This document shows, one piece after another, positions 1 through 64,000 of a stretch of 64,000 nucleotides of DNA. Under the pieces are notes generated by a model. It searched no databases, was not told the DNA's origin, and was given only the letters and a program-made list of their open reading frames with translations. The stretch lies in assembly GCF_033971325.1 (NCBI RefSeq), contig NZ_CP117180.1, positions 688,041-752,040 on the forward strand. The letters run 5' to 3'. The position numbers were made by a program, and so were the translations under genes. Each line of letters begins with the position of its first letter. Position 1 is the first letter of the stretch. The stretch is from Hydrogenobacter sp. T-2. GTDB lineage: Bacteria > Aquificota > Aquificia > Aquificales > Aquificaceae.

Positions 1-452
1 AGCAGAGACCAGACCCAAGGACTCTTGAGGTCTTAAACAAGTTTCTAAAGGAAGAGTATCAAACCATAATCAACTACCTTTATCAGTTTTTCCATTCCAA
101 AAACTGCGACTACAAGGACATAATGCTTGACCTTGCTATAGAGAGCATGGTGCATATGGGTAAGCTCGGCGAAAAGATAGGTGAGCTTGGTGGAATGCCT
201 AACATACAAAGAGTAGACTTTTCGCCAAAACCCTTAAAGAGTCTCCAAGAGCAGGTCAAGGCGGAAATACTTTACGAGCAGGAAACGGGCGGTGAGTATG
301 GGAAAGAGATTGCAAAGATTGATGACCCAGAAATAAAGAGGCTTTTCACCTTCATAGAAAACCAAGAGGAATATCACAAACAAAAGCTCGTGGAATTTTT
401 CAAGCTAATGAACAGGCTCACGGTGGGAGACCTCAGAAAGAAGGATGCTTGA
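1..452 (+). CDS. ferritin-like / bacterioferritin-family protein, 5' end cut off
   Basis: The frame is open from base 3 to the stop at 450-452 with no convincing internal start, so the gene begins before the window. The visible ~149 residues form a helical ferritin-like domain. They contain a KEEY helix, an ESMVHM segment and a late ENQEEYHKQ segment, whose Glu and His residues are the usual di-iron ligands of ferritin, bacterioferritin and rubrerythrin-like proteins. Iron storage or peroxide protection is the family role; the exact subfamily cannot be decided without the N-terminus. The next gene, gmhA, overlaps its end by 8 bases, so it belongs to the same transcript. The ATG at 123 lies inside the domain and is not the start. 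Confidence 0.75.
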
Positions 453-1008
453 GTTTGTTATAAACTCCTTTAGAGAGAGTGCGGAGCTTAAGTTGGCTTT
501 TGTGGAGCTTTATGCGGAAAGAATTGTAGAAGTAGGTCAGATAATAGCGAGAGCTTTAAAGGATGGCAACAAGGTGCTTCTCTTTGGCAACGGTGGTAGT
601 GCTGCGGACGCTCAGCACATCGCAGGGGAGATAGTGGGAAGGTTTAAAAGGGAAAGGAGGGCTTTGCCAGCCATAGCCCTTACCACAGACACTTCCATCC
701 TTACCGCAGTAGGGAACGATTACGGCTTTGAAAGGGTTTTTGAAAGGCAGGTGGAAGCCCTGTGTATGCCCGGAGACATCGCCGTTGGTATAAGCACTTC
801 TGGAAATTCACCTAACGTGGTAAGAGGTCTCATGAAGGCTCATGACCTGGGTGCTACCACCATAGCTTTTACTGGAAGGGATGGGGGTAAGTTGGTGGAT
901 ATTGCCCACTACAGCTTTGTAGTGCCTTCTTACGATACCGCACGCATTCAAGAATGCCATATAACCCTTGGTCATGTGCTTTGTGAGATAATTGACAGGC
1001 TTCTATGA
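445..1008 (+). CDS. gmhA: sedoheptulose 7-phosphate isomerase
   Basis: A 187-residue SIS-domain protein, the usual length for GmhA. It converts sedoheptulose 7-phosphate to D-glycero-D-manno-heptose 7-phosphate, the first cytoplasmic step of LPS-core heptose synthesis. The segment [16 protein letters not shown] near residue 50 is the sugar-phosphate and metal-binding signature, and [11 protein letters not shown] near residue 115 is the second SIS phosphate loop. The ATG at 445 overlaps the previous stop, and nadK overlaps its own stop by 4 bases, so translation is probably coupled. Together with kdsB, lpxC and an LptE-like gene in this window it indicates a diderm cell with LPS. The family identification is firm; the heptose product is inferred from the family. 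Confidence 0.92.
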
Positions 1009-1826
1009 GGGTTCTCCTCTTTGTGAAGGACAGCCAGAGGGCAAGAGAAGTCTCCGAAAGGGTAAAGACGCTTGTGGGGTCTTTTGGGGTTGACTTGGAG
1101 GTCTTTATAAATGAGCGTTCAAAAGGAGAAAAGCCAAAGGTTAGGGGCTTTGACTTGCTTGTGGTGGTGGGTGGAGATGGGACTTTTTTGGCTGGTGCAA
1201 GGCTTGCCTCAAAGGAAGGTGTGCCACTTCTTGGCATAAACGTGGGAAGGTTTGGCTTCCTCACAGAGGTGGAGCTGGAAGAGACAGAGGAGGTCTTTAA
1301 ACTCCTCTTAGAGGGCAGAATAGAGCCTCAGAGGAGGATGATGCTTTCCGCTTTTCTCCTTAGAAGGTCTCAGGAGCTTTACCTGGGGGACTACCTTAAC
1401 GATGTGGTGGTTTCAAAGGAAAGCCTTGCTCGTATGGTGGAGGTGGAAATAGAGCTTCAGGGAGAGAGGGTGCTTAGGGTCTATGGAGATGGAGTTATAG
1501 TCTCCACACCCACGGGTTCTACTGCCTACGCCCTTTCTGCAGGAGGACCTATCTTGTATCCTCTTATGGAAGCCCTGCTCTTTGTGCCCATATGTCCGCA
1601 TACCCTTTCAAATAGACCTCTTGTGGTGCCACCAAACTTTAGAATAAAGCTCATAAACCTATCTGAAGACCACATGGCATATCTTACCCTTGACGGACAA
1701 GAGGGAATGAGCTTAAAAAGAGAAGATGTGGTGGTGATAAAAAAGTCTCCTCACTATTGCCTTATGTATCCAAATCCGAAGAGGAGCTTTTTTGGTATCC
1801 TAAAAGAAAAGCTAAGGTGGGGCTGA
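1005..1826 (+). CDS. nadK: NAD kinase
   Basis: A 273-residue ATP- or polyphosphate-NAD kinase that phosphorylates NAD to NADP in the cytoplasm. The GGDGT catalytic motif lies at residues 56-60. The second conserved block, [16 protein letters not shown], lies near residue 165. The C-terminal part contains the expected LTLDGQ segment. The ATG overlaps the gmhA stop by 4 bases (ATGA), and the next gene starts 3 bases after the stop. Length and motifs are normal for the family. Confidence 0.95.
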
Positions 1827-1829
1827 AAG

Positions 1830-2561
1830 ATGGAGCATTTAGCTTATCGCTTTAAGGAAGGAGAGTTAATTCCGATAAAACACCCACACATTCCAAACTT
1901 TTCAAACCTGCTCCATATAGAAAGGCAAAAGGAGACCCTTAGGAGAAATACCCTACAGTTTGTGAAAGGCTTGCCTGCAAACGATGTTTTACTCTGGGGA
2001 GATAGGGGCACGGGTAAATCCTCTTTGGTAAAGTCCATGTTAGGGCTTTTTGCAAAGGATGGTCTCAGGCTTGTGCAAGTTTACAAGATGGATATTAGTC
2101 ATCTTTCTGAGCTTTATGACCTCTTGAGGGAACGTCAAGAAAAATTTATCCTCTTTTTTGATGACCTTTCCTTTGAAGCTGGGGACGAGGAGATAAGAAT
2201 TTTGAAATCTCTAATGGACGGCGATGTGGAAGAAAGACCAAGCAACGTGCTTGTGTATGCCACTTCCAACAGAAGACATCTCATGCCAGAAAGAGAAAAG
2301 CAAGAAAAGTTTCCAGAGGAGAGCTATTGGGAGAGGGTCTCCCTTGTGGAAAGGTGTGGCATAAGACTTGGCTTTTTCGCCTTTGGAAAGGAGCAGTATT
2401 TAGATATAATAAGGCACTTGGCTTTTCAGAGAGGTCTAAGCATTAAAGAGGATGAGCTTCAAAAACTTGCCCTTGATTGGGCTTTGCACAATGGTTTTTC
2501 TGGCAGGAGTGCCTACCATTTTATAAAAGACCTTGAGGGTTGGCTTGGTTTAAAATCTTGA
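1830..2561 (+). CDS. DUF815-family AAA+ ATPase
   Basis: A 243-residue P-loop ATPase. The Walker A motif GDRGTGKS lies at residues 57-64, and the Walker B segment FILFFDD ends at residue 112. The overall layout (LLWGDRGTGKSS, a short helical insert, then ATSNRRHLMPE as sensor 1) matches the DUF815 family of predicted AAA+ proteins, whose cellular role is not established. It lies 3 bases after nadK and 1 base before the DNA ligase, so it is in their operon. No transmembrane or DNA-binding segment is visible. The function is unassigned; the ATPase fold is confident. Confidence 0.8.
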   Translation: MEHLAYRFKEGELIPIKHPHIPNFSNLLHIERQKETLRRNTLQFVKGLPANDVLLWGDRGTGKSSLVKSMLGLFAKDGLRLVQVYKMDISHLSELYDLLRERQEKFILFFDDLSFEAGDEEIRILKSLMDGDVEERPSNVLVYATSNRRHLMPEREKQEKFPEESYWERVSLVERCGIRLGFFAFGKEQYLDIIRHLAFQRGLSIKEDELQKLALDWALHNGFSGRSAYHFIKDLEGWLGLKS

Positions 2562-2562
2562 T

Positions 2563-4275
2563 ATGACCTTTAGAGAGCTTTCTGAGTATTTCCACAGGAT
2601 TGAACAAACTACCAGCAGGCTTGAAATGGCGGAAATTCTTAGAAGCCTTCTGGAAAAGGCGAGCGTGGAGGAAGTGGACAAGGTGGTTTATCTAACACTT
2701 GGTGAGCTTCTACCAGCCTTTAGAGGGATAGAGTTTGGTATTTCGGAAAAGCTTCTTATGGAATCTCTCTCCAAAGCCTGCGGTGTTAGGCTCAGCCAGG
2801 TGCAAACTCTATACAAACAGAAGGGAGACCTTGGAGATACAGCGGAAGAACTAATAGGCTGGCAGGGAAGAAACTTAAGCCTTGTTAGGGTTTATGAAGA
2901 GCTTTTTGATATTGCACGCACAAGGGGAACCTTAGACAAGGTTATGAAACTTATAAACCTTTTAAAGGGTCTTTCGGGCTTTGAAGCCAAGTATGCGGTA
3001 AGGATAATTATAGGGAGGCTAAGGCTGGGGGTGGGTGATGCAACCATAATAGATGCCATGGCTGGAGGCATAAGAGAACTAAAGCCATACATAGAGAGGG
3101 CTTACAATCTTTGCTCTGACCTGGGACTTGTAGCTAAGAGGCTCAAAGAGGGTGGACTCGAAGCCATAAAAGAGTTCAAGATTCAATTAGGTTATCCCAT
3201 AAGGATGGCTTTGGCGGAAAGGGTATCCAGTGCACAGGAGATAATTCAGAGGCTTGGCAGATGTGGTGTGGAGGCAAAATATGATGGCTTTAGACTACAG
3301 GTTCACAAAGATAGCGACAAAGTGGAAATATACTCAAGAAACCTTGAAAGGATGACGGAGATGTTTCCAGATGTGGTAAAGGCGGTCATGGAGGATGTAA
3401 AGGTCCAAAAGGTGATAATTGAAGGTGAAGCCTTAGCGGTAAACGAAGAAACGGGCGAGTTTTATCCCTTTCAGATAACCATACAAAGAAAGAGAAAATA
3501 CAGCATAGAAGAATATGCGAGGGATTATCCACTTAAACTCTTTGCCTTTGACTTGCTTTACCTTGAAGAAGAGGACTACACGGTAAAGCCTTACATAGAA
3601 AGAAGGAAAACCCTTGAGGAGCTTCTCTCTCAAACAAACACCCTTAGACCTTCAGAAATGTTTATAACACAAGAGGCAAAGGATATAGAAACCTTTTTTG
3701 AGGATGTTATAACGAGAGGGCTTGAGGGCATAATGGCAAAAAGACTTGATGCACCTTACACTGCAGGCTCAAGGAACTTTAACTGGATAAAATTAAAGAG
3801 AAGCTACAGGGGAAGTCTTGCAGACACGGTGGACGTGGTAGTAGTGGGCTACTATTACGGAAAGGGTGCAAGGGCAAGATTGGGTATAGGCGGTCTCCTT
3901 GTGGCAGTTTATGAACCTTCCACGGACACCTTTAAGACGGTAAGCAAGGTGGGTTCAGGATTCACAGAGAGTGAGTGGGTCAGGCTAAGGGAGATGTTGG
4001 ACGTCATAAAGCTAAGCCATAAACATCCAAGAGTGGACAGTCTTATTGAGGTAGATGTCTGGGTAGAGCCAAGGTATGTGATAACGGTTAATGCGGATGA
4101 GATAACAAGGTCTCCTTTGCACACCGCAGGCAGAACCCTTGAAGAACCGGGCTACGCCTTGCGTTTTCCAAGGGCGGTTAGCTTTATAAGAGAGGATAAA
4201 AATCCAGAGGATGCCAATACGGTGGAAGAGATAATAAGGCTTTATCAGCTCCAAAAAAGTGTGTCGGTAGAATAG
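2563..4275 (+). CDS. lig: ATP-dependent DNA ligase, archaeal type
   Basis: A 570-residue ligase that seals nicks using ATP. An N-terminal helical DNA-binding domain (about 1-200) precedes the nucleotidyltransferase domain. The active lysine is K239 in the motif EAKYDGFRLQ, motif III is in YSRNLERMTEMFP, EGIMAKR is motif IV, and the conserved lysines WIKLKR and RFPR lie in the OB-fold part. Length and architecture match archaeal LigI-type enzymes rather than the NAD-dependent LigA of most bacteria; ATP ligases of this kind are known in Aquifex. A TAAAAT box lies 6 bases before the ATG, so an internal leaderless promoter is possible. The stop codon directly abuts the convergent tRNA-Met. Confidence 0.95.
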   Translation: MTFRELSEYFHRIEQTTSRLEMAEILRSLLEKASVEEVDKVVYLTLGELLPAFRGIEFGISEKLLMESLSKACGVRLSQVQTLYKQKGDLGDTAEELIGWQGRNLSLVRVYEELFDIARTRGTLDKVMKLINLLKGLSGFEAKYAVRIIIGRLRLGVGDATIIDAMAGGIRELKPYIERAYNLCSDLGLVAKRLKEGGLEAIKEFKIQLGYPIRMALAERVSSAQEIIQRLGRCGVEAKYDGFRLQVHKDSDKVEIYSRNLERMTEMFPDVVKAVMEDVKVQKVIIEGEALAVNEETGEFYPFQITIQRKRKYSIEEYARDYPLKLFAFDLLYLEEEDYTVKPYIERRKTLEELLSQTNTLRPSEMFITQEAKDIETFFEDVITRGLEGIMAKRLDAPYTAGSRNFNWIKLKRSYRGSLADTVDVVVVGYYYGKGARARLGIGGLLVAVYEPSTDTFKTVSKVGSGFTESEWVRLREMLDVIKLSHKHPRVDSLIEVDVWVEPRYVITVNADEITRSPLHTAGRTLEEPGYALRFPRAVSFIREDKNPEDANTVEEIIRLYQLQKSVSVE

Positions 4276-4349
4276 TGGCGGCGGGAGGACTCGAACCTCC
4301 GACCTGAGACTTATGAGATCTCCGCTCTAACCAGCTGAGCTACGCCGCC
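4276..4349 (-). tRNA. tRNA-Met(CAU), elongator type
   Basis: On the minus strand a full cloverleaf can be drawn. The acceptor stem GGCGGCG pairs with CGCCGCC and is followed by discriminator A. The D arm contains AGCTGGTTAGAGC, the anticodon stem is GAGAT/GTCTC around the loop CTCATAA with anticodon CAT, and the T arm is GGAGG-TTCGAGT-CCTCC. The G1-C72 pair and the lack of three G-C pairs in the anticodon stem exclude the initiator. The D-loop resembles elongator Met more than the lysidine-modified Ile2 tRNA, but Ile2 is not excluded. CCA is not encoded. The 3' end touches the ligase stop codon. Confidence 0.93.
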
Positions 4350-4373
4350 TATATCGGGTATATATTATAAACA
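4350..4373. promoter_or_regulatory. overlapping divergent promoter, tRNA-Met / sensor operon
   Basis: This 24-base gap contains an AT-rich core with -10 boxes on both strands. On the plus strand TATATT (4361-4366) lies 7 bases before the ATG at 4374. On the minus strand TATAAT (complement of 4364-4369) lies 14 bases before the tRNA 5' end. The plus-strand spacing predicts a leaderless mRNA. No Shine-Dalgarno sequence precedes the ATG. Confidence 0.5.
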
Positions 4374-5336
4374 ATGAGACCTGTATTGGCAATTTTATTG
4401 TCTCTTATGCTTGTCTCTTGTTGGTTCGGTGAAAGGAAGATAGTTATCGGTGTTCTTATATCTGGAGAGGGAAGGTTGACTAAGTTGGATGGTTTCAGGG
4501 ACGGGCTAAAAAATCTTGGACTTAAAAATGTGGAATTTGTAATATACAATGGAGAAAATAACTTAAAAAGTTTAGAAGAGAAAGCTATTGAGATAGTAAA
4601 AAGGGAAAAAGAGTTCAGGCTTGTAGCAGTAGGTGGTAGCCTTGAAGCTCACTACATTAAAAAGATAAAGAACGACTTTGAACCTCCAATTGTAATAATG
4701 GGTGGCACTGCCATAAAAGCTTGGGGCTTTGTGGATGACGAAAACAAACCTATAAAGGGTGTAACAGGCGTTGACAACCTAAATATGGAGTTAATGGAAA
4801 AACGCATAGAAATATTCAAAAGATTATTCCCTCATGTAGAAAAGGCTATAGTTTTTTGCACACCCAACTTTGAAGCTTCAAAGTTGGCAACTAAATTAAC
4901 CATAAAAGCAGGTGAAAAGCATGGATTAAAAATTTATCCATTAGAAGTTAGGGACGTTCAGGATCTTGAGTATGTAATAAGCCATATGAAAGAAGATGGA
5001 TTTGAGGCTATTGTAATGACCCCGTGTTTCTATACAGATAATTTTTTAACATCCTACATCCTGCACTATGCGCGGTTTTATCATATACCGGTAGTATGCT
5101 TATCCCCAGAGCATGCTACAAAAGGTTGTGCGGTGGCTTACGGTAGCTCTGGTTATGATCAAGGTTATCAGGCTTCTTATATTGCTTATCAGATAATAAA
5201 AGGAGCCAGAGTTGCAGATATACCCTTTGAAAAAGTGACAAAAATAAGACTTTCTATAAATGAGAGCGTTTTTAGGGAAATGGGATATGTTTTAGATAAT
5301 AGCAAGACTCTTCTCGCAGACCAAGTTTTTAAATGA
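4374..5336 (+). CDS. ABC-type substrate-binding lipoprotein (TrpX-like) acting with a sensor kinase
   Basis: A 320-residue protein of the ABC_sub_bind (TrpX/COG2984) family. A short lipoprotein signal ends in the lipobox LVSC, so the mature protein is probably anchored to a membrane facing the periplasm. The remainder is the two-lobed binding fold: the IVIGVLISGEGRLTKLDGF start is typical, and YGSSGYDQGYQASYIAY lies near the end. No permease or ATPase gene follows. Instead the gene overlaps a membrane histidine kinase by 4 bases (ATGA). I infer that it delivers the ligand signal to that kinase rather than feeding a transporter. The ligand is unknown. Codons are AT-richer than in flanking operons, so horizontal acquisition is possible. 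Confidence 0.78.
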   Translation: MRPVLAILLSLMLVSCWFGERKIVIGVLISGEGRLTKLDGFRDGLKNLGLKNVEFVIYNGENNLKSLEEKAIEIVKREKEFRLVAVGGSLEAHYIKKIKNDFEPPIVIMGGTAIKAWGFVDDENKPIKGVTGVDNLNMELMEKRIEIFKRLFPHVEKAIVFCTPNFEASKLATKLTIKAGEKHGLKIYPLEVRDVQDLEYVISHMKEDGFEAIVMTPCFYTDNFLTSYILHYARFYHIPVVCLSPEHATKGCAVAYGSSGYDQGYQASYIAYQIIKGARVADIPFEKVTKIRLSINESVFREMGYVLDNSKTLLADQVFK

Positions 5337-7234
5337 GGTGTAGCATCAAAAATAGAATATTAGCACTCATTTTCCTTATGGTTTTTGTCCAGATTCTTTT
5401 TGTTTTCATCTATTTCCGTATATTGAAAGAACAGCTTAGAATATCATGGCAAGAAGACAAAGGTGTTATAACCAAGATCCTTGCGGATAGATTTAGGGAA
5501 GATATAGTATCCACTCAGGTAAAAATAAAATCTATAGCAACAAAATACAGAAGCCTAAACATAAGTTTGAAAGAAATTCTATGGAGACTGACAGGAGATA
5601 TTGAACATATTAAGGGATGCGCTTATTACGATACAAGGGGCAGACTTATTTATCTTGAAACAAGGTCTATCAACTTTGAAGGTTTGCCTAAAACGTTGAG
5701 TAAGTTGGAATGGGTAGACGAAGTATTAGATGTATATTCAATGGGTACTAACGAGATGTATATGCTCCTGAAGGTGTTTGATATTAGCAACAATGTGCCT
5801 ATGGGTTTTATAGTTTGTGCTATGAATGTAAGAGATTTGATTAAAGATTATGCTCACCAGTACGGAATACATGATGCTACAATTAGGTTATTAGATACTA
5901 ATGGTAGGACTATGGTGTCATTGAACAACTGGGCAACCGGAAAAATGCTTAGTTTGCAATCTCATATAAGAGGTACAAATATGATTATTGAACTAAGCGA
6001 ACCTGAAGACCTCATTTATGCGAATGCTTACAATTTTTTAAAAGTTTCCTTTTTGCTAAGTTCAGTTCTATGCGGTGGACTCTTTTGGGTGGGCTTTTTT
6101 ACCGTGAAAAGGATATTCAAGCCTCTTGAAGACTTGAAGTTATCTGTTATAAATTGGATGGATAGGAAAAATTTGGAGATTAAAGGATATGGTGAGGTTT
6201 ACGTGCTTGCAAGAGCTTTTCAAAATCTTCTTGACAGAATTGAAAGGGAAAAAAGTGTTTACATAAATTTGTTTAATAAACTTAGAGACGGCATTTTATT
6301 GGTAGAGAATGAGAGTGGCACATTAGAGATGGTAAATGACAATTTTTTGAACATGTTTGATGTTACAGCTAATGAGGTACTTGGAATGAATATAAAGGAT
6401 GTGTGTGAACATTTTACAACAGGTGTATTCCTGTTCATACCAGAAAGTATTATAAGTATCGGAGGAAAAACTAAATGCGTAAGTGTGACTTCAATACCTC
6501 TTAAATTAGAGGATAAAGACTATACACTTTTCCATATAAAAGATATTACAGATAAAAAGAGTACTGAGTTTCTTCTTGGACAATACTCCAAATTAGCCAT
6601 ATTAGGAGAAATAGCGTGTTCCTTAGCACATCAACTTAACAACCCTCTTGCTTCTATAATGGCATATACTGAGTATATAAGAAATGTGTCCAATGAAAAG
6701 GAAGTGAAGGAAATGGCGGAAGTGGTTCTTAAAAATGTTGAAAGAGCGAGGGATACAATAAGCAGGTTGCTATACATGGCAAAGAGCTATGATGGTTCAC
6801 CGCAGGAAATAGATCCCTTAAGTTTTACAAAAAATTTATTAGATATAATCCATTTCAAAGCGAAGCATAAAGGGATAATTATAGAACTAAACCCGAAAAC
6901 GAAGTATCAAAAACTCCTAACATATCCATGGAAACTGGAACAGATTCTTATTAACCTTATAGATAACGCTATAGACGCGTCTCCAATGCAGGGTAAAATC
7001 TATGTGGGTATTGAAGATGTTGATCCTTTTATAGTTTGGAAAATAAGGGATGAAGGTCCGGGTGTAAACTCTGAAGAAATTTTCCAACCCTTTTATACTA
7101 CAAAGGCTAAAGGTTTTGGTTTGGGGCTGTCTATTGCAAAGAGCTTTGTGGAGGACATGGGGGGCAAAATAGAGTATGAAAACTTAGACAGAGGTTGCGA
7201 GTTCCGAGTGTATATTAAAAGTAAGAACGCATGA
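5333..7234 (+). CDS. membrane sensor histidine kinase, NtrB/AtoS-like
   Basis: A 633-residue sensor. TM1 lies at about residues 7-28, followed by a ~200-residue periplasmic sensing region and TM2 at about 235-260. A HAMP-like linker and a PAS domain (about 310-410) follow. The HisKA domain has its phospho-accepting His at residue 433 in SLAHQLNNPLASI, and the HATPase domain has N box LINLIDNAIDAS and G box GFGLGLSIAKSF. This H-box type is typical of kinases that partner sigma-54 activators. It is translationally coupled to the upstream binding lipoprotein and is followed after 1 base by the response regulator. The signal is not known; the periplasmic domain probably docks the lipoprotein. Confidence 0.88.
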   Translation: MRCSIKNRILALIFLMVFVQILFVFIYFRILKEQLRISWQEDKGVITKILADRFREDIVSTQVKIKSIATKYRSLNISLKEILWRLTGDIEHIKGCAYYDTRGRLIYLETRSINFEGLPKTLSKLEWVDEVLDVYSMGTNEMYMLLKVFDISNNVPMGFIVCAMNVRDLIKDYAHQYGIHDATIRLLDTNGRTMVSLNNWATGKMLSLQSHIRGTNMIIELSEPEDLIYANAYNFLKVSFLLSSVLCGGLFWVGFFTVKRIFKPLEDLKLSVINWMDRKNLEIKGYGEVYVLARAFQNLLDRIEREKSVYINLFNKLRDGILLVENESGTLEMVNDNFLNMFDVTANEVLGMNIKDVCEHFTTGVFLFIPESIISIGGKTKCVSVTSIPLKLEDKDYTLFHIKDITDKKSTEFLLGQYSKLAILGEIACSLAHQLNNPLASIMAYTEYIRNVSNEKEVKEMAEVVLKNVERARDTISRLLYMAKSYDGSPQEIDPLSFTKNLLDIIHFKAKHKGIIIELNPKTKYQKLLTYPWKLEQILINLIDNAIDASPMQGKIYVGIEDVDPFIVWKIRDEGPGVNSEEIFQPFYTTKAKGFGLGLSIAKSFVEDMGGKIEYENLDRGCEFRVYIKSKNA

Positions 7235-7235
7235 C

Positions 7236-8540
7236 ATGAAGATACTTATAATTGAGGATGAAATAGAATACGGTTGGCTAATATCAAAGTTTTTAAGAGA
7301 AAAGGGGCACTCTGTTGACCATGTTTCAAGTGGTGAGTTAGCCATAGACTCTATCGATAAACAGCATTATGACCTGATCATACTTGACCTGCTTCTACCT
7401 GATATGAACGGCATGGACATTCTCAGAAAGATAAAGGAAATCCACAGTATTCAGGAAGTGGTTGTTATAACTGGCCATGGAACAATAAAGATAGCAGTTG
7501 AGGCTATGAAGCTGGGGGCTTTTGACTTTTTGACAAAACCTTGCAGTTTGGAAGAAGTTGAGCTTGTGGTTAAAAAGGTAGAAGATATGTTAAGCCTAAA
7601 GAGAGAAAATAGCCTCCTAAAAAGCGAAAAAAGGCTGACGGAAGAGGATATGGTAATAGCAAGTCCCGCAATGAAAAATGTAGTGGATATTATAGGAAAG
7701 ATAGCTTGCAGTGATTGTAGTGTTATAATACAGGGGGAAAGTGGGGTCGGTAAAGAACTTGTTGCTAAACTTATACATAGACTAAGTGATAGAAAGGATA
7801 AACCCTTCGTCGCCATAAATATATCCGCTATACCTCAGGAACTCTTGGAAGCTGAGCTTTTCGGTTATGAAAAGGGAGCATTTACTGGTGCAGGTAGTCA
7901 AAAGGCAGGCTTTATGGAGTTAGCTAAGGGAGGGACGCTTTTTTTAGATGAAATAACAGACCTTGACTTCAAACTACAGGCTAAGCTTCTGAGGGCAATA
8001 GAGGAGAAGAAATTTTATAGATTAGGTGGTAGAAGAGAAGTAGAGAGCGATGTACGCATTATTTGTGCAACAAATAGAGATATTAAAAAGCTAGTTGATG
8101 ATGGGCTTTTCCGAGAGGATTTGTATTATAGACTAAACACAGTTGAAATTAGAGTTCCTCCTTTAAGGGAGAGAAGGGAGGATATAATCCCATTAGTTGA
8201 ACATTTTCTTGAAAAATTCTGTAGAAAGTACAATAAAAAAATAAAGGGTTTTACTGAAAAAGCCAAGTCAACTCTCCTATCTTACAATTATCCTGGTAAT
8301 ATAAGAGAGCTAAGAAACATAGTAGAGAGAGCGGTACTACTATGTAATGAAACTTTGATTGATGAAAACCACCTCAACATATCCTTCCACAAGAAGCCTG
8401 ATAGTATTAAGGAAATAGAAAAGATGAAGATTGAAGAAGTATTGAGAAGAGTTAATTTTGACAAGAGAAAGGCTGCAGAACTTTTGGATATTCCTTTAAG
8501 AACCTTCTACAGAAAACTTAAGAAATACAATCTTTTGTAA
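7236..8540 (+). CDS. sigma-54-dependent response regulator, NtrC family
   Basis: A 434-residue regulator with the complete NtrC layout. The receiver domain has its phospho-acceptor at D51 (LIILDLLLPDMNG). The AAA+ domain has Walker A GESGVGKE, the sigma-54 contact loop GAFTGA and Walker B GTLFLDE. The C-terminal Fis-type helix-turn-helix contains RKAAELLDIPLRTFYRKL. It should activate sigma-54 RNA polymerase after phosphorylation by the adjacent kinase. A sigma-54 promoter with an upstream palindrome lies directly downstream, before the dsrE-like and porin genes, which are the obvious targets. Confidence 0.93.
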   Translation: MKILIIEDEIEYGWLISKFLREKGHSVDHVSSGELAIDSIDKQHYDLIILDLLLPDMNGMDILRKIKEIHSIQEVVVITGHGTIKIAVEAMKLGAFDFLTKPCSLEEVELVVKKVEDMLSLKRENSLLKSEKRLTEEDMVIASPAMKNVVDIIGKIACSDCSVIIQGESGVGKELVAKLIHRLSDRKDKPFVAINISAIPQELLEAELFGYEKGAFTGAGSQKAGFMELAKGGTLFLDEITDLDFKLQAKLLRAIEEKKFYRLGGRREVESDVRIICATNRDIKKLVDDGLFREDLYYRLNTVEIRVPPLRERREDIIPLVEHFLEKFCRKYNKKIKGFTEKAKSTLLSYNYPGNIRELRNIVERAVLLCNETLIDENHLNISFHKKPDSIKEIEKMKIEEVLRRVNFDKRKAAELLDIPLRTFYRKLKKYNLL

Positions 8541-8541
8541 G

Positions 8542-8554
8542 TGCCAAAATGGCA
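8542..8554. promoter_or_regulatory. palindromic upstream activator site (predicted)
   Basis: TGCCA-AAA-TGGCA is a perfect 5+5 inverted repeat starting 1 base after the regulator's stop codon and ending 86 bases before the -24/-12 promoter at 8641. That distance is normal for an enhancer bound by an NtrC-type activator. A direct repeat TTGACA-AA-TTGACA follows at 8561-8574 and might be an extra site. The assignment is inferred from position and symmetry. Confidence 0.5.
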
Positions 8555-8640
8555 AAACATTTGACAAATTGACACATCTGAATCTAACACCAAAAGCGAG
8601 AGGCACTTGATTTATCAGTAAAAGGTCTATTACAGGTTTT

Positions 8641-8656
8641 TGGCACAGTTCTTGCA
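8641..8656 (+). promoter_or_regulatory. sigma-54 (-24/-12) promoter
   Basis: TGGCAC-AGTTC-TTGCA matches the sigma-54 consensus with the invariant GG and GC at the required spacing. It lies 42 bases before the ATG of the DsrE-like gene. The transcript has a proper leader with a strong AAGGAGGT ribosome site (about 8684-8691), unlike the leaderless sigma-70-type promoters elsewhere in the window. Confidence 0.85.
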
Positions 8657-8697
8657 TACTACATCTATGAAAGGATCAATCCTAAGGAGGTAGTAAC

Positions 8698-9204
8698 ATG
8701 GATAGAAGAGGCTTTTTTAGATTAGCGGGTTTATTAGCTTCTGTGCCCTTTATAAATAAGATTGCGGAGGCTTCTCCACCAAAGGTAAAAATGGAGGATA
8801 TTAAAAAAGACGCTAAAATAGCTGTGGTCTATCACTGTGATTTTCCTCAAGAAGCAAGGTTTAAGGCTATGCTGGGTAATATAAGAAACCATCTGTCTGT
8901 TTATGACAATGATCCCTTTAGGATAAAGATAGTTGTCGTGGCTCATGGTGCAGGTGTTAAGTTCTTTATGAAAGACCTTTCCGGCAGTCCATGGGAGACA
9001 GAAGGTATAAAGATTGACGAACTCTACCAGACAGAAAAGGATCTGTTGGCTTATGGTGTTGAGTTTTATATATGTAATATAACTTTGCAAAGGTTAAGAC
9101 TTGATGCTAATAAGCTACATGAGTTTACTAAGATAGTGCCTTCTGGAGTTGGAGCCATTGGAGACTTGCAATCAAAGGGTTTTGCCTACATAAAAGTACA
9201 GTAA
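8698..9204 (+). CDS. Tat-exported DsrE/DsrF-like protein
   Basis: A 168-residue protein with a twin-arginine signal (MDRRGFFRLAGLLAS), so it is probably exported folded to the periplasm. The mature part is a DsrE-like alpha/beta domain: IAVVYHCDF near residue 41, IKIVVVAHGAGVKFF near 77, and a late YICNITLQRL segment with Cys126. That Cys lies where sulfur-carrier members of the superfamily have the active cysteine, but a sulfur role is only an inference. The start has a strong AAGGAGGT site. The porin gene follows after 11 bases. Expression is probably controlled by the upstream sigma-54 promoter and three-gene sensor system. Confidence 0.78.
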   Translation: MDRRGFFRLAGLLASVPFINKIAEASPPKVKMEDIKKDAKIAVVYHCDFPQEARFKAMLGNIRNHLSVYDNDPFRIKIVVVAHGAGVKFFMKDLSGSPWETEGIKIDELYQTEKDLLAYGVEFYICNITLQRLRLDANKLHEFTKIVPSGVGAIGDLQSKGFAYIKVQ

Positions 9205-9215
9205 GGAGGTGATAT

Positions 9216-10793
9216 ATGAAAAACAAGAAGTTAATAGGAGGCTTACTTTTTGCGGCAGTTTTCGCATTACCAGAACCTTCCCATGCCATAAGACTTTCCA
9301 GTCCTGCGGAAGACCAGTACATGGACATTAACCTTCTTATGCAGTTGTGGTTTAGACAGCAGGACATTAGCGATCAAAATAGACCCAATTTCATAGGGGC
9401 AAGTGATAGAACAGATGTGTTCTTTAGAAGGGTGAGGCTGAGGTTTGGAGGGAGTGTTAATCCTTGGTTTAAGTTTAACTTCGTTCTAAGAGACAACGAC
9501 TTTGGAAGAGACCCTTATGATGCACCTTTTGGTGGACAGCCTACACACGGAAGGAGACAGAGTAACAGGAATACCGGAGTTATTCATGAGCTGGATGTAG
9601 TGCTTGTCCCAAGTGCCATGACAGACATGAGGGGTATAACCCTTGACCTACACTTAGGCTATCCAAGAGTTCCTCTGGGTAGGGAGCAGTTTCAAAGAGC
9701 CTATGACAACATAGACCTGGACAGGACAAATGCAACGCTTAGGTGGACTCACCTTACTATTGGAGACGTCACCGGCAGAGCCTTTGGTGGCTACGCCCAT
9801 ATAAGAGGAGCAAGCAAGGGACAGGGTTATTCCAGGATTACGGTTGATGGATTCTTAGGTTTATTTGGAGGGTTTAAAAACGTCCGAAATCCGTGGGATG
9901 ACACCGTTGTAGGAGTTTCTTCCACTACTCCCTTGTGTGGCTTTAATGCACCAAATCCGGGTGTGGGCACTTGTCTTTCGAAGGCAAGGGGCAACTCCTC
10001 TAATAGCCCGCTTGTAACCTTGCGAGGAACAGTGACCCTTGGCGACCAAGAGGGTAGACCTGCAATATACAATTGGCTTTATAGAGATACCTACCTTGGA
10101 AAGCGGAAAGGCATCACCCTTGGTGTATCCTACGCATTTCAAAACAAAATAGACCAACACATAATAACAGATACACAAGGTATATCACCGGGCTTTCTTG
10201 GCAACGGTAGCCCTCAAAACGGTGCTGGCACGGTCAATGTAAGAATACCTTATCTATTACTGCCTAACCCTTTATCTGTACCTAATAGTACTCTGGCTAA
10301 CAATCTTCTCGATAATAAGGTTGATATGAAGTTTTATGGTGTGGATTTTGCATGGCATCACGGTCCAGTATCCCTTGTTGCGGAGCTTGGTCAGGTTAAG
10401 TTTAGCAAGCTAATACTACTTGATGGTGCTAACAATGTTTACCCTAACAGAAGTATAAAAAACGACTTCTGGCTTTTGAAGGCAGGCTACATGCTAAATC
10501 CAAAGTCCAAACACAAGTTTGAACCCTATATAACCTACTCTGAGTATAAACCCCAAATAGTTCAGGTTGGAACTGGTGCAAACGCGAGATTTTACGGAGA
10601 TGCTACAAACTTCGTGGGTCCCAATACGAGTGCCACTGGAAATCTGGGTAACATAAAGCAGATGGGCTTAGGTATTAACTATTACTTCATAAATGAAAAC
10701 TTCCGATGGACACTTGAATACACAAAGTTTGATGAACAGAGGAACAGTATAAAAAACGACGCAGTCACCCTTCAGTTCCAATGGATCTTCTGA
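9216..10793 (+). CDS. outer-membrane porin, phosphate-selective porin O/P-like
   Basis: A 525-residue protein with a Sec signal cleaved after about residue 24 (EPSHA). Alternating amphipathic strands and a C-terminal QFQWIF ending in an aromatic residue are typical of outer-membrane beta-barrels. The early region FFRRVRLRFGGSV...FKFNFVLRDN resembles the Porin_O_P family, and the frequent Arg in predicted strands would suit an anion. It has a strong AAGGAGGTGAT ribosome site and lies 11 bases after the DsrE-like gene in the same sigma-54 transcript. The substrate is unknown; since an anion-type binding lipoprotein opens the cluster, uptake of a sulfur or other oxyanion is one possibility. Confidence 0.75.
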   Translation: MKNKKLIGGLLFAAVFALPEPSHAIRLSSPAEDQYMDINLLMQLWFRQQDISDQNRPNFIGASDRTDVFFRRVRLRFGGSVNPWFKFNFVLRDNDFGRDPYDAPFGGQPTHGRRQSNRNTGVIHELDVVLVPSAMTDMRGITLDLHLGYPRVPLGREQFQRAYDNIDLDRTNATLRWTHLTIGDVTGRAFGGYAHIRGASKGQGYSRITVDGFLGLFGGFKNVRNPWDDTVVGVSSTTPLCGFNAPNPGVGTCLSKARGNSSNSPLVTLRGTVTLGDQEGRPAIYNWLYRDTYLGKRKGITLGVSYAFQNKIDQHIITDTQGISPGFLGNGSPQNGAGTVNVRIPYLLLPNPLSVPNSTLANNLLDNKVDMKFYGVDFAWHHGPVSLVAELGQVKFSKLILLDGANNVYPNRSIKNDFWLLKAGYMLNPKSKHKFEPYITYSEYKPQIVQVGTGANARFYGDATNFVGPNTSATGNLGNIKQMGLGINYYFINENFRWTLEYTKFDEQRNSIKNDAVTLQFQWIF

Positions 10794-10814
10794 GGGGCTG
10801 CTCCCGCCTTTTTT
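10794..10814 (+). terminator. weak terminator candidate after porin
   Basis: GGGG-CTG-CTCC can form a 4-pair stem with one G-T pair, followed within a few bases by six T residues (10809-10814). Further T-rich tracts follow up to 10878. The stem is short, so this is only a candidate. It is one of the few convergent junctions in the window with any room for a terminator. Confidence 0.3.
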
Positions 10815-10927
10815 AACCAAACAGAGTATAGCCCCTGCTCACCTCCCTTCTCTTTTTCCCCCTTTTTTTTAATTTTTCTGTTTTCTGCAAAGAACAAGGT
10901 ACAATTGGATTAGATTCAATTGAAAAA

Positions 10928-11836
10928 TCAGTTTCCGCACCTTAGGGTTTCTTCCACCAACAGCCCCTCCTTTAAACCCCAGTCGCTTACCCTTATCCTA
11001 TTTTTTCCAAAGAGCACCATACTTCTGTAGAAGATAACAAGACCTGGAATTATCACCTTTGCCCTCTTTGGCTCTATGTGGGGAAAATTGGCAATGCGAT
11101 CCCTTTCCTTCATAGAGCTTAGTGTTTCAAGCCAAAACATGAGCCTATCTAAGGAAAGCTCCTTTCCATGAATATCCTTACCTCTGTAGGGATATATACC
11201 GTATTCAATGGCGGTTATGGTGGTTATAGTGCCACCAAGACCCACAAGCTCATCGCAGGGCTGGACTACTTCCCTTATATGCTCATCAAGGAAGTTTTTC
11301 AAAGACTCAAGCTCGTAGTTTTTTGGTGGGTCGCTGTGGATAAACTCCTCTGTAAGGTTTACAATTCCAAAGGGAAAAGACCTTATGCTCTCTATTTGAA
11401 AGCCTCTACCACACACAAACTCTGTTGACCCACCCCCTTGGTCTATGATACAAAACCTTCCAGAGGGTCTAAGAGAATAGGCTACAGAGAGAAAGGCATA
11501 CCTTCCTTCCTCCTCAGGGGTTATAACCCTCAGCTCAAGCCCTGTGAGAGCTTTTAATCTTTCTAAAAAATCCTCTGCGTTTTTTGCCCTCCTTAGTGCC
11601 TCTGTCCCCACTATCTTTATGCGTTCCGCCCCGAGGCTTTTTGCCTTTTGGAAAAATTCCCTTATAACCTCAAGGCTCTCTTCTATCCTATCCTGCCTTA
11701 GGAGACCACTGTCCTTTAGGTCTGTTGCCAAGGCTGTTATTCTTCCCTCTTCGTGGATAAGCTCTAAACCTGCATTAACTTCTGCTACACTGAGCCTTAT
11801 AGAGTATGAGCCTACATCTATGCTGGCAACTTTCAT
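10928..11836 (-). CDS. ppx: Ppx/GppA family phosphatase
   Basis: A 302-residue member of the exopolyphosphatase/guanosine pentaphosphatase family (actin-like ATPase fold). The phosphate loop IDVGSYSIRLSVAEV opens the protein, and the second loop IDQGGGSTEF lies near residue 135. It is about 300 residues long, like the short single-module members; the C-terminal HD-like domain of E. coli Ppx is absent. Whether it acts on polyphosphate or pppGpp cannot be decided. The ATG at 11836 lies about 11 bases after a minus-strand TATAAT, so the 5' leader would be only a few bases. Confidence 0.85.
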   Translation of the reverse strand: MKVASIDVGSYSIRLSVAEVNAGLELIHEEGRITALATDLKDSGLLRQDRIEESLEVIREFFQKAKSLGAERIKIVGTEALRRAKNAEDFLERLKALTGLELRVITPEEEGRYAFLSVAYSLRPSGRFCIIDQGGGSTEFVCGRGFQIESIRSFPFGIVNLTEEFIHSDPPKNYELESLKNFLDEHIREVVQPCDELVGLGGTITTITAIEYGIYPYRGKDIHGKELSLDRLMFWLETLSSMKERDRIANFPHIEPKRAKVIIPGLVIFYRSMVLFGKNRIRVSDWGLKEGLLVEETLRCGN

Positions 11837-11847
11837 GGTGGAGAGAT

Positions 11848-11855
11848 ATTATAAT
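11848..11855. promoter_or_regulatory. overlapping divergent -10 boxes, ppx / tRNA-Ser
   Basis: The sequence contains TATAAT on the plus strand (11850-11855), 13 bases before the tRNA-Ser, and TATAAT on the minus strand (complement of 11848-11853), 11 bases before the ppx ATG. The two boxes share four bases. Confidence 0.55.
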
Positions 11856-11868
11856 ATTTAACTCCTAA

Positions 11869-11958
11869 GGAGAGGTGACCGAGTGGCCGAAGGTGCAGCA
11901 CTGGAAATGCTGTGTACGGGCAAACCCCGTACCGCGGGTTCGAATCCCGCCCTCTCCG
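11869..11958 (+). tRNA. tRNA-Ser(GGA)
   Basis: This is a class II tRNA of 90 bases including the discriminator. The acceptor GGAGAGG pairs with CCTCTCC, the anticodon loop is CTGGAAA with anticodon GGA, a long variable arm follows (TACGGG...CCCGTA), and the T arm is GCGGG-TTCGAAT-CCCGC. Discriminator G is typical of Ser. CCA is not encoded. The convergent NfeD gene ends 1 base after it. Confidence 0.96.
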
Positions 11959-11959
11959 T

Positions 11960-13219
11960 TTAAGCCTTTCTAACCTTCAATACAAAGCCTCTGACCTCCT
12001 CCACTATTATCGTATCCCCCTTCCTTATGGCTTCATCGCTTACTGCATTCCATATCTCACCATGAATAAAGACCTTACCCTTACCCTCCACAAAGTCGGT
12101 AAATGCCTCTCCTTGTTCACCCAGTAGCTCCTCTGTGCCGAGCATTTTCCTTCTCTTTTGAGCCTTTAGCCCCAGTCTTCCCGCAAAGAGGAAAAAGGCT
12201 ACGGTGAGAGCTACCATTGTCCCTATAACGCTAAGAGGTATATCTCCGTAAGGAGAGTCTGGGCTTATGAGAATAAGAGAGCCAAGGGCTAAGGCTATAG
12301 CACCCGCAAGAGCAAGACCTCCAAAGGTGGGAGTTATGAGCTCAAGCACCAACAAAAGCAATCCCGCAAGGATAAGTAAAAGCCCCAGCCAGTTTATGCC
12401 AATAATACCAAGCCCATACAAACCCAAAAGCAAAGCTATAACCCCCACCGCGCCTGGGATAATACTGCCCGGGTTGTAAAGCTCAAAGAAAATTCCATAA
12501 AAGCCTATAAGCAGGAGCATATAAGCAACGGTTGGGTTTGTTATAACGCTGAGGAGCTCTTCCCTTAGGCTTTTGCCTATCTCTACAACTTGAACCCCTT
12601 CTGTTTTAAGAGTTATTTCCTTTCCATGTTTTTTGACCACCCTGCCCTCAAGTTTTTTAAGAAGGTCTGCCCTGTCCACCGCTATGAAGTCTATGACCTT
12701 TTCCCTTAAGGCTTCCTCAGGCGTGAGGGAGATGGCTTCCTTTACCATCCTCTCTATTACCTCTGGGTTTCTTCCCTTTTCCTTTGCTATGCTTCTTACA
12801 AAGGCGAGCATGTCTTGCATGACCTTCTCCCTCATAGCCTCGTCCATCCTCTCTCCACCCATCTGCACAGGAGTTGCTGCACCTATATTTGTCCCCGGTG
12901 CCATCACAGCCACGTCTGCAGAAATGGTTATAATAGCCCCCGCAGAGGCTGCACGACCTCCCGGTGGAGAAACATAAACCACCACAGGAATAGAAGTCCT
13001 CTGAAACTCTTGAATGACCTCCCTCATGGAGCTTTCAAGACCACCGGGAGTGTTAAGCTCAAGGATAAAGAGCGTTCCACCTTCCTTTTCTGCCTTCTCA
13101 AGGCTTCTTTTTATGTAGTCCACCATAAGAGGAGTGACCGCATCCTGCCACTGGGATACAAAGACCTTTGCATGGGAAAAACCTAACAGAAAAACCAAAA
13201 AAAGAAATATGACTAACAT
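11960..13219 (-). CDS. NfeD-family membrane-bound ClpP-class serine protease
   Basis: A 419-residue protein. A signal peptide (about 1-17) leads into a ClpP/SppA-like protease domain with the likely nucleophile S92 in GGRAASAGAIIT and the likely general base K132 in MREKVMQDM. Several transmembrane helices follow (about 240-345) and then a C-terminal soluble NfeD OB-fold domain. The arrangement matches long NfeD proteins such as Pyrococcus PH1510, which cleave membrane proteins of the stomatin family. No stomatin (slipin) gene, the usual partner, lies beside it in the window. It follows hisIE by 15 bases. Confidence 0.9.
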   Translation of the reverse strand: MLVIFLFLVFLLGFSHAKVFVSQWQDAVTPLMVDYIKRSLEKAEKEGGTLFILELNTPGGLESSMREVIQEFQRTSIPVVVYVSPPGGRAASAGAIITISADVAVMAPGTNIGAATPVQMGGERMDEAMREKVMQDMLAFVRSIAKEKGRNPEVIERMVKEAISLTPEEALREKVIDFIAVDRADLLKKLEGRVVKKHGKEITLKTEGVQVVEIGKSLREELLSVITNPTVAYMLLLIGFYGIFFELYNPGSIIPGAVGVIALLLGLYGLGIIGINWLGLLLILAGLLLLVLELITPTFGGLALAGAIALALGSLILISPDSPYGDIPLSVIGTMVALTVAFFLFAGRLGLKAQKRRKMLGTEELLGEQGEAFTDFVEGKGKVFIHGEIWNAVSDEAIRKGDTIIVEEVRGFVLKVRKA

Positions 13220-13234
13220 AAGAAAATCTTAAGC

Positions 13235-13855
13235 CTATTTCATCCTGCTTGCAAGCTCTTGGAGAACCTCCTCTATGCCTATGCCTCTTATGGTAAGCAT
13301 AAGGATAAGGTGGTAGAACATGTCAGAGACCTCCGCCCTTATCTCCTCTGGAATGCCTCTCTTTAGTGCTATGAGGGTCTCTATGGCTTCTTCGCCAAAC
13401 TTTTGTAGCACACGGTCTTCTCCCTCCCTGTATAGCCTTACCGTATAGGAGTCTTCTGGCATTTCCTCAAGCCTTTGACGTATTATCTCCTGTAGCCTTT
13501 GCAAGGCTTCAAAGGGTAAGACCCTTTTTACCTCTCTTCCTTCAGGGTCTCTAAAAAAGCAGTTTCTTTCACCCGTATGGCAGGCTCTGTTTTTTTCTTG
13601 CTCTATTATGTATAGCACCGCATCCTCGTCGCAGTCCACTCGCACCTCAATGACTTTCTGAAGTTCTCCAGAGGTCTCCCCCTTTTTCCATACGCTTTTT
13701 CTTGACCTTGAGTAGTAGTGGGCGTAGCCTGTCTGTAGGGTCTTTTCTATGGCTTCTTCGTTAGCCCAAGCAAACATCCTTATCTCACCAGTCCTGTAGT
13801 CTTGAGCTATAACGGGTATAAGACCCTCTTGGTTAAACTTAAGCCTTAGCACCAC
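13235..13855 (-). CDS. hisIE: bifunctional phosphoribosyl-AMP cyclohydrolase / phosphoribosyl-ATP pyrophosphatase
   Basis: A 206-residue fusion catalysing the second and third steps of histidine synthesis. The N-terminal HisI domain (about 1-110) has the metal-binding segment [11 protein letters not shown] and the [10 protein letters not shown] signature. The C-terminal HisE domain (about 115-206) has [19 protein letters not shown] and EEAIETLIA. The start is GTG with an AGGAGG ribosome site just upstream. It lies 11 bases after scpA in an accD-scpA-hisIE-nfeD operon; no other his genes are nearby, so the pathway is scattered, as is common in Aquificales. Confidence 0.95.
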
Positions 13856-13866
13856 AAACCTCCTAA

Positions 13867-14475
13867 TTAAATATGCTCTCCTACAAGGCTTATTTTCAAG
13901 TCCCCGTAAGGCACTTCTTGCTCTATATCCACCAAACCCTCTTGGTATAGCACCATAAGAGCCATCAAGTAAGGCACTATATTTTTCCCCAAGAGAAGTC
14001 CATAAAAGGAGTTTATAACTCCCATTTCCCTTACCATCTCCCTTAGCTCCTGTAAGGCATCCTCAAACTTGGAGATATGAACGGGAAAGCGTCTTTCCCT
14101 TCTTCTTTTCCTTTCAGCCCCAGTCTTAGAAGCCCTTATGACCCTCTTGACCTTTTCTATCCTTTGCAGGAGCTCCTCTTGAACCTGCTCCTCTTGGCTT
14201 TCAAACTGCTCCACTATCTCCTTTAGGGTAAGCCTCCTTCTTTCCTTTTTTTGCTTTGGCTCGGGAAAGAGGACTTCCGCCTGCTTTTTCAAGAGAAAGG
14301 ACGCAGCAAGCACCGCCCTTGCAGGCACTCTAAGGTCCAAAAGCTCATGCCTTCTTATCTCTTCCATATAAGCCCTTGCCAACACAGATATATCCACGTC
14401 CCAAGGGTCAAGTTTACCCTCTTCTACAAGCCTGTAGGCAAGAGCAAAGGGATGCTCTTCTTCAAACCTCCACAT
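13867..14475 (-). CDS. scpA: segregation and condensation protein A
   Basis: A 202-residue kleisin of the bacterial SMC-ScpAB complex for chromosome compaction. The N-terminal block [20 protein letters not shown] is the family signature that contacts the SMC neck. The middle is charged and the C-terminus forms the winged-helix part. The ATG at 14475 overlaps the end of accD by 14 bases in another frame. No scpB or smc is visible in the window. At about 200 residues it is slightly shorter than typical (240-260). Confidence 0.9.
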
Positions 14476-15295
14476 GCCTTCTCCAATAGGTGGTGAACTT
14501 TATGAGCTGGTGCAGGGTGTCCTTTAGGTCTTTCCTGTGGACTACCATATCCACCATACCCTTTTGGAGCAAGAACTCCGCAGTCTGAAAGCCCTCTGGT
14601 AGTTGCTGTTTTATGGTCTGCTCTATAACCCTCGGTCCTGCAAAGCCTATTAGAGCCTTTGGCTCTGCGATGATAATATCGCCAAGAAAGGCAAAGCTGG
14701 CAGAAACGCCTCCGGTGGTAGGGTCTGTCAAAAGGGTAATGTAGGGAATGCCCTTTTCTTTTAGATAACCCACTCCAATGGAAGTCTTTGCCATCTGCAT
14801 AAGAGACAGTATGCCCTCCTGCATCCTTGCACCACCAGAAGTTATAACCGCTATGAGAGGAATTTCCTTTTGACTTGCGTGCTTGCAGGCTCTATAGAAC
14901 CTCTCACCCACCACAGAACCCATACTACCACCAATAAACCCAAAGTCCATAACCACAAGCACCACCCTTTCGTCCTTTAGAAAACCCTCCGCCACAAGCA
15001 TAGCCTCAGAAAGACCCGCTTGCTCCTGTGCCTGCTTTAGCCTGTCCTTGTAGCTTTTTGTATCCTTGAAGTTTAGAGGGTCTGTGGGTTTTATGTTTTC
15101 AAAGAGAAGCTCGTAGTTTTCCAAAAGATGCTCAAGCCTTTCCTTTGCAGGAACATTGAAGTGATGCTGACACTTGGGACATACATTAAGGTTTGCCTTT
15201 AGCTCTGGTATATACAAGATAGACTTGCAGTTTTCACACTTTGTCCAAAGAACTTCCTTCTGCTCCTTTTTCCTAAACCTATCAAAAAAGCCCAT
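14462..15295 (-). CDS. accD: acetyl-CoA carboxylase carboxyltransferase subunit beta
   Basis: A 277-residue protein that, with AccA, transfers the carboxyl group from biotin to acetyl-CoA for fatty-acid synthesis. The N-terminal zinc ribbon uses C20, C23, C39 and C42. The crotonase-fold carboxyltransferase domain includes ITSGGARMQEG and DPTTGGVSASFAFLGD, and AEPKALIGFAGPRVI follows. A TAAAAT box lies 9 bases before the ATG, suggesting a short or absent leader. It heads the accD-scpA-hisIE-nfeD operon. Confidence 0.95.
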   Translation of the reverse strand: MGFFDRFRKKEQKEVLWTKCENCKSILYIPELKANLNVCPKCQHHFNVPAKERLEHLLENYELLFENIKPTDPLNFKDTKSYKDRLKQAQEQAGLSEAMLVAEGFLKDERVVLVVMDFGFIGGSMGSVVGERFYRACKHASQKEIPLIAVITSGGARMQEGILSLMQMAKTSIGVGYLKEKGIPYITLLTDPTTGGVSASFAFLGDIIIAEPKALIGFAGPRVIEQTIKQQLPEGFQTAEFLLQKGMVDMVVHRKDLKDTLHQLIKFTTYWRRHVEV

Positions 15296-15399
15296 GCCTA
15301 TGGTATTTTACCACGCTCTTGTGAGATAAATTAGCAACCAAAAGAAGTGCCTCTGAGGATGGCTTTGGCAAGAAGCTAATTCTTTCTCAACATGACAGT

Positions 15400-15693
15400 T
15401 TAGTTATTAGAACCTTTAGAAGATGCGGATATCTCCGCCCTCTTTTTGGCTACATAGTCTTGAACTGCCTTACGAAGTGCTTTTTGCTGGGAACGATACT
15501 TGAGATAAGAACTTATGCCATACGCTACGAGGTAGAGGATTAGGAAGATAAAAAGTGTGTAAAAGGCAATAGGGTAAATAAGAAGCACAAAGGCAAAAAG
15601 TGCTGGGGCAAAAAGGTATGGGGCTATGATTAGCAAAATAGCAATCATAAAGTTTATTATAGGCAAGATGTGGGTTGTGGAAGCCTTTGGCAA
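15400..15693 (-). CDS. small hydrophobic membrane protein, unrecognised
   Basis: A 97-residue frame starting at TTG. It predicts two or three hydrophobic helices between residues 9 and 65 and a basic C-terminal tail rich in Lys and Arg (residues 66-90). The topology (hydrophobic block plus positive cytoplasmic tail) makes a real protein plausible, but there is no Shine-Dalgarno site, the start is weak and no family is recognised. It ends the stretch between accD and the CRISPR array, with its start only 25 bases from the first repeat. No cas protein resembles it. Confidence 0.4.
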   Translation of the reverse strand: MPKASTTHILPIINFMIAILLIIAPYLFAPALFAFVLLIYPIAFYTLFIFLILYLVAYGISSYLKYRSQQKALRKAVQDYVAKKRAEISASSKGSNN

Positions 15694-15718
15694 ACATACA
15701 GCTTTTTAGCAGTTTTTG

Positions 15719-16213
15719 GTCTATATCCCTCACGGTGGGCTTAAAACGGAGGTATTAATATGAAAAACGCAGTTGTGAAAAATGTCGCCATCCCTCACAG
15801 TGGGCTTAAAACAATTTGGAAAAAATGCTTAATTACCTTACCCTTAACGGGTCTCCATCCCTCACAGTGGGCTTAAAACATAATAATCCATGCAGTAAAA
15901 AGCCAAAACTATTACTTTGTCTCCATCCCTCACAGTGGGCTTAAAACTTAAATTTGACAATACCATACTCAACCTTGCAGGACCTGTCTCCATCCCTCAC
16001 AGTGGGCTTAAAACAGACAGAAAAGGGCATTTCATGCCAATAGTGGGAAACGGTCTCCATCCCTCACAGTGGGCTTAAAACTATCCACACACAGGACATT
16101 TGAATGTCCTATCTGATGTCTCCATCCCTCACAGTGGGCTTAAAACCGTAGGCTTTAAAGTTCCTTATGTAGCCTGGCAAAAGGGTCTCCATCCCTCACA
16201 GTGGGCTTAAAAC
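15719..16213 (-). CRISPR. CRISPR array, 8 repeats of 29 bp, 7 spacers
   Basis: Repeats begin at 15719, 15784, 15851, 15919, 15986, 16053, 16118 and 16185. Each is 29 bases, reading GTCTCCATCCCTCACAGTGG at the start and ending GGGCTTAAAAC on the plus strand. Spacers are 36, 38, 39, 38, 38, 36 and 38 bases. Repeat 1 has three changes, repeat 2 has one, and repeats 3-8 are identical, so the left end is the old, leader-distal end. Read on the minus strand the repeat starts GTTTTAAG and ends ATGGAGAC, resembling the ATTGAAAC-type handle of type I/III arrays. Transcription therefore probably runs right to left from a leader beyond 16213. No cas gene is in the window. Spacer 7 matches dnaG exactly. 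Confidence 0.97.
16147..16184 (-). other. CRISPR spacer 7, identical to dnaG
   Basis: The 38-base spacer, read on the minus strand, starts CCTTTTGCCAGGCTACATAA and ends AAAGCCTACG. Bases 46254-46291 of the plus strand, inside dnaG, are the same at all 38 positions. It is the spacer closest to the presumed leader, hence the newest. Confidence 0.97.
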
Positions 16214-16578
16214 CCCAAAGCCACATATAAAGAAAAATAAGATACAGCAAGCCTTTTGTCAAGGGGATACCCCTCTCAAATGAGGGTAATTTTTCTCCAA
16301 CCTCCGATAATGCACAATTTAGTATGCAATTGTCAAATTTAAAGCGTTGAAAGACAAGGCTCTAAAGCACTTGCCATCAAAGCATCAAAACATCAAAACA
16401 TAAAGACACCAAAATATAACCCGTGAAGGGCGGGGAAACCACCATATACTTCTTAGTCAATACTACCCCCTTGCTTTCAAAGACCAAAAACCCTATTCAA
16501 CTGCCAAGATGTCAAGGGGCTATAGACCCCTAAGTTTAATCTATGATTTATTGTATCACAAAGTGGTCTCTTGCGTGC
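16214..16578. other. presumed CRISPR leader and non-coding gap
   Basis: About 375 bases separate the array from cysS, and I see no convincing gene in them. The part next to repeat 8 is AT-rich, as expected for a leader on the minus strand. Two related palindromes share TGTCAAGGGG...CCCCT: 16262-16274 (loop ATA) and 16515-16531 (loop CTATAGA). The first overlaps a competing hairpin CCCTC-TCAAAT-GAGGG (16271-16286). A decaying 8-base tandem repeat occupies 16375-16414. The leader assignment rests on repeat degeneracy, not on a recognised leader motif. Confidence 0.55.
16375..16414. repeat. 8-base tandem repeat, five copies
   Basis: Successive octamers are CATCAAAG, CATCAAAA, CATCAAAA, CATAAAGA and CACCAAAA. 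Copies 2 and 3 are identical and the others differ by one to three bases. It lies in the gap between the CRISPR array and cysS. It may be a simple slippage product or protein-binding sites; nothing decides between them. Confidence 0.7.
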
Positions 16579-16584
16579 TAAAAT
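16579..16584 (+). promoter_or_regulatory. -10 box of cysS, leaderless spacing
   Basis: TAAAAT ends 6 bases before the cysS ATG at 16591 and there is no Shine-Dalgarno sequence, so transcription would begin at or next to the A of ATG. Confidence 0.5.
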
Positions 16585-16590
16585 ACTACT

Positions 16591-18063
16591 ATGAGTATCC
16601 GCATTTATAACACCCTTACTGGTAAGGTTGAGGAGTTTGTTCCAATAGACCCGCCAAAGGTTTCCATATATACCTGTGGTGTGACGGTTTATGATGACTC
16701 TCATGTGGGGCATGGGAGGAGTCTTATAGTCTTTGATGTTCTTAGACGTTTTCTTGAGCATATGGGATATAGGGTAAGGTTTGTGAGAAACTTTACCGAT
16801 GTGGATGACAAGATAATAAACAGGGCTCTTCAAGAATGCATGGACTTTATGACTATTGCCAACAGATACATTGCAAGCTACTACAGGGATATGGAAAAAA
16901 TAAGGGTTAAGCCTGCGGATGTGGAGCCAAGGGTAACGGAGCATATAAAGGAGATTATTGAGGTTATACAGGGTCTTATTCAAAAGGGTTATGCCTACGA
17001 GTCTGGTGGTGATGTTTACTTTTCTGTTTCTGCCTTTCCTGAGTATGGGAAACTTTCAAAGAGGAATATAGAGGAGCTTGAGGCTGGTGCAAGGGTAGAG
17101 CCATCGGAGAAAAAGAGGAATCCTCTCGACTTTGCCCTTTGGAAGTCCGCAAAGGCTGGCGAGCCTGCTTGGGATTCTCCTTGGGGACCCGGGAGACCGG
17201 GTTGGCACACGGAGTGTGTTGCTATGATTTTTAAGCATCTTGGTGAGACTATAGATATTCATGGTGGTGGTCTTGACCTCGTTTTTCCTCACCACGAAAA
17301 TGAGATAGCTCAAGCGGAGGCACTTACTGGCAAGCCTTTTGCTCGCTATTGGGTTCACAACGGGCTGGTGACGGTGGGTGGTCAAAAAATGTCTAAATCT
17401 CTTGGCAACTACATAACCCTAAAGGAGGTCTACTCTAAATACCATCCTGATATCCTTAGGCTCTTGGTGCTATTTACTCACTACAGAAGCCCTCTGGACT
17501 TTTCTTGGGAGAAGATGGAGGAGACAAAGAGAGCTTATGAGAGGCTCATAGACGCCCTTGAGGGTCTTGAGCTTTTAAAGAAGCTACCCACTTACGAGGA
17601 GCGTGGCACTCATCCTCTCTTTGAAAAGGTCAAGGAAGCGGAAGAGGAGTTCTTTAGGGCTTTGAGCGATGACTTTAATACTCCTCAAGCTCTTGCGGTG
17701 GTCTATGGTCTTGTCTCTGAGCTCAACAAGGTGAGAAACAAAGCCTTTTCTGAAGGTAGAATATCTCTGCAGGAGCTACAGGCTTATGAGTTTGCGGTCA
17801 ACTCTCTTATAAAGAACCTAAGGGGTGTTTTTGGACTTCTTGAGGACTACAAGCCAGAGTGTGAGGTGGAAAGGGTGGTCCAAAGGGAGTTGGAGGCGGG
17901 GCAGGTTTTGGACGAAGGGCTTTTAAACCTTTTGGTAGAGGTCAGAAACTTAGTAAGAAAGGAAAAGCTCTATCACATTTCAGACCTCATAAGGGATAAG
18001 TTAAAGGAGCTTGGCATAGTTCTTGAGGACACACCTGCGGGGACAAAATGGAAAAGGCAATAG
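16591..18063 (+). CDS. cysS: cysteinyl-tRNA synthetase
   Basis: A 490-residue class I synthetase charging tRNA-Cys. The opening [18 protein letters not shown] holds the first zinc ligand and the HIGH motif, here HVGH. The second zinc region is GWHTECVAM...[15 protein letters not shown], and the KMSKS loop is KMSKSLGN near residue 267. The anticodon-binding helical part fills the C-terminal third. The ATG is preceded at 6 bases by TAAAAT with no ribosome site. folD overlaps the end by 16 bases. The length is normal. Confidence 0.96.
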
Positions 18064-18920
18064 GCACATACCTTTTGCTTGACGGAAAAAGTCTATCAGA
18101 AAAGATAAGGGCGGATATACGCAGAGAGGTGGAAGCCTTTGTTTCAAGGGGTCTAAGACCCCCTACCCTTGCGGTGGTGCTTGTGGGTGATGACCCTGCC
18201 AGCAAGGTCTATGTGGGAAACAAGAAAAAAGCCTGCGAAAAGGTAGGCATAAGGTCCATATCCTATGAACTTCCAGAGAACACCACTACCGAAGAACTGC
18301 TTGAGCTTATAGCCCAGCTAAATGCAGAGGATGAGGTGGATGGTATTCTTGTCCAACTTCCTCTACCACCTCACATAAACCAGCAAGAAGTTATCCTCGC
18401 CATAAGCCCCAAAAAGGATGTGGATGGTTTCCACCCCGAGAATATGGGAAGGCTTGTGGCGCGTATAGAGGATGGCTTTATTCCTTGCACTCCTCTTGGC
18501 ATAGACCTGCTCCTTAGGTACTACAACATAGAGGTAAAGGGGAAGGATGTGGTTATTGTGGGTGCGGGTTTTATTGTGGGGAGACCTCTTAGTCTTTTGA
18601 TGCTATGGCGGGATGCGACCATAAGCGTGTGTCATATACACACAAGAGACATAAGCAAATACACAAGGCAGGCGGACATACTTATTTCTGCCACAGGCGT
18701 GCCACACCTTATAAAGGCTCATATGGTAAAGGAAGGTGCGGTGGTGGTGGATGTGGGTATATCACGGGTAGGAGACAAGATAGTGGGTGATGTGGACTTT
18801 GAGGAGGTAAAGGAAAAGGTCTATGCCATAACACCCGTGCCAGGGGGTGTGGGTCCTATGACCGTTAGTGCCTTGCTTTTGAATAGCCTAAAGGCTTACA
18901 AGAGAAAGGTAGGTGTATAG
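18048..18920 (+). CDS. folD: methylenetetrahydrofolate dehydrogenase / methenyltetrahydrofolate cyclohydrolase
   Basis: A 290-residue bifunctional enzyme interconverting methylene-, methenyl- and formyl-tetrahydrofolate. [18 protein letters not shown] near residue 44 carries the catalytic Tyr and Lys, VQLPLPPHI is the substrate loop, and the end [14 protein letters not shown] is the FolD signature. The NADP loop reads [11 protein letters not shown] instead of the usual GRSxIVGKP, a conservative divergence. The start overlaps cysS by 16 bases. It ends 1 base from the convergent treT-like gene, so no terminator fits between them. Confidence 0.95.
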
Positions 18921-18921
18921 T

Positions 18922-20124
18922 TCATAGCAGACTTTTTATTAGCATAAGATAGTCTCTAAGATGTCTTATTATTAAAAACCTATGTCGCACCCATTCTCTT
19001 GCATACTCACCCATTTTCCTCCGCAGACTCTCGTCTGAAAGCAACTGACGGGTTCGGTATGCGGTGCCTTCAATGGTGTTAACAAGAAAGCCTGTGTATC
19101 CTTCCACTATTTGCCTTCTTATACCACCTGTATTTCCACCAATAACAGGTTTACCCTTCCACATGGCCTCAGATACTACAAGCCCAAAACCCTCCCTTAT
19201 AGATTTCTGGAGAACCACCGTAGCCATTCTCTGAAATGCGTTTACTTCTCTATGGCTGTCAGGCGGTAGGTTAAGGGCAAAAGCGTCCTTATCTTCAGAG
19301 ATTAAGCTAAGCACTTCCTTGTAGACTTCCTCTCCCTCAGGGTCATCCGTGGCGTAAGAGCCCAACAGAACCAGTTGACAATCATACTTTTTCTTAACAA
19401 GTCTGTAAGCCTTATACACACCAATTGGGTCCTTAAGCCTGTCAAATCTTGATACCTGTAGAATTATAGGTCTTGAAGCATCCACACCATATCTTGCAAC
19501 AGTTTCCGCAATAAATTCCTCATCTATCTCAGAATTTTTTGGATGAAGCGGGTCTATGGATGGTGGTATTATATAAGGTGGTATCCTTATATTTTTGTAA
19601 ACAAACTCAGGAATATGGAATATGCAAGCATCATAGGAATTTACAAAAAGCTCCAGAAAGCTCCATGCTTTTTCGTCGGGGGTAGATGTATCTATGTGGC
19701 ATCTCCAAATCCATTTCTGGTTTTTCATCTTTTTCACCACAAGACCGAGAGGTTGTGGGTCATGAATAAAAACCACATCGTAATTCTCAGTATTTATCTT
19801 TTGCATGTTATCATAAGTGGTTTTCAAGTAAATATTTATGTCTTCGCTATCTATACTGCCTTGATTGGGCATATGCAACATATTGTGTAGTTTCTTTGTA
19901 AATCTAAAAAACTCATCAGAGCCAGAAAAAACCTCCCAATTAGTTTCAATCCCCAGCGAGTTGGTTAAAGGAACCAACCTTGACAATATTTCCGCAACTC
20001 CTCCACCCTTCTTAGTGGAGTTTACATGAAGTATTTTTATTCCTCTCAGACCCTTAGCCAATAGGTGGAGTTCTTCTATTATTTCCCTATCTACATAACG
20101 TGAGTAGTCTTCCAAGGTAATCAC
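18922..20124 (-). CDS. treT: trehalose synthase TreT-like GT4 glycosyltransferase
   Basis: A 400-residue family-4 glycosyltransferase with the GT-B fold. NSTKKGGGVAEIL near residue 35 is the trehalose-glycosyltransferring-synthase signature. RPIILQVSRFDRLKDP starts the donor domain, and REGFGLVVSEAMWKGKPVIG contains the EX7E motif. TreT makes trehalose in one step from a nucleoside-diphosphate glucose and glucose. It ends a minus-strand operon with the OtsA-OtsB fusion and a DUF5752-like gene, overlapping the latter by 4 bases. Having both TreT and OtsAB together is unusual; one enzyme may make a related solute. Confidence 0.85.
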   Translation of the reverse strand: MITLEDYSRYVDREIIEELHLLAKGLRGIKILHVNSTKKGGGVAEILSRLVPLTNSLGIETNWEVFSGSDEFFRFTKKLHNMLHMPNQGSIDSEDINIYLKTTYDNMQKINTENYDVVFIHDPQPLGLVVKKMKNQKWIWRCHIDTSTPDEKAWSFLELFVNSYDACIFHIPEFVYKNIRIPPYIIPPSIDPLHPKNSEIDEEFIAETVARYGVDASRPIILQVSRFDRLKDPIGVYKAYRLVKKKYDCQLVLLGSYATDDPEGEEVYKEVLSLISEDKDAFALNLPPDSHREVNAFQRMATVVLQKSIREGFGLVVSEAMWKGKPVIGGNTGGIRRQIVEGYTGFLVNTIEGTAYRTRQLLSDESLRRKMGEYAREWVRHRFLIIRHLRDYLMLIKSLL

Positions 20125-20744
20125 GCAGACAACACCTCCAACAATTTTCGCTTTGCTTCATACAGGCTCATGGCATACAAATCTATCTTTGCGATTTCCT
20201 CTGCCTTTTTAAGGTATCCATTGTTCATAAGCCATTCTGAATATTCATCTATAGGACTTTTTCTATCTATCTTTGATACAACCATGTGGTAGAATAGGGA
20301 GTATATGCTTGAATTTCTAACACCTTCTATAAATTCCTGAAGTTGATCAGCTTCTAATCCCGTGAAAAGAACCTCTCTACGCGCGTCTAGAAAGTAAAAG
20401 GGTTGGAGCCGCCTCTTGAGCTTCTCAGCCTCACATTCCTTTAAAATTTTTATAACTGTGGTTCTTAGGTCATCCAAGGAATAATATTCTGTAGGGTCTA
20501 TTATTGATATCCTCTCGGCGAGAGATTCATAACCATTTATATGAAGCCAGTAAGAGAAGCTGTTCATATAGAGCGTTGGTAGGTTATGATAGTTTAATAG
20601 ATTTATGTAGAAGTGGTAAAGAAGGCTTCCGTCAGGTATAGTGGACATAGCCTCTATAAAATCTTGCAGGCTGTCAACCTTTATTCCAGTATATACTGAA
20701 ACCCATAGCTCCGTTTTAAAAGTAAACTTACTCCTCATCCTCAA
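20121..20744 (-). CDS. DUF5752-like protein with internal duplication
   Basis: A 207-residue cytoplasmic protein of unknown function lying between two trehalose enzymes. Two halves are clearly repeats: TGIKVDSLQDFIEAM / TGLEADQLQEFIEGV, SLLYHFYINLL / SLFYHMVVSKI, and SFSYWLHINGYESLAERI / EYSEWLMNNGYLKKAEEI. Each half is predicted mainly helical. No catalytic motif is visible. Overlaps of 4 bases with treT and 17 bases with otsAB show that it is co-expressed with them. I infer a structural or regulatory partner of the glycosyltransferases. The DUF5752 name is from memory of similar proteins and should be tested. Confidence 0.72.
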   Translation of the reverse strand: MRMRSKFTFKTELWVSVYTGIKVDSLQDFIEAMSTIPDGSLLYHFYINLLNYHNLPTLYMNSFSYWLHINGYESLAERISIIDPTEYYSLDDLRTTVIKILKECEAEKLKRRLQPFYFLDARREVLFTGLEADQLQEFIEGVRNSSIYSLFYHMVVSKIDRKSPIDEYSEWLMNNGYLKKAEEIAKIDLYAMSLYEAKRKLLEVLSA

Positions 20745-22911
20745 TAAGGTATTTTAACAGCTCTAAGACCTTCGCGTGCGAATCCACACTGTATCTAGCA
20801 AAGGAATAGGACAAGCCTACCTTAATGGTTATTGCCTTTTGTGGTAGGACTCGGAACATATCCTCATCCGTGATGTCGTCTCCTACAGCAAGAATAAAAT
20901 CACATTCTGAACAGAAACCAAGAGAGGCACTCCCCTTATTTATACCAGCAGGTCTCACCTCTACTATCTTACTTCCCATTAGAAGGCTTAGGTCTGTCCC
21001 AGATAGAAGGTCTCTCAATTCTTCCACGAGCTCTGCTACTCTAAGATTAGCCATTTCTTGGTCAGAGTTTCTGTAATGAAAGACAATGGCACACTCCTTC
21101 TCTTCCACCATAGATTGGGGTAGCCTATCTGTGTATGTCTCCATAATGTTTTTAACTTTCTCTTTAACTTCTTTAAATTCAGAGGATGTTTGATATTTTA
21201 TTTCCCATTCCCCGTCGGGTTTTCTTACAAAACATCCATGTTCAGCAACTATGTATATGGGTAAGTCCTTAAACCACCTTTCAAGGTCTTCTCTCCTTCT
21301 ACCGGAGATAAGCACCACGTTAGTATTATGATAAAGGGCAATATTTCTCAGGATACTTCTGACTTCTTCAGTGGGAGTGGCTCTGTCGGGGGTTTTAGAA
21401 AGCGGAACTAAGGTGCCGTCATAATCCAAGAGTAAAAGCCTTTTGTTTGAATTTCTAAACATGTCTTTGATTTTTTTCATCAACCTGTGGTTTAGCTCTC
21501 TTGTCTTTAGCTCTTCTCGCCTTTTTACACTATTTTTTAGTGCCTCTATGAAATCCTTTCCCCACTTAGTTATATCATATCTTTTTAGCCTTGCTTGCAT
21601 AACAACTAATCTTTGTGCTTGCTCTTCCTCTGGCATTTCAAGAGCCCTTTCTATAGCAAGGGATAGTTCTCTTATGTTGTTTGGGTTTACCAGTATTGCC
21701 TCCCCAAGTTCCTTACTACTTCCTGCAAACTCGGAGAGGACTATTACTCCTTTTAGGTCATTCCTTGACGCAACAAACTCCTTAGCTACTAAGTTCATAC
21801 CATCCTTAATGGGCGTTACAAGAATTACATCGCTGGCACGATAATATGCTATAAGCTCTTTGGTATTCAGTGAACGGTAATGGTAAAGTATTGGCACCCA
21901 TTCAACGGACCCAAACTTACCATTTATTTCTGAGATCTTTTCCTCTATTTGCCTCTTCATCCTTTGGTAGTGTTCAACACCTTCCCTTGATGGAACCATG
22001 TTTAAAATCATTACAACTCTACCCTTCCAATCACCCCTTCTCTCCAAAAACTCCTCAAAGGCAAGAAGTCTATTGTATATACCTTTAGTATAATCAAGCC
22101 TATCTACGGAGAATATTATACGCTTGTCGCCAAGAGCTTCCTTTATTTTCATAATTTCTTGAGCTGATTCTCTATCGTCGTGAAAAAGTTGAAAATCTAT
22201 CCCCATAGGGAAGGTGTCTACCTTTAATAACCTATTGGCAAAGATAAACTCACCCATGGTATGCTCAACACCCAAAACCTTGGAAAGGCTTCTAAGGAAG
22301 TTAATAGTATATTCGTATGTATGAAAACCTATTAGGTCAGCGCCAAGCAGTCCCTCCAATACCTCTACCCTCCAGGGCAAATAACTAAATATCTCCGGTG
22401 GAGGAAAAGGTATATGAAGAAAGAAGCCTATCTTTGCATCAGGAGCCATATTTCTAATCATTGACGGCAGTAGCATAAGATGGTAATCGTGAACCCATAC
22501 AAGAGCATCTTCCTTTTCAAGTTCTTTGAGAGTGTATTGAGCGAATATCTTGTTTACTTCCACATAGCTTTCCCATAGACTTTCATCATAGACAGCTAAA
22601 GGATACATGCCGTGAAATAAGGGCCATAGGGTTTTATTGCAAAATCCATTGTAAAACCTCTCCATGAGCTTGTCAGGAATATAAACGGCTACACTTTTAG
22701 TCTTATCCATAAGTTCACTTGATATCTTATCAATGGCTTTCTTCTTAATGCTGGAGCCAGCCCAGCCTAACCATACGTAATTTTCAATGTTTGACCTTTG
22801 CAGAAAGGTTAAAATCCCAGAGACTAGCCCACCCGGGCTCCTTTCAAAGGTCAACGGCTCGGTGCCCTTTATGCTTATAGGAAGGCGATTAGCGATTATT
22901 AGGAGTTTCAT
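20728..22911 (-). CDS. otsAB: trehalose-6-phosphate synthase/phosphatase fusion
   Basis: A 727-residue fusion. The N-terminal GT20 trehalose-phosphate synthase domain (about 1-470) includes [29 protein letters not shown] and [13 protein letters not shown]. The C-terminal HAD-type trehalose-phosphatase domain (about 490-727) includes [31 protein letters not shown] and [14 protein letters not shown]. Together they convert a glucose nucleotide and glucose-6-phosphate to trehalose. I chose the ATG at 22911 over the TTG one codon upstream, because a minus-strand TATAAT lies 7 bases before it, giving a leaderless start. The gene leads the operon otsAB-DUF5752-treT. Confidence 0.92.
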
Positions 22912-22919
22912 CAAAGATA

Positions 22920-24371
22920 TTATAGCCCAAGCCTATTCCATAGGCTGTCTATTCTCTTTTTAACCTCTTGGGACATCTCTATAACCTCAGGCCACTCCCT
23001 TGTGTAGCCTTCTTCTTTCCATTTGGTGGTTGCATCTATAACCATCTTTCCACCAAAGCCCACTTGGTTTGTGGAGTGGTCAAGCACATCTATGGGACCC
23101 TTTAGAATTAGCACATCCCTTGAGGGGTCTACGTTGTTGCCCCAAGCCCACAAAACCTGTCCAAAGTCATGAACGTCTATGTCCTCGTCAAAGACCACTA
23201 TATGCTTTGTCAGAGACATGAGACCAAGACCAAGTAAAGCGTATGCGGTCTTAAAGGCATGTCCAGGATAACGTTTCTTTATGGAGACAAAGCAGAAATT
23301 ATGAAAACAACCTTCTGCAGGCAAGTGGTAGTCTACCACCTCTGGCAGGTTGAACTTTATAAGAGGCAGGAATATCCTCTCTGTTGCCCAACCTATGTAT
23401 TTGTCCTCTTGAGGAGGCTTACCCACTATGGTGGCAAGGTGTATGGAATTGTTTCTATATAGGATGGCGGTTATGTGCATTTTGGGGTATTTGTCCACGG
23501 GAGTGTAAAAGCCTGTGTGGTCTCCAAAGGGACCCTCATCCACAAGAGGCTCGGAGGGGTCTACATAACCTTCTATTACCATCTCCGCATGGGCAGGATA
23601 CTCAAGGTCTACGGTTATACCCTTTATAAGCTCCACCCCCTCTTCTCTTATAAGACCTGCAAAGAGGTATTCGTCCACCTCTGGTGGGAGAGGTGTGGAA
23701 GCCACATAAGAAAGCACTGGGTCTCCACCTATGGCTATTGCCACCTCAAGCCTCTTGCCAAGCCTTTTTGCCTTCCAGTAGTGGTGGTTTCCATCCTTGT
23801 GAATCTGCCAGTGGAGGGCAAGCTCCGTGGGAGAAAGGACCTGAATGCGATAAAGACCCACGTTTCTTATACCGCTTTCTGGGTCTTTGGTAATGGTCTG
23901 ACCAAAGGTTATATACCTTCCACCATCCTTGGGCCAACACTGAAGCACGGGAAACTCAAGGATATCTATCCTTTCCCTCTTTATGTTTTCCCTCACGCTC
24001 CCATCCTTTACAATTCTTGGTAGAGAGTCGTTTAGTTTCTTTAGCTCTGGAAGTCTTTTTAGCTTGTCAAGGAAGGTATGGGGTATCTCTGGTCTTAGGA
24101 GTTTGTAGAGCTTCCAGCCTATGTCCTCAAGGTTCTCATAGCCAAGGGCGAGCTTTATTCTCCTTTCCGAACCCAAAAGGTTTGTTAGCACTGGGGTGCT
24201 GTAGCCTTTGACCCTTTCAAAGAGGAGAGCCTTGCCACCGCCGGGCATTTTGCAGACCCTGTCGGTAATCTCCGTTATCTCAAGAATGGGAGAGACTTCT
24301 TCCCTTATGCGTGCAAGCTCATTTTCCTTTTCAAGCAGTTTGAGAAACTCTCTCAGGTCCTTGTAGGGCAT
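22920..24371 (-). CDS. UbiD-family decarboxylase
   Basis: A 483-residue prenylated-FMN-dependent decarboxylase of the UbiD family. Typical blocks are PYKDLREFLKLLEKENEL at the start, NVGLYRIQVLSPTELALHW around residue 170, PFGDHTGFYTP near 280 and VFDEDIDVHDFGQVLWAW near 390. In Aquificales, which are thought to make menaquinone-type quinones by the futalosine route, a UbiD homologue (MqnL) does the late decarboxylation, so that role is likely. A ubiquinone role is less so. It overlaps the end of the upstream unknown gene by 41 bases. Confidence 0.88.
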   Translation of the reverse strand: MPYKDLREFLKLLEKENELARIREEVSPILEITEITDRVCKMPGGGKALLFERVKGYSTPVLTNLLGSERRIKLALGYENLEDIGWKLYKLLRPEIPHTFLDKLKRLPELKKLNDSLPRIVKDGSVRENIKRERIDILEFPVLQCWPKDGGRYITFGQTITKDPESGIRNVGLYRIQVLSPTELALHWQIHKDGNHHYWKAKRLGKRLEVAIAIGGDPVLSYVASTPLPPEVDEYLFAGLIREEGVELIKGITVDLEYPAHAEMVIEGYVDPSEPLVDEGPFGDHTGFYTPVDKYPKMHITAILYRNNSIHLATIVGKPPQEDKYIGWATERIFLPLIKFNLPEVVDYHLPAEGCFHNFCFVSIKKRYPGHAFKTAYALLGLGLMSLTKHIVVFDEDIDVHDFGQVLWAWGNNVDPSRDVLILKGPIDVLDHSTNQVGFGGKMVIDATTKWKEEGYTREWPEVIEMSQEVKKRIDSLWNRLGL

Positions 24372-24873
24372 TTTCTTCTCCTTCTAAAACACATAGGTCT
24401 TCCCTGCATCTTACCGCAGGTCCCTTTGTGAGCTTCTTGGAAACCTCAAAAAGAAGCTCTCTTATAGAATTTCGTAAAGCCTGCCTCAGGTCGTATAGCT
24501 CTTTGAGCTTTTCAGAAAGTTTCTTTGCCTCTTCCTCTCTCCCTTGTGCCATGGCACAGTCTAACCTTCTTATGACCTTCTCCGCAGACTCATCGCAGTG
24601 AACCATAGCCATAGAAAGATGCTTAAGAGTGCACCAAAGGCTCTCCACCTTGCTCCTGAACTCTCCACCGGATTCGCCAGAAACTTCAAGGATAGAGAAA
24701 AGAAGATTTCCCACGCTTTTTCTCCTGTTTCTTAGCTCGTCTATGTAGGTTATGAGGTCTTCAAGTTTTGTCTCGCCTTCCAGCTCCATAAGGTGTTGCT
24801 CCGCATGGGCAAGGTGGGCTATAAGGTAGATAACCTCCTCAACAAGAGCTTCTTCCCAGAGCTTTCTTTCCAT
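24331..24873 (-). CDS. helical protein of unknown function
   Basis: A 180-residue frame that I do not recognise. It is predicted almost wholly helical, with many Glu, Lys and Leu (residues 1-150), a KRRxSVGNLL-like central part and three Cys in the region 150-170. No signal peptide or membrane helix is seen. On the minus strand TATATT lies 6 bases before the ATG, a leaderless arrangement. Its last 41 bases overlap the start of ubiD in another frame, so the C-terminal tail may be under double constraint. It heads a two-gene operon with ubiD and is divergent from the nuclease gene. Confidence 0.6.
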   Translation of the reverse strand: MERKLWEEALVEEVIYLIAHLAHAEQHLMELEGETKLEDLITYIDELRNRRKSVGNLLFSILEVSGESGGEFRSKVESLWCTLKHLSMAMVHCDESAEKVIRRLDCAMAQGREEEAKKLSEKLKELYDLRQALRNSIRELLFEVSKKLTKGPAVRCREDLCVLEGEENALQGPERVSQTA

Positions 24874-24920
24874 GTTTTAAATATAGCATAGGAGCAAGCC
24901 AATTAGCTTAAAATTGTTCC

Positions 24921-25454
24921 ATGCGTTTGTATGTAAAGCTACTGCTTTTGGTGTTTTTTAGCGTAATTTCCTGTGGTAGTAGCCAGCCAGCGAAAGTCCC
25001 AGAAAACACCACACCTTGCACTGTGGTGCGCGTGGTGGACGGAGATACCTTCCACTGCAGGCTTTCCTCTGGTGAGAACGTGAGGGTAAGGCTCATAGGT
25101 GTGGATACTCCAGAAAGCTCGGACAATCCCAAGGCAAGAAGAGATGCGGAAAGAAGTGGTAAAAGCCTTGAGGAGATAATCAGAATGGGTAAGGCTTCTG
25201 CTGAGTTTACCAAGAGACTGCTACCAAGAGGAGAAACCGTATACCTTGAGTTTGACGTGCAAAAGACAGACAGGTATGGAAGACTTTTGGCTTATGTTTG
25301 GCTTAGTGATGGTAGGATGCTCAACGAGATTCTCCTAAGAGAAGGCTACGCCATGGTATACACCATTCCTCCGAATGTAAAGTATCAAGAAAGATTCTTA
25401 CAAGCTCAAAGGGAAGCAAGGGAAAAGAGAAGAGGGCTCTGGGGCACGGAATAA
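24921..25454 (+). CDS. staphylococcal nuclease-like lipoprotein
   Basis: A 177-residue lipoprotein. The signal ends in lipobox VISC, then a single SNase OB-fold domain follows. Visible landmarks are VVRVVDGDTFHC, VRLIGVDTPE with the conserved Arg and Asp, LEFDVQKTDRYGRLLAYVW with the second catalytic Arg, and REKRRGLWG at the end. It probably degrades DNA or RNA outside the inner membrane. TAAAAT lies 6 bases before the ATG, so the mRNA would be leaderless. It stops exactly where the convergent DUF2231 gene begins its stop codon. Confidence 0.9.
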   Translation: MRLYVKLLLLVFFSVISCGSSQPAKVPENTTPCTVVRVVDGDTFHCRLSSGENVRVRLIGVDTPESSDNPKARRDAERSGKSLEEIIRMGKASAEFTKRLLPRGETVYLEFDVQKTDRYGRLLAYVWLSDGRMLNEILLREGYAMVYTIPPNVKYQERFLQAQREAREKRRGLWGTE

Positions 25455-25880
25455 CTACTTTTCAAGCCAAGGCTTTACCATATGGTCGTATACCACCGAG
25501 CCTCCAAGGTTTCCTTGTATAAAAAGGAGGGCGGTTCCCAAAAGAAGCATAACCGTAAACAAGCTCCTCATGGCTGGGGTTTTTGAAAAGCTAAGCCTTA
25601 CACCAAGCAAGGCAAGGAAATACACAGCCAACAAAAGCCCCAAGTATTTGTGAGTTGAGAAGATGCCTATTTGATAGAGCTTGTCTTCTATAGGCTCGTA
25701 GGCTATCATCCCGCTTATAGCTCCAAGCACTACTGATAGGCTTCCAAGTAGGCTAAAGGTCATATGAAGACCATCGGGGTCCTTTTTCCTTATGCGATAG
25801 TATAGGTCTATTATCAAAAGGGCTACGGGCATGGCTATGGCAAAGTGCACCACCGGTGGATGTATCTTTATGAGCTCCAT
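25455..25880 (-). CDS. DUF2231 membrane protein
   Basis: A 141-residue protein with four predicted membrane helices. The start IHPPVVHFAIAMPVALLIIDL, with its conserved His residues, is the DUF2231 signature; these proteins are thought to bind haem or metals but have no proven function. It has a GGAGG ribosome site and starts 3 bases after cusA, so it is the last gene of the metal-efflux operon. Its stop codon directly abuts that of the convergent nuclease gene. Confidence 0.8.
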   Translation of the reverse strand: MELIKIHPPVVHFAIAMPVALLIIDLYYRIRKKDPDGLHMTFSLLGSLSVVLGAISGMIAYEPIEDKLYQIGIFSTHKYLGLLLAVYFLALLGVRLSFSKTPAMRSLFTVMLLLGTALLFIQGNLGGSVVYDHMVKPWLEK

Positions 25881-25883
25881 AGC

Positions 25884-28800
25884 TTACCTCCTTCTTACCA
25901 TATCATACACCAAGGGTAGCACCACGAGGGTAAGAAGGGTAGAGGTAAATATGCCTCCTATTACCACTACCGCAAGGGGCTTTTGCACCTCAGAGCCTAT
26001 GTCTCTGCTCAGGAGCATGGGCAAAAGTCCAAGGGATGCGGCGGTGGCGGTTATAAGTATGGGTCTTAGCCTTCTTGAGCCTGCTTGGAAGAGGGCTTCT
26101 CTAACGGGCACACCCTCCTCTATGAGGCTTCTTGCGTAGGAGATAAGCACCACTCCATTTAAAACCGCAATACCGAAAACTGCGATAAATCCCACCGCAG
26201 AGGGGACGGAGAGGTTGTAGCCAGAAAGGTAAAGGGCTATAACGCCACCCACCACCGCAAAGGGGACGTTTAGCATAACCACAAGGGCATCCCTCAAAGA
26301 AACGTAGTTCATATACAAAAGCAAGAATATAAGCCCTATAGCCAAGGGAACCGCTATCATGAGCCTCTTCATAGCCCTCTCTTGGTTTTCAAACTGTCCT
26401 CCAAAGGCTATGTAGTATCCCTCGGGAAGTTTTATGCCTTTTTCTATCTTTGTTTTTATCTCCTGCACAAAGCCTCCTAAGTCTCTTCCAGTAAGATTGC
26501 TCTGAACAAGTGCATACCTCATGCCATTCTCTCTTCTTATCTTGTTGTAGCCTTCCGCTATGTATACGTCCGCCACCTCCGAGAGGGTAAGAAGGCTACC
26601 ATTCTGCGTAAGCACGGGCAAAGACCTTACCTCTTCCAAGGTTTTTTCCTTAAGGGTTAGGATTACAGGGAAGAGTATGGTCTCCTCTTGGAGCTGTGCT
26701 ATCTCTGAACCACCAAGGTAGTAGGAGACCACCTTCATTATGTCCTGAGTGGTAAGGTTATACTTCTGGAGCATCTCCTTTTTGGGAACTATCCTAAGCT
26801 GGAGTTTACCCGATTGAGCTTCCGTTTCCACGTCCACCGCACCCCTTGTCTGGGCTACAAGCTTCTCTATCTCTTCTGCCAGTTGGTTTATCTTATCAAG
26901 GTCTTCTCCAAACACCTTTATGGCAAGGGTTGCCTTTACTCCAGAGAGAAGCTCATCTATACGCATCTGTATGGGCTGGGTAAAGCTAAACTCCACGCCA
27001 GGCACACCCTCCAAGTCCTTTCTTAGAAGCTCTTCAAACTCAACCCTGCTTTTAAAGCTCCTCCACTCGCTTACGGGCTTTAGTATGATAAAGGTTTCTA
27101 TGTAGCTCACATCCTCTGGCTCTCCTACCTCTGCCCTTCCTATGTTGGAAAAGGTGTGGACTACCTCTGGGTATTTTAAGGCGGTCTCTTCCACGAGCCT
27201 TGCTACCCTCTTGGCTTCCTCAAGGGACACATTAGGGTCAAGGAAGGACTTTACAAGCACCGCACCCTCCTCAAGGGGTGGGGCAAACTCCTTTCCAACC
27301 CTTGAAAGCAAATACACGGAAAACACAAAGGAAGTAAGGGCAAGCAAAAGCACCACAGGTCTTACCCTAAAGGCAAAGGAAAGAAGGGAAACATACCTTT
27401 TTCTCAAGGCGGAAAAGAAGGCACTTTCTTCTCTTCCTCCCTTGAGAAGCCAGTAGGAAAGCACGGGCATAAAGACCAAGGCAACAAAGAGAGAGGAGAG
27501 CAAGGCAAGGATTATGGTAAGAGCCAGGGGCTTGTAGTATTTACCTTCCACCGATTCAAAGGTAAAGATGGGCAGAAAGACCACCGCAATGGTTAGGATG
27601 GCAAAGGTTAAGGGCTTTACTATCTCTTGGACTGAGGAAACTATAAGCGTGGTTTTTGAAGCCTGACGGTTTTCTGAAAGGTGTCTGTATATGTTTTCTA
27701 CCACCACCACGCTGGCATCCGCAAAGAGACCCAAGCCTATGGCAAGACCTCCCATGGTCATAAGGTTTGCGGATATGCCAAGGTTCTTAAGAAGAGAAAA
27801 GGTAATGAGGAGAGTTAGTGGGATAGAAAGCACCACAAGAAGTGCCACCCTCAAGTTCCAAAGATACAAGGCTATGGCTATGGTTATGAGGACTATACCT
27901 TCTATGAGAGCCTTCTCCACAGTGCTAATAGCCTTCTGGGTGAGGTATGCTTGGTCGTATATGACCTTTATGTCCACGCCTTGCGGTAGGACCTTTTTGG
28001 CTTCCTCTATTGCCCTCTTTAGCCTTTCCACGAGCTCCATAGTGTTTACGCCAACCCTTTTGAGGACTATGTTGCCCTGCACCTCTTGACCCTTGTAGGT
28101 AAAGGCACCCCTTCTATTGGGAAGCTCACCGGGGACAACCTGTGCAATATCGCCGAGCTTTATGTAGGTATCCTCTGTCTTTTTTACGGGGACCTTTAGC
28201 AGGTCCTCTACGCTTGCGTATCTTCCAAGACCACGCACCACCAAATCACCCTCGGGAGATTGGATAAAGCCACCTCCTGCAACTTGTCCGTACTCCTCAA
28301 GGGCATGTATTAGGTCATACAGGCTTAGGTTATACTGAAGGAGCTTTTGTGTGTCCACCTTTACAAGAAAGGCTTTTTCTGGACCCCATTGGGACACCTC
28401 CTCCACTCCATCCACAGCCTTTATAATGGGCTTGACCCTCCACTCCTGAAAGGTCTTTAGGTCTTCAAGGCTGTATTTACCTGTGGTATCCTGCAGGATG
28501 TAGAACATCACGTTTCCAAGACCTGAGGTGTTTGGACCCATGCGAGGGACAAAACCCTGTGGCAAAAGCCCCTGCACCTCCGAGAGCTTTTGAGAGACAA
28601 GGTTTCTGGCAAAGTATATGTCAGTGCCATCCTTGAAAAAGACGCTCACATAAGAGAGCCCCGGCAGGCTTATACTTCTTACAAGCTCCGCATCCTTTAT
28701 GCCAGAGAGTGCGGACTCTATAGGTTTTGTGACGAGAAGCTCTGTCTCCTCTGCGGACATGCCGGGTGTTTCTGTGTATATAACCACCTGCGTGGGAGTT

Positions 28801-28913
28801 GGGTCTGGAAAGGTATCCACTGGGATTTTAAGAAAGCTATACACACCATAGACCACCACAAGGAGAAGGAGCAAAAGCACAAAAAGCCTGTATGCTAAGA
28901 GCCTCTTAATCAT
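25884..28913 (-). CDS. cusA: heavy-metal RND efflux pump, CusA/CzcA family
   Basis: A 1009-residue inner-membrane proton-driven pump with 12 predicted helices and two large periplasmic loops, the normal size for HME-RND proteins. In helix 4 the segment GLGLFADASVVVVEN has D399 and E406. The first Asp of the CzcA motif (DFGxxxD) is replaced by Gly393, as in the monovalent-metal pump CusA, which also lacks it. This hints at copper or silver, but the methionine relay was not checked residue by residue. The gene follows its fusion-protein and outer-membrane partners with a 4-base overlap. Confidence 0.93.
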   Translation of the reverse strand: MIKRLLAYRLFVLLLLLLVVVYGVYSFLKIPVDTFPDPTPTQVVIYTETPGMSAEETELLVTKPIESALSGIKDAELVRSISLPGLSYVSVFFKDGTDIYFARNLVSQKLSEVQGLLPQGFVPRMGPNTSGLGNVMFYILQDTTGKYSLEDLKTFQEWRVKPIIKAVDGVEEVSQWGPEKAFLVKVDTQKLLQYNLSLYDLIHALEEYGQVAGGGFIQSPEGDLVVRGLGRYASVEDLLKVPVKKTEDTYIKLGDIAQVVPGELPNRRGAFTYKGQEVQGNIVLKRVGVNTMELVERLKRAIEEAKKVLPQGVDIKVIYDQAYLTQKAISTVEKALIEGIVLITIAIALYLWNLRVALLVVLSIPLTLLITFSLLKNLGISANLMTMGGLAIGLGLFADASVVVVENIYRHLSENRQASKTTLIVSSVQEIVKPLTFAILTIAVVFLPIFTFESVEGKYYKPLALTIILALLSSLFVALVFMPVLSYWLLKGGREESAFFSALRKRYVSLLSFAFRVRPVVLLLALTSFVFSVYLLSRVGKEFAPPLEEGAVLVKSFLDPNVSLEEAKRVARLVEETALKYPEVVHTFSNIGRAEVGEPEDVSYIETFIILKPVSEWRSFKSRVEFEELLRKDLEGVPGVEFSFTQPIQMRIDELLSGVKATLAIKVFGEDLDKINQLAEEIEKLVAQTRGAVDVETEAQSGKLQLRIVPKKEMLQKYNLTTQDIMKVVSYYLGGSEIAQLQEETILFPVILTLKEKTLEEVRSLPVLTQNGSLLTLSEVADVYIAEGYNKIRRENGMRYALVQSNLTGRDLGGFVQEIKTKIEKGIKLPEGYYIAFGGQFENQERAMKRLMIAVPLAIGLIFLLLYMNYVSLRDALVVMLNVPFAVVGGVIALYLSGYNLSVPSAVGFIAVFGIAVLNGVVLISYARSLIEEGVPVREALFQAGSRRLRPILITATAASLGLLPMLLSRDIGSEVQKPLAVVVIGGIFTSTLLTLVVLPLVYDMVRRR

Positions 28914-29917
28914 CGCTCCGCCTGTGCCTTGAGGAATATAACACCCTCTGTTGCCACCTCTTCTCCATCGGAGAGACCCTCCACCATGACCCTGTTTCCA
29001 GAGGAAAGGAGCACTCTTACCCTTCTTACCTCAAAGCCATCCTTTACCCTCACAAAGACCACTTCCTGACCCTTTACCCTCTGAACCGCAGAAACGGGAA
29101 GCCAAGCACCCCTTTGGGCTTTTCCCCTTATTACTATCTGCGTCTTTAACCCCTCCTTTAGACTGCTGTCCCTGTTTTCTACCACAAAACGCAGAACCTG
29201 TTTACCAGTGGCTGGGTCAAGCCTCGGAGAGACCCACTCAAGCCTCGCAGGATAAAGCCTTCCCTCATACTCCAAAAAGCTGTTTCCCTCTACCCTAAAG
29301 CCTGGGTCCGCATAGGCATAAGCCCACAGCCTTGAATAGTCTTGGACCTTAAAGAGCATACTCCCCAACCCCACAGAAGAACCAAGCACTGCCTTCTGCT
29401 CCACTATCACCCCAGACCTTGGACTCCTTATCAAAAGGTTGTCCCCTCTGACCTCTCCAAAAGAGTCCCTGCTTTGCAAAAGTGCTTTGTATTCGGAAAG
29501 TGCCCTTTCATATTCCACCTTTGCGGAGAAGTATCTTGCATAGGGTATGACCTCTTCCTTATAGAGGAGTTCCTCCCTTTTGAGAAGGTCTTCTGCGGTC
29601 TGAAGCCTTACCTTTGCCATACGAATTTGAGCGTTTAGCTCCGCTATCCTTGGAGAGTAAACCTCCGCCAGAGGCTGACCTTTCCTAACCTTGTCTCCTT
29701 CCTTTGCGTATAGCTTTTTTACTATACCCTCAATGGGTGCGTAAACCTCCACGCTCATGCTTGCGTCCGCCTTTAGCTGGGCTGGTATCCTAAGCTCTGG
29801 GCTTTGAGTTTCTATCTTTACCCTCTGCGTTCTTATTCCCAGCTTTTCCATGCTTGCAGGTTCTACCCTTATAACCTGTGCAAACACCACAAAGGGTATC
29901 AATAACATCCACACCAT
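28910..29917 (-). CDS. cusB: RND efflux periplasmic adaptor subunit, CusB/CzcB-like
   Basis: A 335-residue membrane-fusion protein with an N-terminal signal (WMLLIPFVVFAQVI). The biotinyl-lipoyl-like hairpin contains VEVYAPIEGIVKKLYAKEGDKVRKGQPL, and a coiled hairpin lies between about 90 and 150. The beta-barrel region follows. No N-terminal methionine cluster of the classic CusB metal site is seen. It overlaps cusC by 19 bases and cusA by 4 bases. It links pump and outer-membrane channel in the periplasm. Confidence 0.9.
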   Translation of the reverse strand: MVWMLLIPFVVFAQVIRVEPASMEKLGIRTQRVKIETQSPELRIPAQLKADASMSVEVYAPIEGIVKKLYAKEGDKVRKGQPLAEVYSPRIAELNAQIRMAKVRLQTAEDLLKREELLYKEEVIPYARYFSAKVEYERALSEYKALLQSRDSFGEVRGDNLLIRSPRSGVIVEQKAVLGSSVGLGSMLFKVQDYSRLWAYAYADPGFRVEGNSFLEYEGRLYPARLEWVSPRLDPATGKQVLRFVVENRDSSLKEGLKTQIVIRGKAQRGAWLPVSAVQRVKGQEVVFVRVKDGFEVRRVRVLLSSGNRVMVEGLSDGEEVATEGVIFLKAQAER

Positions 29918-31083
29918 TTTGACCCTCCGTAGGCTATGCCCTTTGCATACTCTGTATGTGCCTGCAGGAGAAGTTCTAACTTCCTCTTTAAGAGGTCGTA
30001 GTAGCTTTTCCTTGTCTGAGAGAGCTCAAGAAGGGTTATGGTTCTTAGCTTGTAGCTTTTTAAGGCAAGCTCAAGCTCCTTTTGTGCCTGTGGTATTAGC
30101 TCCCTTTGGATTTTTTCTACCTGTCTTTTTATCTCCTCATACTGAGTTTTTGAAGAGTTAAGCTGGGCTAAAGCCTTTTGTTTTTGACTTTTTTCTTCCG
30201 CAAGCAGAAGCTCCCTTTGGGCACTGAGTTCTAAGATCTCTCCCTGTCTTTTGTAAAAGATGGGAAGACCTACCGTAAGACCCACCCTAAAGCCATATTC
30301 CCTGTCCCCAACCTTCTCTCCAGTAAGGCTTAGTGAGTAGTTAGGCTTTGCCAAGAGCCTTTCCACCTCCACCTGCCTGGATATGCTCTCTTTTCCAAGA
30401 CGATAGTATGCAAAAAGAGACGTATCTTCAAGGTTCATTTCCTTCCATTCAGGAAGTGTAAACTCTCCCTCTACCTTGTCTACGTCCTTACCCACCATAA
30501 CCGAAAGCTCCTTAAGGACCCCTCTGTATCTTGCCTCTGTTATTCTCCTTTCACCCTCAAGGAGCTCAAGCTCCCTTTCTGCCCTCAAAAGCTCAAGCCT
30601 TGTGGTCTCGCCGAGTTTAAAGCTCCTCTCCACAAAATCCCTTATCTCCCTTTGAAGGGCAAGCTCCTCTTCCATAACCTTTAGAAGTTCTTTCAGATAA
30701 AGGGCATTATAAAAGAGGGAGTATACCTCGCTTGCAAGCCTGTTTTTTTCCGTTTCTATACGATAGTCCAAGGCGGTGCTTTGAAACTTGTAGACTTCAC
30801 CTGCAAGCCTCAAAGTGCTTGGATACACAATAGGCTGAGAGTAGGTGAAGTTATAAAGTGGTGCCTTTGAAAAACTCTCCTTTGAAGTGCCAAAGTTCCC
30901 CACCTCCAAAGAAAGGCTGGGGTTCAAGCCCGAGCGGTAGCTTAGCCTTTTTCCCTCATAGACAAGCCTTTCTGCGAAAAGACCCTTTATAGAAGGACTG
31001 TTCTCTATGGCGGAGTCTATAGCCTCCTTCAAATCAAGAGCAAAGGAAAGGCTATAAAGCAGTAATACAAAGGCTAAAAGCAT
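29899..31083 (-). CDS. cusC: outer-membrane efflux channel, TolC/CusC family
   Basis: A ~394-residue outer-membrane efflux protein. A signal peptide precedes LDLKEAIDSAIENSPSIKG, the start of the first TolC repeat. Long helical segments follow, and the second repeat includes YKLRTITLLELSQTRKSYYD. The start is uncertain. The ATG at 31083 lies 8 bases after a TATAAT box, but it leaves the signal peptide without a basic residue. The TTG at 31092 gives MKLMLLAF with a Lys, yet it overlaps that -10 box. Read-through from the regulator operon could allow the longer form. The operator at 31108-31125 lies just upstream. Confidence 0.88.
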   Translation of the reverse strand: MLLAFVLLLYSLSFALDLKEAIDSAIENSPSIKGLFAERLVYEGKRLSYRSGLNPSLSLEVGNFGTSKESFSKAPLYNFTYSQPIVYPSTLRLAGEVYKFQSTALDYRIETEKNRLASEVYSLFYNALYLKELLKVMEEELALQREIRDFVERSFKLGETTRLELLRAERELELLEGERRITEARYRGVLKELSVMVGKDVDKVEGEFTLPEWKEMNLEDTSLFAYYRLGKESISRQVEVERLLAKPNYSLSLTGEKVGDREYGFRVGLTVGLPIFYKRQGEILELSAQRELLLAEEKSQKQKALAQLNSSKTQYEEIKRQVEKIQRELIPQAQKELELALKSYKLRTITLLELSQTRKSYYDLLKRKLELLLQAHTEYAKGIAYGGSKWCGCY

Positions 31084-31091
31084 CAGCTTCA

Positions 31092-31097
31092 ATTATA
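31092..31097 (-). promoter_or_regulatory. -10 box of cusCBA
   Basis: A minus-strand TATAAT lies 10 bases downstream of the GTTAATC direct repeat and 8 bases before the ATG at 31083. No good -35 box is present, as expected for a promoter dependent on an OmpR-type activator bound to the repeat. Confidence 0.6.
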
Positions 31098-31107
31098 CCT
31101 CAGAAAA

Positions 31108-31125
31108 GATTAACAGAAGATTAAC
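31108..31125 (-). promoter_or_regulatory. GATTAAC direct repeat, predicted operator of cusCBA
   Basis: GATTAAC occurs at 31108-31114 and 31119-31125, an 11-base (one helical turn) period. The same repeat lies at 33301-33318 before the regulator operon, at nearly the same distance from the -10 box (10 versus 9 bases). It overlaps the last codons and stop of the kinase gene. It is probably bound by the OmpR-type regulator encoded nearby. Confidence 0.65.
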
Positions 31126-32308
31126 CGCCCTTGGAAAACTCCACCCAGAAGGAAACCTTATACAGCTCACCCTCTACCTCTTGCTTTGCCCCTATTTTCC
31201 AACCCAAAACATCACAAAGCCTCTTTGCCACATAAAGTCCAACACCACCCACCGGCTTTTCAAAGATGCCATCCACCAAGGGTTTAGAGGATAGGTTCTC
31301 TACCTTTAGCTTACCATCCTTTAAGAAAACCCAAACCTCTCCCTCTCCGTGCCTTATGGCATTGTCCAAAAGCACATCAAAAACCTCCATGGAAAGCTCT
31401 GGGTCGCATTCAACGAATACTTCTTCAAGCTCGCTCCTTAACCTCTCCGATGGATAGAGCCTCAAAAGCTCTTTTAGCAGGCTCTTTATATTGCAGGTCT
31501 GGAAAGATGGACTATAGGACTGAGCCTCCAGCTTTGTAAGCCTTAGGAAGGTTCTTGCACTTCTTTCTATCTGGTGAATCTCTTCCTTTATACTCCTTAG
31601 GTCTAAGTCCTTATGTCTTCTTGAAAGCAGGTCTATCTTTAGGTATAGCCTGCCAAGAGGCGTCTTTAATGAGTGGCTAAGAGCCATAAGTAGGTCTCTG
31701 TAGTGGATGGATTGTCTTTTCAGGTCTTGCACCCTTTTTCTCAACTCTTCAACAAGAGGTCTTATCTCCGCATAGACGCTTACCTCTTTTCCCTCAAGGC
31801 TCTCTCTTACCGCCTTCTCAAGCCCCAGAAGGCTACTGCGAACAAAAAGCCAATAAAATATAAGGATAAGAGAGATAAATAGCACCCAGCCAGTAAAAAG
31901 CACATACCTGAGGAGTTCAAGAAACTCCACTCCCTGACTTATGTCTATGCCATACTGCAGGTAAAAGCCCCTTGGGGTTTTCACAGTTATAAAGCGATAG
32001 GTTTGCGTTCCAAACTTAAGGTTATCCGTATAGGGTAGTGTGTTTGGGTTAAAGGGTGGTATTAGGTCAAGCCTGCTTGCATCTACCACGAGCCCCTTTT
32101 GGTTTCTAAGCACGAAGAGCTCACGCTTGCTTATATCTTCACCCTCCGCGTATAACCTTTCAAACTCTGCCACATCTTCCACAAGGTGGTTGTCTATTAG
32201 GATATAAAAGGCTTTTTCCACACCCCAGTATATACCCGCAAAGAAAAGCCCGCTAAAAAAAGAGACCACAAAAAGAAAAAGAAAAAAACTCTTACGCAAA
32301 GACATCAC
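31121..32308 (-). CDS. sensor histidine kinase of the metal-efflux system
   Basis: A 395-residue membrane kinase. TM1 spans about 8-30, a periplasmic sensing region about 31-135, and TM2 about 136-157. A short linker leads to a HisKA domain with phospho-accepting H212 in ALSHSLKTPLGR. The HATPase domain has DVLLDNAIRHGEG and GGVGLYVAKRL. The ATP lid is shortened. It overlaps the response-regulator gene by 4 bases. A role like CusS (sensing periplasmic metal) is inferred from the adjacent efflux genes. Confidence 0.88.
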   Translation of the reverse strand: MMSLRKSFFLFLFVVSFFSGLFFAGIYWGVEKAFYILIDNHLVEDVAEFERLYAEGEDISKRELFVLRNQKGLVVDASRLDLIPPFNPNTLPYTDNLKFGTQTYRFITVKTPRGFYLQYGIDISQGVEFLELLRYVLFTGWVLFISLILIFYWLFVRSSLLGLEKAVRESLEGKEVSVYAEIRPLVEELRKRVQDLKRQSIHYRDLLMALSHSLKTPLGRLYLKIDLLSRRHKDLDLRSIKEEIHQIERSARTFLRLTKLEAQSYSPSFQTCNIKSLLKELLRLYPSERLRSELEEVFVECDPELSMEVFDVLLDNAIRHGEGEVWVFLKDGKLKVENLSSKPLVDGIFEKPVGGVGLYVAKRLCDVLGWKIGAKQEVEGELYKVSFWVEFSKGG

Positions 32309-32955
32309 AAAATCCTATAGCCAAGACCCTTCTGTGTTTTTATTATATCCCTGCCTATCTTTTTCCTTAGGCGATGTATGAGAACCTCTACCGTGTTGCT
32401 CTCCGCTTCGTAGTTCTTTAAAGCCTTTTCTAAAAGCTCTTCCCTTGATACGAACCTGCCCCTGTTTAGCGTGAGATATTCCAGTATGAGATACTCACCA
32501 AGGGTTAGACTCACTTCTTCTTGCCCCACAAAGACCTTCTTCTGTGTTAGGTTTATTCTTACGCCTCCTAAGTCTACCTCCGCACTTTCAAGCCCTGCGT
32601 ATCTTCTAAGGACAGCTCTTATGCGTGCCAAAAGCTCCTCAAAATGAAAGGGTTTTGTAATGTAGTCATCCGCACCTATATGAAAAAAGTCCACCTTATT
32701 CTTTATATCAGAAACCACGGTAAGGGCTATGACTGGCACCTTTGAGCCTTCTGACCTTAGCCTCTTGAGAAACTCCCTTCCATCCATACTGGGTAAAAAG
32801 TAGTCCAGCAAAATAAGGTCAAATTCTTCAGAAAGGGCGAGGTCAAGCCCTCGCTTCCCATCAAGGGCAAGCCTCACCCTATAACCTTCTTGTTCCAAGA
32901 GTTCCTTGAGTGCGGTAGCAAGGCTTGTGTCATCCTCCACAAGGAGCACTCTCAC
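32305..32955 (-). CDS. OmpR-family response regulator of the metal-efflux system
   Basis: A 216-residue regulator. The receiver has the acidic pair E7/D8/D9, phospho-acceptor D51 in LILLDYFLPSMDG and the conserved Lys in DDYITKPF. The C-terminal winged helix ends with the recognition helix TVEVLIHRLRKKIG. Such regulators bind direct repeats about one helical turn apart, which fits the GATTAAC repeats at 31108 and 33301. It overlaps both neighbours by 4 bases. Confidence 0.93.
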   Translation of the reverse strand: MRVLLVEDDTSLATALKELLEQEGYRVRLALDGKRGLDLALSEEFDLILLDYFLPSMDGREFLKRLRSEGSKVPVIALTVVSDIKNKVDFFHIGADDYITKPFHFEELLARIRAVLRRYAGLESAEVDLGGVRINLTQKKVFVGQEEVSLTLGEYLILEYLTLNRGRFVSREELLEKALKNYEAESNTVEVLIHRLRKKIGRDIIKTQKGLGYRIL

Positions 32956-33254
32956 CTGCTAACACCCTCCATAAACCTCTGCCTAAGTTCAGACTTCTCC
33001 CTTTTACCCTGCACCTTTACCTGAGCCTTGCATTCCTCAAAAGCCCAAAAGTCCTTTGCCTTTTGCAAGCATTCCCGTTCTCTCTGTATGTTTCTTTCCC
33101 TTATCTTAAGAGCCTCTTCTCTAAACTGCTTGCACCTGTCCCAGTTTTGCTGACACCAGAGCTTATGCTCCTTTTTGCCCATGTGTGGTGGCTGTGCAAG
33201 GGCAAGGGTTGAAAAACCTACCAAAGCTGTAAGGATAGCTAATGCTTTCCTCAT
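32952..33254 (-). CDS. small periplasmic Cys-containing protein of the metal-efflux operon
   Basis: A 100-residue protein with a signal peptide cleaved after about residue 20 (TLALAQ). The mature part is helical, highly charged and has four Cys (in WCQQNWDRCKQ, ECLQ and FEECKAQ) as well as His and Met near the mature N-terminus. The size and place next to a metal-responsive regulator recall periplasmic metal-binding helpers such as CusF, ZraP or CpxP, but no family is recognised. A strong AGGAGGT ribosome site supports the ATG at 33254. It is the first gene of the regulator operon. Confidence 0.7.
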   Translation of the reverse strand: MRKALAILTALVGFSTLALAQPPHMGKKEHKLWCQQNWDRCKQFREEALKIRERNIQRERECLQKAKDFWAFEECKAQVKVQGKREKSELRQRFMEGVSR

Positions 33255-33285
33255 GTTAGCACCTCCTAAAAGTTTTGATAGTTAT

Positions 33286-33318
33286 AGAATAGTTTCCAAA
33301 GATTAACCATAAATTAAC
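33286..33318 (-). promoter_or_regulatory. promoter and GATTAAC operator of the metal-regulator operon
   Basis: On the plus strand GATTAAC (33301-33307) and AATTAAC (33312-33318) lie 11 bases apart. On the minus strand a TATTCT -10 box (33286-33291) follows after 9 bases. The arrangement matches that before cusC. The ATTAACCAT unit also precedes the divergent small gene at 33340, which may therefore be co-regulated. Confidence 0.6.
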
Positions 33319-33339
33319 CATGGGTTATACTCTTTATTG

Positions 33340-33597
33340 ATGGTGCAAATGTTTTTCCTAAAAAGAAAGCCGAGCCTTTACCTGCTTAAGGTCCTTGCCA
33401 AGTTAATACTTTGGGTTCTCTCCTCGGAAAAGAGGAGAAAAAGGCTCTATCTTCTTCTAAAGCCCGTGGTAAAACTATATGGAAGAATTCTCTTTGGCAC
33501 TATGAGAGGAGTTTACGGCGTAGCCCTCTGGCTTCTTGCCTATGCATTAAGTTATTTTGTAAAGCTATTTGTGAGAAAAGCAAGAGTAGAAAAGTAA
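33340..33597 (+). CDS. small basic membrane-associated protein, unrecognised
   Basis: An 85-residue frame rich in Leu, Lys and Arg, with two hydrophobic stretches (about residues 13-27 and 58-77) separated by basic clusters (SSEKRRKRLY). I do not recognise a family. A TATACT box lies 8 bases before the ATG at 33340, so a leaderless transcript is likely; the TTG one codon earlier is less probable. It is divergent from the metal-regulator operon and shares the gap containing the GATTAAC repeat. Confidence 0.5.
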   Translation: MVQMFFLKRKPSLYLLKVLAKLILWVLSSEKRRKRLYLLLKPVVKLYGRILFGTMRGVYGVALWLLAYALSYFVKLFVRKARVEK

Positions 33598-33694
33598 TTG
33601 CCTTTTTTAGTTTTAGACTATGCCTAAGAAATGGCTCATGGTGAAGATTGAAATGAGAGGAATGAGGTTTTAGCTTGCTGAAATACATACATCA

Positions 33695-33712
33695 AAAACC
33701 ATGTAGGGTTTT
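33695..33712. repeat. inverted repeat upstream of gltB
   Basis: AAAACC (33695-33700) and GGTTTT (33707-33712) form a 6+6 inverted repeat about 45 bases before the gltB start. It could be an operator or a weak terminator for the preceding small gene. No U-run follows. Confidence 0.35.
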
Positions 33713-33755
33713 ATATTAAAATATTAACCCATTTACCCTTTTGAGAGGTGAAGAG

Positions 33756-36700
33756 ATGGAGCTTTTGGAATACGATTCCTGTGGTGTTGGATTTGTATGC
33801 AACATAAGAGGTGAAAAAAGCCATCAGATAGTCCAATGGGGTATAGAGGCGGTAAAGAACCTCACCCATAGGGGTGCTGTGGGTGGTGATGGCAAGACTG
33901 GGGATGGTGCTGGGGTTATGATTGAAATCCCTAAAAAATTCTTTGAGGACTGGCTGTCTGAAGAAGGCTATGAGCTTTCTCACATAGACAACCTTGCGGT
34001 CGGCGTGGCTTTCCTTTACGAGGATGTAAGACCTCAAATAGAGGAGCACATAAGGAGGTCTCCCTTTTCTCTTGTAGCTTGGAGAGAGGTTCCTATAGAT
34101 AAGTCTGCGGTGGGTGAGTCTGCCCTAAAGGTCATGCCAAAGATATTCCATCTTCTCTTGGATTCTGAGAAGGTCTCGGAAGAGAGAAGGGAGCTGGAGC
34201 TCTATCTCCTTAGAAGACGCATAGAGACGGACAAAAAGGTAAAGGACAAGGTTTATTTTGCCTCCCTCTCCTCAAGGGTAATGGTCTACAAGGGAATGCT
34301 CGTGGCACCACAGTTGGATATTTTCTACCCAGAGTTAAAAGACCAAAGGCTTGAATCCAGTTTCTGCCTTTTCCATCAGAGGTATTCCACCAACACCTTC
34401 CCCGACTGGAAGTTAGCTCAACCTTTTAGGTATCTGGCTCATAACGGTGAGATAAACACCATATTAGGCAACAGAAACTGGATGAGGGCTATAGAGCATG
34501 AATTGGAGCATGAGCTTTTTGGAGAAAATATAAAGCTCGTAAGACCTCTGGTTTCTTATGATGAGAGTGATTCCGCATCCTTAGATAGGGTTTTTGAACT
34601 TTTGGTGCTTGTGGGTTATAGTCCAGAGCATGCTATAAATATGCTTATACCACCCGCTTGGGAGGGTGTGCCTTGGCTTCCAGAGGAAGTGAAAGAGTTC
34701 TTTGAATATCAATCTCTCTTGATGAAGCCTTGGGATGGACCTGCCAGCATTGCCTTTACTGACGGTAAAAAGATAGGAGCACATCTTGATAGAAACGGTC
34801 TAAGACCTGCCAGGTATGTGCTCACTGAAGATGGCATATTGGTGCTTGGCTCTGAGGTGGGTATGGTAGACCTCTCTGGCAAAAAGGTCTCTAAGAAGGG
34901 AAGGCTTGGACCGGGCGATACCCTTGTGGTAGACCTTTCAACTGGAGAGGTGAAAGAGACAGACCAGATACTCAAGGAGCTCTCCTCTCAAAAGCCCTAC
35001 GGTGAGTGGCTAAGAAAACATCTCCTTAGACTGTTTGATATCATAAAGGACTACACTCTTCCAGAATACGGAGAAGACCAAGAAAGGATAAGAAAACTCG
35101 TCACCTTTGGCTACACGCAGGAAGAGATAAAAAATGTCCTTGCACCCATGGCGGAGGAAGGGAAAGAGATAACCTTTTCTATGGGTGATGACACTCCCAT
35201 TCCACCCCTTTCAGAAAAACCTGTATTACTCTTTAGATACTTCAAGCAAAGGTTTGCACAGGTAACAAACCCACCCATAGACCCCATAAGGGAAAGGGCG
35301 GTTATGTCCCTTAGGATGAACTTAGGACACAAGAGAAACTTCTTAAGGGAAGGAGAGGAGCATGCCAAAAGACTTCAGATAGACAGCCCCATACTCCTGC
35401 CTTACCAGTTTAAAGCTCTTATGGAACAGAAGGAGTTCAAAGTTGCTTGGGTTCCAATAACCTATCCGAAAGAGAGAAGCTACTGCGTGGTAGAGCTACA
35501 AGACCTTGCGGGAGAAAGGAGAATAACGGACATACTCTACGATGCCATGTATGAAGGCATTGCCATATGTGACCTAAGGCTGGGTGTGGAGATAGTCTGT
35601 AGGAGGGTAGAGGAGGCGGTAAGAGAGGGTGCCAACATTGTGATTTTGTCCGATAGAAACATATCAAAGTATAGGCTTGCGGTTCCGAGCCTTTTGGCGG
35701 TCTCTGCGGTCTTTAAATGGCTTTCTGAGCGCGGGCTTTCTAACAAGGTATCCCTTGTGGTAGAAACGGGCGAAGCCAGAGACACCCATCATATGGCTTG
35801 CCTTATAGGTTATGGTGCTTCTGCGGTCTATCCCTATCTTATGTATGAGCTTATCTGGGAGCTTTGCAAAAAGGGTGAAATAAAAGTTCCATACGAGCAG
35901 GCTATTTTCAACTACAAGAAGGCTCTTGAGGACGGGCTTTTGAAGATAATGTCCAAGATGGGTATTTCCACCCTCAACTCCTATCAAGGTGCAAGGATAT
36001 TTGATACGGTATGCTTGAATAGAGATTTTGTGGAAGAATACTTCCCCGGCACGCCTGTAACCCTTGAAGCGGACGGTATTTTTGAAGTTCAAGAAAGTCT
36101 CCTCGCAAGGCACGACGCAGGATACGAGACAGAGAAGCCAGAGCTTGACTACGGCGGAGAGATGAAGTTCAGAAAGGGTGGACAATGGCACGCATGGTCT
36201 CCCTTTGTGGTTAGAGCACTGCACAAGTTTTTGGAGACAAAGAATTACGAGGACTACAAGGAGTTTTCACGCATAGCCAACGAAGAGCATCCCACCTTTA
36301 TAAGACATCTTCTTGACTATAAGAGGGTGGAAAAGCCCATCCCTATAGAAGAGGTTGAACCCATAGAGAGCATACTCAAGAGATTTGTCACAGGTGGTAT
36401 GTCCCTGGGTGCCCTGTCTCCAGAAGCCCACGAGGTGCTCGCAGAAGCCTGCAACAGGCTCGGTATGAAGAGCAACTCTGGAGAAGGAGGAGAAGACCCA
36501 GCAAGATATTGGACCATAAAGAACTCTGCAATTAAGCAGGTAGCCTCTGGTCGCTTTGGTGTGACACCCACCTACCTTGCCTCTGCAGAAGACATAGAGA
36601 TAAAAATAGCTCAAGGAGCAAAGCCCGGAGAAGGCGGACAGCTTCCTGGCAAAAAGGTCAACGAATACATAGCAAAGTTAAGGTATGCACAACCCGGAGT

Positions 36701-38246
36701 GACCTTAATCTCTCCACCACCCCATCACGATATATACTCCATAGAAGACCTCGCCCAGCTCATAAACGACCTAAAGGAAGCAAACCCTAAGGCAAAGGTG
36801 TGCGTCAAACTTGTGGCAGAAACTGGCGTGGGAACTGTTGCAGCGGGTGTGGCAAAAGCCTATGCGGATATAATCCAGATAAGCGGTGCGGAGGGTGGCA
36901 CGGGTGCAAGCCCATACTCCTCTATAAAGAACGCAGGAAACTACTGGGAAATAGGTCTTTCTGAGACCCAAAGGGTGCTTATGGAAAATGGTCTAAGGGA
37001 TAAGGTAAGGCTTAGGGTGGATGGTGGACTAAGAACTGGTAAGGACGTGATAATATCTGCACTTCTTGGTGCTGAAGAGTTTGGCTTTGGCACTGCAGCT
37101 ATGATAGCGGAAGGTTGTGTTATGGCAAGGCTCTGCCATACCAATCAGTGTCCCACCGGCGTAGCCACTCAAGACCCCAAATACAGAGAGAAGTTCAAAG
37201 GCAAGGTGGAAAACGTAATGGCATACTTTAGGGCGGTAGCCCAAGAGGTAAGGGAAATCCTTTCTCAGATGGGTGTGAGGTCCCTTGAGGAGATAATAGG
37301 AAGGAGGGACCTGCTTGAGGTAAAAACCTACGACCACATACCCGGCTCAAAGAGGGTAAAACTTGAAGAGTTCTTGAAAGAAGGCTATCCAAAGGACAAG
37401 CCTTTGAGATGTCTGCAGGAGAGAAACGACAACCCAAGAAGGAGCGAGCTGGCAAAAAGGCTTGAAGAGGAGGTCCTGCCATACATAGAAAAGGGAGAGA
37501 GGTTTTATGGAGAATACAGCATAAGGAACGTGGACAGGAGCGTCCCAACAAGGCTGGCTTACCATATTGCGGTCAGATACAGGGATGAGGGTCTTCCAGA
37601 GGATACCATACAGTTGGTCTTTAGAGGCACGGCGGGGCAGAGCTTTGGTGCCTTCAATCACAAGGGCATGTCTCTGACCCTTATCGGCGATGCCAACGAC
37701 TATGTGGGTAAGGGCATGCACGGTGGAAGGATAGTGATAAGGGCTGAGGGTGTGGAGGACACGCATAATCATGTGATCATGGGTAATACTTGCCTCTATG
37801 GAGCAACGGGCGGAGAACTGTTTGCAAGCGGAAGGGCGGGAGAGCGTTTTGCGGTAAGAAACAGCGGTGCAGTAGCGGTAATTGAAGGTGCAGGTATGCA
37901 CTGCTGTGAATACATGACAGGCGGTGTGGTAGTGGTGCTTGGAAAGGTGGGAGTGAACTTTGGAGCGGGTATGACAGGCGGCTACGCCTACGTGTTGGAC
38001 GAAGACATACAAGACAAGATAAACACAAGCTATGTATTAGCAAGAAACCTTACAGAGGAAGAGGCTGAAGAGCTCAGAAACCTCATAGAAAAGCATTACC
38101 AATACACGGAAAGCCCTTGGGCAAAGCATATTCTTGAAAACTGGGAAGAGTTCTTGGAAAAGTTCAGAAGGGTGGTCCCCCTTGAACAATGCAAGAGAGA
38201 CGCGTATGGAGTTTCTGACCAGTGCGAGGTGGAGGTAAAGAAATAA
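33756..38246 (+). CDS. gltB: glutamate synthase large subunit
   Basis: A protein of about 1496 residues that makes two glutamates from glutamine and 2-oxoglutarate. The N-terminal glutamine amidotransferase begins right after a short propeptide; the nucleophile is the Cys in YDSCGVGF (residue 9 from this ATG). The central domain, the FMN-binding synthase domain (GGMSLGALSPEAH, SGEGGEDPARY, QISGAEGGTGASP) and the 3Fe-4S ligands (CHTNQCPTG) follow. The C-terminal GXGXG beta-helix closes the protein. I use the ATG at 33756 because the GAGAGGTGA ribosome site overlaps the upstream TTG. No gltD lies beside it. Confidence 0.95.
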   Translation: MELLEYDSCGVGFVCNIRGEKSHQIVQWGIEAVKNLTHRGAVGGDGKTGDGAGVMIEIPKKFFEDWLSEEGYELSHIDNLAVGVAFLYEDVRPQIEEHIRRSPFSLVAWREVPIDKSAVGESALKVMPKIFHLLLDSEKVSEERRELELYLLRRRIETDKKVKDKVYFASLSSRVMVYKGMLVAPQLDIFYPELKDQRLESSFCLFHQRYSTNTFPDWKLAQPFRYLAHNGEINTILGNRNWMRAIEHELEHELFGENIKLVRPLVSYDESDSASLDRVFELLVLVGYSPEHAINMLIPPAWEGVPWLPEEVKEFFEYQSLLMKPWDGPASIAFTDGKKIGAHLDRNGLRPARYVLTEDGILVLGSEVGMVDLSGKKVSKKGRLGPGDTLVVDLSTGEVKETDQILKELSSQKPYGEWLRKHLLRLFDIIKDYTLPEYGEDQERIRKLVTFGYTQEEIKNVLAPMAEEGKEITFSMGDDTPIPPLSEKPVLLFRYFKQRFAQVTNPPIDPIRERAVMSLRMNLGHKRNFLREGEEHAKRLQIDSPILLPYQFKALMEQKEFKVAWVPITYPKERSYCVVELQDLAGERRITDILYDAMYEGIAICDLRLGVEIVCRRVEEAVREGANIVILSDRNISKYRLAVPSLLAVSAVFKWLSERGLSNKVSLVVETGEARDTHHMACLIGYGASAVYPYLMYELIWELCKKGEIKVPYEQAIFNYKKALEDGLLKIMSKMGISTLNSYQGARIFDTVCLNRDFVEEYFPGTPVTLEADGIFEVQESLLARHDAGYETEKPELDYGGEMKFRKGGQWHAWSPFVVRALHKFLETKNYEDYKEFSRIANEEHPTFIRHLLDYKRVEKPIPIEEVEPIESILKRFVTGGMSLGALSPEAHEVLAEACNRLGMKSNSGEGGEDPARYWTIKNSAIKQVASGRFGVTPTYLASAEDIEIKIAQGAKPGEGGQLPGKKVNEYIAKLRYAQPGVTLISPPPHHDIYSIEDLAQLINDLKEANPKAKVCVKLVAETGVGTVAAGVAKAYADIIQISGAEGGTGASPYSSIKNAGNYWEIGLSETQRVLMENGLRDKVRLRVDGGLRTGKDVIISALLGAEEFGFGTAAMIAEGCVMARLCHTNQCPTGVATQDPKYREKFKGKVENVMAYFRAVAQEVREILSQMGVRSLEEIIGRRDLLEVKTYDHIPGSKRVKLEEFLKEGYPKDKPLRCLQERNDNPRRSELAKRLEEEVLPYIEKGERFYGEYSIRNVDRSVPTRLAYHIAVRYRDEGLPEDTIQLVFRGTAGQSFGAFNHKGMSLTLIGDANDYVGKGMHGGRIVIRAEGVEDTHNHVIMGNTCLYGATGGELFASGRAGERFAVRNSGAVAVIEGAGMHCCEYMTGGVVVVLGKVGVNFGAGMTGGYAYVLDEDIQDKINTSYVLARNLTEEEAEELRNLIEKHYQYTESPWAKHILENWEEFLEKFRRVVPLEQCKRDAYGVSDQCEVEVKK

Positions 38247-38263
38247 GCTGTTAAAATAAGCCT

Positions 38264-39385
38264 GTGGCTAATAGGCTCAGGCTCTTTTCCTTTGCTCTAT
38301 ACGATGCGGGAGAGACCATACTGGGTGCCTTGGTCTTTTCCACCCTATATCCTCTTTACATAACAAGGCACATAGATGTTAAAACTTATTCCTTTTTCTA
38401 TGGCTTTGCCTTTTTCCTCTCCTTCGTTGTAGCACTGCAACTTGGCAGGCTCGCAGACAAGAAAGGCTGGAGAAAGAGGTTTTTTACCCTCTTTAGCCTC
38501 TCTGTCCCTATCCTGTGTCTTATGCTTTTTGCTTCCTTTGAAAAGCCCTTGCTTAATTTTCTCCTCTATCTTGTTTTGGCGGTTTTTCACCAGCAAGCCC
38601 TTGTTTTTTATAACTCTCTCCTTAAGTCCTTTGAGACAAAGGGTTTTGCCTCTGGCTTTGGTGTTGCCCTTGGTTATGTAGGCTCTGCAACCGCCCTTAT
38701 ATTTCTTGCTCCAAGTCTTAGCCTGCCTATGGCTTTTCTGTGGGTTGCTTTCATATTTTTCTCCCTTTCTCTTCCTTCCCTCCTAAGCCTTTCAGAGCCT
38801 GCAGGCAAGCAAGAGATAAAGCTCCTTGAGCTTATCAAAGACAAGGGCTTTATCCTTACTATGGCTTCCATGCTCTTTCTTATGGAGCTTGCCCATACTA
38901 TGATAGCCATGATGGGTGTGTATTTGAGGGAGGTCTACGGGCTTTCGCAGGGAGATATATACAAAACCATCGGCTTTTCCGCACTTGGTGGAGTCTTTGG
39001 AGGTCTCCTTTTTGGAAAGTTAACGGACAAACTCTCAGCCAAAAGGCTTTTTCCTATTGGCTTTCTTCTGTGGAGCGTCTTTTTGCTCTCTCTTTACATA
39101 ACGCCCAAAGAATTTCTTTTGCCCCTTGGGTTTTTTGCAGGTCTTTCCTTAGCACATCTTTGGACCACTTCAAGGGTATTTATAATTGAGAGGTTCTCAG
39201 GAGCACATGTGGCAGTGAGGTTTTCCTTCTATTCTTTAAGCGAAAGGATAGCCTCAAGCCTTGGTCTTGTGCTGTGGTCCTTTTTCTTGTTAATAACGGG
39301 AGAGGACTACAGACTGTCCGCCTTGCTTATGATAGCGTTGCCTATTTTTGGATATATACTCTACACTCTATCAGAGAAAAAGTAG
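38264..39385 (+). CDS. MFS transporter
   Basis: A 373-residue protein with about 11-12 hydrophobic helices. The loop between helices 2 and 3 reads GRLADKKGWRKR and the mid-protein loop has GGLLFGKLTDKLSAKRLFPIG; both are the family's GxLaDrxGrrk motif. The substrate is unknown. The start is GTG, 6 bases after TAAAAT, implying a leaderless message, and no ribosome site is seen. It ends 1 base from the convergent lipoprotein gene. Confidence 0.85.
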   Translation: MANRLRLFSFALYDAGETILGALVFSTLYPLYITRHIDVKTYSFFYGFAFFLSFVVALQLGRLADKKGWRKRFFTLFSLSVPILCLMLFASFEKPLLNFLLYLVLAVFHQQALVFYNSLLKSFETKGFASGFGVALGYVGSATALIFLAPSLSLPMAFLWVAFIFFSLSLPSLLSLSEPAGKQEIKLLELIKDKGFILTMASMLFLMELAHTMIAMMGVYLREVYGLSQGDIYKTIGFSALGGVFGGLLFGKLTDKLSAKRLFPIGFLLWSVFLLSLYITPKEFLLPLGFFAGLSLAHLWTTSRVFIIERFSGAHVAVRFSFYSLSERIASSLGLVLWSFFLLITGEDYRLSALLMIALPIFGYILYTLSEKK

Positions 39386-39386
39386 T

Positions 39387-39749
39387 TTAGAAAAGCCTCC
39401 TCTTAAATTCTACCGCTATGTAGCAATAAGCTGTAAATACAGGCTGGGCAACATTATCTGAGATGACTATATCCATATTGACTATAGTTTGAGCAGGATA
39501 GCTACCGATTTCCGTGCACTTTATACCCTCAGGATGTTCCACGCATATGGCTCTACATTCTCTGTCTGCAGTGTTTCTAATTTGCAGTCTCCATCCGCTT
39601 TGTCCTCCAAAGTTAAAAACGTTCTCCATGCTGACTATCTCTATAGGGTCTCTTACAGAAGCCTGATGGTCTATCTCACTTTTCATCATCCCAGCACAAG
39701 ATGCCACAAAGGGTAAAGTAGCAATCATAAGAGCTTTTTTCATCTTCAT
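39387..39749 (-). CDS. small lipoprotein of unknown function
   Basis: A 120-residue lipoprotein with the lipobox FVASC at about residues 14-18. The mature part seems to be a beta-rich domain with three further Cys (in DRECRAICVEHPEGIKC). The SGWRLQIRNTADREC part somewhat resembles YcfL/DUF1425 lipoproteins, but this is not firm. A GGAGG site precedes the ATG. It is between a convergent MFS gene and the co-directional tsaB. Confidence 0.65.
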   Translation of the reverse strand: MKMKKALMIATLPFVASCAGMMKSEIDHQASVRDPIEIVSMENVFNFGGQSGWRLQIRNTADRECRAICVEHPEGIKCTEIGSYPAQTIVNMDIVISDNVAQPVFTAYCYIAVEFKRRLF

Positions 39750-39817
39750 ACCTTTTACCTCCGGCTTGAATTTAGCTGAATATAATTATATCTCAAAACT
39801 ATTAACTTTTCAACTTT

Positions 39818-40390
39818 CTAAACAGGCTCTTTGAGATAAATAGGCTCTAAAAGCATAGGCTCATCGCCCATATAACCTTCAGAAAGCCTCCTATAAGCCC
39901 AGAGACCACCATATAGAGAAAAGGGAAAATACTCAAGTTGTATATCTCCAATAGACTGGATCGCAAGACCCACAAGAGGAACTTCTGGCTTTTTATCTAA
40001 GGTAAATATCTCACTTACCTTTGAACCATCACACCTTCTACAAAAAACATTACTGCTAACTCTCAAAGCAACCACTTTTTCCTCTGGAGCTTTCACAAAA
40101 AGACATAACATCATAAGATTTTCATAACCAACAATAGGCTTTCTTTCCAGATAAGCCAAAGTTTTCATAAAGGTTATACCTATCCTAAGGGAAGTGAGAT
40201 AGCCCACTCCTAAGGAAACTGCAAAGGCATCCACACTCTCTGGCTCTATCTTAAGCTCTTTCAAAAGGCTTGGCAGATGCTGAAGGGTCTTTTTATTGTC
40301 ATCCACCATATGGTGCAAAACCACCTTACCATCCTCTATAAGAGTGAGGTTTATAAAGGAAAAAGAGGTATCCAAGGAAAATAGCCTCAT
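39818..40390 (-). CDS. tsaB: TsaB-like t6A biosynthesis protein
   Basis: A 190-residue actin-like fold protein. LFSLDTSFSFINLTLIEDG opens the phosphate loop, and AVSLGVGYLTSLRIGITFMKTLAY is the TsaB signature (normally GPGSFTGLRIG; here the Gly/Pro-rich loop is changed). TsaB helps TsaD attach threonylcarbamoyl to adenosine 37 of tRNAs. tsaD is present at 49620. The shift in the signature makes this somewhat divergent. It is divergent from the flavin reductase with only 15 bases between their start codons. Confidence 0.75.
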   Translation of the reverse strand: MRLFSLDTSFSFINLTLIEDGKVVLHHMVDDNKKTLQHLPSLLKELKIEPESVDAFAVSLGVGYLTSLRIGITFMKTLAYLERKPIVGYENLMMLCLFVKAPEEKVVALRVSSNVFCRRCDGSKVSEIFTLDKKPEVPLVGLAIQSIGDIQLEYFPFSLYGGLWAYRRLSEGYMGDEPMLLEPIYLKEPV

Positions 40391-40405
40391 CGTATACTAT
40401 GATAC
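40391..40405. promoter_or_regulatory. 15-base divergent promoter core, tsaB / flavin reductase
   Basis: On the plus strand TATACT (40393-40398) lies 7 bases before ATG 40406. On the minus strand TATCAT lies 8 bases before the tsaB ATG. Both messages would lack a leader, and any -35 elements lie within the opposing gene. Confidence 0.45.
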
Positions 40406-40978
40406 ATGATGCTCTTTGATATGGAAAAGCCCCAAGGTTTTGACCCCTATGAGGTTCTTACCCGTTTAGTAGTCCCAAGACCCACGGCGTGGGTTTCCAC
40501 CCTTAGCCCAGAGGGTATTCCAAACCTCGCACCTTTTAGCTTTTACAATGCGGTGTGTGATGAGCCCCCTGTGGTGCTCATATCCATAAGCAAAAGGGAA
40601 AACCACCAGAGAAAGGACACTTCAAGAAATATCCTTGCCACGAGAGAGTTTGTTATAAACTTTGTCTCTGAGGATCTTCTAAAGGAAGTGGAGCTGAGCT
40701 CAAGAGACTTTCCCCCAGAGATAAGCGAGTTTGAGGTCTGTAAGCTCCAAGAGGCAAAAGCCTACAAGGTAGAAGCACCAAGGGTAGCGAAAGCCCGAGC
40801 ATGGCTTGAGTGCAGGCTACTAAAACACGAAGAGCTCTTTGACTATGACCTTATCTTTGGACGGGTGGTCTTCGCGGGTGTGGAAAGCTTTGAAGTAGCT
40901 TCTCTAAAGCCTGTTGGCAGGCTATCTGGAAAGTTCTGCAGAATAGTTGAGATAAATCAAGCCCCAAACCAGCCCTGA
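40406..40978 (+). CDS. flavin reductase-like FMN-binding protein
   Basis: A 190-residue split-barrel flavin-binding protein. PRPTAWVSTLSPEGIPNLAPFSFYNAVCDEPP is the characteristic N-terminal half (residues about 24-55), followed by REFVINFVSEDLL. These proteins bind FMN and often reduce it with NAD(P)H for partner oxygenases, but no oxygenase is nearby. It is followed after 16 bases by a 2Fe-2S ferredoxin with its own TAAAAT box. The second ATG at 40409 is an equally possible start. Confidence 0.85.
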   Translation: MMLFDMEKPQGFDPYEVLTRLVVPRPTAWVSTLSPEGIPNLAPFSFYNAVCDEPPVVLISISKRENHQRKDTSRNILATREFVINFVSEDLLKEVELSSRDFPPEISEFEVCKLQEAKAYKVEAPRVAKARAWLECRLLKHEELFDYDLIFGRVVFAGVESFEVASLKPVGRLSGKFCRIVEINQAPNQP

Positions 40979-40994
40979 GGCTAAAATATTTATC

Positions 40995-41282
40995 ATGGCT
41001 AAGGTAAAGATAAATAGAAAGGTGCTTGATATACCAGTGGGTGAAAGGTTTGGAGAGCATCACCATGAGATAGAAAAGGCAGGCGTGGAGTTTGGGTGCA
41101 CCGACGGTCAATGTGGTGTATGCGTTTGCACCGTCTTGAAGGGACTTGAGTGCTTTGCAGAGCCCTCGGAGCAGGAAGAGGAAACCCTCTGGAGAATAGG
41201 AGAATACGAAGAAAACCGTAGGCTCGCCTGCCAGCTCCTTATAGAAAAAGAGGGCTGTGAAATAGAGTTAGAAACCGACTAA
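40995..41282 (+). CDS. 2Fe-2S ferredoxin
   Basis: A 95-residue plant-type ferredoxin. The cluster ligands are C35, C40, C43 (GCTDGQCGVCVC) and C79 (RRLACQL). An unusual HHH triplet lies at residues 22-24. It acts as a small soluble electron carrier. TAAAAT lies 7 bases before the ATG with no ribosome site. Its last 4 bases overlap the end of the convergent DUF2892 gene. The nearby flavin reductase and NfnA-like gene suggest a redox group, although each seems to have its own promoter. Confidence 0.9.
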   Translation: MAKVKINRKVLDIPVGERFGEHHHEIEKAGVEFGCTDGQCGVCVCTVLKGLECFAEPSEQEEETLWRIGEYEENRRLACQLLIEKEGCEIELETD

Positions 41283-41485
41283 CAGGTGCACTCCTTTATA
41301 CCCAGCTTTCTGTAGAGAGACACTACTGGACACCAGCCTGTAAAGGCGGACTGAATCTGGTTTATAGCCATAAACACTATAAAGGCTTTCCAAAACCAGT
41401 GGATATCTGACGGAAGTATGGCAATTAGAAACACAAGCAAAAGCACTCCACCAGAAGTAGCCCTCAAAGCTCTATCCATAGTCAT
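41279..41485 (-). CDS. DUF2892 / YgaP-like transmembrane protein
   Basis: A 68-residue protein with two membrane helices (about 12-26 and 29-46) and the Cys-containing GWCPVVSLYRKLGIKECTC end that is typical of DUF2892 domains. Its function is unproven; such domains are often near rhodanese or sulfur proteins. I start it at ATG 41485, preceded by a strong AAAGGAGGT site, rather than at the upstream ATG at 41545, which would add 20 non-conserved residues and bury the ribosome site. Confidence 0.85.
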   Translation of the reverse strand: MTMDRALRATSGGVLLLVFLIAILPSDIHWFWKAFIVFMAINQIQSAFTGWCPVVSLYRKLGIKECTC

Positions 41486-41578
41486 GTTTTTACCTCCTTT
41501 CTTAAGTTTATAAGAATATTCTAATAAAGCTTTACACTTTGTCAAGGCTACGGTGGGCTTTTGTGAGATAATTTTTAT

Positions 41579-42343
41579 ATGTACAAAATCTTAGAAAAGT
41601 TAAGGCTCTCGGAAGATGCATGTCTTTTAAAAGTTCATGCACCCCATGTGTCTAAGGCGGAGCCAGGGCAGTTTGTGATGGTTCAGCATACAAAACTCTC
41701 GGAGTTAGTTCCTCTTGCCATACTTGAGACCTTTCAAGAGGGCTTTTCTTGTCTTGTAAAGGCGGTGGGTAGGTCCACCCTTGAGATATTGGAGGAGGCG
41801 GAGAGTTTTCAGTATGTGGCAGGACCTCTTGGCAAACCTTTCCCAGTAGAAAAATACGGAAAGGTGTCCTTTTACGCCTACTCTTGGGGTATTGCACCTA
41901 TTTTAAACGTGGCGAAGGCTTTAAAATCTGCAGGCAACAGACTTTTCCTTCAGGTAGTATCTGAAGAGTTTTATCTAAGGGATAGGTATGAAGCACTTTT
42001 TGACGAGGTAAGGCACTCCGAGGATATACTAAACTTTGAGGCAGACCTTGTAGTATCCGCAGGGAGCAATAGGCTTTCATACCAACTTACCCAGCTCTTC
42101 CCTCAAACACCCATCATAAGCATGGTTAACACCCATATGCTTGATGCGGTAGGTCTTTGTCTTGTGTGTAGAGTTTTAGTGGATGGCAAATATGCCCTTG
42201 CTTGTGCGGAGGGTCCTTGGTTTCATGCCCATAGAATTGACTGGGAAAACCTTATGGCAAGGGAAGAGACCTACAAGGAGCAGGAGAGATTGGCTCTTGA
42301 GGAATACTTACGGACCTTAAGAAGAAGAACACTTGCTACATAG
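41579..42343 (+). CDS. NfnA / SudB-like ferredoxin reductase with altered NAD(P) motif
   Basis: A 254-residue protein of the ferredoxin-NADP reductase alpha-subunit family. An FAD-binding barrel (about 1-90) has VPLAI and KAVGRSTLEI. The C-terminal 2Fe-2S site is kept, with D189, C194, C197 and C209. But the nucleotide loop that normally reads GGGxGxAP is AYSWGIAP here (residues 100-107), so NAD(P) binding may be lost. GATAAT lies 6 bases before the ATG. Its usual partner (a GltD/NfnB-like subunit) is not in the window. Confidence 0.8.
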   Translation: MYKILEKLRLSEDACLLKVHAPHVSKAEPGQFVMVQHTKLSELVPLAILETFQEGFSCLVKAVGRSTLEILEEAESFQYVAGPLGKPFPVEKYGKVSFYAYSWGIAPILNVAKALKSAGNRLFLQVVSEEFYLRDRYEALFDEVRHSEDILNFEADLVVSAGSNRLSYQLTQLFPQTPIISMVNTHMLDAVGLCLVCRVLVDGKYALACAEGPWFHAHRIDWENLMAREETYKEQERLALEEYLRTLRRRTLAT

Positions 42344-42344
42344 C

Positions 42345-44142
<1,798 letters not shown>

Positions 44143-44163
44143 CTCCGCACATACATGCAAAAT

Positions 44164-44862
44164 CTATGCCAAACCTCTTAGGAGCTCCACCACCCTTTCA
44201 ATAGAAGGCTTCTCAGGGACAAGGCACTTCAGACCCATTTCCCTTTCAAAGAAACCCTTTGTAGTTTTGCCAATGCATACCACCTTTATGGGTTCTAAAA
44301 GGCTTATGGCTTCTTCCTTTTGCAAGTTTGCAAGAAGACCCTTGACCGCAGAAGGACTTGCAAAGACCACTGCGTCCGCAGTAGAGAGCTTATCAACGAG
44401 CTCTTCCTTTTGGTATAGCTTTGGCTTTATTGTGTATACATCCAAAGCATACACCTCAAGACCAAGAGCCTTTAGACCCTCTATCACTTCGTCCCTTCCT
44501 ATCGCAGACTTTGGCAATAGAACTCTTCCACTAATACCACGAAAGAGCTCTATAAGCTCCTCTCCGTAGTAGTTCTCTGGCATAGCCCAGACCTTGTAGC
44601 CCTGCTCCTCTACTGCCTTTTTAGTCTTTTCACCTACTACCACTATCTTCTCTCCTTTAAGCCTGCACTTGGAAAGGAATGCCTTTACCGCCCTTGGGCT
44701 CTGAAAGACTACAAAGTCAAAGCTCTCCTTTGGAGGCTCAAAGTCAAGAAGTTCTTCTTCAATGAGAGGCAGTTCCAAGACTTGAAAGCCAGCTTTTTCA
44801 AAGATAGGCTTATCCTTTTTTATGTCCTCCTCGCCTCTGGTGAAGGCTATCCTTTTTAGCAT
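44164..44862 (-). CDS. hemD: uroporphyrinogen-III synthase
   Basis: A 232-residue two-domain protein that closes hydroxymethylbilane into uroporphyrinogen III for haem. Conserved pieces include FVVFQSPRAVKAFL, KIVVVGEKTKKAVEEQGYK and AVVFASPSAVKGLL, as usual for this loosely conserved family. It is divergent from dnaG with 21 bases between start codons and shares a single AT-rich -10 region with it. lpxC follows downstream. Confidence 0.88.
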   Translation of the reverse strand: MLKRIAFTRGEEDIKKDKPIFEKAGFQVLELPLIEEELLDFEPPKESFDFVVFQSPRAVKAFLSKCRLKGEKIVVVGEKTKKAVEEQGYKVWAMPENYYGEELIELFRGISGRVLLPKSAIGRDEVIEGLKALGLEVYALDVYTIKPKLYQKEELVDKLSTADAVVFASPSAVKGLLANLQKEEAISLLEPIKVVCIGKTTKGFFEREMGLKCLVPEKPSIERVVELLRGLA

Positions 44863-44883
44863 GGAAGGATATAATTTAACCCT
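44863..44883. promoter_or_regulatory. 21-base divergent promoter core, hemD / dnaG
   Basis: On the plus strand TATAAT (44870-44875) lies 8 bases before the dnaG ATG. On the minus strand TTATAT (complement of 44869-44874) lies 6 bases before the hemD ATG. The boxes overlap by five bases, so RNA polymerase should bind one direction at a time. No ribosome sites are present. Confidence 0.55.
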
Positions 44884-46419
44884 ATGTCCTCTTACAGGGA
44901 CCTTCTTGCAAAGATTGACATTGTGGATGTGATATCCTCTTACATAGAGCTAAAGAGAGTTGGCAATAACTACACCGCAAGGTGTCCCTTTCATCCCGAT
45001 GATACACCATCCTTTTATGTATCTCCTTCAAAGGGCATTTTTAAGTGTTTCGGTTGTGGTGTGGGAGGCGATGCGGTTAAGTTTGTGAGCCTGTATGAAA
45101 ACATAGACTACTGGGAAGCCCTTGAGAAATTAGCAAAGAGGTATGGTATAAAGATAAACCTTAAAAGGAGGGAGAAGGATAGTCAGATCCTGCTTGCCCT
45201 TCAAAGGGTCGCAGAGTTCTACCACGAAGAGCTAAAAAACAGCAAAGTAGCTATCCAATACTTACAAAGTAGAGGTATAAACTCAAAGACCATAACCAAG
45301 TTTCAGCTTGGCTTTGCGGGAAATACAGACAAGATGATAAGGCTACTTAAAGAGGAGGATCTTCTTGAGGTTTATGAAAAAAGCTCAAACCTTATAAAGA
45401 TTGACGAAAACCTCTACAGAGACCTCTTCAAAAACAGGTTGATAATTCCCATAAGGGATATAAAGGGCAATGTAATAGCCTTTGGAGGCAGAAGTCTTGA
45501 TGGAAGTCACCCTAAATATGTGAACTCTCCAGAATCTGAGGTTTTCAAGAAAAGGTCAAGCCTTTTTGGTCTCTTTGAGGCAAAGGACTACATAAAAGAA
45601 TCCCAGCGGGTAATTATCGTAGAGGGCTATTTTGACCTTATGAGTCTCTGGCAGGAGGGTATAAGAAATTGCACTGCACCTCTCGGCACAGCACTCACAG
45701 AAGACCACGCTTATATGCTCTCTAAGATGGCAAAGACCGCAATACTCCTCTACGATGGAGACCAGGCAGGCAAGAGGGCAGTAAGGTCTTCTGTCCCACA
45801 TCTTCTGAAAGCAAAGATGGAAGTGAAAGTGGTATACCTTCCAGAAGGAGAAGACCCAGACTCCTTTGTGAAAAAAGAGCCAAAGCTACTGAGGGAAATG
45901 CTAAGCTCTTCTCTGCCGATAGAAGAGTATATGCTTGAGGAAATAAGGAAGGGAGACAAGCAAGCCTTTGATGACCTTCTATACTTTTGTGGTTTTATAC
46001 CAGATGGTGTTAAGAGGTTTGAGCTCCTTAGAGAAGTTTCAAGGATAACTGGACTTCCTATTACGAGCCTTCAGGATAGAATTCCCAAGATGGAAGTTAA
46101 AGGAGAAAGGGAAAAAATAGAGCTTAGCTATCACGAGGCGGTTTTTCTTGCCGGTCTATATAGGTTTGGGACTGAAGGAATAGACTTTGAGAATCTCAGA
46201 CTTTCTCCTCAGGCTATGGAGCTTATTGAAGCACTTCAAAAAGGTGAATATCACCTTTTGCCAGGCTACATAAGGAACTTTAAAGCCTACGACCTTGAGA
46301 GGGCTTTTCAAGAAAGCCTTAGAATGCTTAGCACTGTAGAGGAGAGTTTGACTCTGAGCTTTGAAGAGATTAGAAAAATAAGCAAAGAACAACCACGAAA
46401 GCTAAGAGTCAGAAGGTGA
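44884..46419 (+). CDS. dnaG: DNA primase
   Basis: A 511-residue primase. The zinc-binding domain uses C34, H37, C55 and C58 ([18 protein letters not shown]). The RNA-polymerase core has [19 protein letters not shown] and the Toprim acidic motifs [13 protein letters not shown] and [12 protein letters not shown]. The protein is shorter than E. coli DnaG (581), with a reduced C-terminal helicase-binding part. Bases 46254-46291 (residues ~457-470, in the C-terminal region) match CRISPR spacer 7 exactly. TATAAT lies 8 bases before the ATG; the divergent neighbour is hemD. Confidence 0.95.
46254..46291 (+). other. protospacer in dnaG matching CRISPR spacer 7
   Basis: All 38 bases are identical to spacer 7 of the array at 15719-16213. 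Bases flanking it are AATATCA on the 5' side and ACCTTGA on the 3' side. Neither resembles the repeat, so the target is not protected by repeat identity. On the strand matching the presumed crRNA, the 5' flank TCA would fit a TCN-type PAM; this is only a possibility. Confidence 0.95.
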
Positions 46420-46432
46420 TATATTTTATATT

Positions 46433-48016
46433 ATGGAAAAGGTTTTCATTTATGACACTACTCTAAGAGATGGCTCTCAGGCGGAGGGTGTAAACTTCTC
46501 CCTTGAGGATAAACTGCGTATATTTCAGAAGCTGGATGAGTTTGGTATAGACTACATAGAATGTGGATGGCCCGGTGCAAACCCCAAGGATACCATACTC
46601 TTTGAAAGGCTCAGAAAATACAAGCCTCAGCATGCAAAGGTGGTGGCTTTTGGCTCTACCAGAAGACCTACAAAGAAAGCAGAAGAAGACCCGCAGTTGG
46701 AAAACCTTATAAAGTCTGGTGCAAGGGTTATAACCATATTTGGCAAAAGCTGGGATTTTCACGTAACGGAGGCTTTAAAGACTACCCTTGAAGAGAACCT
46801 CTCCATGGTCTACGACTCTGTAAGGTTTCTCAAAGACCATGTGGAAGAGGTCATCTTTGATGCGGAGCACTTCTTTGACGGATACAAGCACAATCCAGAG
46901 TATGCCCTTGAGGTTTTAAGGTCTGCCCTTGAGGGAGGTGCGGACTGGATTGTGTTATGTGATACCAACGGAGGCTCTCTGCCTCACGAAGTTTACGAGA
47001 TAACCAAAAAGGTAAAGGAAACCTTCCCCACAGCCAAGATAGGCATACACACCCACAATGATTCTGAAAGCGCAGTTGCTAACTCCCTTATGGCGGTTTT
47101 GGCAGGTGTAAGGCAGGTGCATGGCACTATAAACGGTATTGGAGAAAGGACAGGCAACGCAAACCTCTGTTCTATAATTCCAAACCTTCAACTAAAGATG
47201 GGTTTTCTTGCGGTGCGGGAGGAGAGCTTAAGAAAGCTCACTGAGCTTAGCAACTTTATCTCCGAAATATCCAATATGCCACTTCCAAAGAATATGCCCT
47301 TTGTGGGTGAAAGTGCCTTTGCCCACAAGGCGGGAGTGCATGCCTCTGCGGTTCTAAAGCATGCAAGCACTTACGAACACATAGACCCTGCCCTTGTGGG
47401 AAACAGAAGAAAGATAACAGTTTCAGACCTGTCCGGTAAGAGCAATATTCTATACAAACTCAGAGAGATGGGTATTGAGGTGGACGAGCGATCTCCAGAG
47501 CTTTTAAAACTCGTTGAAAAGATAAAGGAACTTGAAAAGGAAGGATACCACTTTGAAGCGGCGGAGGCCTCCTTTGAGCTTTTATGCAAAAGGCACTTTG
47601 GTCTCGTTAGAGAATACTTCAACCTTGATGCCTATAGAGTTCTAATAGCTAAGAGAAGCACTGACAACTTGCCAGTGTCCGAAGCAACGGTCAGGCTCTT
47701 TATAGAAGACATAAAACAACATACCGCAGCACTGGGTAATGGACCAGTAAGTGCCCTTGATAGAGCCCTTAGGAAGGCACTTGAGGAGTTTTACCCAAGC
47801 CTTAAAGAGGTTCAACTTATAGACTACAAGGTAAGAATAGTAAACGAGTCAGAAGGGACATATGCAAAGGTTAGAGTCCTTATAGAGTCCACAGATGGGA
47901 AGAGGAAATGGGGGACTGTGGGGGTCTCCGAAAACATAATAGAAGCCTCCTGGATAGCTCTTACAGACAGCCTTGTTTACAAACTTCACAAGGATGAAGA
48001 GGAAGTTATAATTTAG
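46433..48016 (+). CDS. cimA: citramalate synthase
   Basis: A 527-residue enzyme of the LeuA/CimA family. It opens with [19 protein letters not shown], the metal- and acyl-CoA-binding signature; the AEG form and the [11 protein letters not shown] segment fit the CimA (pyruvate plus acetyl-CoA to citramalate) branch rather than Leu[21 protein letters not shown] contains the conserved HxH. The C-terminal regulatory domain includes [28 protein letters not shown], normally an isoleucine sensor. TATATT lies 7 bases before the ATG. It makes 2-oxobutyrate for isoleucine. Confidence 0.92.
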
Positions 48017-48020
48017 AGTT

Positions 48021-48398
48021 ATGAGACGGTGGCTATTTCTCATACCCTTTCTGCTCTCTATGGCGGAGCCAGTCAAAGACAGCAAACTAAGGGTGGAGCT
48101 TGAGGACAAGGATGGCTTAAAGCACAGCCTTAGAGGTCTTGTATGTAACGGTAGAGACAACCTAAGGGTCAGGGAAGGAAAAGTAGAATATGCGGTCAAC
48201 TTTTCAAGCCTTAGGGCTATTGAAGTTCTTGGTCAAGATGGAACGCAGTTGAAGGTCAGGCTTTCCTTCAAGGACGGTCTGTCAAGAGACTATCTTATAC
48301 CAGCAAACACATACTGCAAAGGGAACTCTCAAACAGGTGAGGCAGGCTTTTACCTTAGGGATACTAAGACTATATTTATTAAGACGGAGGAAAAATAA
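48021..48398 (+). CDS. exported protein of unknown function
   Basis: A 125-residue protein with a short signal peptide (RRWLFLIPFLLSMAEP). The mature part is beta-rich with two Cys (LVCNGRDNL and ANTYCKGN) that could form a disulfide. I do not recognise a family. It starts 4 bases after cimA, with a TATAAT box overlapping the cimA stop region 8 bases before the ATG, and is 2 bases before the C-terminal processing protease. It is probably a periplasmic partner or independent envelope protein. Confidence 0.65.
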   Translation: MRRWLFLIPFLLSMAEPVKDSKLRVELEDKDGLKHSLRGLVCNGRDNLRVREGKVEYAVNFSSLRAIEVLGQDGTQLKVRLSFKDGLSRDYLIPANTYCKGNSQTGEAGFYLRDTKTIFIKTEEK

Positions 48399-48400
48399 GG

Positions 48401-50624
<2,224 letters not shown>

Positions 50625-50630
50625 CCCATT

Positions 50631-51104
50631 TTAAAACTTCCACCTTTCTGACCTAAATAGTTCAATCAAATCATAACATTCTATCCCGTATTCTTTTGCA
50701 ACCGCTGGTATCCTATTGGCTTTAGTTTTTGATTCTTGTGTGAGAATTACATGTTTTCCCTTAAACAATTGAGACCTTACTCTAACTATAGCAAGAGCTA
50801 TTAACCATGGATCGGCGTTAGCTTTACCTTCTTCCTTAGCTAAGGAAATGTGTTTACTCAAAATCTCTTTTACTTTCTCTACCTGCTCGCTGTCTGGACT
50901 TATGAAAAGCATATCGCTCTTCCTGAGCCACTTTATTAAACCATCATCTCTTATTTCTTTCCTAACTTCCTCTGGTGCGATGAACCTTCTAAATTTACAT
51001 AACTTTTCTATTTCCTTCCATAAACCTTCAAATATATCCATTGGATACTTGTCCTTTAAATCAATTAAGGCACTCGTATCTACTATATACACTACCTTAC
51101 TCAT
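50631..51104 (-). CDS. PIN-domain protein (DUF4411-like), putative toxin
   Basis: A 157-residue PIN-like nuclease. YIVDTSALIDLKDKYP has the first conserved Asp of the active site, FIAPEEVRKEI gives the Glu, and NADPWLIALAIVR gives the third acidic residue near position 99. The size and pairing with an XRE-IrrE protein fit the DUF4411 toxin group. It overlaps the partner by 4 bases (downstream of it). AT content is higher than neighbours, suggesting acquisition. RNase action is a family inference. Confidence 0.85.
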   Translation of the reverse strand: MSKVVYIVDTSALIDLKDKYPMDIFEGLWKEIEKLCKFRRFIAPEEVRKEIRDDGLIKWLRKSDMLFISPDSEQVEKVKEILSKHISLAKEEGKANADPWLIALAIVRVRSQLFKGKHVILTQESKTKANRIPAVAKEYGIECYDLIELFRSERWKF

Positions 51105-52222
51105 ATTAAATAATGTTGAAGTTCTTTTTTGATTTTATATAGGCTCTCAAGGTTTACATCTAAATACTCAAGCAAGTCATGTGTTGTTATAAGATTTTTC
51201 TCCTTAGCTTCAAAAAGTAAGGACAAAAACTTTGCACCTCCCTCTTGCAATCTTTTTTTATGTAAAGGAGGTTTTATGGGTATTTTAGAAGTTGTATCTT
51301 CAAGTTTTTTGACCCGCGTTTGATAAGTGCTTTCATCTATTTTCCTTAATAAATATAACTTAGTTAGCACTGCTTTTTTGCTAACTTTGAACTTCTTTGA
51401 AATATCTTCAACCACACCTTCTCCCTTTAATTCAAACTCCCTTGTCAAAATATCTTTGGGTAGTAAAAACTCCGATGCAAATACATTGCACCACTTTTCT
51501 ACTTTTGGGTTTACAAAAACATCCTCTGTGTATATCTCACTTATACCAAGAAGTATATGCGCGTATTCGTGGAATAGGGTAAATATCCTTGCCAGTATAT
51601 TGTCTGATGTGTTCACAACTATGAAAGGCGGGTCTTTGTCCATTAAAACAAAACCCCTGGCTTCTTTTATAGGAAATTTCATCTGCATAACAATTATGTT
51701 TTTTTCTTCTATAACCCTTCTCCAAGCATTGAATGCTCCGTAAGCATTTTTCCAACTAAGTTGCTCTTGTATGGAGATGTTTATGCTTTCTCTTTCCTGC
51801 AAGGCTGTTTTTCTTGGATCATCTTCAAGGCTATAACTTTTAACATTAGGTTTAGGGTCTATTCCCATTTCCTTCATAAGCTCGTTTATGATTGATTGAT
51901 AGTATCTTGCCTTCCTAAGGACAAGGAGAAACTCTTTTGAAAAACCTTCCTCAGATTTAGGTAATATCCTAAAAGAAGAAGTAATAGGCTTCTCATCAGG
52001 GGGTTTGGAAAGTAATAGTGCGGACAGTGGTCTCTTGAAGTATTCTGACATTAACTCAAGTTGTCTAAACGTAGGTGAAATTACACCCTTTTCTATTTGC
52101 ATATAGGCATCCTTTGAAATTCTTAGTTTTTTTGCTATCTCTTCCGCTTTATAGCCTGCACTTTCTCTTGCCCACCTTATAACCTCTGGGTTCACATCTA
52201 CCTTGAAATTTTTCCTACCCAT
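51101..52222 (-). CDS. XRE-HTH / IrrE-type metalloprotease, putative antitoxin
   Basis: A 373-residue protein. The N-terminal helix-turn-helix (about 12-70) includes YKAEEIAKKLRISKDAYMQIEKG. The ImmA/IrrE peptidase domain has the zinc motif H218-E219-Y-A-H222. A C-terminal tail of about 120 residues follows. Such proteins pair with DUF4411-like PIN toxins as antitoxin or regulator, and often repress their own operon. It follows fmt by 2 bases, so it may be expressed from the ribD-fmt operon as well. Codons are AT-rich. Confidence 0.88.
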   Translation of the reverse strand: MGRKNFKVDVNPEVIRWARESAGYKAEEIAKKLRISKDAYMQIEKGVISPTFRQLELMSEYFKRPLSALLLSKPPDEKPITSSFRILPKSEEGFSKEFLLVLRKARYYQSIINELMKEMGIDPKPNVKSYSLEDDPRKTALQERESINISIQEQLSWKNAYGAFNAWRRVIEEKNIIVMQMKFPIKEARGFVLMDKDPPFIVVNTSDNILARIFTLFHEYAHILLGISEIYTEDVFVNPKVEKWCNVFASEFLLPKDILTREFELKGEGVVEDISKKFKVSKKAVLTKLYLLRKIDESTYQTRVKKLEDTTSKIPIKPPLHKKRLQEGGAKFLSLLFEAKEKNLITTHDLLEYLDVNLESLYKIKKELQHYLI

Positions 52223-52224
52223 TT

Positions 52225-53121
52225 CTACAAAAACCTCTCTACCTTATACCCCCTCATAAACTCCTCTCCACTCATAACCTTTCCCTTTGGAGATACAAGC
52301 TCAAGCACCTCAACCGCATCCTTTCCACAGGCAACTAAGAGTTTTTTCCTATCAAGAACCTCTCCCGGGCTTCCTTGAGCTTCCACGGTTTTAACCCTAA
52401 GGACTTTAATCCTTTCGCCTTTTTCTGTCAAGGTATAGCAGTCTGGGTATAAGCCTCTTATTCTGTCTCTTACGCTTTCTGCATCCGCTTTCCAGCATAT
52501 TCTTAGCTCTTCCTTTTGCACCGGCGGTGCATAAAGTGCCTTGCTGTGGTCTTGTAGTATGGGTTTTATATTACCCTTAGACCATTCCCTTAAGGTCCTT
52601 ACCAAAAGGCTTGCTCCCTTCTGAGAGAGCCTTTCTGAAAGGGTCCTTAGGTTGTCCTCTAAGTGGATAGGCTCTTCCTCCTGAGAGAGGATGTCTCCTG
52701 TGTCCATTCCTTCATCCATAAGCATGACCGTGTTTCCTGTTATCTTTTCTCCTGCCATGATAGCTCTTTGAATGGGTGCGGAGCCTCTATAGGCTGGAAG
52801 TAGGCTTGCATGCAGGTTTATACAGCCATAGGTTGGGTAGTTTATGACTTCCGGTGGGAGTATTTTGCCATAAGCGACCACCACTATACAGTCTGGCTTT
52901 AACCTTTCCACTATGGGCATTATATGACTTTTCTTCTCTGGCTGAAAAACCTCTATGCCAAGCTCTTTGGCAAGCACTTTTGTAGGTGGTGACGTGAGCT
53001 TTTGACCTCTGCCTGCAGGTTTGTCTGGTTGGCAAACCACTCCCAAAAGTTCAAACTCTTGATGCAGAGCTTTTAAGGATGGCAAGGCAAACTCGGGAGT
53101 GCCAAAGAAAAGTATTTTCAT
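52225..53121 (-). CDS. fmt: methionyl-tRNA formyltransferase
   Basis: A 298-residue enzyme that formylates initiator Met-tRNA using 10-formyl-tetrahydrofolate. [16 protein letters not shown] opens the protein, [19 protein letters not shown] near residue 105 carries the catalytic Asn and His, and [11 protein letters not shown] follows; the C-terminal OB domain ends the protein. Length is slightly below the E. coli enzyme (315). It overlaps ribD by 4 bases and is followed by the toxin-antitoxin pair. Confidence 0.95.
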
Positions 53122-54194
53122 GACCTTATATATTCTAAAGCCACGTCATCGCCAAAGGTTTTTACATCCCTAAGTTTTAGCCTTGGTGCATCCCTCAAAA
53201 GCTCCACCCCTATATCTCCTATCCTTTTGCCTTCACCTATGAGAATGGGACCCAAGAAAACCCAAAGGCGGTCAAAAAGACCTTCTTTTATGAAAGAGGT
53301 CAAGGTAATAGCACCACCCTCTACAAGAAGATGCATCACCTCTAAAAAGTAAAGCTCTCTCAAAACCTCCCTCAGGTCCAGGCTTTTATCTTTGGCTGGT
53401 GCAAGGATAACTTTGACCCCCTTGTCTTCAAGTCTTTTGACCTTCTCCTTGTTCTCGCTTGTGGTAAATACAAGAGTTTGAGCGGAGTGGTCTTCCACAA
53501 GGTGGCACTCCTCTGGAATTTTCAGCTGTGGGTCAAGCACTATCCTTATGGGCTGTCTTTCCCACTCAAAGGCTCTTATGGTAAGTCTTGGATTGTCCCT
53601 CAAGAGGGTGTTTATACCCACAAGCACCGCGGTTGCCTCTGCCCTAAGGCGGTGTGCAAAGTTTCTTGCCTGCTGTGAGGTTATCCATTGGCTTTCTCCA
53701 GTCTTTAGTGCCAAAGACCCATCTATGCTCTGAGCCCACTTCAAGGTTATGTAAGGTCTTTTCTGAGTGATATAAACAAAAAAGTCCTCGTTGAGCCTTT
53801 TGGCTTCCTCTTCAAGAAGTCCCACCTCCACCTCTATGCCTGCTTTCCTTAACCTTTCTACACCCTTTCCAGATACAAGCGGGTTTGGGTCAAGGGTGGC
53901 AATCACCACCCTTTTTAACCCTGCCCTTATAATGGCGTCCGTGCAGGGTGGAGTCCTACCATAATGGGTGCAAGGTTCAAGGGTCACATATAGGGTTGCC
54001 CCCTTTGCCCTCTCCCCTGCCTTTTCAAGGGCTACCACCTCTGCATGAGGCATGCCAGCCATTTCATGATAGCCCTCTCCCACAATCTGCCCATCCTTTA
54101 CTATTACACAGCCTACAGTAGGGTTAGGATGTGTAAGACCCTTACGCGAATATGCAAGCTCTAAAGCCCTTTTCATAAACCTGAGGTCTTCCAT
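53118..54194 (-). CDS. ribD: bifunctional riboflavin deaminase/reductase
   Basis: A 358-residue fusion for two riboflavin steps. The N-terminal cytidine-deaminase-like domain (about 1-145) has MPHAEVVAL and [14 protein letters not shown] as zinc ligands. The C-terminal reductase domain (about 146-358) has [14 protein letters not shown] and VEGGAIT. It overlaps its upstream zinc-ribbon neighbour by 1 base (TGATG-type) and fmt by 4 bases. Confidence 0.95.
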
Positions 54195-54466
54195 CAGTCA
54201 AATATATCAAATATCTCACCAAAGATGGACTTTTTCTTCTTTTTATGCTTGTATTCTTCGTATCTTCTATAGATTTCAGGGTGCTCTCTTGTTATTCCCC
54301 TTAGCTCCTCCTCAAGAGCACTTTCCGCCCTTTGTATGGCTTGAATTATCTTGGAGAGCTCGCCTTTATCAAGCCATATGCCACCGCATGCAGGACAAAC
54401 GTCCACCAAAACTCCATACTTGTTGACTTCCAAAAGCTCCACATCAACGCATCTTGGACACTTCAT
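54194..54466 (-). CDS. zf-TFIIB zinc-ribbon protein
   Basis: A 90-residue protein. Its first 40 residues hold a zinc ribbon with CPRC and CPACGGIWLDKGEL, the zf-TFIIB pattern found in many small bacterial proteins. The C-terminal part is helical and basic (HKKKKK), and no DNA-binding function has been shown for the family. It overlaps both neighbours by 1-4 bases within the LptE-like / zinc-ribbon / ribD / fmt operon. Confidence 0.85.
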   Translation of the reverse strand: MKCPRCVDVELLEVNKYGVLVDVCPACGGIWLDKGELSKIIQAIQRAESALEEELRGITREHPEIYRRYEEYKHKKKKKSIFGEIFDIFD

Positions 54467-54900
54467 CTTTTTTCCTCAAGTCCTTTTATAAACTCAAGCA
54501 TGTCTATGTAGATTATACCAAAGGCATCCTGAAGAGCCCCTCTCCTTGGAAGGTCACCTACACTTCCTGTGGGTTGCGAGTATGGAACAGAGGTTGAAAA
54601 AACCTTTTTTACCTCACCCACAGTTAAACCAACCTTTAGCTCTAAGTTGTAGGCACTAACCCTTTGTTGAGGAGTAAAGGCTATGGGCGTTTCCTTTAGT
54701 AATTCTATATATGGCTTTATTTCCTGAGCCCCATCTCCACAGCTAAGCCTGTTTCCCGACTCTAACACCGCCCTTTCAAGACTCTTTCTGAAAGCGTAGC
54801 TTAGGTAAACCTCCGCATAGGGGTTTTCCACCTCTTTTATGCAAAAGTCCTTTGCAAGGGAAAGGGAAAGGCTCAAAAACAAAGCCAAGAATAATCTCAT
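54463..54900 (-). CDS. LptE-like exported protein
   Basis: A 145-residue protein with a Sec signal (about 1-16, no lipobox Cys in the usual position). The mature part has AYNLELKVGLTVGEVKKVFSTSVPYSQPTGSV followed by a C-terminal helix ALQDAFGIIYIDML. This strand pair then helix resembles LptE, the partner of the outer-membrane LPS transporter LptD, but similarity is weak. LPS genes elsewhere in the window make the role reasonable. It heads the operon and shares a 17-base gap with mrpE. Confidence 0.5.
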   Translation of the reverse strand: MRLFLALFLSLSLSLAKDFCIKEVENPYAEVYLSYAFRKSLERAVLESGNRLSCGDGAQEIKPYIELLKETPIAFTPQQRVSAYNLELKVGLTVGEVKKVFSTSVPYSQPTGSVGDLPRRGALQDAFGIIYIDMLEFIKGLEEKR

Positions 54901-54917
54901 AGCTTATAATATAACCC
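54901..54917. promoter_or_regulatory. 17-base divergent promoter core, LptE-like / mrp operon
   Basis: On the plus strand TATAAT (54905-54910) lies 7 bases before the mrpE ATG. On the minus strand TATATT lies 7 bases before the ATG of the LptE-like gene. Both are leaderless by spacing, and both gaps are identical in length. Confidence 0.55.
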
Positions 54918-55364
54918 ATGCTTGTTCTTGCAGTATTGTATTCTCTTCTCTGGATAGCTATAGCGGGCTACGACCTAAAGTCTGTGTTTTTTGGAGTTTT
55001 GGCGGTAGGCTCTGCCCTTTTTGTGCATATAACCCTTGGGCTATACCCTCCTCGTATAAATCCTATTGCTCTTTTTGAGTTTCTTGGAGTGTTCCTTTGG
55101 CAAGCCCTTCTGGGTGGGATAGATGTGGCAAGACGCATAGTAAGTCCACAGCTTAGGGTAAACCCTGGCTTTGTAGTGTATAATTTCCAGAGCGAGAAGC
55201 TCTGGGTCAAAATACTCTTAGCCCTGACTATAAACCTTACTCCTGGCACTCTTAGTGTGGTGATAGAGGATAAGCAGGTTTTGGTCCATACTCTTGATGT
55301 GGAAAGCTACAGCGAGGAATCTGTTAGGTCGCTTGAAGGACTTTTGGATAGGGTCTTCTCATGA
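54918..55364 (+). CDS. mrpE: Na+/H+ antiporter subunit E
   Basis: A 148-residue membrane protein. N-terminal hydrophobic helices precede the typical VARRIVSPQLRVNPGFVVYN segment and LALTINLTPGTLSVVIEDKQVLVHTLD near the end, both MrpE/MnhE signatures. It is the first gene of a seven-gene cation/proton antiporter operon, with all junctions overlapping or separated by 1 base. The -10 box lies 7 bases before the ATG. Confidence 0.92.
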   Translation: MLVLAVLYSLLWIAIAGYDLKSVFFGVLAVGSALFVHITLGLYPPRINPIALFEFLGVFLWQALLGGIDVARRIVSPQLRVNPGFVVYNFQSEKLWVKILLALTINLTPGTLSVVIEDKQVLVHTLDVESYSEESVRSLEGLLDRVFS

Positions 55365-55612
55365 AGGAGTTTATACTCTTTTTGCTCGGACTTAACTTAG
55401 CCCTTGGCTTTGTGCGTATCTTTAGGGGGCCAAGTGTGGTAGATAGCATGCTGGCTTCCTTGCTCCTCGGCACTGGAGGGACTTCTCTCATACTTGCCCT
55501 GTATAAGTTTACAGGTCAGGCTTTTCTTTTAAATCTTGCCCTTGGTTTTGCTCTCCTTGCGGGAGTTGTGGGTGTAGCCTTCGCTATAATAATGTTAAGA
55601 GATGCTGATTGA
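55361..55612 (+). CDS. mrpF: Na+/H+ antiporter subunit F
   Basis: An 83-residue protein with three membrane helices and the VRIFRGPSVVDSMLA loop after the first helix, the MrpF/MnhF signature. It overlaps mrpE by 4 bases and mrpG by 11 bases. It is a small structural subunit of the Mrp membrane complex. Confidence 0.92.
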   Translation: MKEFILFLLGLNLALGFVRIFRGPSVVDSMLASLLLGTGGTSLILALYKFTGQAFLLNLALGFALLAGVVGVAFAIIMLRDAD

Positions 55613-55883
55613 GATACTCTCCACAAGCCTCATATTGATAGGTAGCCTCTTTTTGCTTGTAGGTAGTGTGGGACTTATAAGGCTTAGGGACTCCTACAGC
55701 AGGCTTCATGCTCTAACCAAGGCGGATATGCTCGGTTTTGGCTTTGTGGTTTTGGGCGTTATGTTCTCCGTAAGTAGCTTGGGAGAGGCTTTAAAGTTAG
55801 TTATAATATGGGTATTTGTTGTAGTTTACAGCTCCATAGTGGGATACGCTATAGCCAACAGCAAGAGGAAAAGGGATGCTTGA
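55602..55883 (+). CDS. mrpG: Na+/H+ antiporter subunit G
   Basis: A 93-residue protein with three membrane helices. The segment GLIRLRDSYSRLHALTKADMLGFG is the MrpG/MnhG signature. It overlaps mrpF by 11 bases and the next gene by 8 bases. Confidence 0.92.
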   Translation: MLIEILSTSLILIGSLFLLVGSVGLIRLRDSYSRLHALTKADMLGFGFVVLGVMFSVSSLGEALKLVIIWVFVVVYSSIVGYAIANSKRKRDA

Positions 55884-56742
55884 CATAATAATAGGACTTT
55901 TAATGCTCCTGTCCGCTTTTGCATCGCTACACAGTAAGGACCTTTTAAAAAGCGGAGTTTTCTTTGTGGTTTTTGGTTTTATGAGTGGTCTTTTGTGGAT
56001 TAGGCTTTCCGCACCAGACATAGCCATGGTGGAGATAATACTGGGTTCCGCCATAACAAGTATTCTCATATTCAAGCTGTCAAGGGGTGTAAGGGATATT
56101 GCCATAAAACCTAAATTATGGAGAAGGCTTTGGGCTGGTGCAGGCTCTTTGGTGCTGTTTGTATTTCTCACCTTTTACCTGTTTACAGTAAGAGAGGAAG
56201 AGAGGGTAGGTGGTCTTGTTTTTGAAAAACTTAGTCTCAGCGGTGTGGAAAGCCCTGTAACTGCGGTCCTTCTTAACTTTAGAGGATACGATACGCTCTT
56301 AGAAGTTGGTGTTATAACCCTTGCGGTAATTGGCATATTAGCCCTTGAGCCAAAGAGAAAAATCTATGAGTGGAACGATATAGTGGTGTGGCGTTTTTCT
56401 AAAATATTCCTGCCCATAATAGCCCTCTTTTCCCTATATATAACCTATCTTGGAGCTTTCTCTGTGGGTGGTGCCTTTCAGGGTGGCTCTCTCTTGGCAG
56501 GTGGTCTTGCCTTTCTGAGCCTTTCTGGACAGAAACTGCCGATAAGAGAGAACCCTACCCTTTTCCTCGCCATGCTTAGCCTTGCGGTCTTTGTAGCCTT
56601 TGCCTTTGCATACGCCCTTGTAGGACATGGCTTTCTTACCTATCCTCTTGAGCTTTCAACCTTGTCTATAATGCTTATAGAGATTTCCATATGTATTTCT
56701 ACAGGAATGCTACTATACATAGCCATAAGGGGTAGACTATGA
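55876..56742 (+). CDS. mrpB: MrpA C-terminal domain (DUF4040) fused to MrpB
   Basis: A 288-residue membrane protein with two parts. The first ~70 residues form the DUF4040 module that ends MrpA in other bacteria (FFVVFGFMSGLLWIRLSAPDIAMVE). The remainder is MrpB-like, with GAFSVGGAFQGGSLLAGGL near residue 195. In classical Mrp clusters DUF4040 is the tail of MrpA; here it is separated from the NuoL-like part (58467) and joined to MrpB. This recalls the MbhD-F arrangement of archaeal membrane-bound hydrogenases. Confidence 0.88.
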   Translation: MLDIIIGLLMLLSAFASLHSKDLLKSGVFFVVFGFMSGLLWIRLSAPDIAMVEIILGSAITSILIFKLSRGVRDIAIKPKLWRRLWAGAGSLVLFVFLTFYLFTVREEERVGGLVFEKLSLSGVESPVTAVLLNFRGYDTLLEVGVITLAVIGILALEPKRKIYEWNDIVVWRFSKIFLPIIALFSLYITYLGAFSVGGAFQGGSLLAGGLAFLSLSGQKLPIRENPTLFLAMLSLAVFVAFAFAYALVGHGFLTYPLELSTLSIMLIEISICISTGMLLYIAIRGRL

Positions 56743-57017
56743 AGGAACTGTATTATCTGCTCTCCTTTCTTCTCATAAGCATGAGCACCTACTACTTTAT
56801 CACCGCCTTAAACTTTGTTAAGCGACTAATTGCGGTCAACATCTTAGGCTCTGGCGTTTTTCTCTTTTTTGTGGCAACCGCAAGAAATACCCCCTCCGAA
56901 AACCCAGACCCCGTGCCCCATGCTCTTGTGTTAACAGGTATAGTGGTGGCGGTAAGTGCCACAGCCCTTGCGGTCTCCTTACTTTTGCACCTTAGTAAAC
57001 AAAAAGAGGAAGAATGA
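56739..57017 (+). CDS. mrpC: Na+/H+ antiporter subunit C
   Basis: A 92-residue NuoK-like protein with three membrane helices; the central region VNILGSGVFLFFVATA and the PVPHALVLTGIVVAVSATALAVSL end are MrpC/NuoK signatures. It overlaps both neighbours by 4 bases. Confidence 0.92.
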   Translation: MKELYYLLSFLLISMSTYYFITALNFVKRLIAVNILGSGVFLFFVATARNTPSENPDPVPHALVLTGIVVAVSATALAVSLLLHLSKQKEEE

Positions 57018-58465
57018 TGCTTGGCTTTGACCTTGGTTATCTTGTGGCAGTGCCCCTTATAGGTGCTATCCTTTCTCTCCTATCTCCTATAAGGCTTCTT
57101 GTTGCGGTTGTTTTCAGTCTGCTTTCACTGACTCTTTCCTTGTATGCCTTTTACATAACCTTAAGCATGCATGAACCCATCTATCAATGGGTAGGAGGCT
57201 GGCCTGCACCACTTGGAATTGGCTTTAAGTTAGATGGTGTTTCGGGCTTTTTCCTTATGATGAGCGGGGTGGTGAGCTTTGCGGTGGGAGTATACTCTCT
57301 GGGTTTTTTCAAAGAAGGCTACAAGAGACAAGAAGGGTTTTTCTGGTTTTTCTTCTTTTTCCTCTGGACGGGGCTTAATGCCTTTTTCCTCTCTGAGGAC
57401 CTCTTTAACCTGTATGTTGCCCTTGAGGTGCTTTCCCTTACTGCGGTGGTGCTTGTTGCCCTTCCAGGCTATAGAAAAGCCATAAAGGCTTCTGTGAACT
57501 ATCTGTTTTTGTCTTTGTTTGCTTCCATGTTCTACCTCTTTGGCGTTGCCATGCTATACACCAATTACGGAACTCTTAGCATGTCCCTACTTGCCCAGAG
57601 GCTTACTGGAACTGAGGCTTTTGTTTTTACGCTTTTTCCCCTTGTCTTGGCTCTTTCCATAAAGTCCGCCCTTTTACCCTTTCACTTTTGGCTTCCACCA
57701 GCCCACTCAAGCACGGTGGCACCTGCCAGTGCCCTCCTCTCTGGGCTTGTGGTAAAACCACCTGCATACCTGATACTTAGACTTTGGCTTGATGTTTTTC
57801 CAGACAACCTGAGCCTTGAATACCTGAGCTGGGTTTTGGGTGGGCTTGGTGCTCTTGCAGTGTTTTTTGGCTCCTATTACGCCATAAGGCAGAGAACCAT
57901 AAAGATGCTCTTGGCATACTCTACCGTTGCACAGATGGGATACCTTTTTTTGATGGTCCCCATATACTACAAAGCCCAAAGCCTTGAGGTTAAAACCATT
58001 GTCCTTCAGGGTTTTGCTCTTCAAGCTCTTTCCCATGCCTTGGCAAAAGCCAGCATGTTCTTATCTTCTGGAAACGCTATATATGTGGCTAGGAGGGATG
58101 AGCTTTCTTACATGCCAGGCTTTGCCCACAGTCATCCTTTTACCTTCTTTGCCCTCTTCTTCTCGGGTGCCACCCTTATAGGTCTGCCACTAAGCGGTGG
58201 CTTTGTTGCCAAGTTTCTACTTCTAAAGGCTTCTATAAAGATAGGCTTCGTGTTTCAGGGTATCATATTCCTTCTGGGAAGTTTGCTTGCGGCTATGTAT
58301 ATTTACCCTATTTGGAAGGAGAGCTTTTCTTCTAAGCCAGAAAAACTTTATGACAAGCCCATTCCACGCTCTATGGAACTTTCCGCCTTTACGCTTGGGT
58401 TTATAGCCTTTTCCATAGGGCTAATTTCAGGCTTTTTAATACAAGGAATTACGGGAAGAGACTAA
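57014..58465 (+). CDS. mrpD: Na+/H+ antiporter subunit D
   Basis: A 483-residue protein with about 14 membrane helices of the NuoM/N antiporter family. SEDLFNLYVALEVLSLTAVVLVAL contains the conserved helix-5 Glu, and KSALLPFHFWLPPAHSSTVAPASALLSGLVVK contains the helix-7 Lys and the family signature. It lies 1 base before the MrpA-like gene. It should form one of the proton or sodium channels of the complex. Confidence 0.92.
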   Translation: MMLGFDLGYLVAVPLIGAILSLLSPIRLLVAVVFSLLSLTLSLYAFYITLSMHEPIYQWVGGWPAPLGIGFKLDGVSGFFLMMSGVVSFAVGVYSLGFFKEGYKRQEGFFWFFFFFLWTGLNAFFLSEDLFNLYVALEVLSLTAVVLVALPGYRKAIKASVNYLFLSLFASMFYLFGVAMLYTNYGTLSMSLLAQRLTGTEAFVFTLFPLVLALSIKSALLPFHFWLPPAHSSTVAPASALLSGLVVKPPAYLILRLWLDVFPDNLSLEYLSWVLGGLGALAVFFGSYYAIRQRTIKMLLAYSTVAQMGYLFLMVPIYYKAQSLEVKTIVLQGFALQALSHALAKASMFLSSGNAIYVARRDELSYMPGFAHSHPFTFFALFFSGATLIGLPLSGGFVAKFLLLKASIKIGFVFQGIIFLLGSLLAAMYIYPIWKESFSSKPEKLYDKPIPRSMELSAFTLGFIAFSIGLISGFLIQGITGRD

Positions 58466-58466
58466 C

Positions 58467-59948
58467 ATGGACCAGTTTATGGTGCTTAGTTTACTCTTTA
58501 GCTCCTTTGTGGCGAGCCTTGTGATAGCGTTCTTAAAGGAGGAGTGGTATACCCTTAGAACCCTTGTAAACATAAGTGCTGCGGTATACAAGCTCTTTGT
58601 AATAGCATACCTTCTTTTGGCTGTGTATCAGGGTAGGGTTTTTGAAATAAGCTATCCCATGGTATCCTTTGCGGACTTTCACCTCAAAATAGACCCACTT
58701 GGGCTTTTGTTTGTGAGCCTGTCTTCCTTCTTGTGGCTTCTCACCACCTTCTACGCAGTTGGTTATCTTGAGGGTTCTCCAAACCGCAGGCGGTTTTTCA
58801 CTTTCTTTAACCTTGCGGTCACTTCTACTATGGGTATTGCTCTCGCAGGTAACCTCTTTACCTTCTTCCTCTTTTATGAACTTCTTACTCTAAGCACCTA
58901 TCCTCTTGTAGTTCACAGGGGGACCAAAAAGGCTCTGAGTGCAGGAGGTGTTTATCTGTTATATACCTTTCTTGGCGGAAGCCTTTTCCTTATATGTGTG
59001 GTTATCCTCTATGTCTTAGTAGGCGATGGAAACTTTAGTGTGGATGGCAACACCCAACTCAAGGCTTGGGCTATGGCAAACCCCCACTTGGCAAGTTTGC
59101 TCTTTTATGGTCTGTTCTTCGGAATGGCGGTAAAGGCAGCAGTTTTTCCACTTCATGGTTGGCTCACAAGGGCAATGGTGGCACCAGCCCCAGTTAGTGC
59201 ACTCCTGCATGCGGTAGCAGTGGTAAAGGCAGGAGCCTTTGGCGTTGCAAGGCTTGTTTATGACCTCTACGGTGCGGAGACAGTTGACGCTCTAAACCTC
59301 TGGCAACCTCTTGCTTACCTTGCGGGCTTTACCATAGTATTTGGTTCTTTTATGGCGGTATTCCAAAAGGAGCTTAAAAAAAGGCTTGCCTATTCCACAA
59401 TAAGCCACCTCTCATATATACTCTTAGGTCTATTAATTCCTGGACCCATTGCCACCATGGGTGCTCTCCTACACTTAGTAAACCATGGCGTAATGAAAAT
59501 AACCCTCTTTATGTGCGTAGGAAATTACTCAGAAACTTACGGAATACATAAGGTAGAAGAGGTAAAGGGAATAGGTAAAAAAATGCCTCTTACTACCCTT
59601 GCGATTACCATTGCCTCCCTTGGTCTTATAGGTCTTCCCTTTACCGCAGGCTACATTACAAAGGAGTATCTACAAAAGGGTGCTCAGATTGCAGGTGTGG
59701 AATGGGCTGTATATGTGCTCTATGCAAGCTCTCTATTGAGTGCCCTCTATCTACTACCTATAGTCTTCAGTGCATGGTTTGGCAGAGGAGAGTTTAAGAA
59801 AGAGAGAAACACAAACCTTGAAACAAACCCCCTTATGCTCCTGCCACCCCTTATAACGGGACTATTAACAGTGCTTATATGGCTATCCACAAAGACACCC
59901 ATAAACCCCATTCTCTGGACTGAGCTAATTGTAAAGGGCTACCCCTAA
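58467..59948 (+). CDS. mrpA: MrpA N-terminal/NuoL-like antiporter subunit
   Basis: A 493-residue protein of about 14 helices. LFYELLTLSTYPLVV contains the helix-5 Glu, and KAAVFPLHGWLTRAMVAPAPVSALLHAVAVVKAG is closer to NuoL/MrpA than to MrpD. It stops at the length of an antiporter core, lacking the DUF4040 and later parts of full MrpA (~770-800 residues); DUF4040 is in the gene at 55876. It ends the operon, 21 bases before eno. Confidence 0.82.
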   Translation: MDQFMVLSLLFSSFVASLVIAFLKEEWYTLRTLVNISAAVYKLFVIAYLLLAVYQGRVFEISYPMVSFADFHLKIDPLGLLFVSLSSFLWLLTTFYAVGYLEGSPNRRRFFTFFNLAVTSTMGIALAGNLFTFFLFYELLTLSTYPLVVHRGTKKALSAGGVYLLYTFLGGSLFLICVVILYVLVGDGNFSVDGNTQLKAWAMANPHLASLLFYGLFFGMAVKAAVFPLHGWLTRAMVAPAPVSALLHAVAVVKAGAFGVARLVYDLYGAETVDALNLWQPLAYLAGFTIVFGSFMAVFQKELKKRLAYSTISHLSYILLGLLIPGPIATMGALLHLVNHGVMKITLFMCVGNYSETYGIHKVEEVKGIGKKMPLTTLAITIASLGLIGLPFTAGYITKEYLQKGAQIAGVEWAVYVLYASSLLSALYLLPIVFSAWFGRGEFKKERNTNLETNPLMLLPPLITGLLTVLIWLSTKTPINPILWTELIVKGYP

Positions 59949-59951
59949 TAA

Positions 59952-61524
<1,573 letters not shown>

Positions 61525-61561
61525 GAGCTTAGCCTCTTTCAGTGTTATAATTTAAAGAATT

Positions 61562-62311
61562 ATGAGAGGGATATTTACAGCCTTGTCTTTGTTTTCTCTA
61601 ATATGGTTAGCCTCCTGTGGGGGCATAACCAAAGAGGAGTTTGACAAAAGAATTGCAAGCCTTGAGGGCAGAATATCACAGCTTGAAGAAAGACAGAGGT
61701 CTTTGGAAGAGAGAAACCTGAGGACAGAAGCAAGAGTGGACACTCTCTCTGAAAACCTTGCAAGGACAAGGCTTGAACTGGAAAGGCTTAGAGTTGAAAG
61801 ACAAAGCACTGCTCAAGCTACCAGGTTGCCAGAGCCAATAAGGGAAGTGCCACAGCCTTCACCAAGTATTCCAGAAAGGGTGCAGGAAACTCCTCTGGCT
61901 CAACGCGACAACCCACAGCAGGCAACTGAAGAGTATCAAAGGGAATACGATGAAGCACTAAGGCTTTACAACTTAAGACAGCTAAACCAAGCAAGAGACA
62001 AGTTTATAGATTTTATAAGAAGGTATCCGAGGACACCTCTCACGGACAACGCCTATCTGTGGCTTGGTGTGGTCTACAGAGACCTTGGAGAAACGAACAA
62101 AGCGGAAGCGGTTTGGCTTACCCTAGTGGAAAGGTGCCAAAGGAAAGAGATGGTAGACTGCAACAAAGCGCCTTCTGCCTTGCTTCAATTGGCAAGGCTT
62201 TACGAACAAAGAGGAGACAATCAAAAGGCAAGGGAATACTACGAGGCTATACTGAGAGATTATCCACTTTCTGAGGAGGCTGGAACTGCAAGGACAAGGC
62301 TTGGAAGGTGA
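61562..62311 (+). CDS. CpoB/YbgF-like TPR lipoprotein
   Basis: A 249-residue lipoprotein with lipobox LASC near residue 18. A coiled coil fills residues about 25-80, then a Pro-rich linker, and two to three tetratricopeptide repeats (about 125-245: YDEALRLYNLRQLNQARDKF, NAYLWLGVVYRDLGETNKAEA). This is the CpoB architecture, which coordinates outer-membrane constriction with the Tol-Pal system, although no tol/pal gene is present here. TATAAT (61546-61551) lies 10 bases before the ATG. Confidence 0.85.
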   Translation: MRGIFTALSLFSLIWLASCGGITKEEFDKRIASLEGRISQLEERQRSLEERNLRTEARVDTLSENLARTRLELERLRVERQSTAQATRLPEPIREVPQPSPSIPERVQETPLAQRDNPQQATEEYQREYDEALRLYNLRQLNQARDKFIDFIRRYPRTPLTDNAYLWLGVVYRDLGETNKAEAVWLTLVERCQRKEMVDCNKAPSALLQLARLYEQRGDNQKAREYYEAILRDYPLSEEAGTARTRLGR

Positions 62312-62312
62312 T

Positions 62313-62999
62313 ATGAAAATACCAAAACACTTGGCGGTTATAATGGATGGAAACGGAAGATGGGCGAGGGAAAGTGGTCTGCCAAGGATAGCAGGTCACT
62401 ATGAAGGGGTAAAGAGGGGAGAAGAACTTGTAGATGCTTGTATAGAGCTTGGTATAAGGTGGCTCACCCTTTTTGCCTTTTCCACAGAAAACTGGAAAAG
62501 ACCAGACTTTGAGGTAAATGCTCTGATGAGACTCCTTGAGGGATATCTCAGGGAAAGAAGTCATTTGCTACTGGAAAAGGGTATAAGGGTTTCTTTTATA
62601 GGAAGGCGGGACAGACTACCCAAAGGTCTATTAATGGAGATGGAGAGGGTTGAGAAGTTAAGACCCTCTGAAGAAAAAATTCATGTCATCCTTGCTATTG
62701 ATTACGGCGGTAGAGACGAGATACTAAGAACCTTTAAGAAGATAAGTGAAGCGGGTCTTGAGCCTACAGAAAAGCTCTTTAATCTGTTTTCAGACCTACC
62801 AGAAGCACCAGACCCAGACCTTCTTATAAGAACAGGTGGAGAAAAGAGAATATCCAACTTTCTTCTCTGGCACTTGGCTTACACAGAGCTATACTTTACT
62901 GATACTTACTGGCCAGATTTTAGGAAAGAAGAGCTCGTAAAAGCCCTTGAAGACTTTTCAAGGAGGGAAAGAAGGTTTGGAGCGATCCTTCAGGAGTAG
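62313..62999 (+). CDS. uppS: isoprenyl transferase (undecaprenyl diphosphate synthase)
   Basis: A 228-residue cis-prenyltransferase making the lipid carrier for cell-wall precursors. HLAVIMDGNGRWARESGLPRIAGHYEG holds the catalytic Asp and substrate loop, TLFAFSTENWKRP follows, and DLLIRTGGEKRISNFLLWHLAYTELYF is the second signature. I use ATG 62313 with GGAAGGTGAT upstream instead of the TTG at 62301. cdsA follows with an overlap. Confidence 0.95.
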   Translation: MKIPKHLAVIMDGNGRWARESGLPRIAGHYEGVKRGEELVDACIELGIRWLTLFAFSTENWKRPDFEVNALMRLLEGYLRERSHLLLEKGIRVSFIGRRDRLPKGLLMEMERVEKLRPSEEKIHVILAIDYGGRDEILRTFKKISEAGLEPTEKLFNLFSDLPEAPDPDLLIRTGGEKRISNFLLWHLAYTELYFTDTYWPDFRKEELVKALEDFSRRERRFGAILQE

Positions 63000-63687
63000 A
63001 GAATCCATAGGAATACTCATAGGCGTGCTTACTATAGCGGTAGTTCTATCTCCTTACCCTGTTTTCTATGCGAGCCTTCTTGCTCTTTCCTTGCTTATAG
63101 GCTACGAGGTTTCTAAGGCTCTAAAGTTTGAATTTTTCCATATGCCTCCCATTACCTTTTTAATTAGCTCCATATCCTTTGAGCTCGGTATCGTTTCTGC
63201 CCTTCTTTTGTCCCTTTACGCCGGTCGGAAGCGGTGGTCTATAGATGAGTTCTTCAAGACTTTACTGATATGCGTGTATGCGGGAGTCCTTCCTGTGTTT
63301 TTACTTAGTCTGAAAGAGGACTATGCTCTACTAAAACTCCTGATCTTTGTTTGGGCGGTGGACGTGTTTTCTTACTACGTGGGAAAGAACTTCGGCAAGA
63401 GACCTTTATCTCCAAAGCTATCGCCAAAGAAAACATGGGAGGGTGTTGCAGGTGGTGGCATTGCCGGTGCTGTAGTCTTGTTAGCCCTTCATGGCTTTAA
63501 AGGCTTTCTGTGGTCTTTACCTCTGGTAGTCGTAGCTCTTATGGGAGACCTTTTTAAGAGCTTTATAAAGAGACAGGTAGGTATAAAGGATTTCTCCAAC
63601 GTGCTTGGAGAACATGGTGGGTTTACAGACAGGTTTGACTCTTTACTTTTTACAGCACCAGTTTATCTATTTCTTTTAAAATTTTGA
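62977..63687 (+). CDS. cdsA: phosphatidate cytidylyltransferase
   Basis: A ~236-residue membrane enzyme making CDP-diacylglycerol. Six to seven membrane helices are predicted. LSPKKTWEGVAGGGIAG and the end signature GDLFKSFIKRQVGIKDFSNVLGEHGGFTDRFDSLLF (read in parts) identify the CDP-alcohol transferase family. The start is a TTG at 62977 with an AAGGAGG site about 10 bases before it; a TTG at 62947 would be longer but lies before the ribosome site. The protein is a little shorter than most homologues. It overlaps uppS by 23 bases. Confidence 0.88.
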   Translation: MERSFRSRESIGILIGVLTIAVVLSPYPVFYASLLALSLLIGYEVSKALKFEFFHMPPITFLISSISFELGIVSALLLSLYAGRKRWSIDEFFKTLLICVYAGVLPVFLLSLKEDYALLKLLIFVWAVDVFSYYVGKNFGKRPLSPKLSPKKTWEGVAGGGIAGAVVLLALHGFKGFLWSLPLVVVALMGDLFKSFIKRQVGIKDFSNVLGEHGGFTDRFDSLLFTAPVYLFLLKF

Positions 63688-63690
63688 AGC

Positions 63691-64000
63691 ATGGAAAAGA
63701 TTAGGTCCTGGATAGAAGAGGCTATTTCCCCGGGTTATGAGTATGAAGTGTATATGGAGCGTAGAAAAAAGACAACCCTTGAGAGTGCAGATGAGAGCTT
63801 GGAAAATCTTTTGAAGGCAGAGGAGGCAGGAATTGGCATAAGGGTCTTCAAAGATAGAAAAATGGGCTTTTCTTACACCACTGACCTTGATAAAGAAGCT
63901 GTGAAAGAGTGTGTAAAAGTTGCCACACAGGTGTGTGATATAACACCAGAAGACTATGGGTTTTCTCTCGGTGCTTGTCAGGACTTTGGAAAGTTGGAAA
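63691..64000 (+). CDS. pmbA: TldD/PmbA-family metalloprotease, 3' end cut off
   Basis: The first ~103 residues are visible; the gene runs off the window. EYEVYMERRKKTTLESADESLENL and GIGIRVFKDRKMGFSYTTDL match the N-terminal domain of PmbA/TldD proteins, which act as a heterodimeric metalloprotease on peptides. It starts 3 bases after cdsA. Whether it is pmbA or tldD cannot be settled from the N-terminus alone, but the EVYMERR opening favours PmbA. Confidence 0.78.
   Translation, partial: MEKIRSWIEEAISPGYEYEVYMERRKKTTLESADESLENLLKAEEAGIGIRVFKDRKMGFSYTTDLDKEAVKECVKVATQVCDITPEDYGFSLGACQDFGKLE

Follow-up and report, generated by a model that had tools for sequence, protein, structure and literature searches.

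The R1 CRISPR array, which lies in a window of 64 kb (by the window we mean the whole stretch of 64,000 nucleotides that was analysed), is best regarded as a type III-A (Csm-class) array that has become an orphan: it has no cas genes nearby and its cognate effector is absent from the genome. Four of its seven spacers (2, 4, 5 and 7) match the very genome that carries the array. The likely explanation, in our view, is that the array took in these self-spacers via a leader that it shares with other arrays, and that, with the cognate effector missing, nothing kills the cells carrying them. The preliminary description of this DNA, which dealt with the match of spacer 7 to dnaG, was right about spacer 7 itself and overlooked spacers 2, 4 and 5, which are also self-derived.

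In the sense of the crRNA, the R1 repeat reads GTTTTAAGCCCACTGTGAGGGATGGAGAC, and the array appears to be transcribed from right to left. The sequence to the right of position 16213 is conserved both beside arrays with different repeats in the same genome and beside R1-class repeats in relatives, the repeats at the left end of R1 have degenerated, and the orthologous array of the sister species G036 has a counterpart of the leftmost spacer (table 1). With the leader on the right, degenerate repeats on the left and a leftmost spacer that also occurs in G036, spacer 7 is the newest acquisition, and its leader-proximal position, proposed earlier from the sequence of the window, is upheld. An assembly artefact at R1 is unlikely, the array lying on a single contig and both its flanks and its oldest spacer also occurring in G036. 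The predicted stem of the R1 repeat contains an A-A mismatch (CCCAC/GAGGG) that is missing from the same class in other genera (CCCAC/GTGGG), and its predicted folding is weaker (-6.4 versus -8.9 and -9.6 kcal/mol in other genera). A second R1 site (genome 627293-628640) is split by an insertion sequence, with a lone repeat on one side and two repeats, one spacer and the leader on the other; its G036 orthologue is unbroken.

Table 1. The R1 array, its dnaG target and related features. Positions are those of the window unless given as genome coordinates or with a locus handle.
Feature	Position	Strand	Remarks
R1 CRISPR array	15719..16213	(-)	8 repeats of 29 bp and 7 spacers of 36-39 bp
Spacer 1 (oldest)	15748..15783	(-)	orthologous spacer in G036, 33/36
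Spacer 2	15813..15850	(-)	38/38 to 3' end of radical-SAM gene, genome 1537820-1537857
Spacer 3	15880..15918	(-)	matches only within array
Spacer 4	15948..15985	(-)	37/38 to R2 leaders (genome 1654714, 1306542); 38/38 to G036 leader
Spacer 5	16015..16052	(-)	38/38 to Memo-family / AmmeMemoRadiSam system B gene, genome 827757-827794
Spacer 6	16082..16117	(-)	matches only within array
Spacer 7 (newest)	16147..16184	(-)	38/38 to dnaG
Leader	16214..16400	(-)	recurs in this genome at R2, R3 and further R1 arrays, and at arrays of relatives
Remnant of region with leader-linked small ORF at other arrays	16453..16518	(+)	
dnaG, DNA primase, 511 aa	44884..46419	(+)	TIGR01391, 400 bits, cut-off 284
dnaG protospacer	46254..46291	(+)	5' flank TCA, 3' flank ACC
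R3 array	genome 503193-503417 (region 502394-503429)		four 29-bp repeats; beside III-B locus
Leader-linked ORF sites	L024 5677, L025 4917, L026 5378, L027 4918, L028 5044, L130 9458, L142 1807		

Spacer 7 is the exact reverse complement of a segment of dnaG (38/38 bases; genome 734294-734331), whereas a chance match of a 38-mer in a genome of 1.69 Mb has by simple arithmetic a probability of about 1e-17. Repeat-like sequence was looked for in the flanks of the target and none was found, and the match thus holds exactly as first described. Given the direction of transcription that we infer for the array, the spacer 7 crRNA has the same sense as the dnaG mRNA, and pairing of a type III complex with this transcript is therefore precluded, as had been suggested. 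The dnaG gene of G036 differs from the spacer 7 target at 10 of the 38 bases, which argues that the spacer was derived from the gene of its own lineage; uptake of a dnaG piece from a relative can be rejected for this sister species. Spacer 7 would be doubly safe to carry, the cognate effector being missing and the crRNA having the sense of the dnaG mRNA. Regulatory crRNAs are known for partial matches, and a regulatory use of the dnaG match had been raised on a more speculative note. The exactness of the match and the retention of the spacer are the only points that speak for a regulatory or any other adaptive role; the four self-spacers, however, are directed at unrelated loci, the matches are full-length rather than partial, the cognate effector is absent, and the pairing is not conserved in G036, whose dnaG site has diverged as stated above and whose orthologous array has no such spacer. 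We regard a role of this kind as extremely improbable, and the suggestion finds no support here.

Like spacer 7, spacers 2 and 5 are identical over 38/38 bases to loci of the same genome outside CRISPR arrays. The crRNA of spacer 2 is antisense to the mRNA of its target, a radical-SAM gene with a helix-hairpin-helix end, that of spacer 5 has the sense of the Memo-family mRNA, and that of spacer 4 is antisense to the transcripts presumed to run from the leader into the array. For spacers 1, 3 and 6 no convincing match was found beyond the R1 array, and viral contigs contained no match to spacer 6 (27-mer) or to the R1 repeat. It could be argued that the self-spacers are tolerated mainly by the rules of type III interference, under which an mRNA-sense crRNA has no complementary transcript and may persist even with an active system. 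Spacers 5 and 7 are indeed mRNA-sense, as is a self-spacer of G036, which retains csm1-5, but spacers 2 and 4 are antisense, the former to its gene and the latter to the presumed leader transcripts, and csm is absent from the present genome altogether, all of which makes this explanation rather improbable as the main one.

The flanks of the targets were compared with those of foreign protospacers of the R1 class. The foreign targets, matched by spacers from two relatives (G045 and G046), lie in an integrated element of G036 (~762-811 kb) and on three contigs of another genome, G048 (C12, C40 and C94); judging from the translations, the element and the contigs appear to carry conjugation-like genes. 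A CCN motif on either side (CC at -3) is present at six of the seven foreign protospacers of the class (0.0016 with shuffled letters), the motif having been found after the fact and on seven sites. It occurs at none of the four self targets of R1, whose 5' flanks are TTC, TCA, AGG and GTC and whose 3' flanks, read inwards, are AAG, GGT, GTA and GGT. The option of a wrong PAM at dnaG, considered in the preliminary description, is thus supported in that the TCA flank does not fit this post hoc motif. The lack of the motif at the self targets fits either the survival of only those self-spacers that have a wrong motif or the action of another adaptation module. The target of the G036 self-spacer does carry a CCN-type motif. 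As for the type I-B array of the present genome (R4), none of its 16 spacers was matched in phages, and the two spacers tried against viral contigs gave no match.

The frequency of self-spacers sets R1 apart from other arrays. In the same genome, none was found among the 16 spacers of the R4 array or among the seven spacers of the R2 and R3 arrays; two spacers of an R2 array (genome 1654359-1654526) differ by one base, as if duplicated or acquired twice. R1-class arrays of six relatives have at least one self-spacer among 71, which against the four of seven in the window gives a Fisher p of 1.2e-4, the R1 sample being small (seven spacers in one array), and other arrays of the relatives have none among 45. 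The relatives' self-spacer is that of G036: it is the newest of its array, matches over 36/36 bases, has the sense of the mRNA and is directed at one of several tandem coiled-coil genes. The self-match count of G036 is a lower bound, with 40 of 49 candidates covered by the scoring. Since this species has csm1-5, loss of the effector is not strictly required for the tolerance of a self-spacer. The prediction that other R1-class orphan arrays would hold self-spacers too failed, as none was found among the 27 spacers of such arrays in four further relatives in which Cas1 was not found. Orphan status is therefore insufficient, and an active Cas1 seems to be needed as well.

The preliminary description had also considered that the dnaG match might be tolerated because cas genes are missing. 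Their genome-wide absence can be rejected. All Cas1 and RAMP hits fall outside the window, and the genome has both a complete type I-B set (the operon of the R4 array, with an unbroken cas3 and the one Cas1 gene of the genome) and a type III-B set, in which three RAMP hits correspond to Cmr1, Cmr4 and Cmr6 with a cas10 of the III-B kind alongside. The idea nevertheless stands for those systems to which R1 is tied. In G036 and four other genomes (G028, G045, G025 and G051) the R1 repeat class occurs no more than a few kilobases from RAMP genes, which in G036 are identified by profiles as csm5, csm4, csm3, csm2 and cas10/csm1, i.e. as type III-A. No csm gene was found in the present genome: its RAMP hits are of the Cmr type only, and at the DNA level nothing in it matches the csm region of G036. 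Homology to the flank of the G036 csm locus (97%) covers the neighbouring gene to its end and breaks off exactly where csm would begin. With csm unmatched anywhere and the flank homology ending at this point, the cognate effector of R1 must be regarded as absent.

The second system concerned is a type I-B operon (hereafter I-B'), which is complete in G036 (cas7, cas5, cas8b, cas3, cas4, cas1 and cas2, with a divergent cas6) and deleted in the present genome, where an open cas6' and a fragment of cas7' remain beside a leader. The left flank of the G036 operon is found here at ~865 kb and the right flank at ~1430-1434 kb. The cas7' fragment is a pseudogene with several stops and indels (84% identity to G036, 11 gaps), and the neighbouring cas6' is 93% identical. 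Two Cas6 proteins remain in the genome. The type III-B complex might, together with these, make use of R1 crRNAs, in which case spacer 2 would be antisense to its gene; we infer, however, that the remaining effectors make no use of them.

The R1, R2 and R3 arrays of the genome have one leader in common, and in G036 an R2 array with the same leader adjoins the I-B' cas2. The Cas4-Cas1-Cas2 module of I-B' thus probably supplied spacers both to its own array and to R1-class arrays. The likely course of events favoured here would start from an R1 repeat that belongs beside csm and a leader that is common with the I-B' array, both systems having since been lost in the lineage. Cas1-Cas2, either that of I-B' before its loss or that of the intact R4 type I-B system acting later in trans, would have inserted fragments of the host chromosome into R1; both the module and the timing are a matter of interpretation. 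Acquisition of a self-spacer by the type I-B array would kill the cell, leaving 16 spacers without self, whereas in the orphan R1 array self-spacers would cost nothing and, being unpurged, would accumulate. At most arrays of this genome and of G036, the leader is followed by an ORF of 50-70 residues with a YDLWESLRIESIKRNISMGELIAKKL core; a closely similar 70-residue sequence has no match in Pfam.

The order of the losses and the acquisitions bears on a different scenario, in which the self-spacers came first and autoimmunity then selected for the loss of csm1-5 and I-B'. Both effector systems tied to the leader are indeed gone, the I-B' deletion has one of its breakpoints in that part of the leader to which spacer 4 is homologous, and such a sequence of events has been proposed for other genomes (PMC6990116). 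However, spacers 5 and 7 are mRNA-sense and would have been harmless to a type III system, and the cas7' fragment is well decayed while spacers 2, 5 and 7 together are identical to their targets at 114 of 114 bases, which suggests that the spacers are younger than the loss. The same comparison leans weakly towards acquisition after the loss of I-B'; identity rates vary by locus (84% for dnaG, 98% for the array flank), which weakens any dating from cas7'. On balance we consider autoimmunity as the cause of the losses unlikely.

The breakpoint itself would admit a more specific possibility, namely that spacer 4, copied from a leader, directed cutting of the leader while an effector remained, leading to the deletion of I-B' from cas7' to cas2. 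The joint lies within the leader segment that resembles spacer 4 by homology, and a short GTCAA is common to the sequences meeting there (G036 leader, GGTTGAGTATGGTATTGTCAAATTTAA; present genome, GGTTGAGTGCAATATTGTAAGGTCTAA; G036 cas7', CGGTCAAGGTCTAC). A breakpoint would fall by chance inside these 38 of ~560 leader bases in about one case in 15, by arithmetic and in a comparison made post hoc. If this scenario, which we hold to be very unlikely, were true, R1 would contain the weapon with which a CRISPR system brought about its own loss, and at the same time the record of that event.

The R3 array offers a further view of the shared leader. Its repeats correspond to the 3'-terminal codons of a transposase gene within an insertion sequence: the first repeat continues the frame of the transposase (YNLYRMWKMN), and the last, still in this frame, leads into LI-stop, followed by the element's right inverted end. 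Folding of the R3 repeat gave no hairpin. The leader word TTTTGTCAA lies at a distance of 39 from the R3 repeat and of 40 from the repeat in five native arrays of the genome. R3 is thus a probable neo-CRISPR array formed inside the transposase gene, and the simplest reading is that the insertion sequence landed at the edge of a leader, where a leader-measuring Cas1-Cas2 took the 29 bp that happened to lie at the proper distance as a new repeat. This suggests that integration was measured from the leader without a true repeat and, if correct, would mean that spacer insertion at the shared leader was still going on in this lineage.

The genome can be viewed as a natural experiment, in which one array is under selection against self-spacers and the other probably is not, and in which adaptation proteins of one kind plausibly serve both. 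If our preferred reading of an orphan array with tolerated self-spacers is true, R1 shows acquisition before the lethal cases are removed, with about half of the spacers being self in what is a very small sample. It would also follow that an exact self-match need not imply an anti-CRISPR or regulation once the cognate effector is gone.

R1 resembles the type III-A (Csm) arrays of its relatives in the class and length (29 bp) of the repeats, in the length of most spacers (36-40 bp) and in the leader family; it differs from them in the absence of csm1-5 and in its rate of self-spacers (4/7 versus at least 1/71). Comparable situations have been described in other bacteria. In Lactobacillus acidophilus NCFM, six self-spacers accompany a deleted cas cassette (PMC6990116); as here, several self-matches occur in one array whose cognate cas genes have been lost. 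The present genome differs in that two other CRISPR systems remain, the loss being confined to the effector of the array itself, and in that a sister species with intact loci reveals what was lost. In Flavobacterium columnare, a VI-B array fed in trans by the II-C Cas1 keeps self-spacers and the II-C array loses them (PMC8092290). The parallel is that self-spacers are kept in one array and not in the array of a DNA-cutting effector, and that the two arrays differ in the side on which the flanking motif lies. The two cases are distinguished by the systems involved, types III-A and I-B here versus VI-B and II-C there, and by the kind of evidence, which in F. columnare comes from deletion of cas1 and here from the comparison of genomes.
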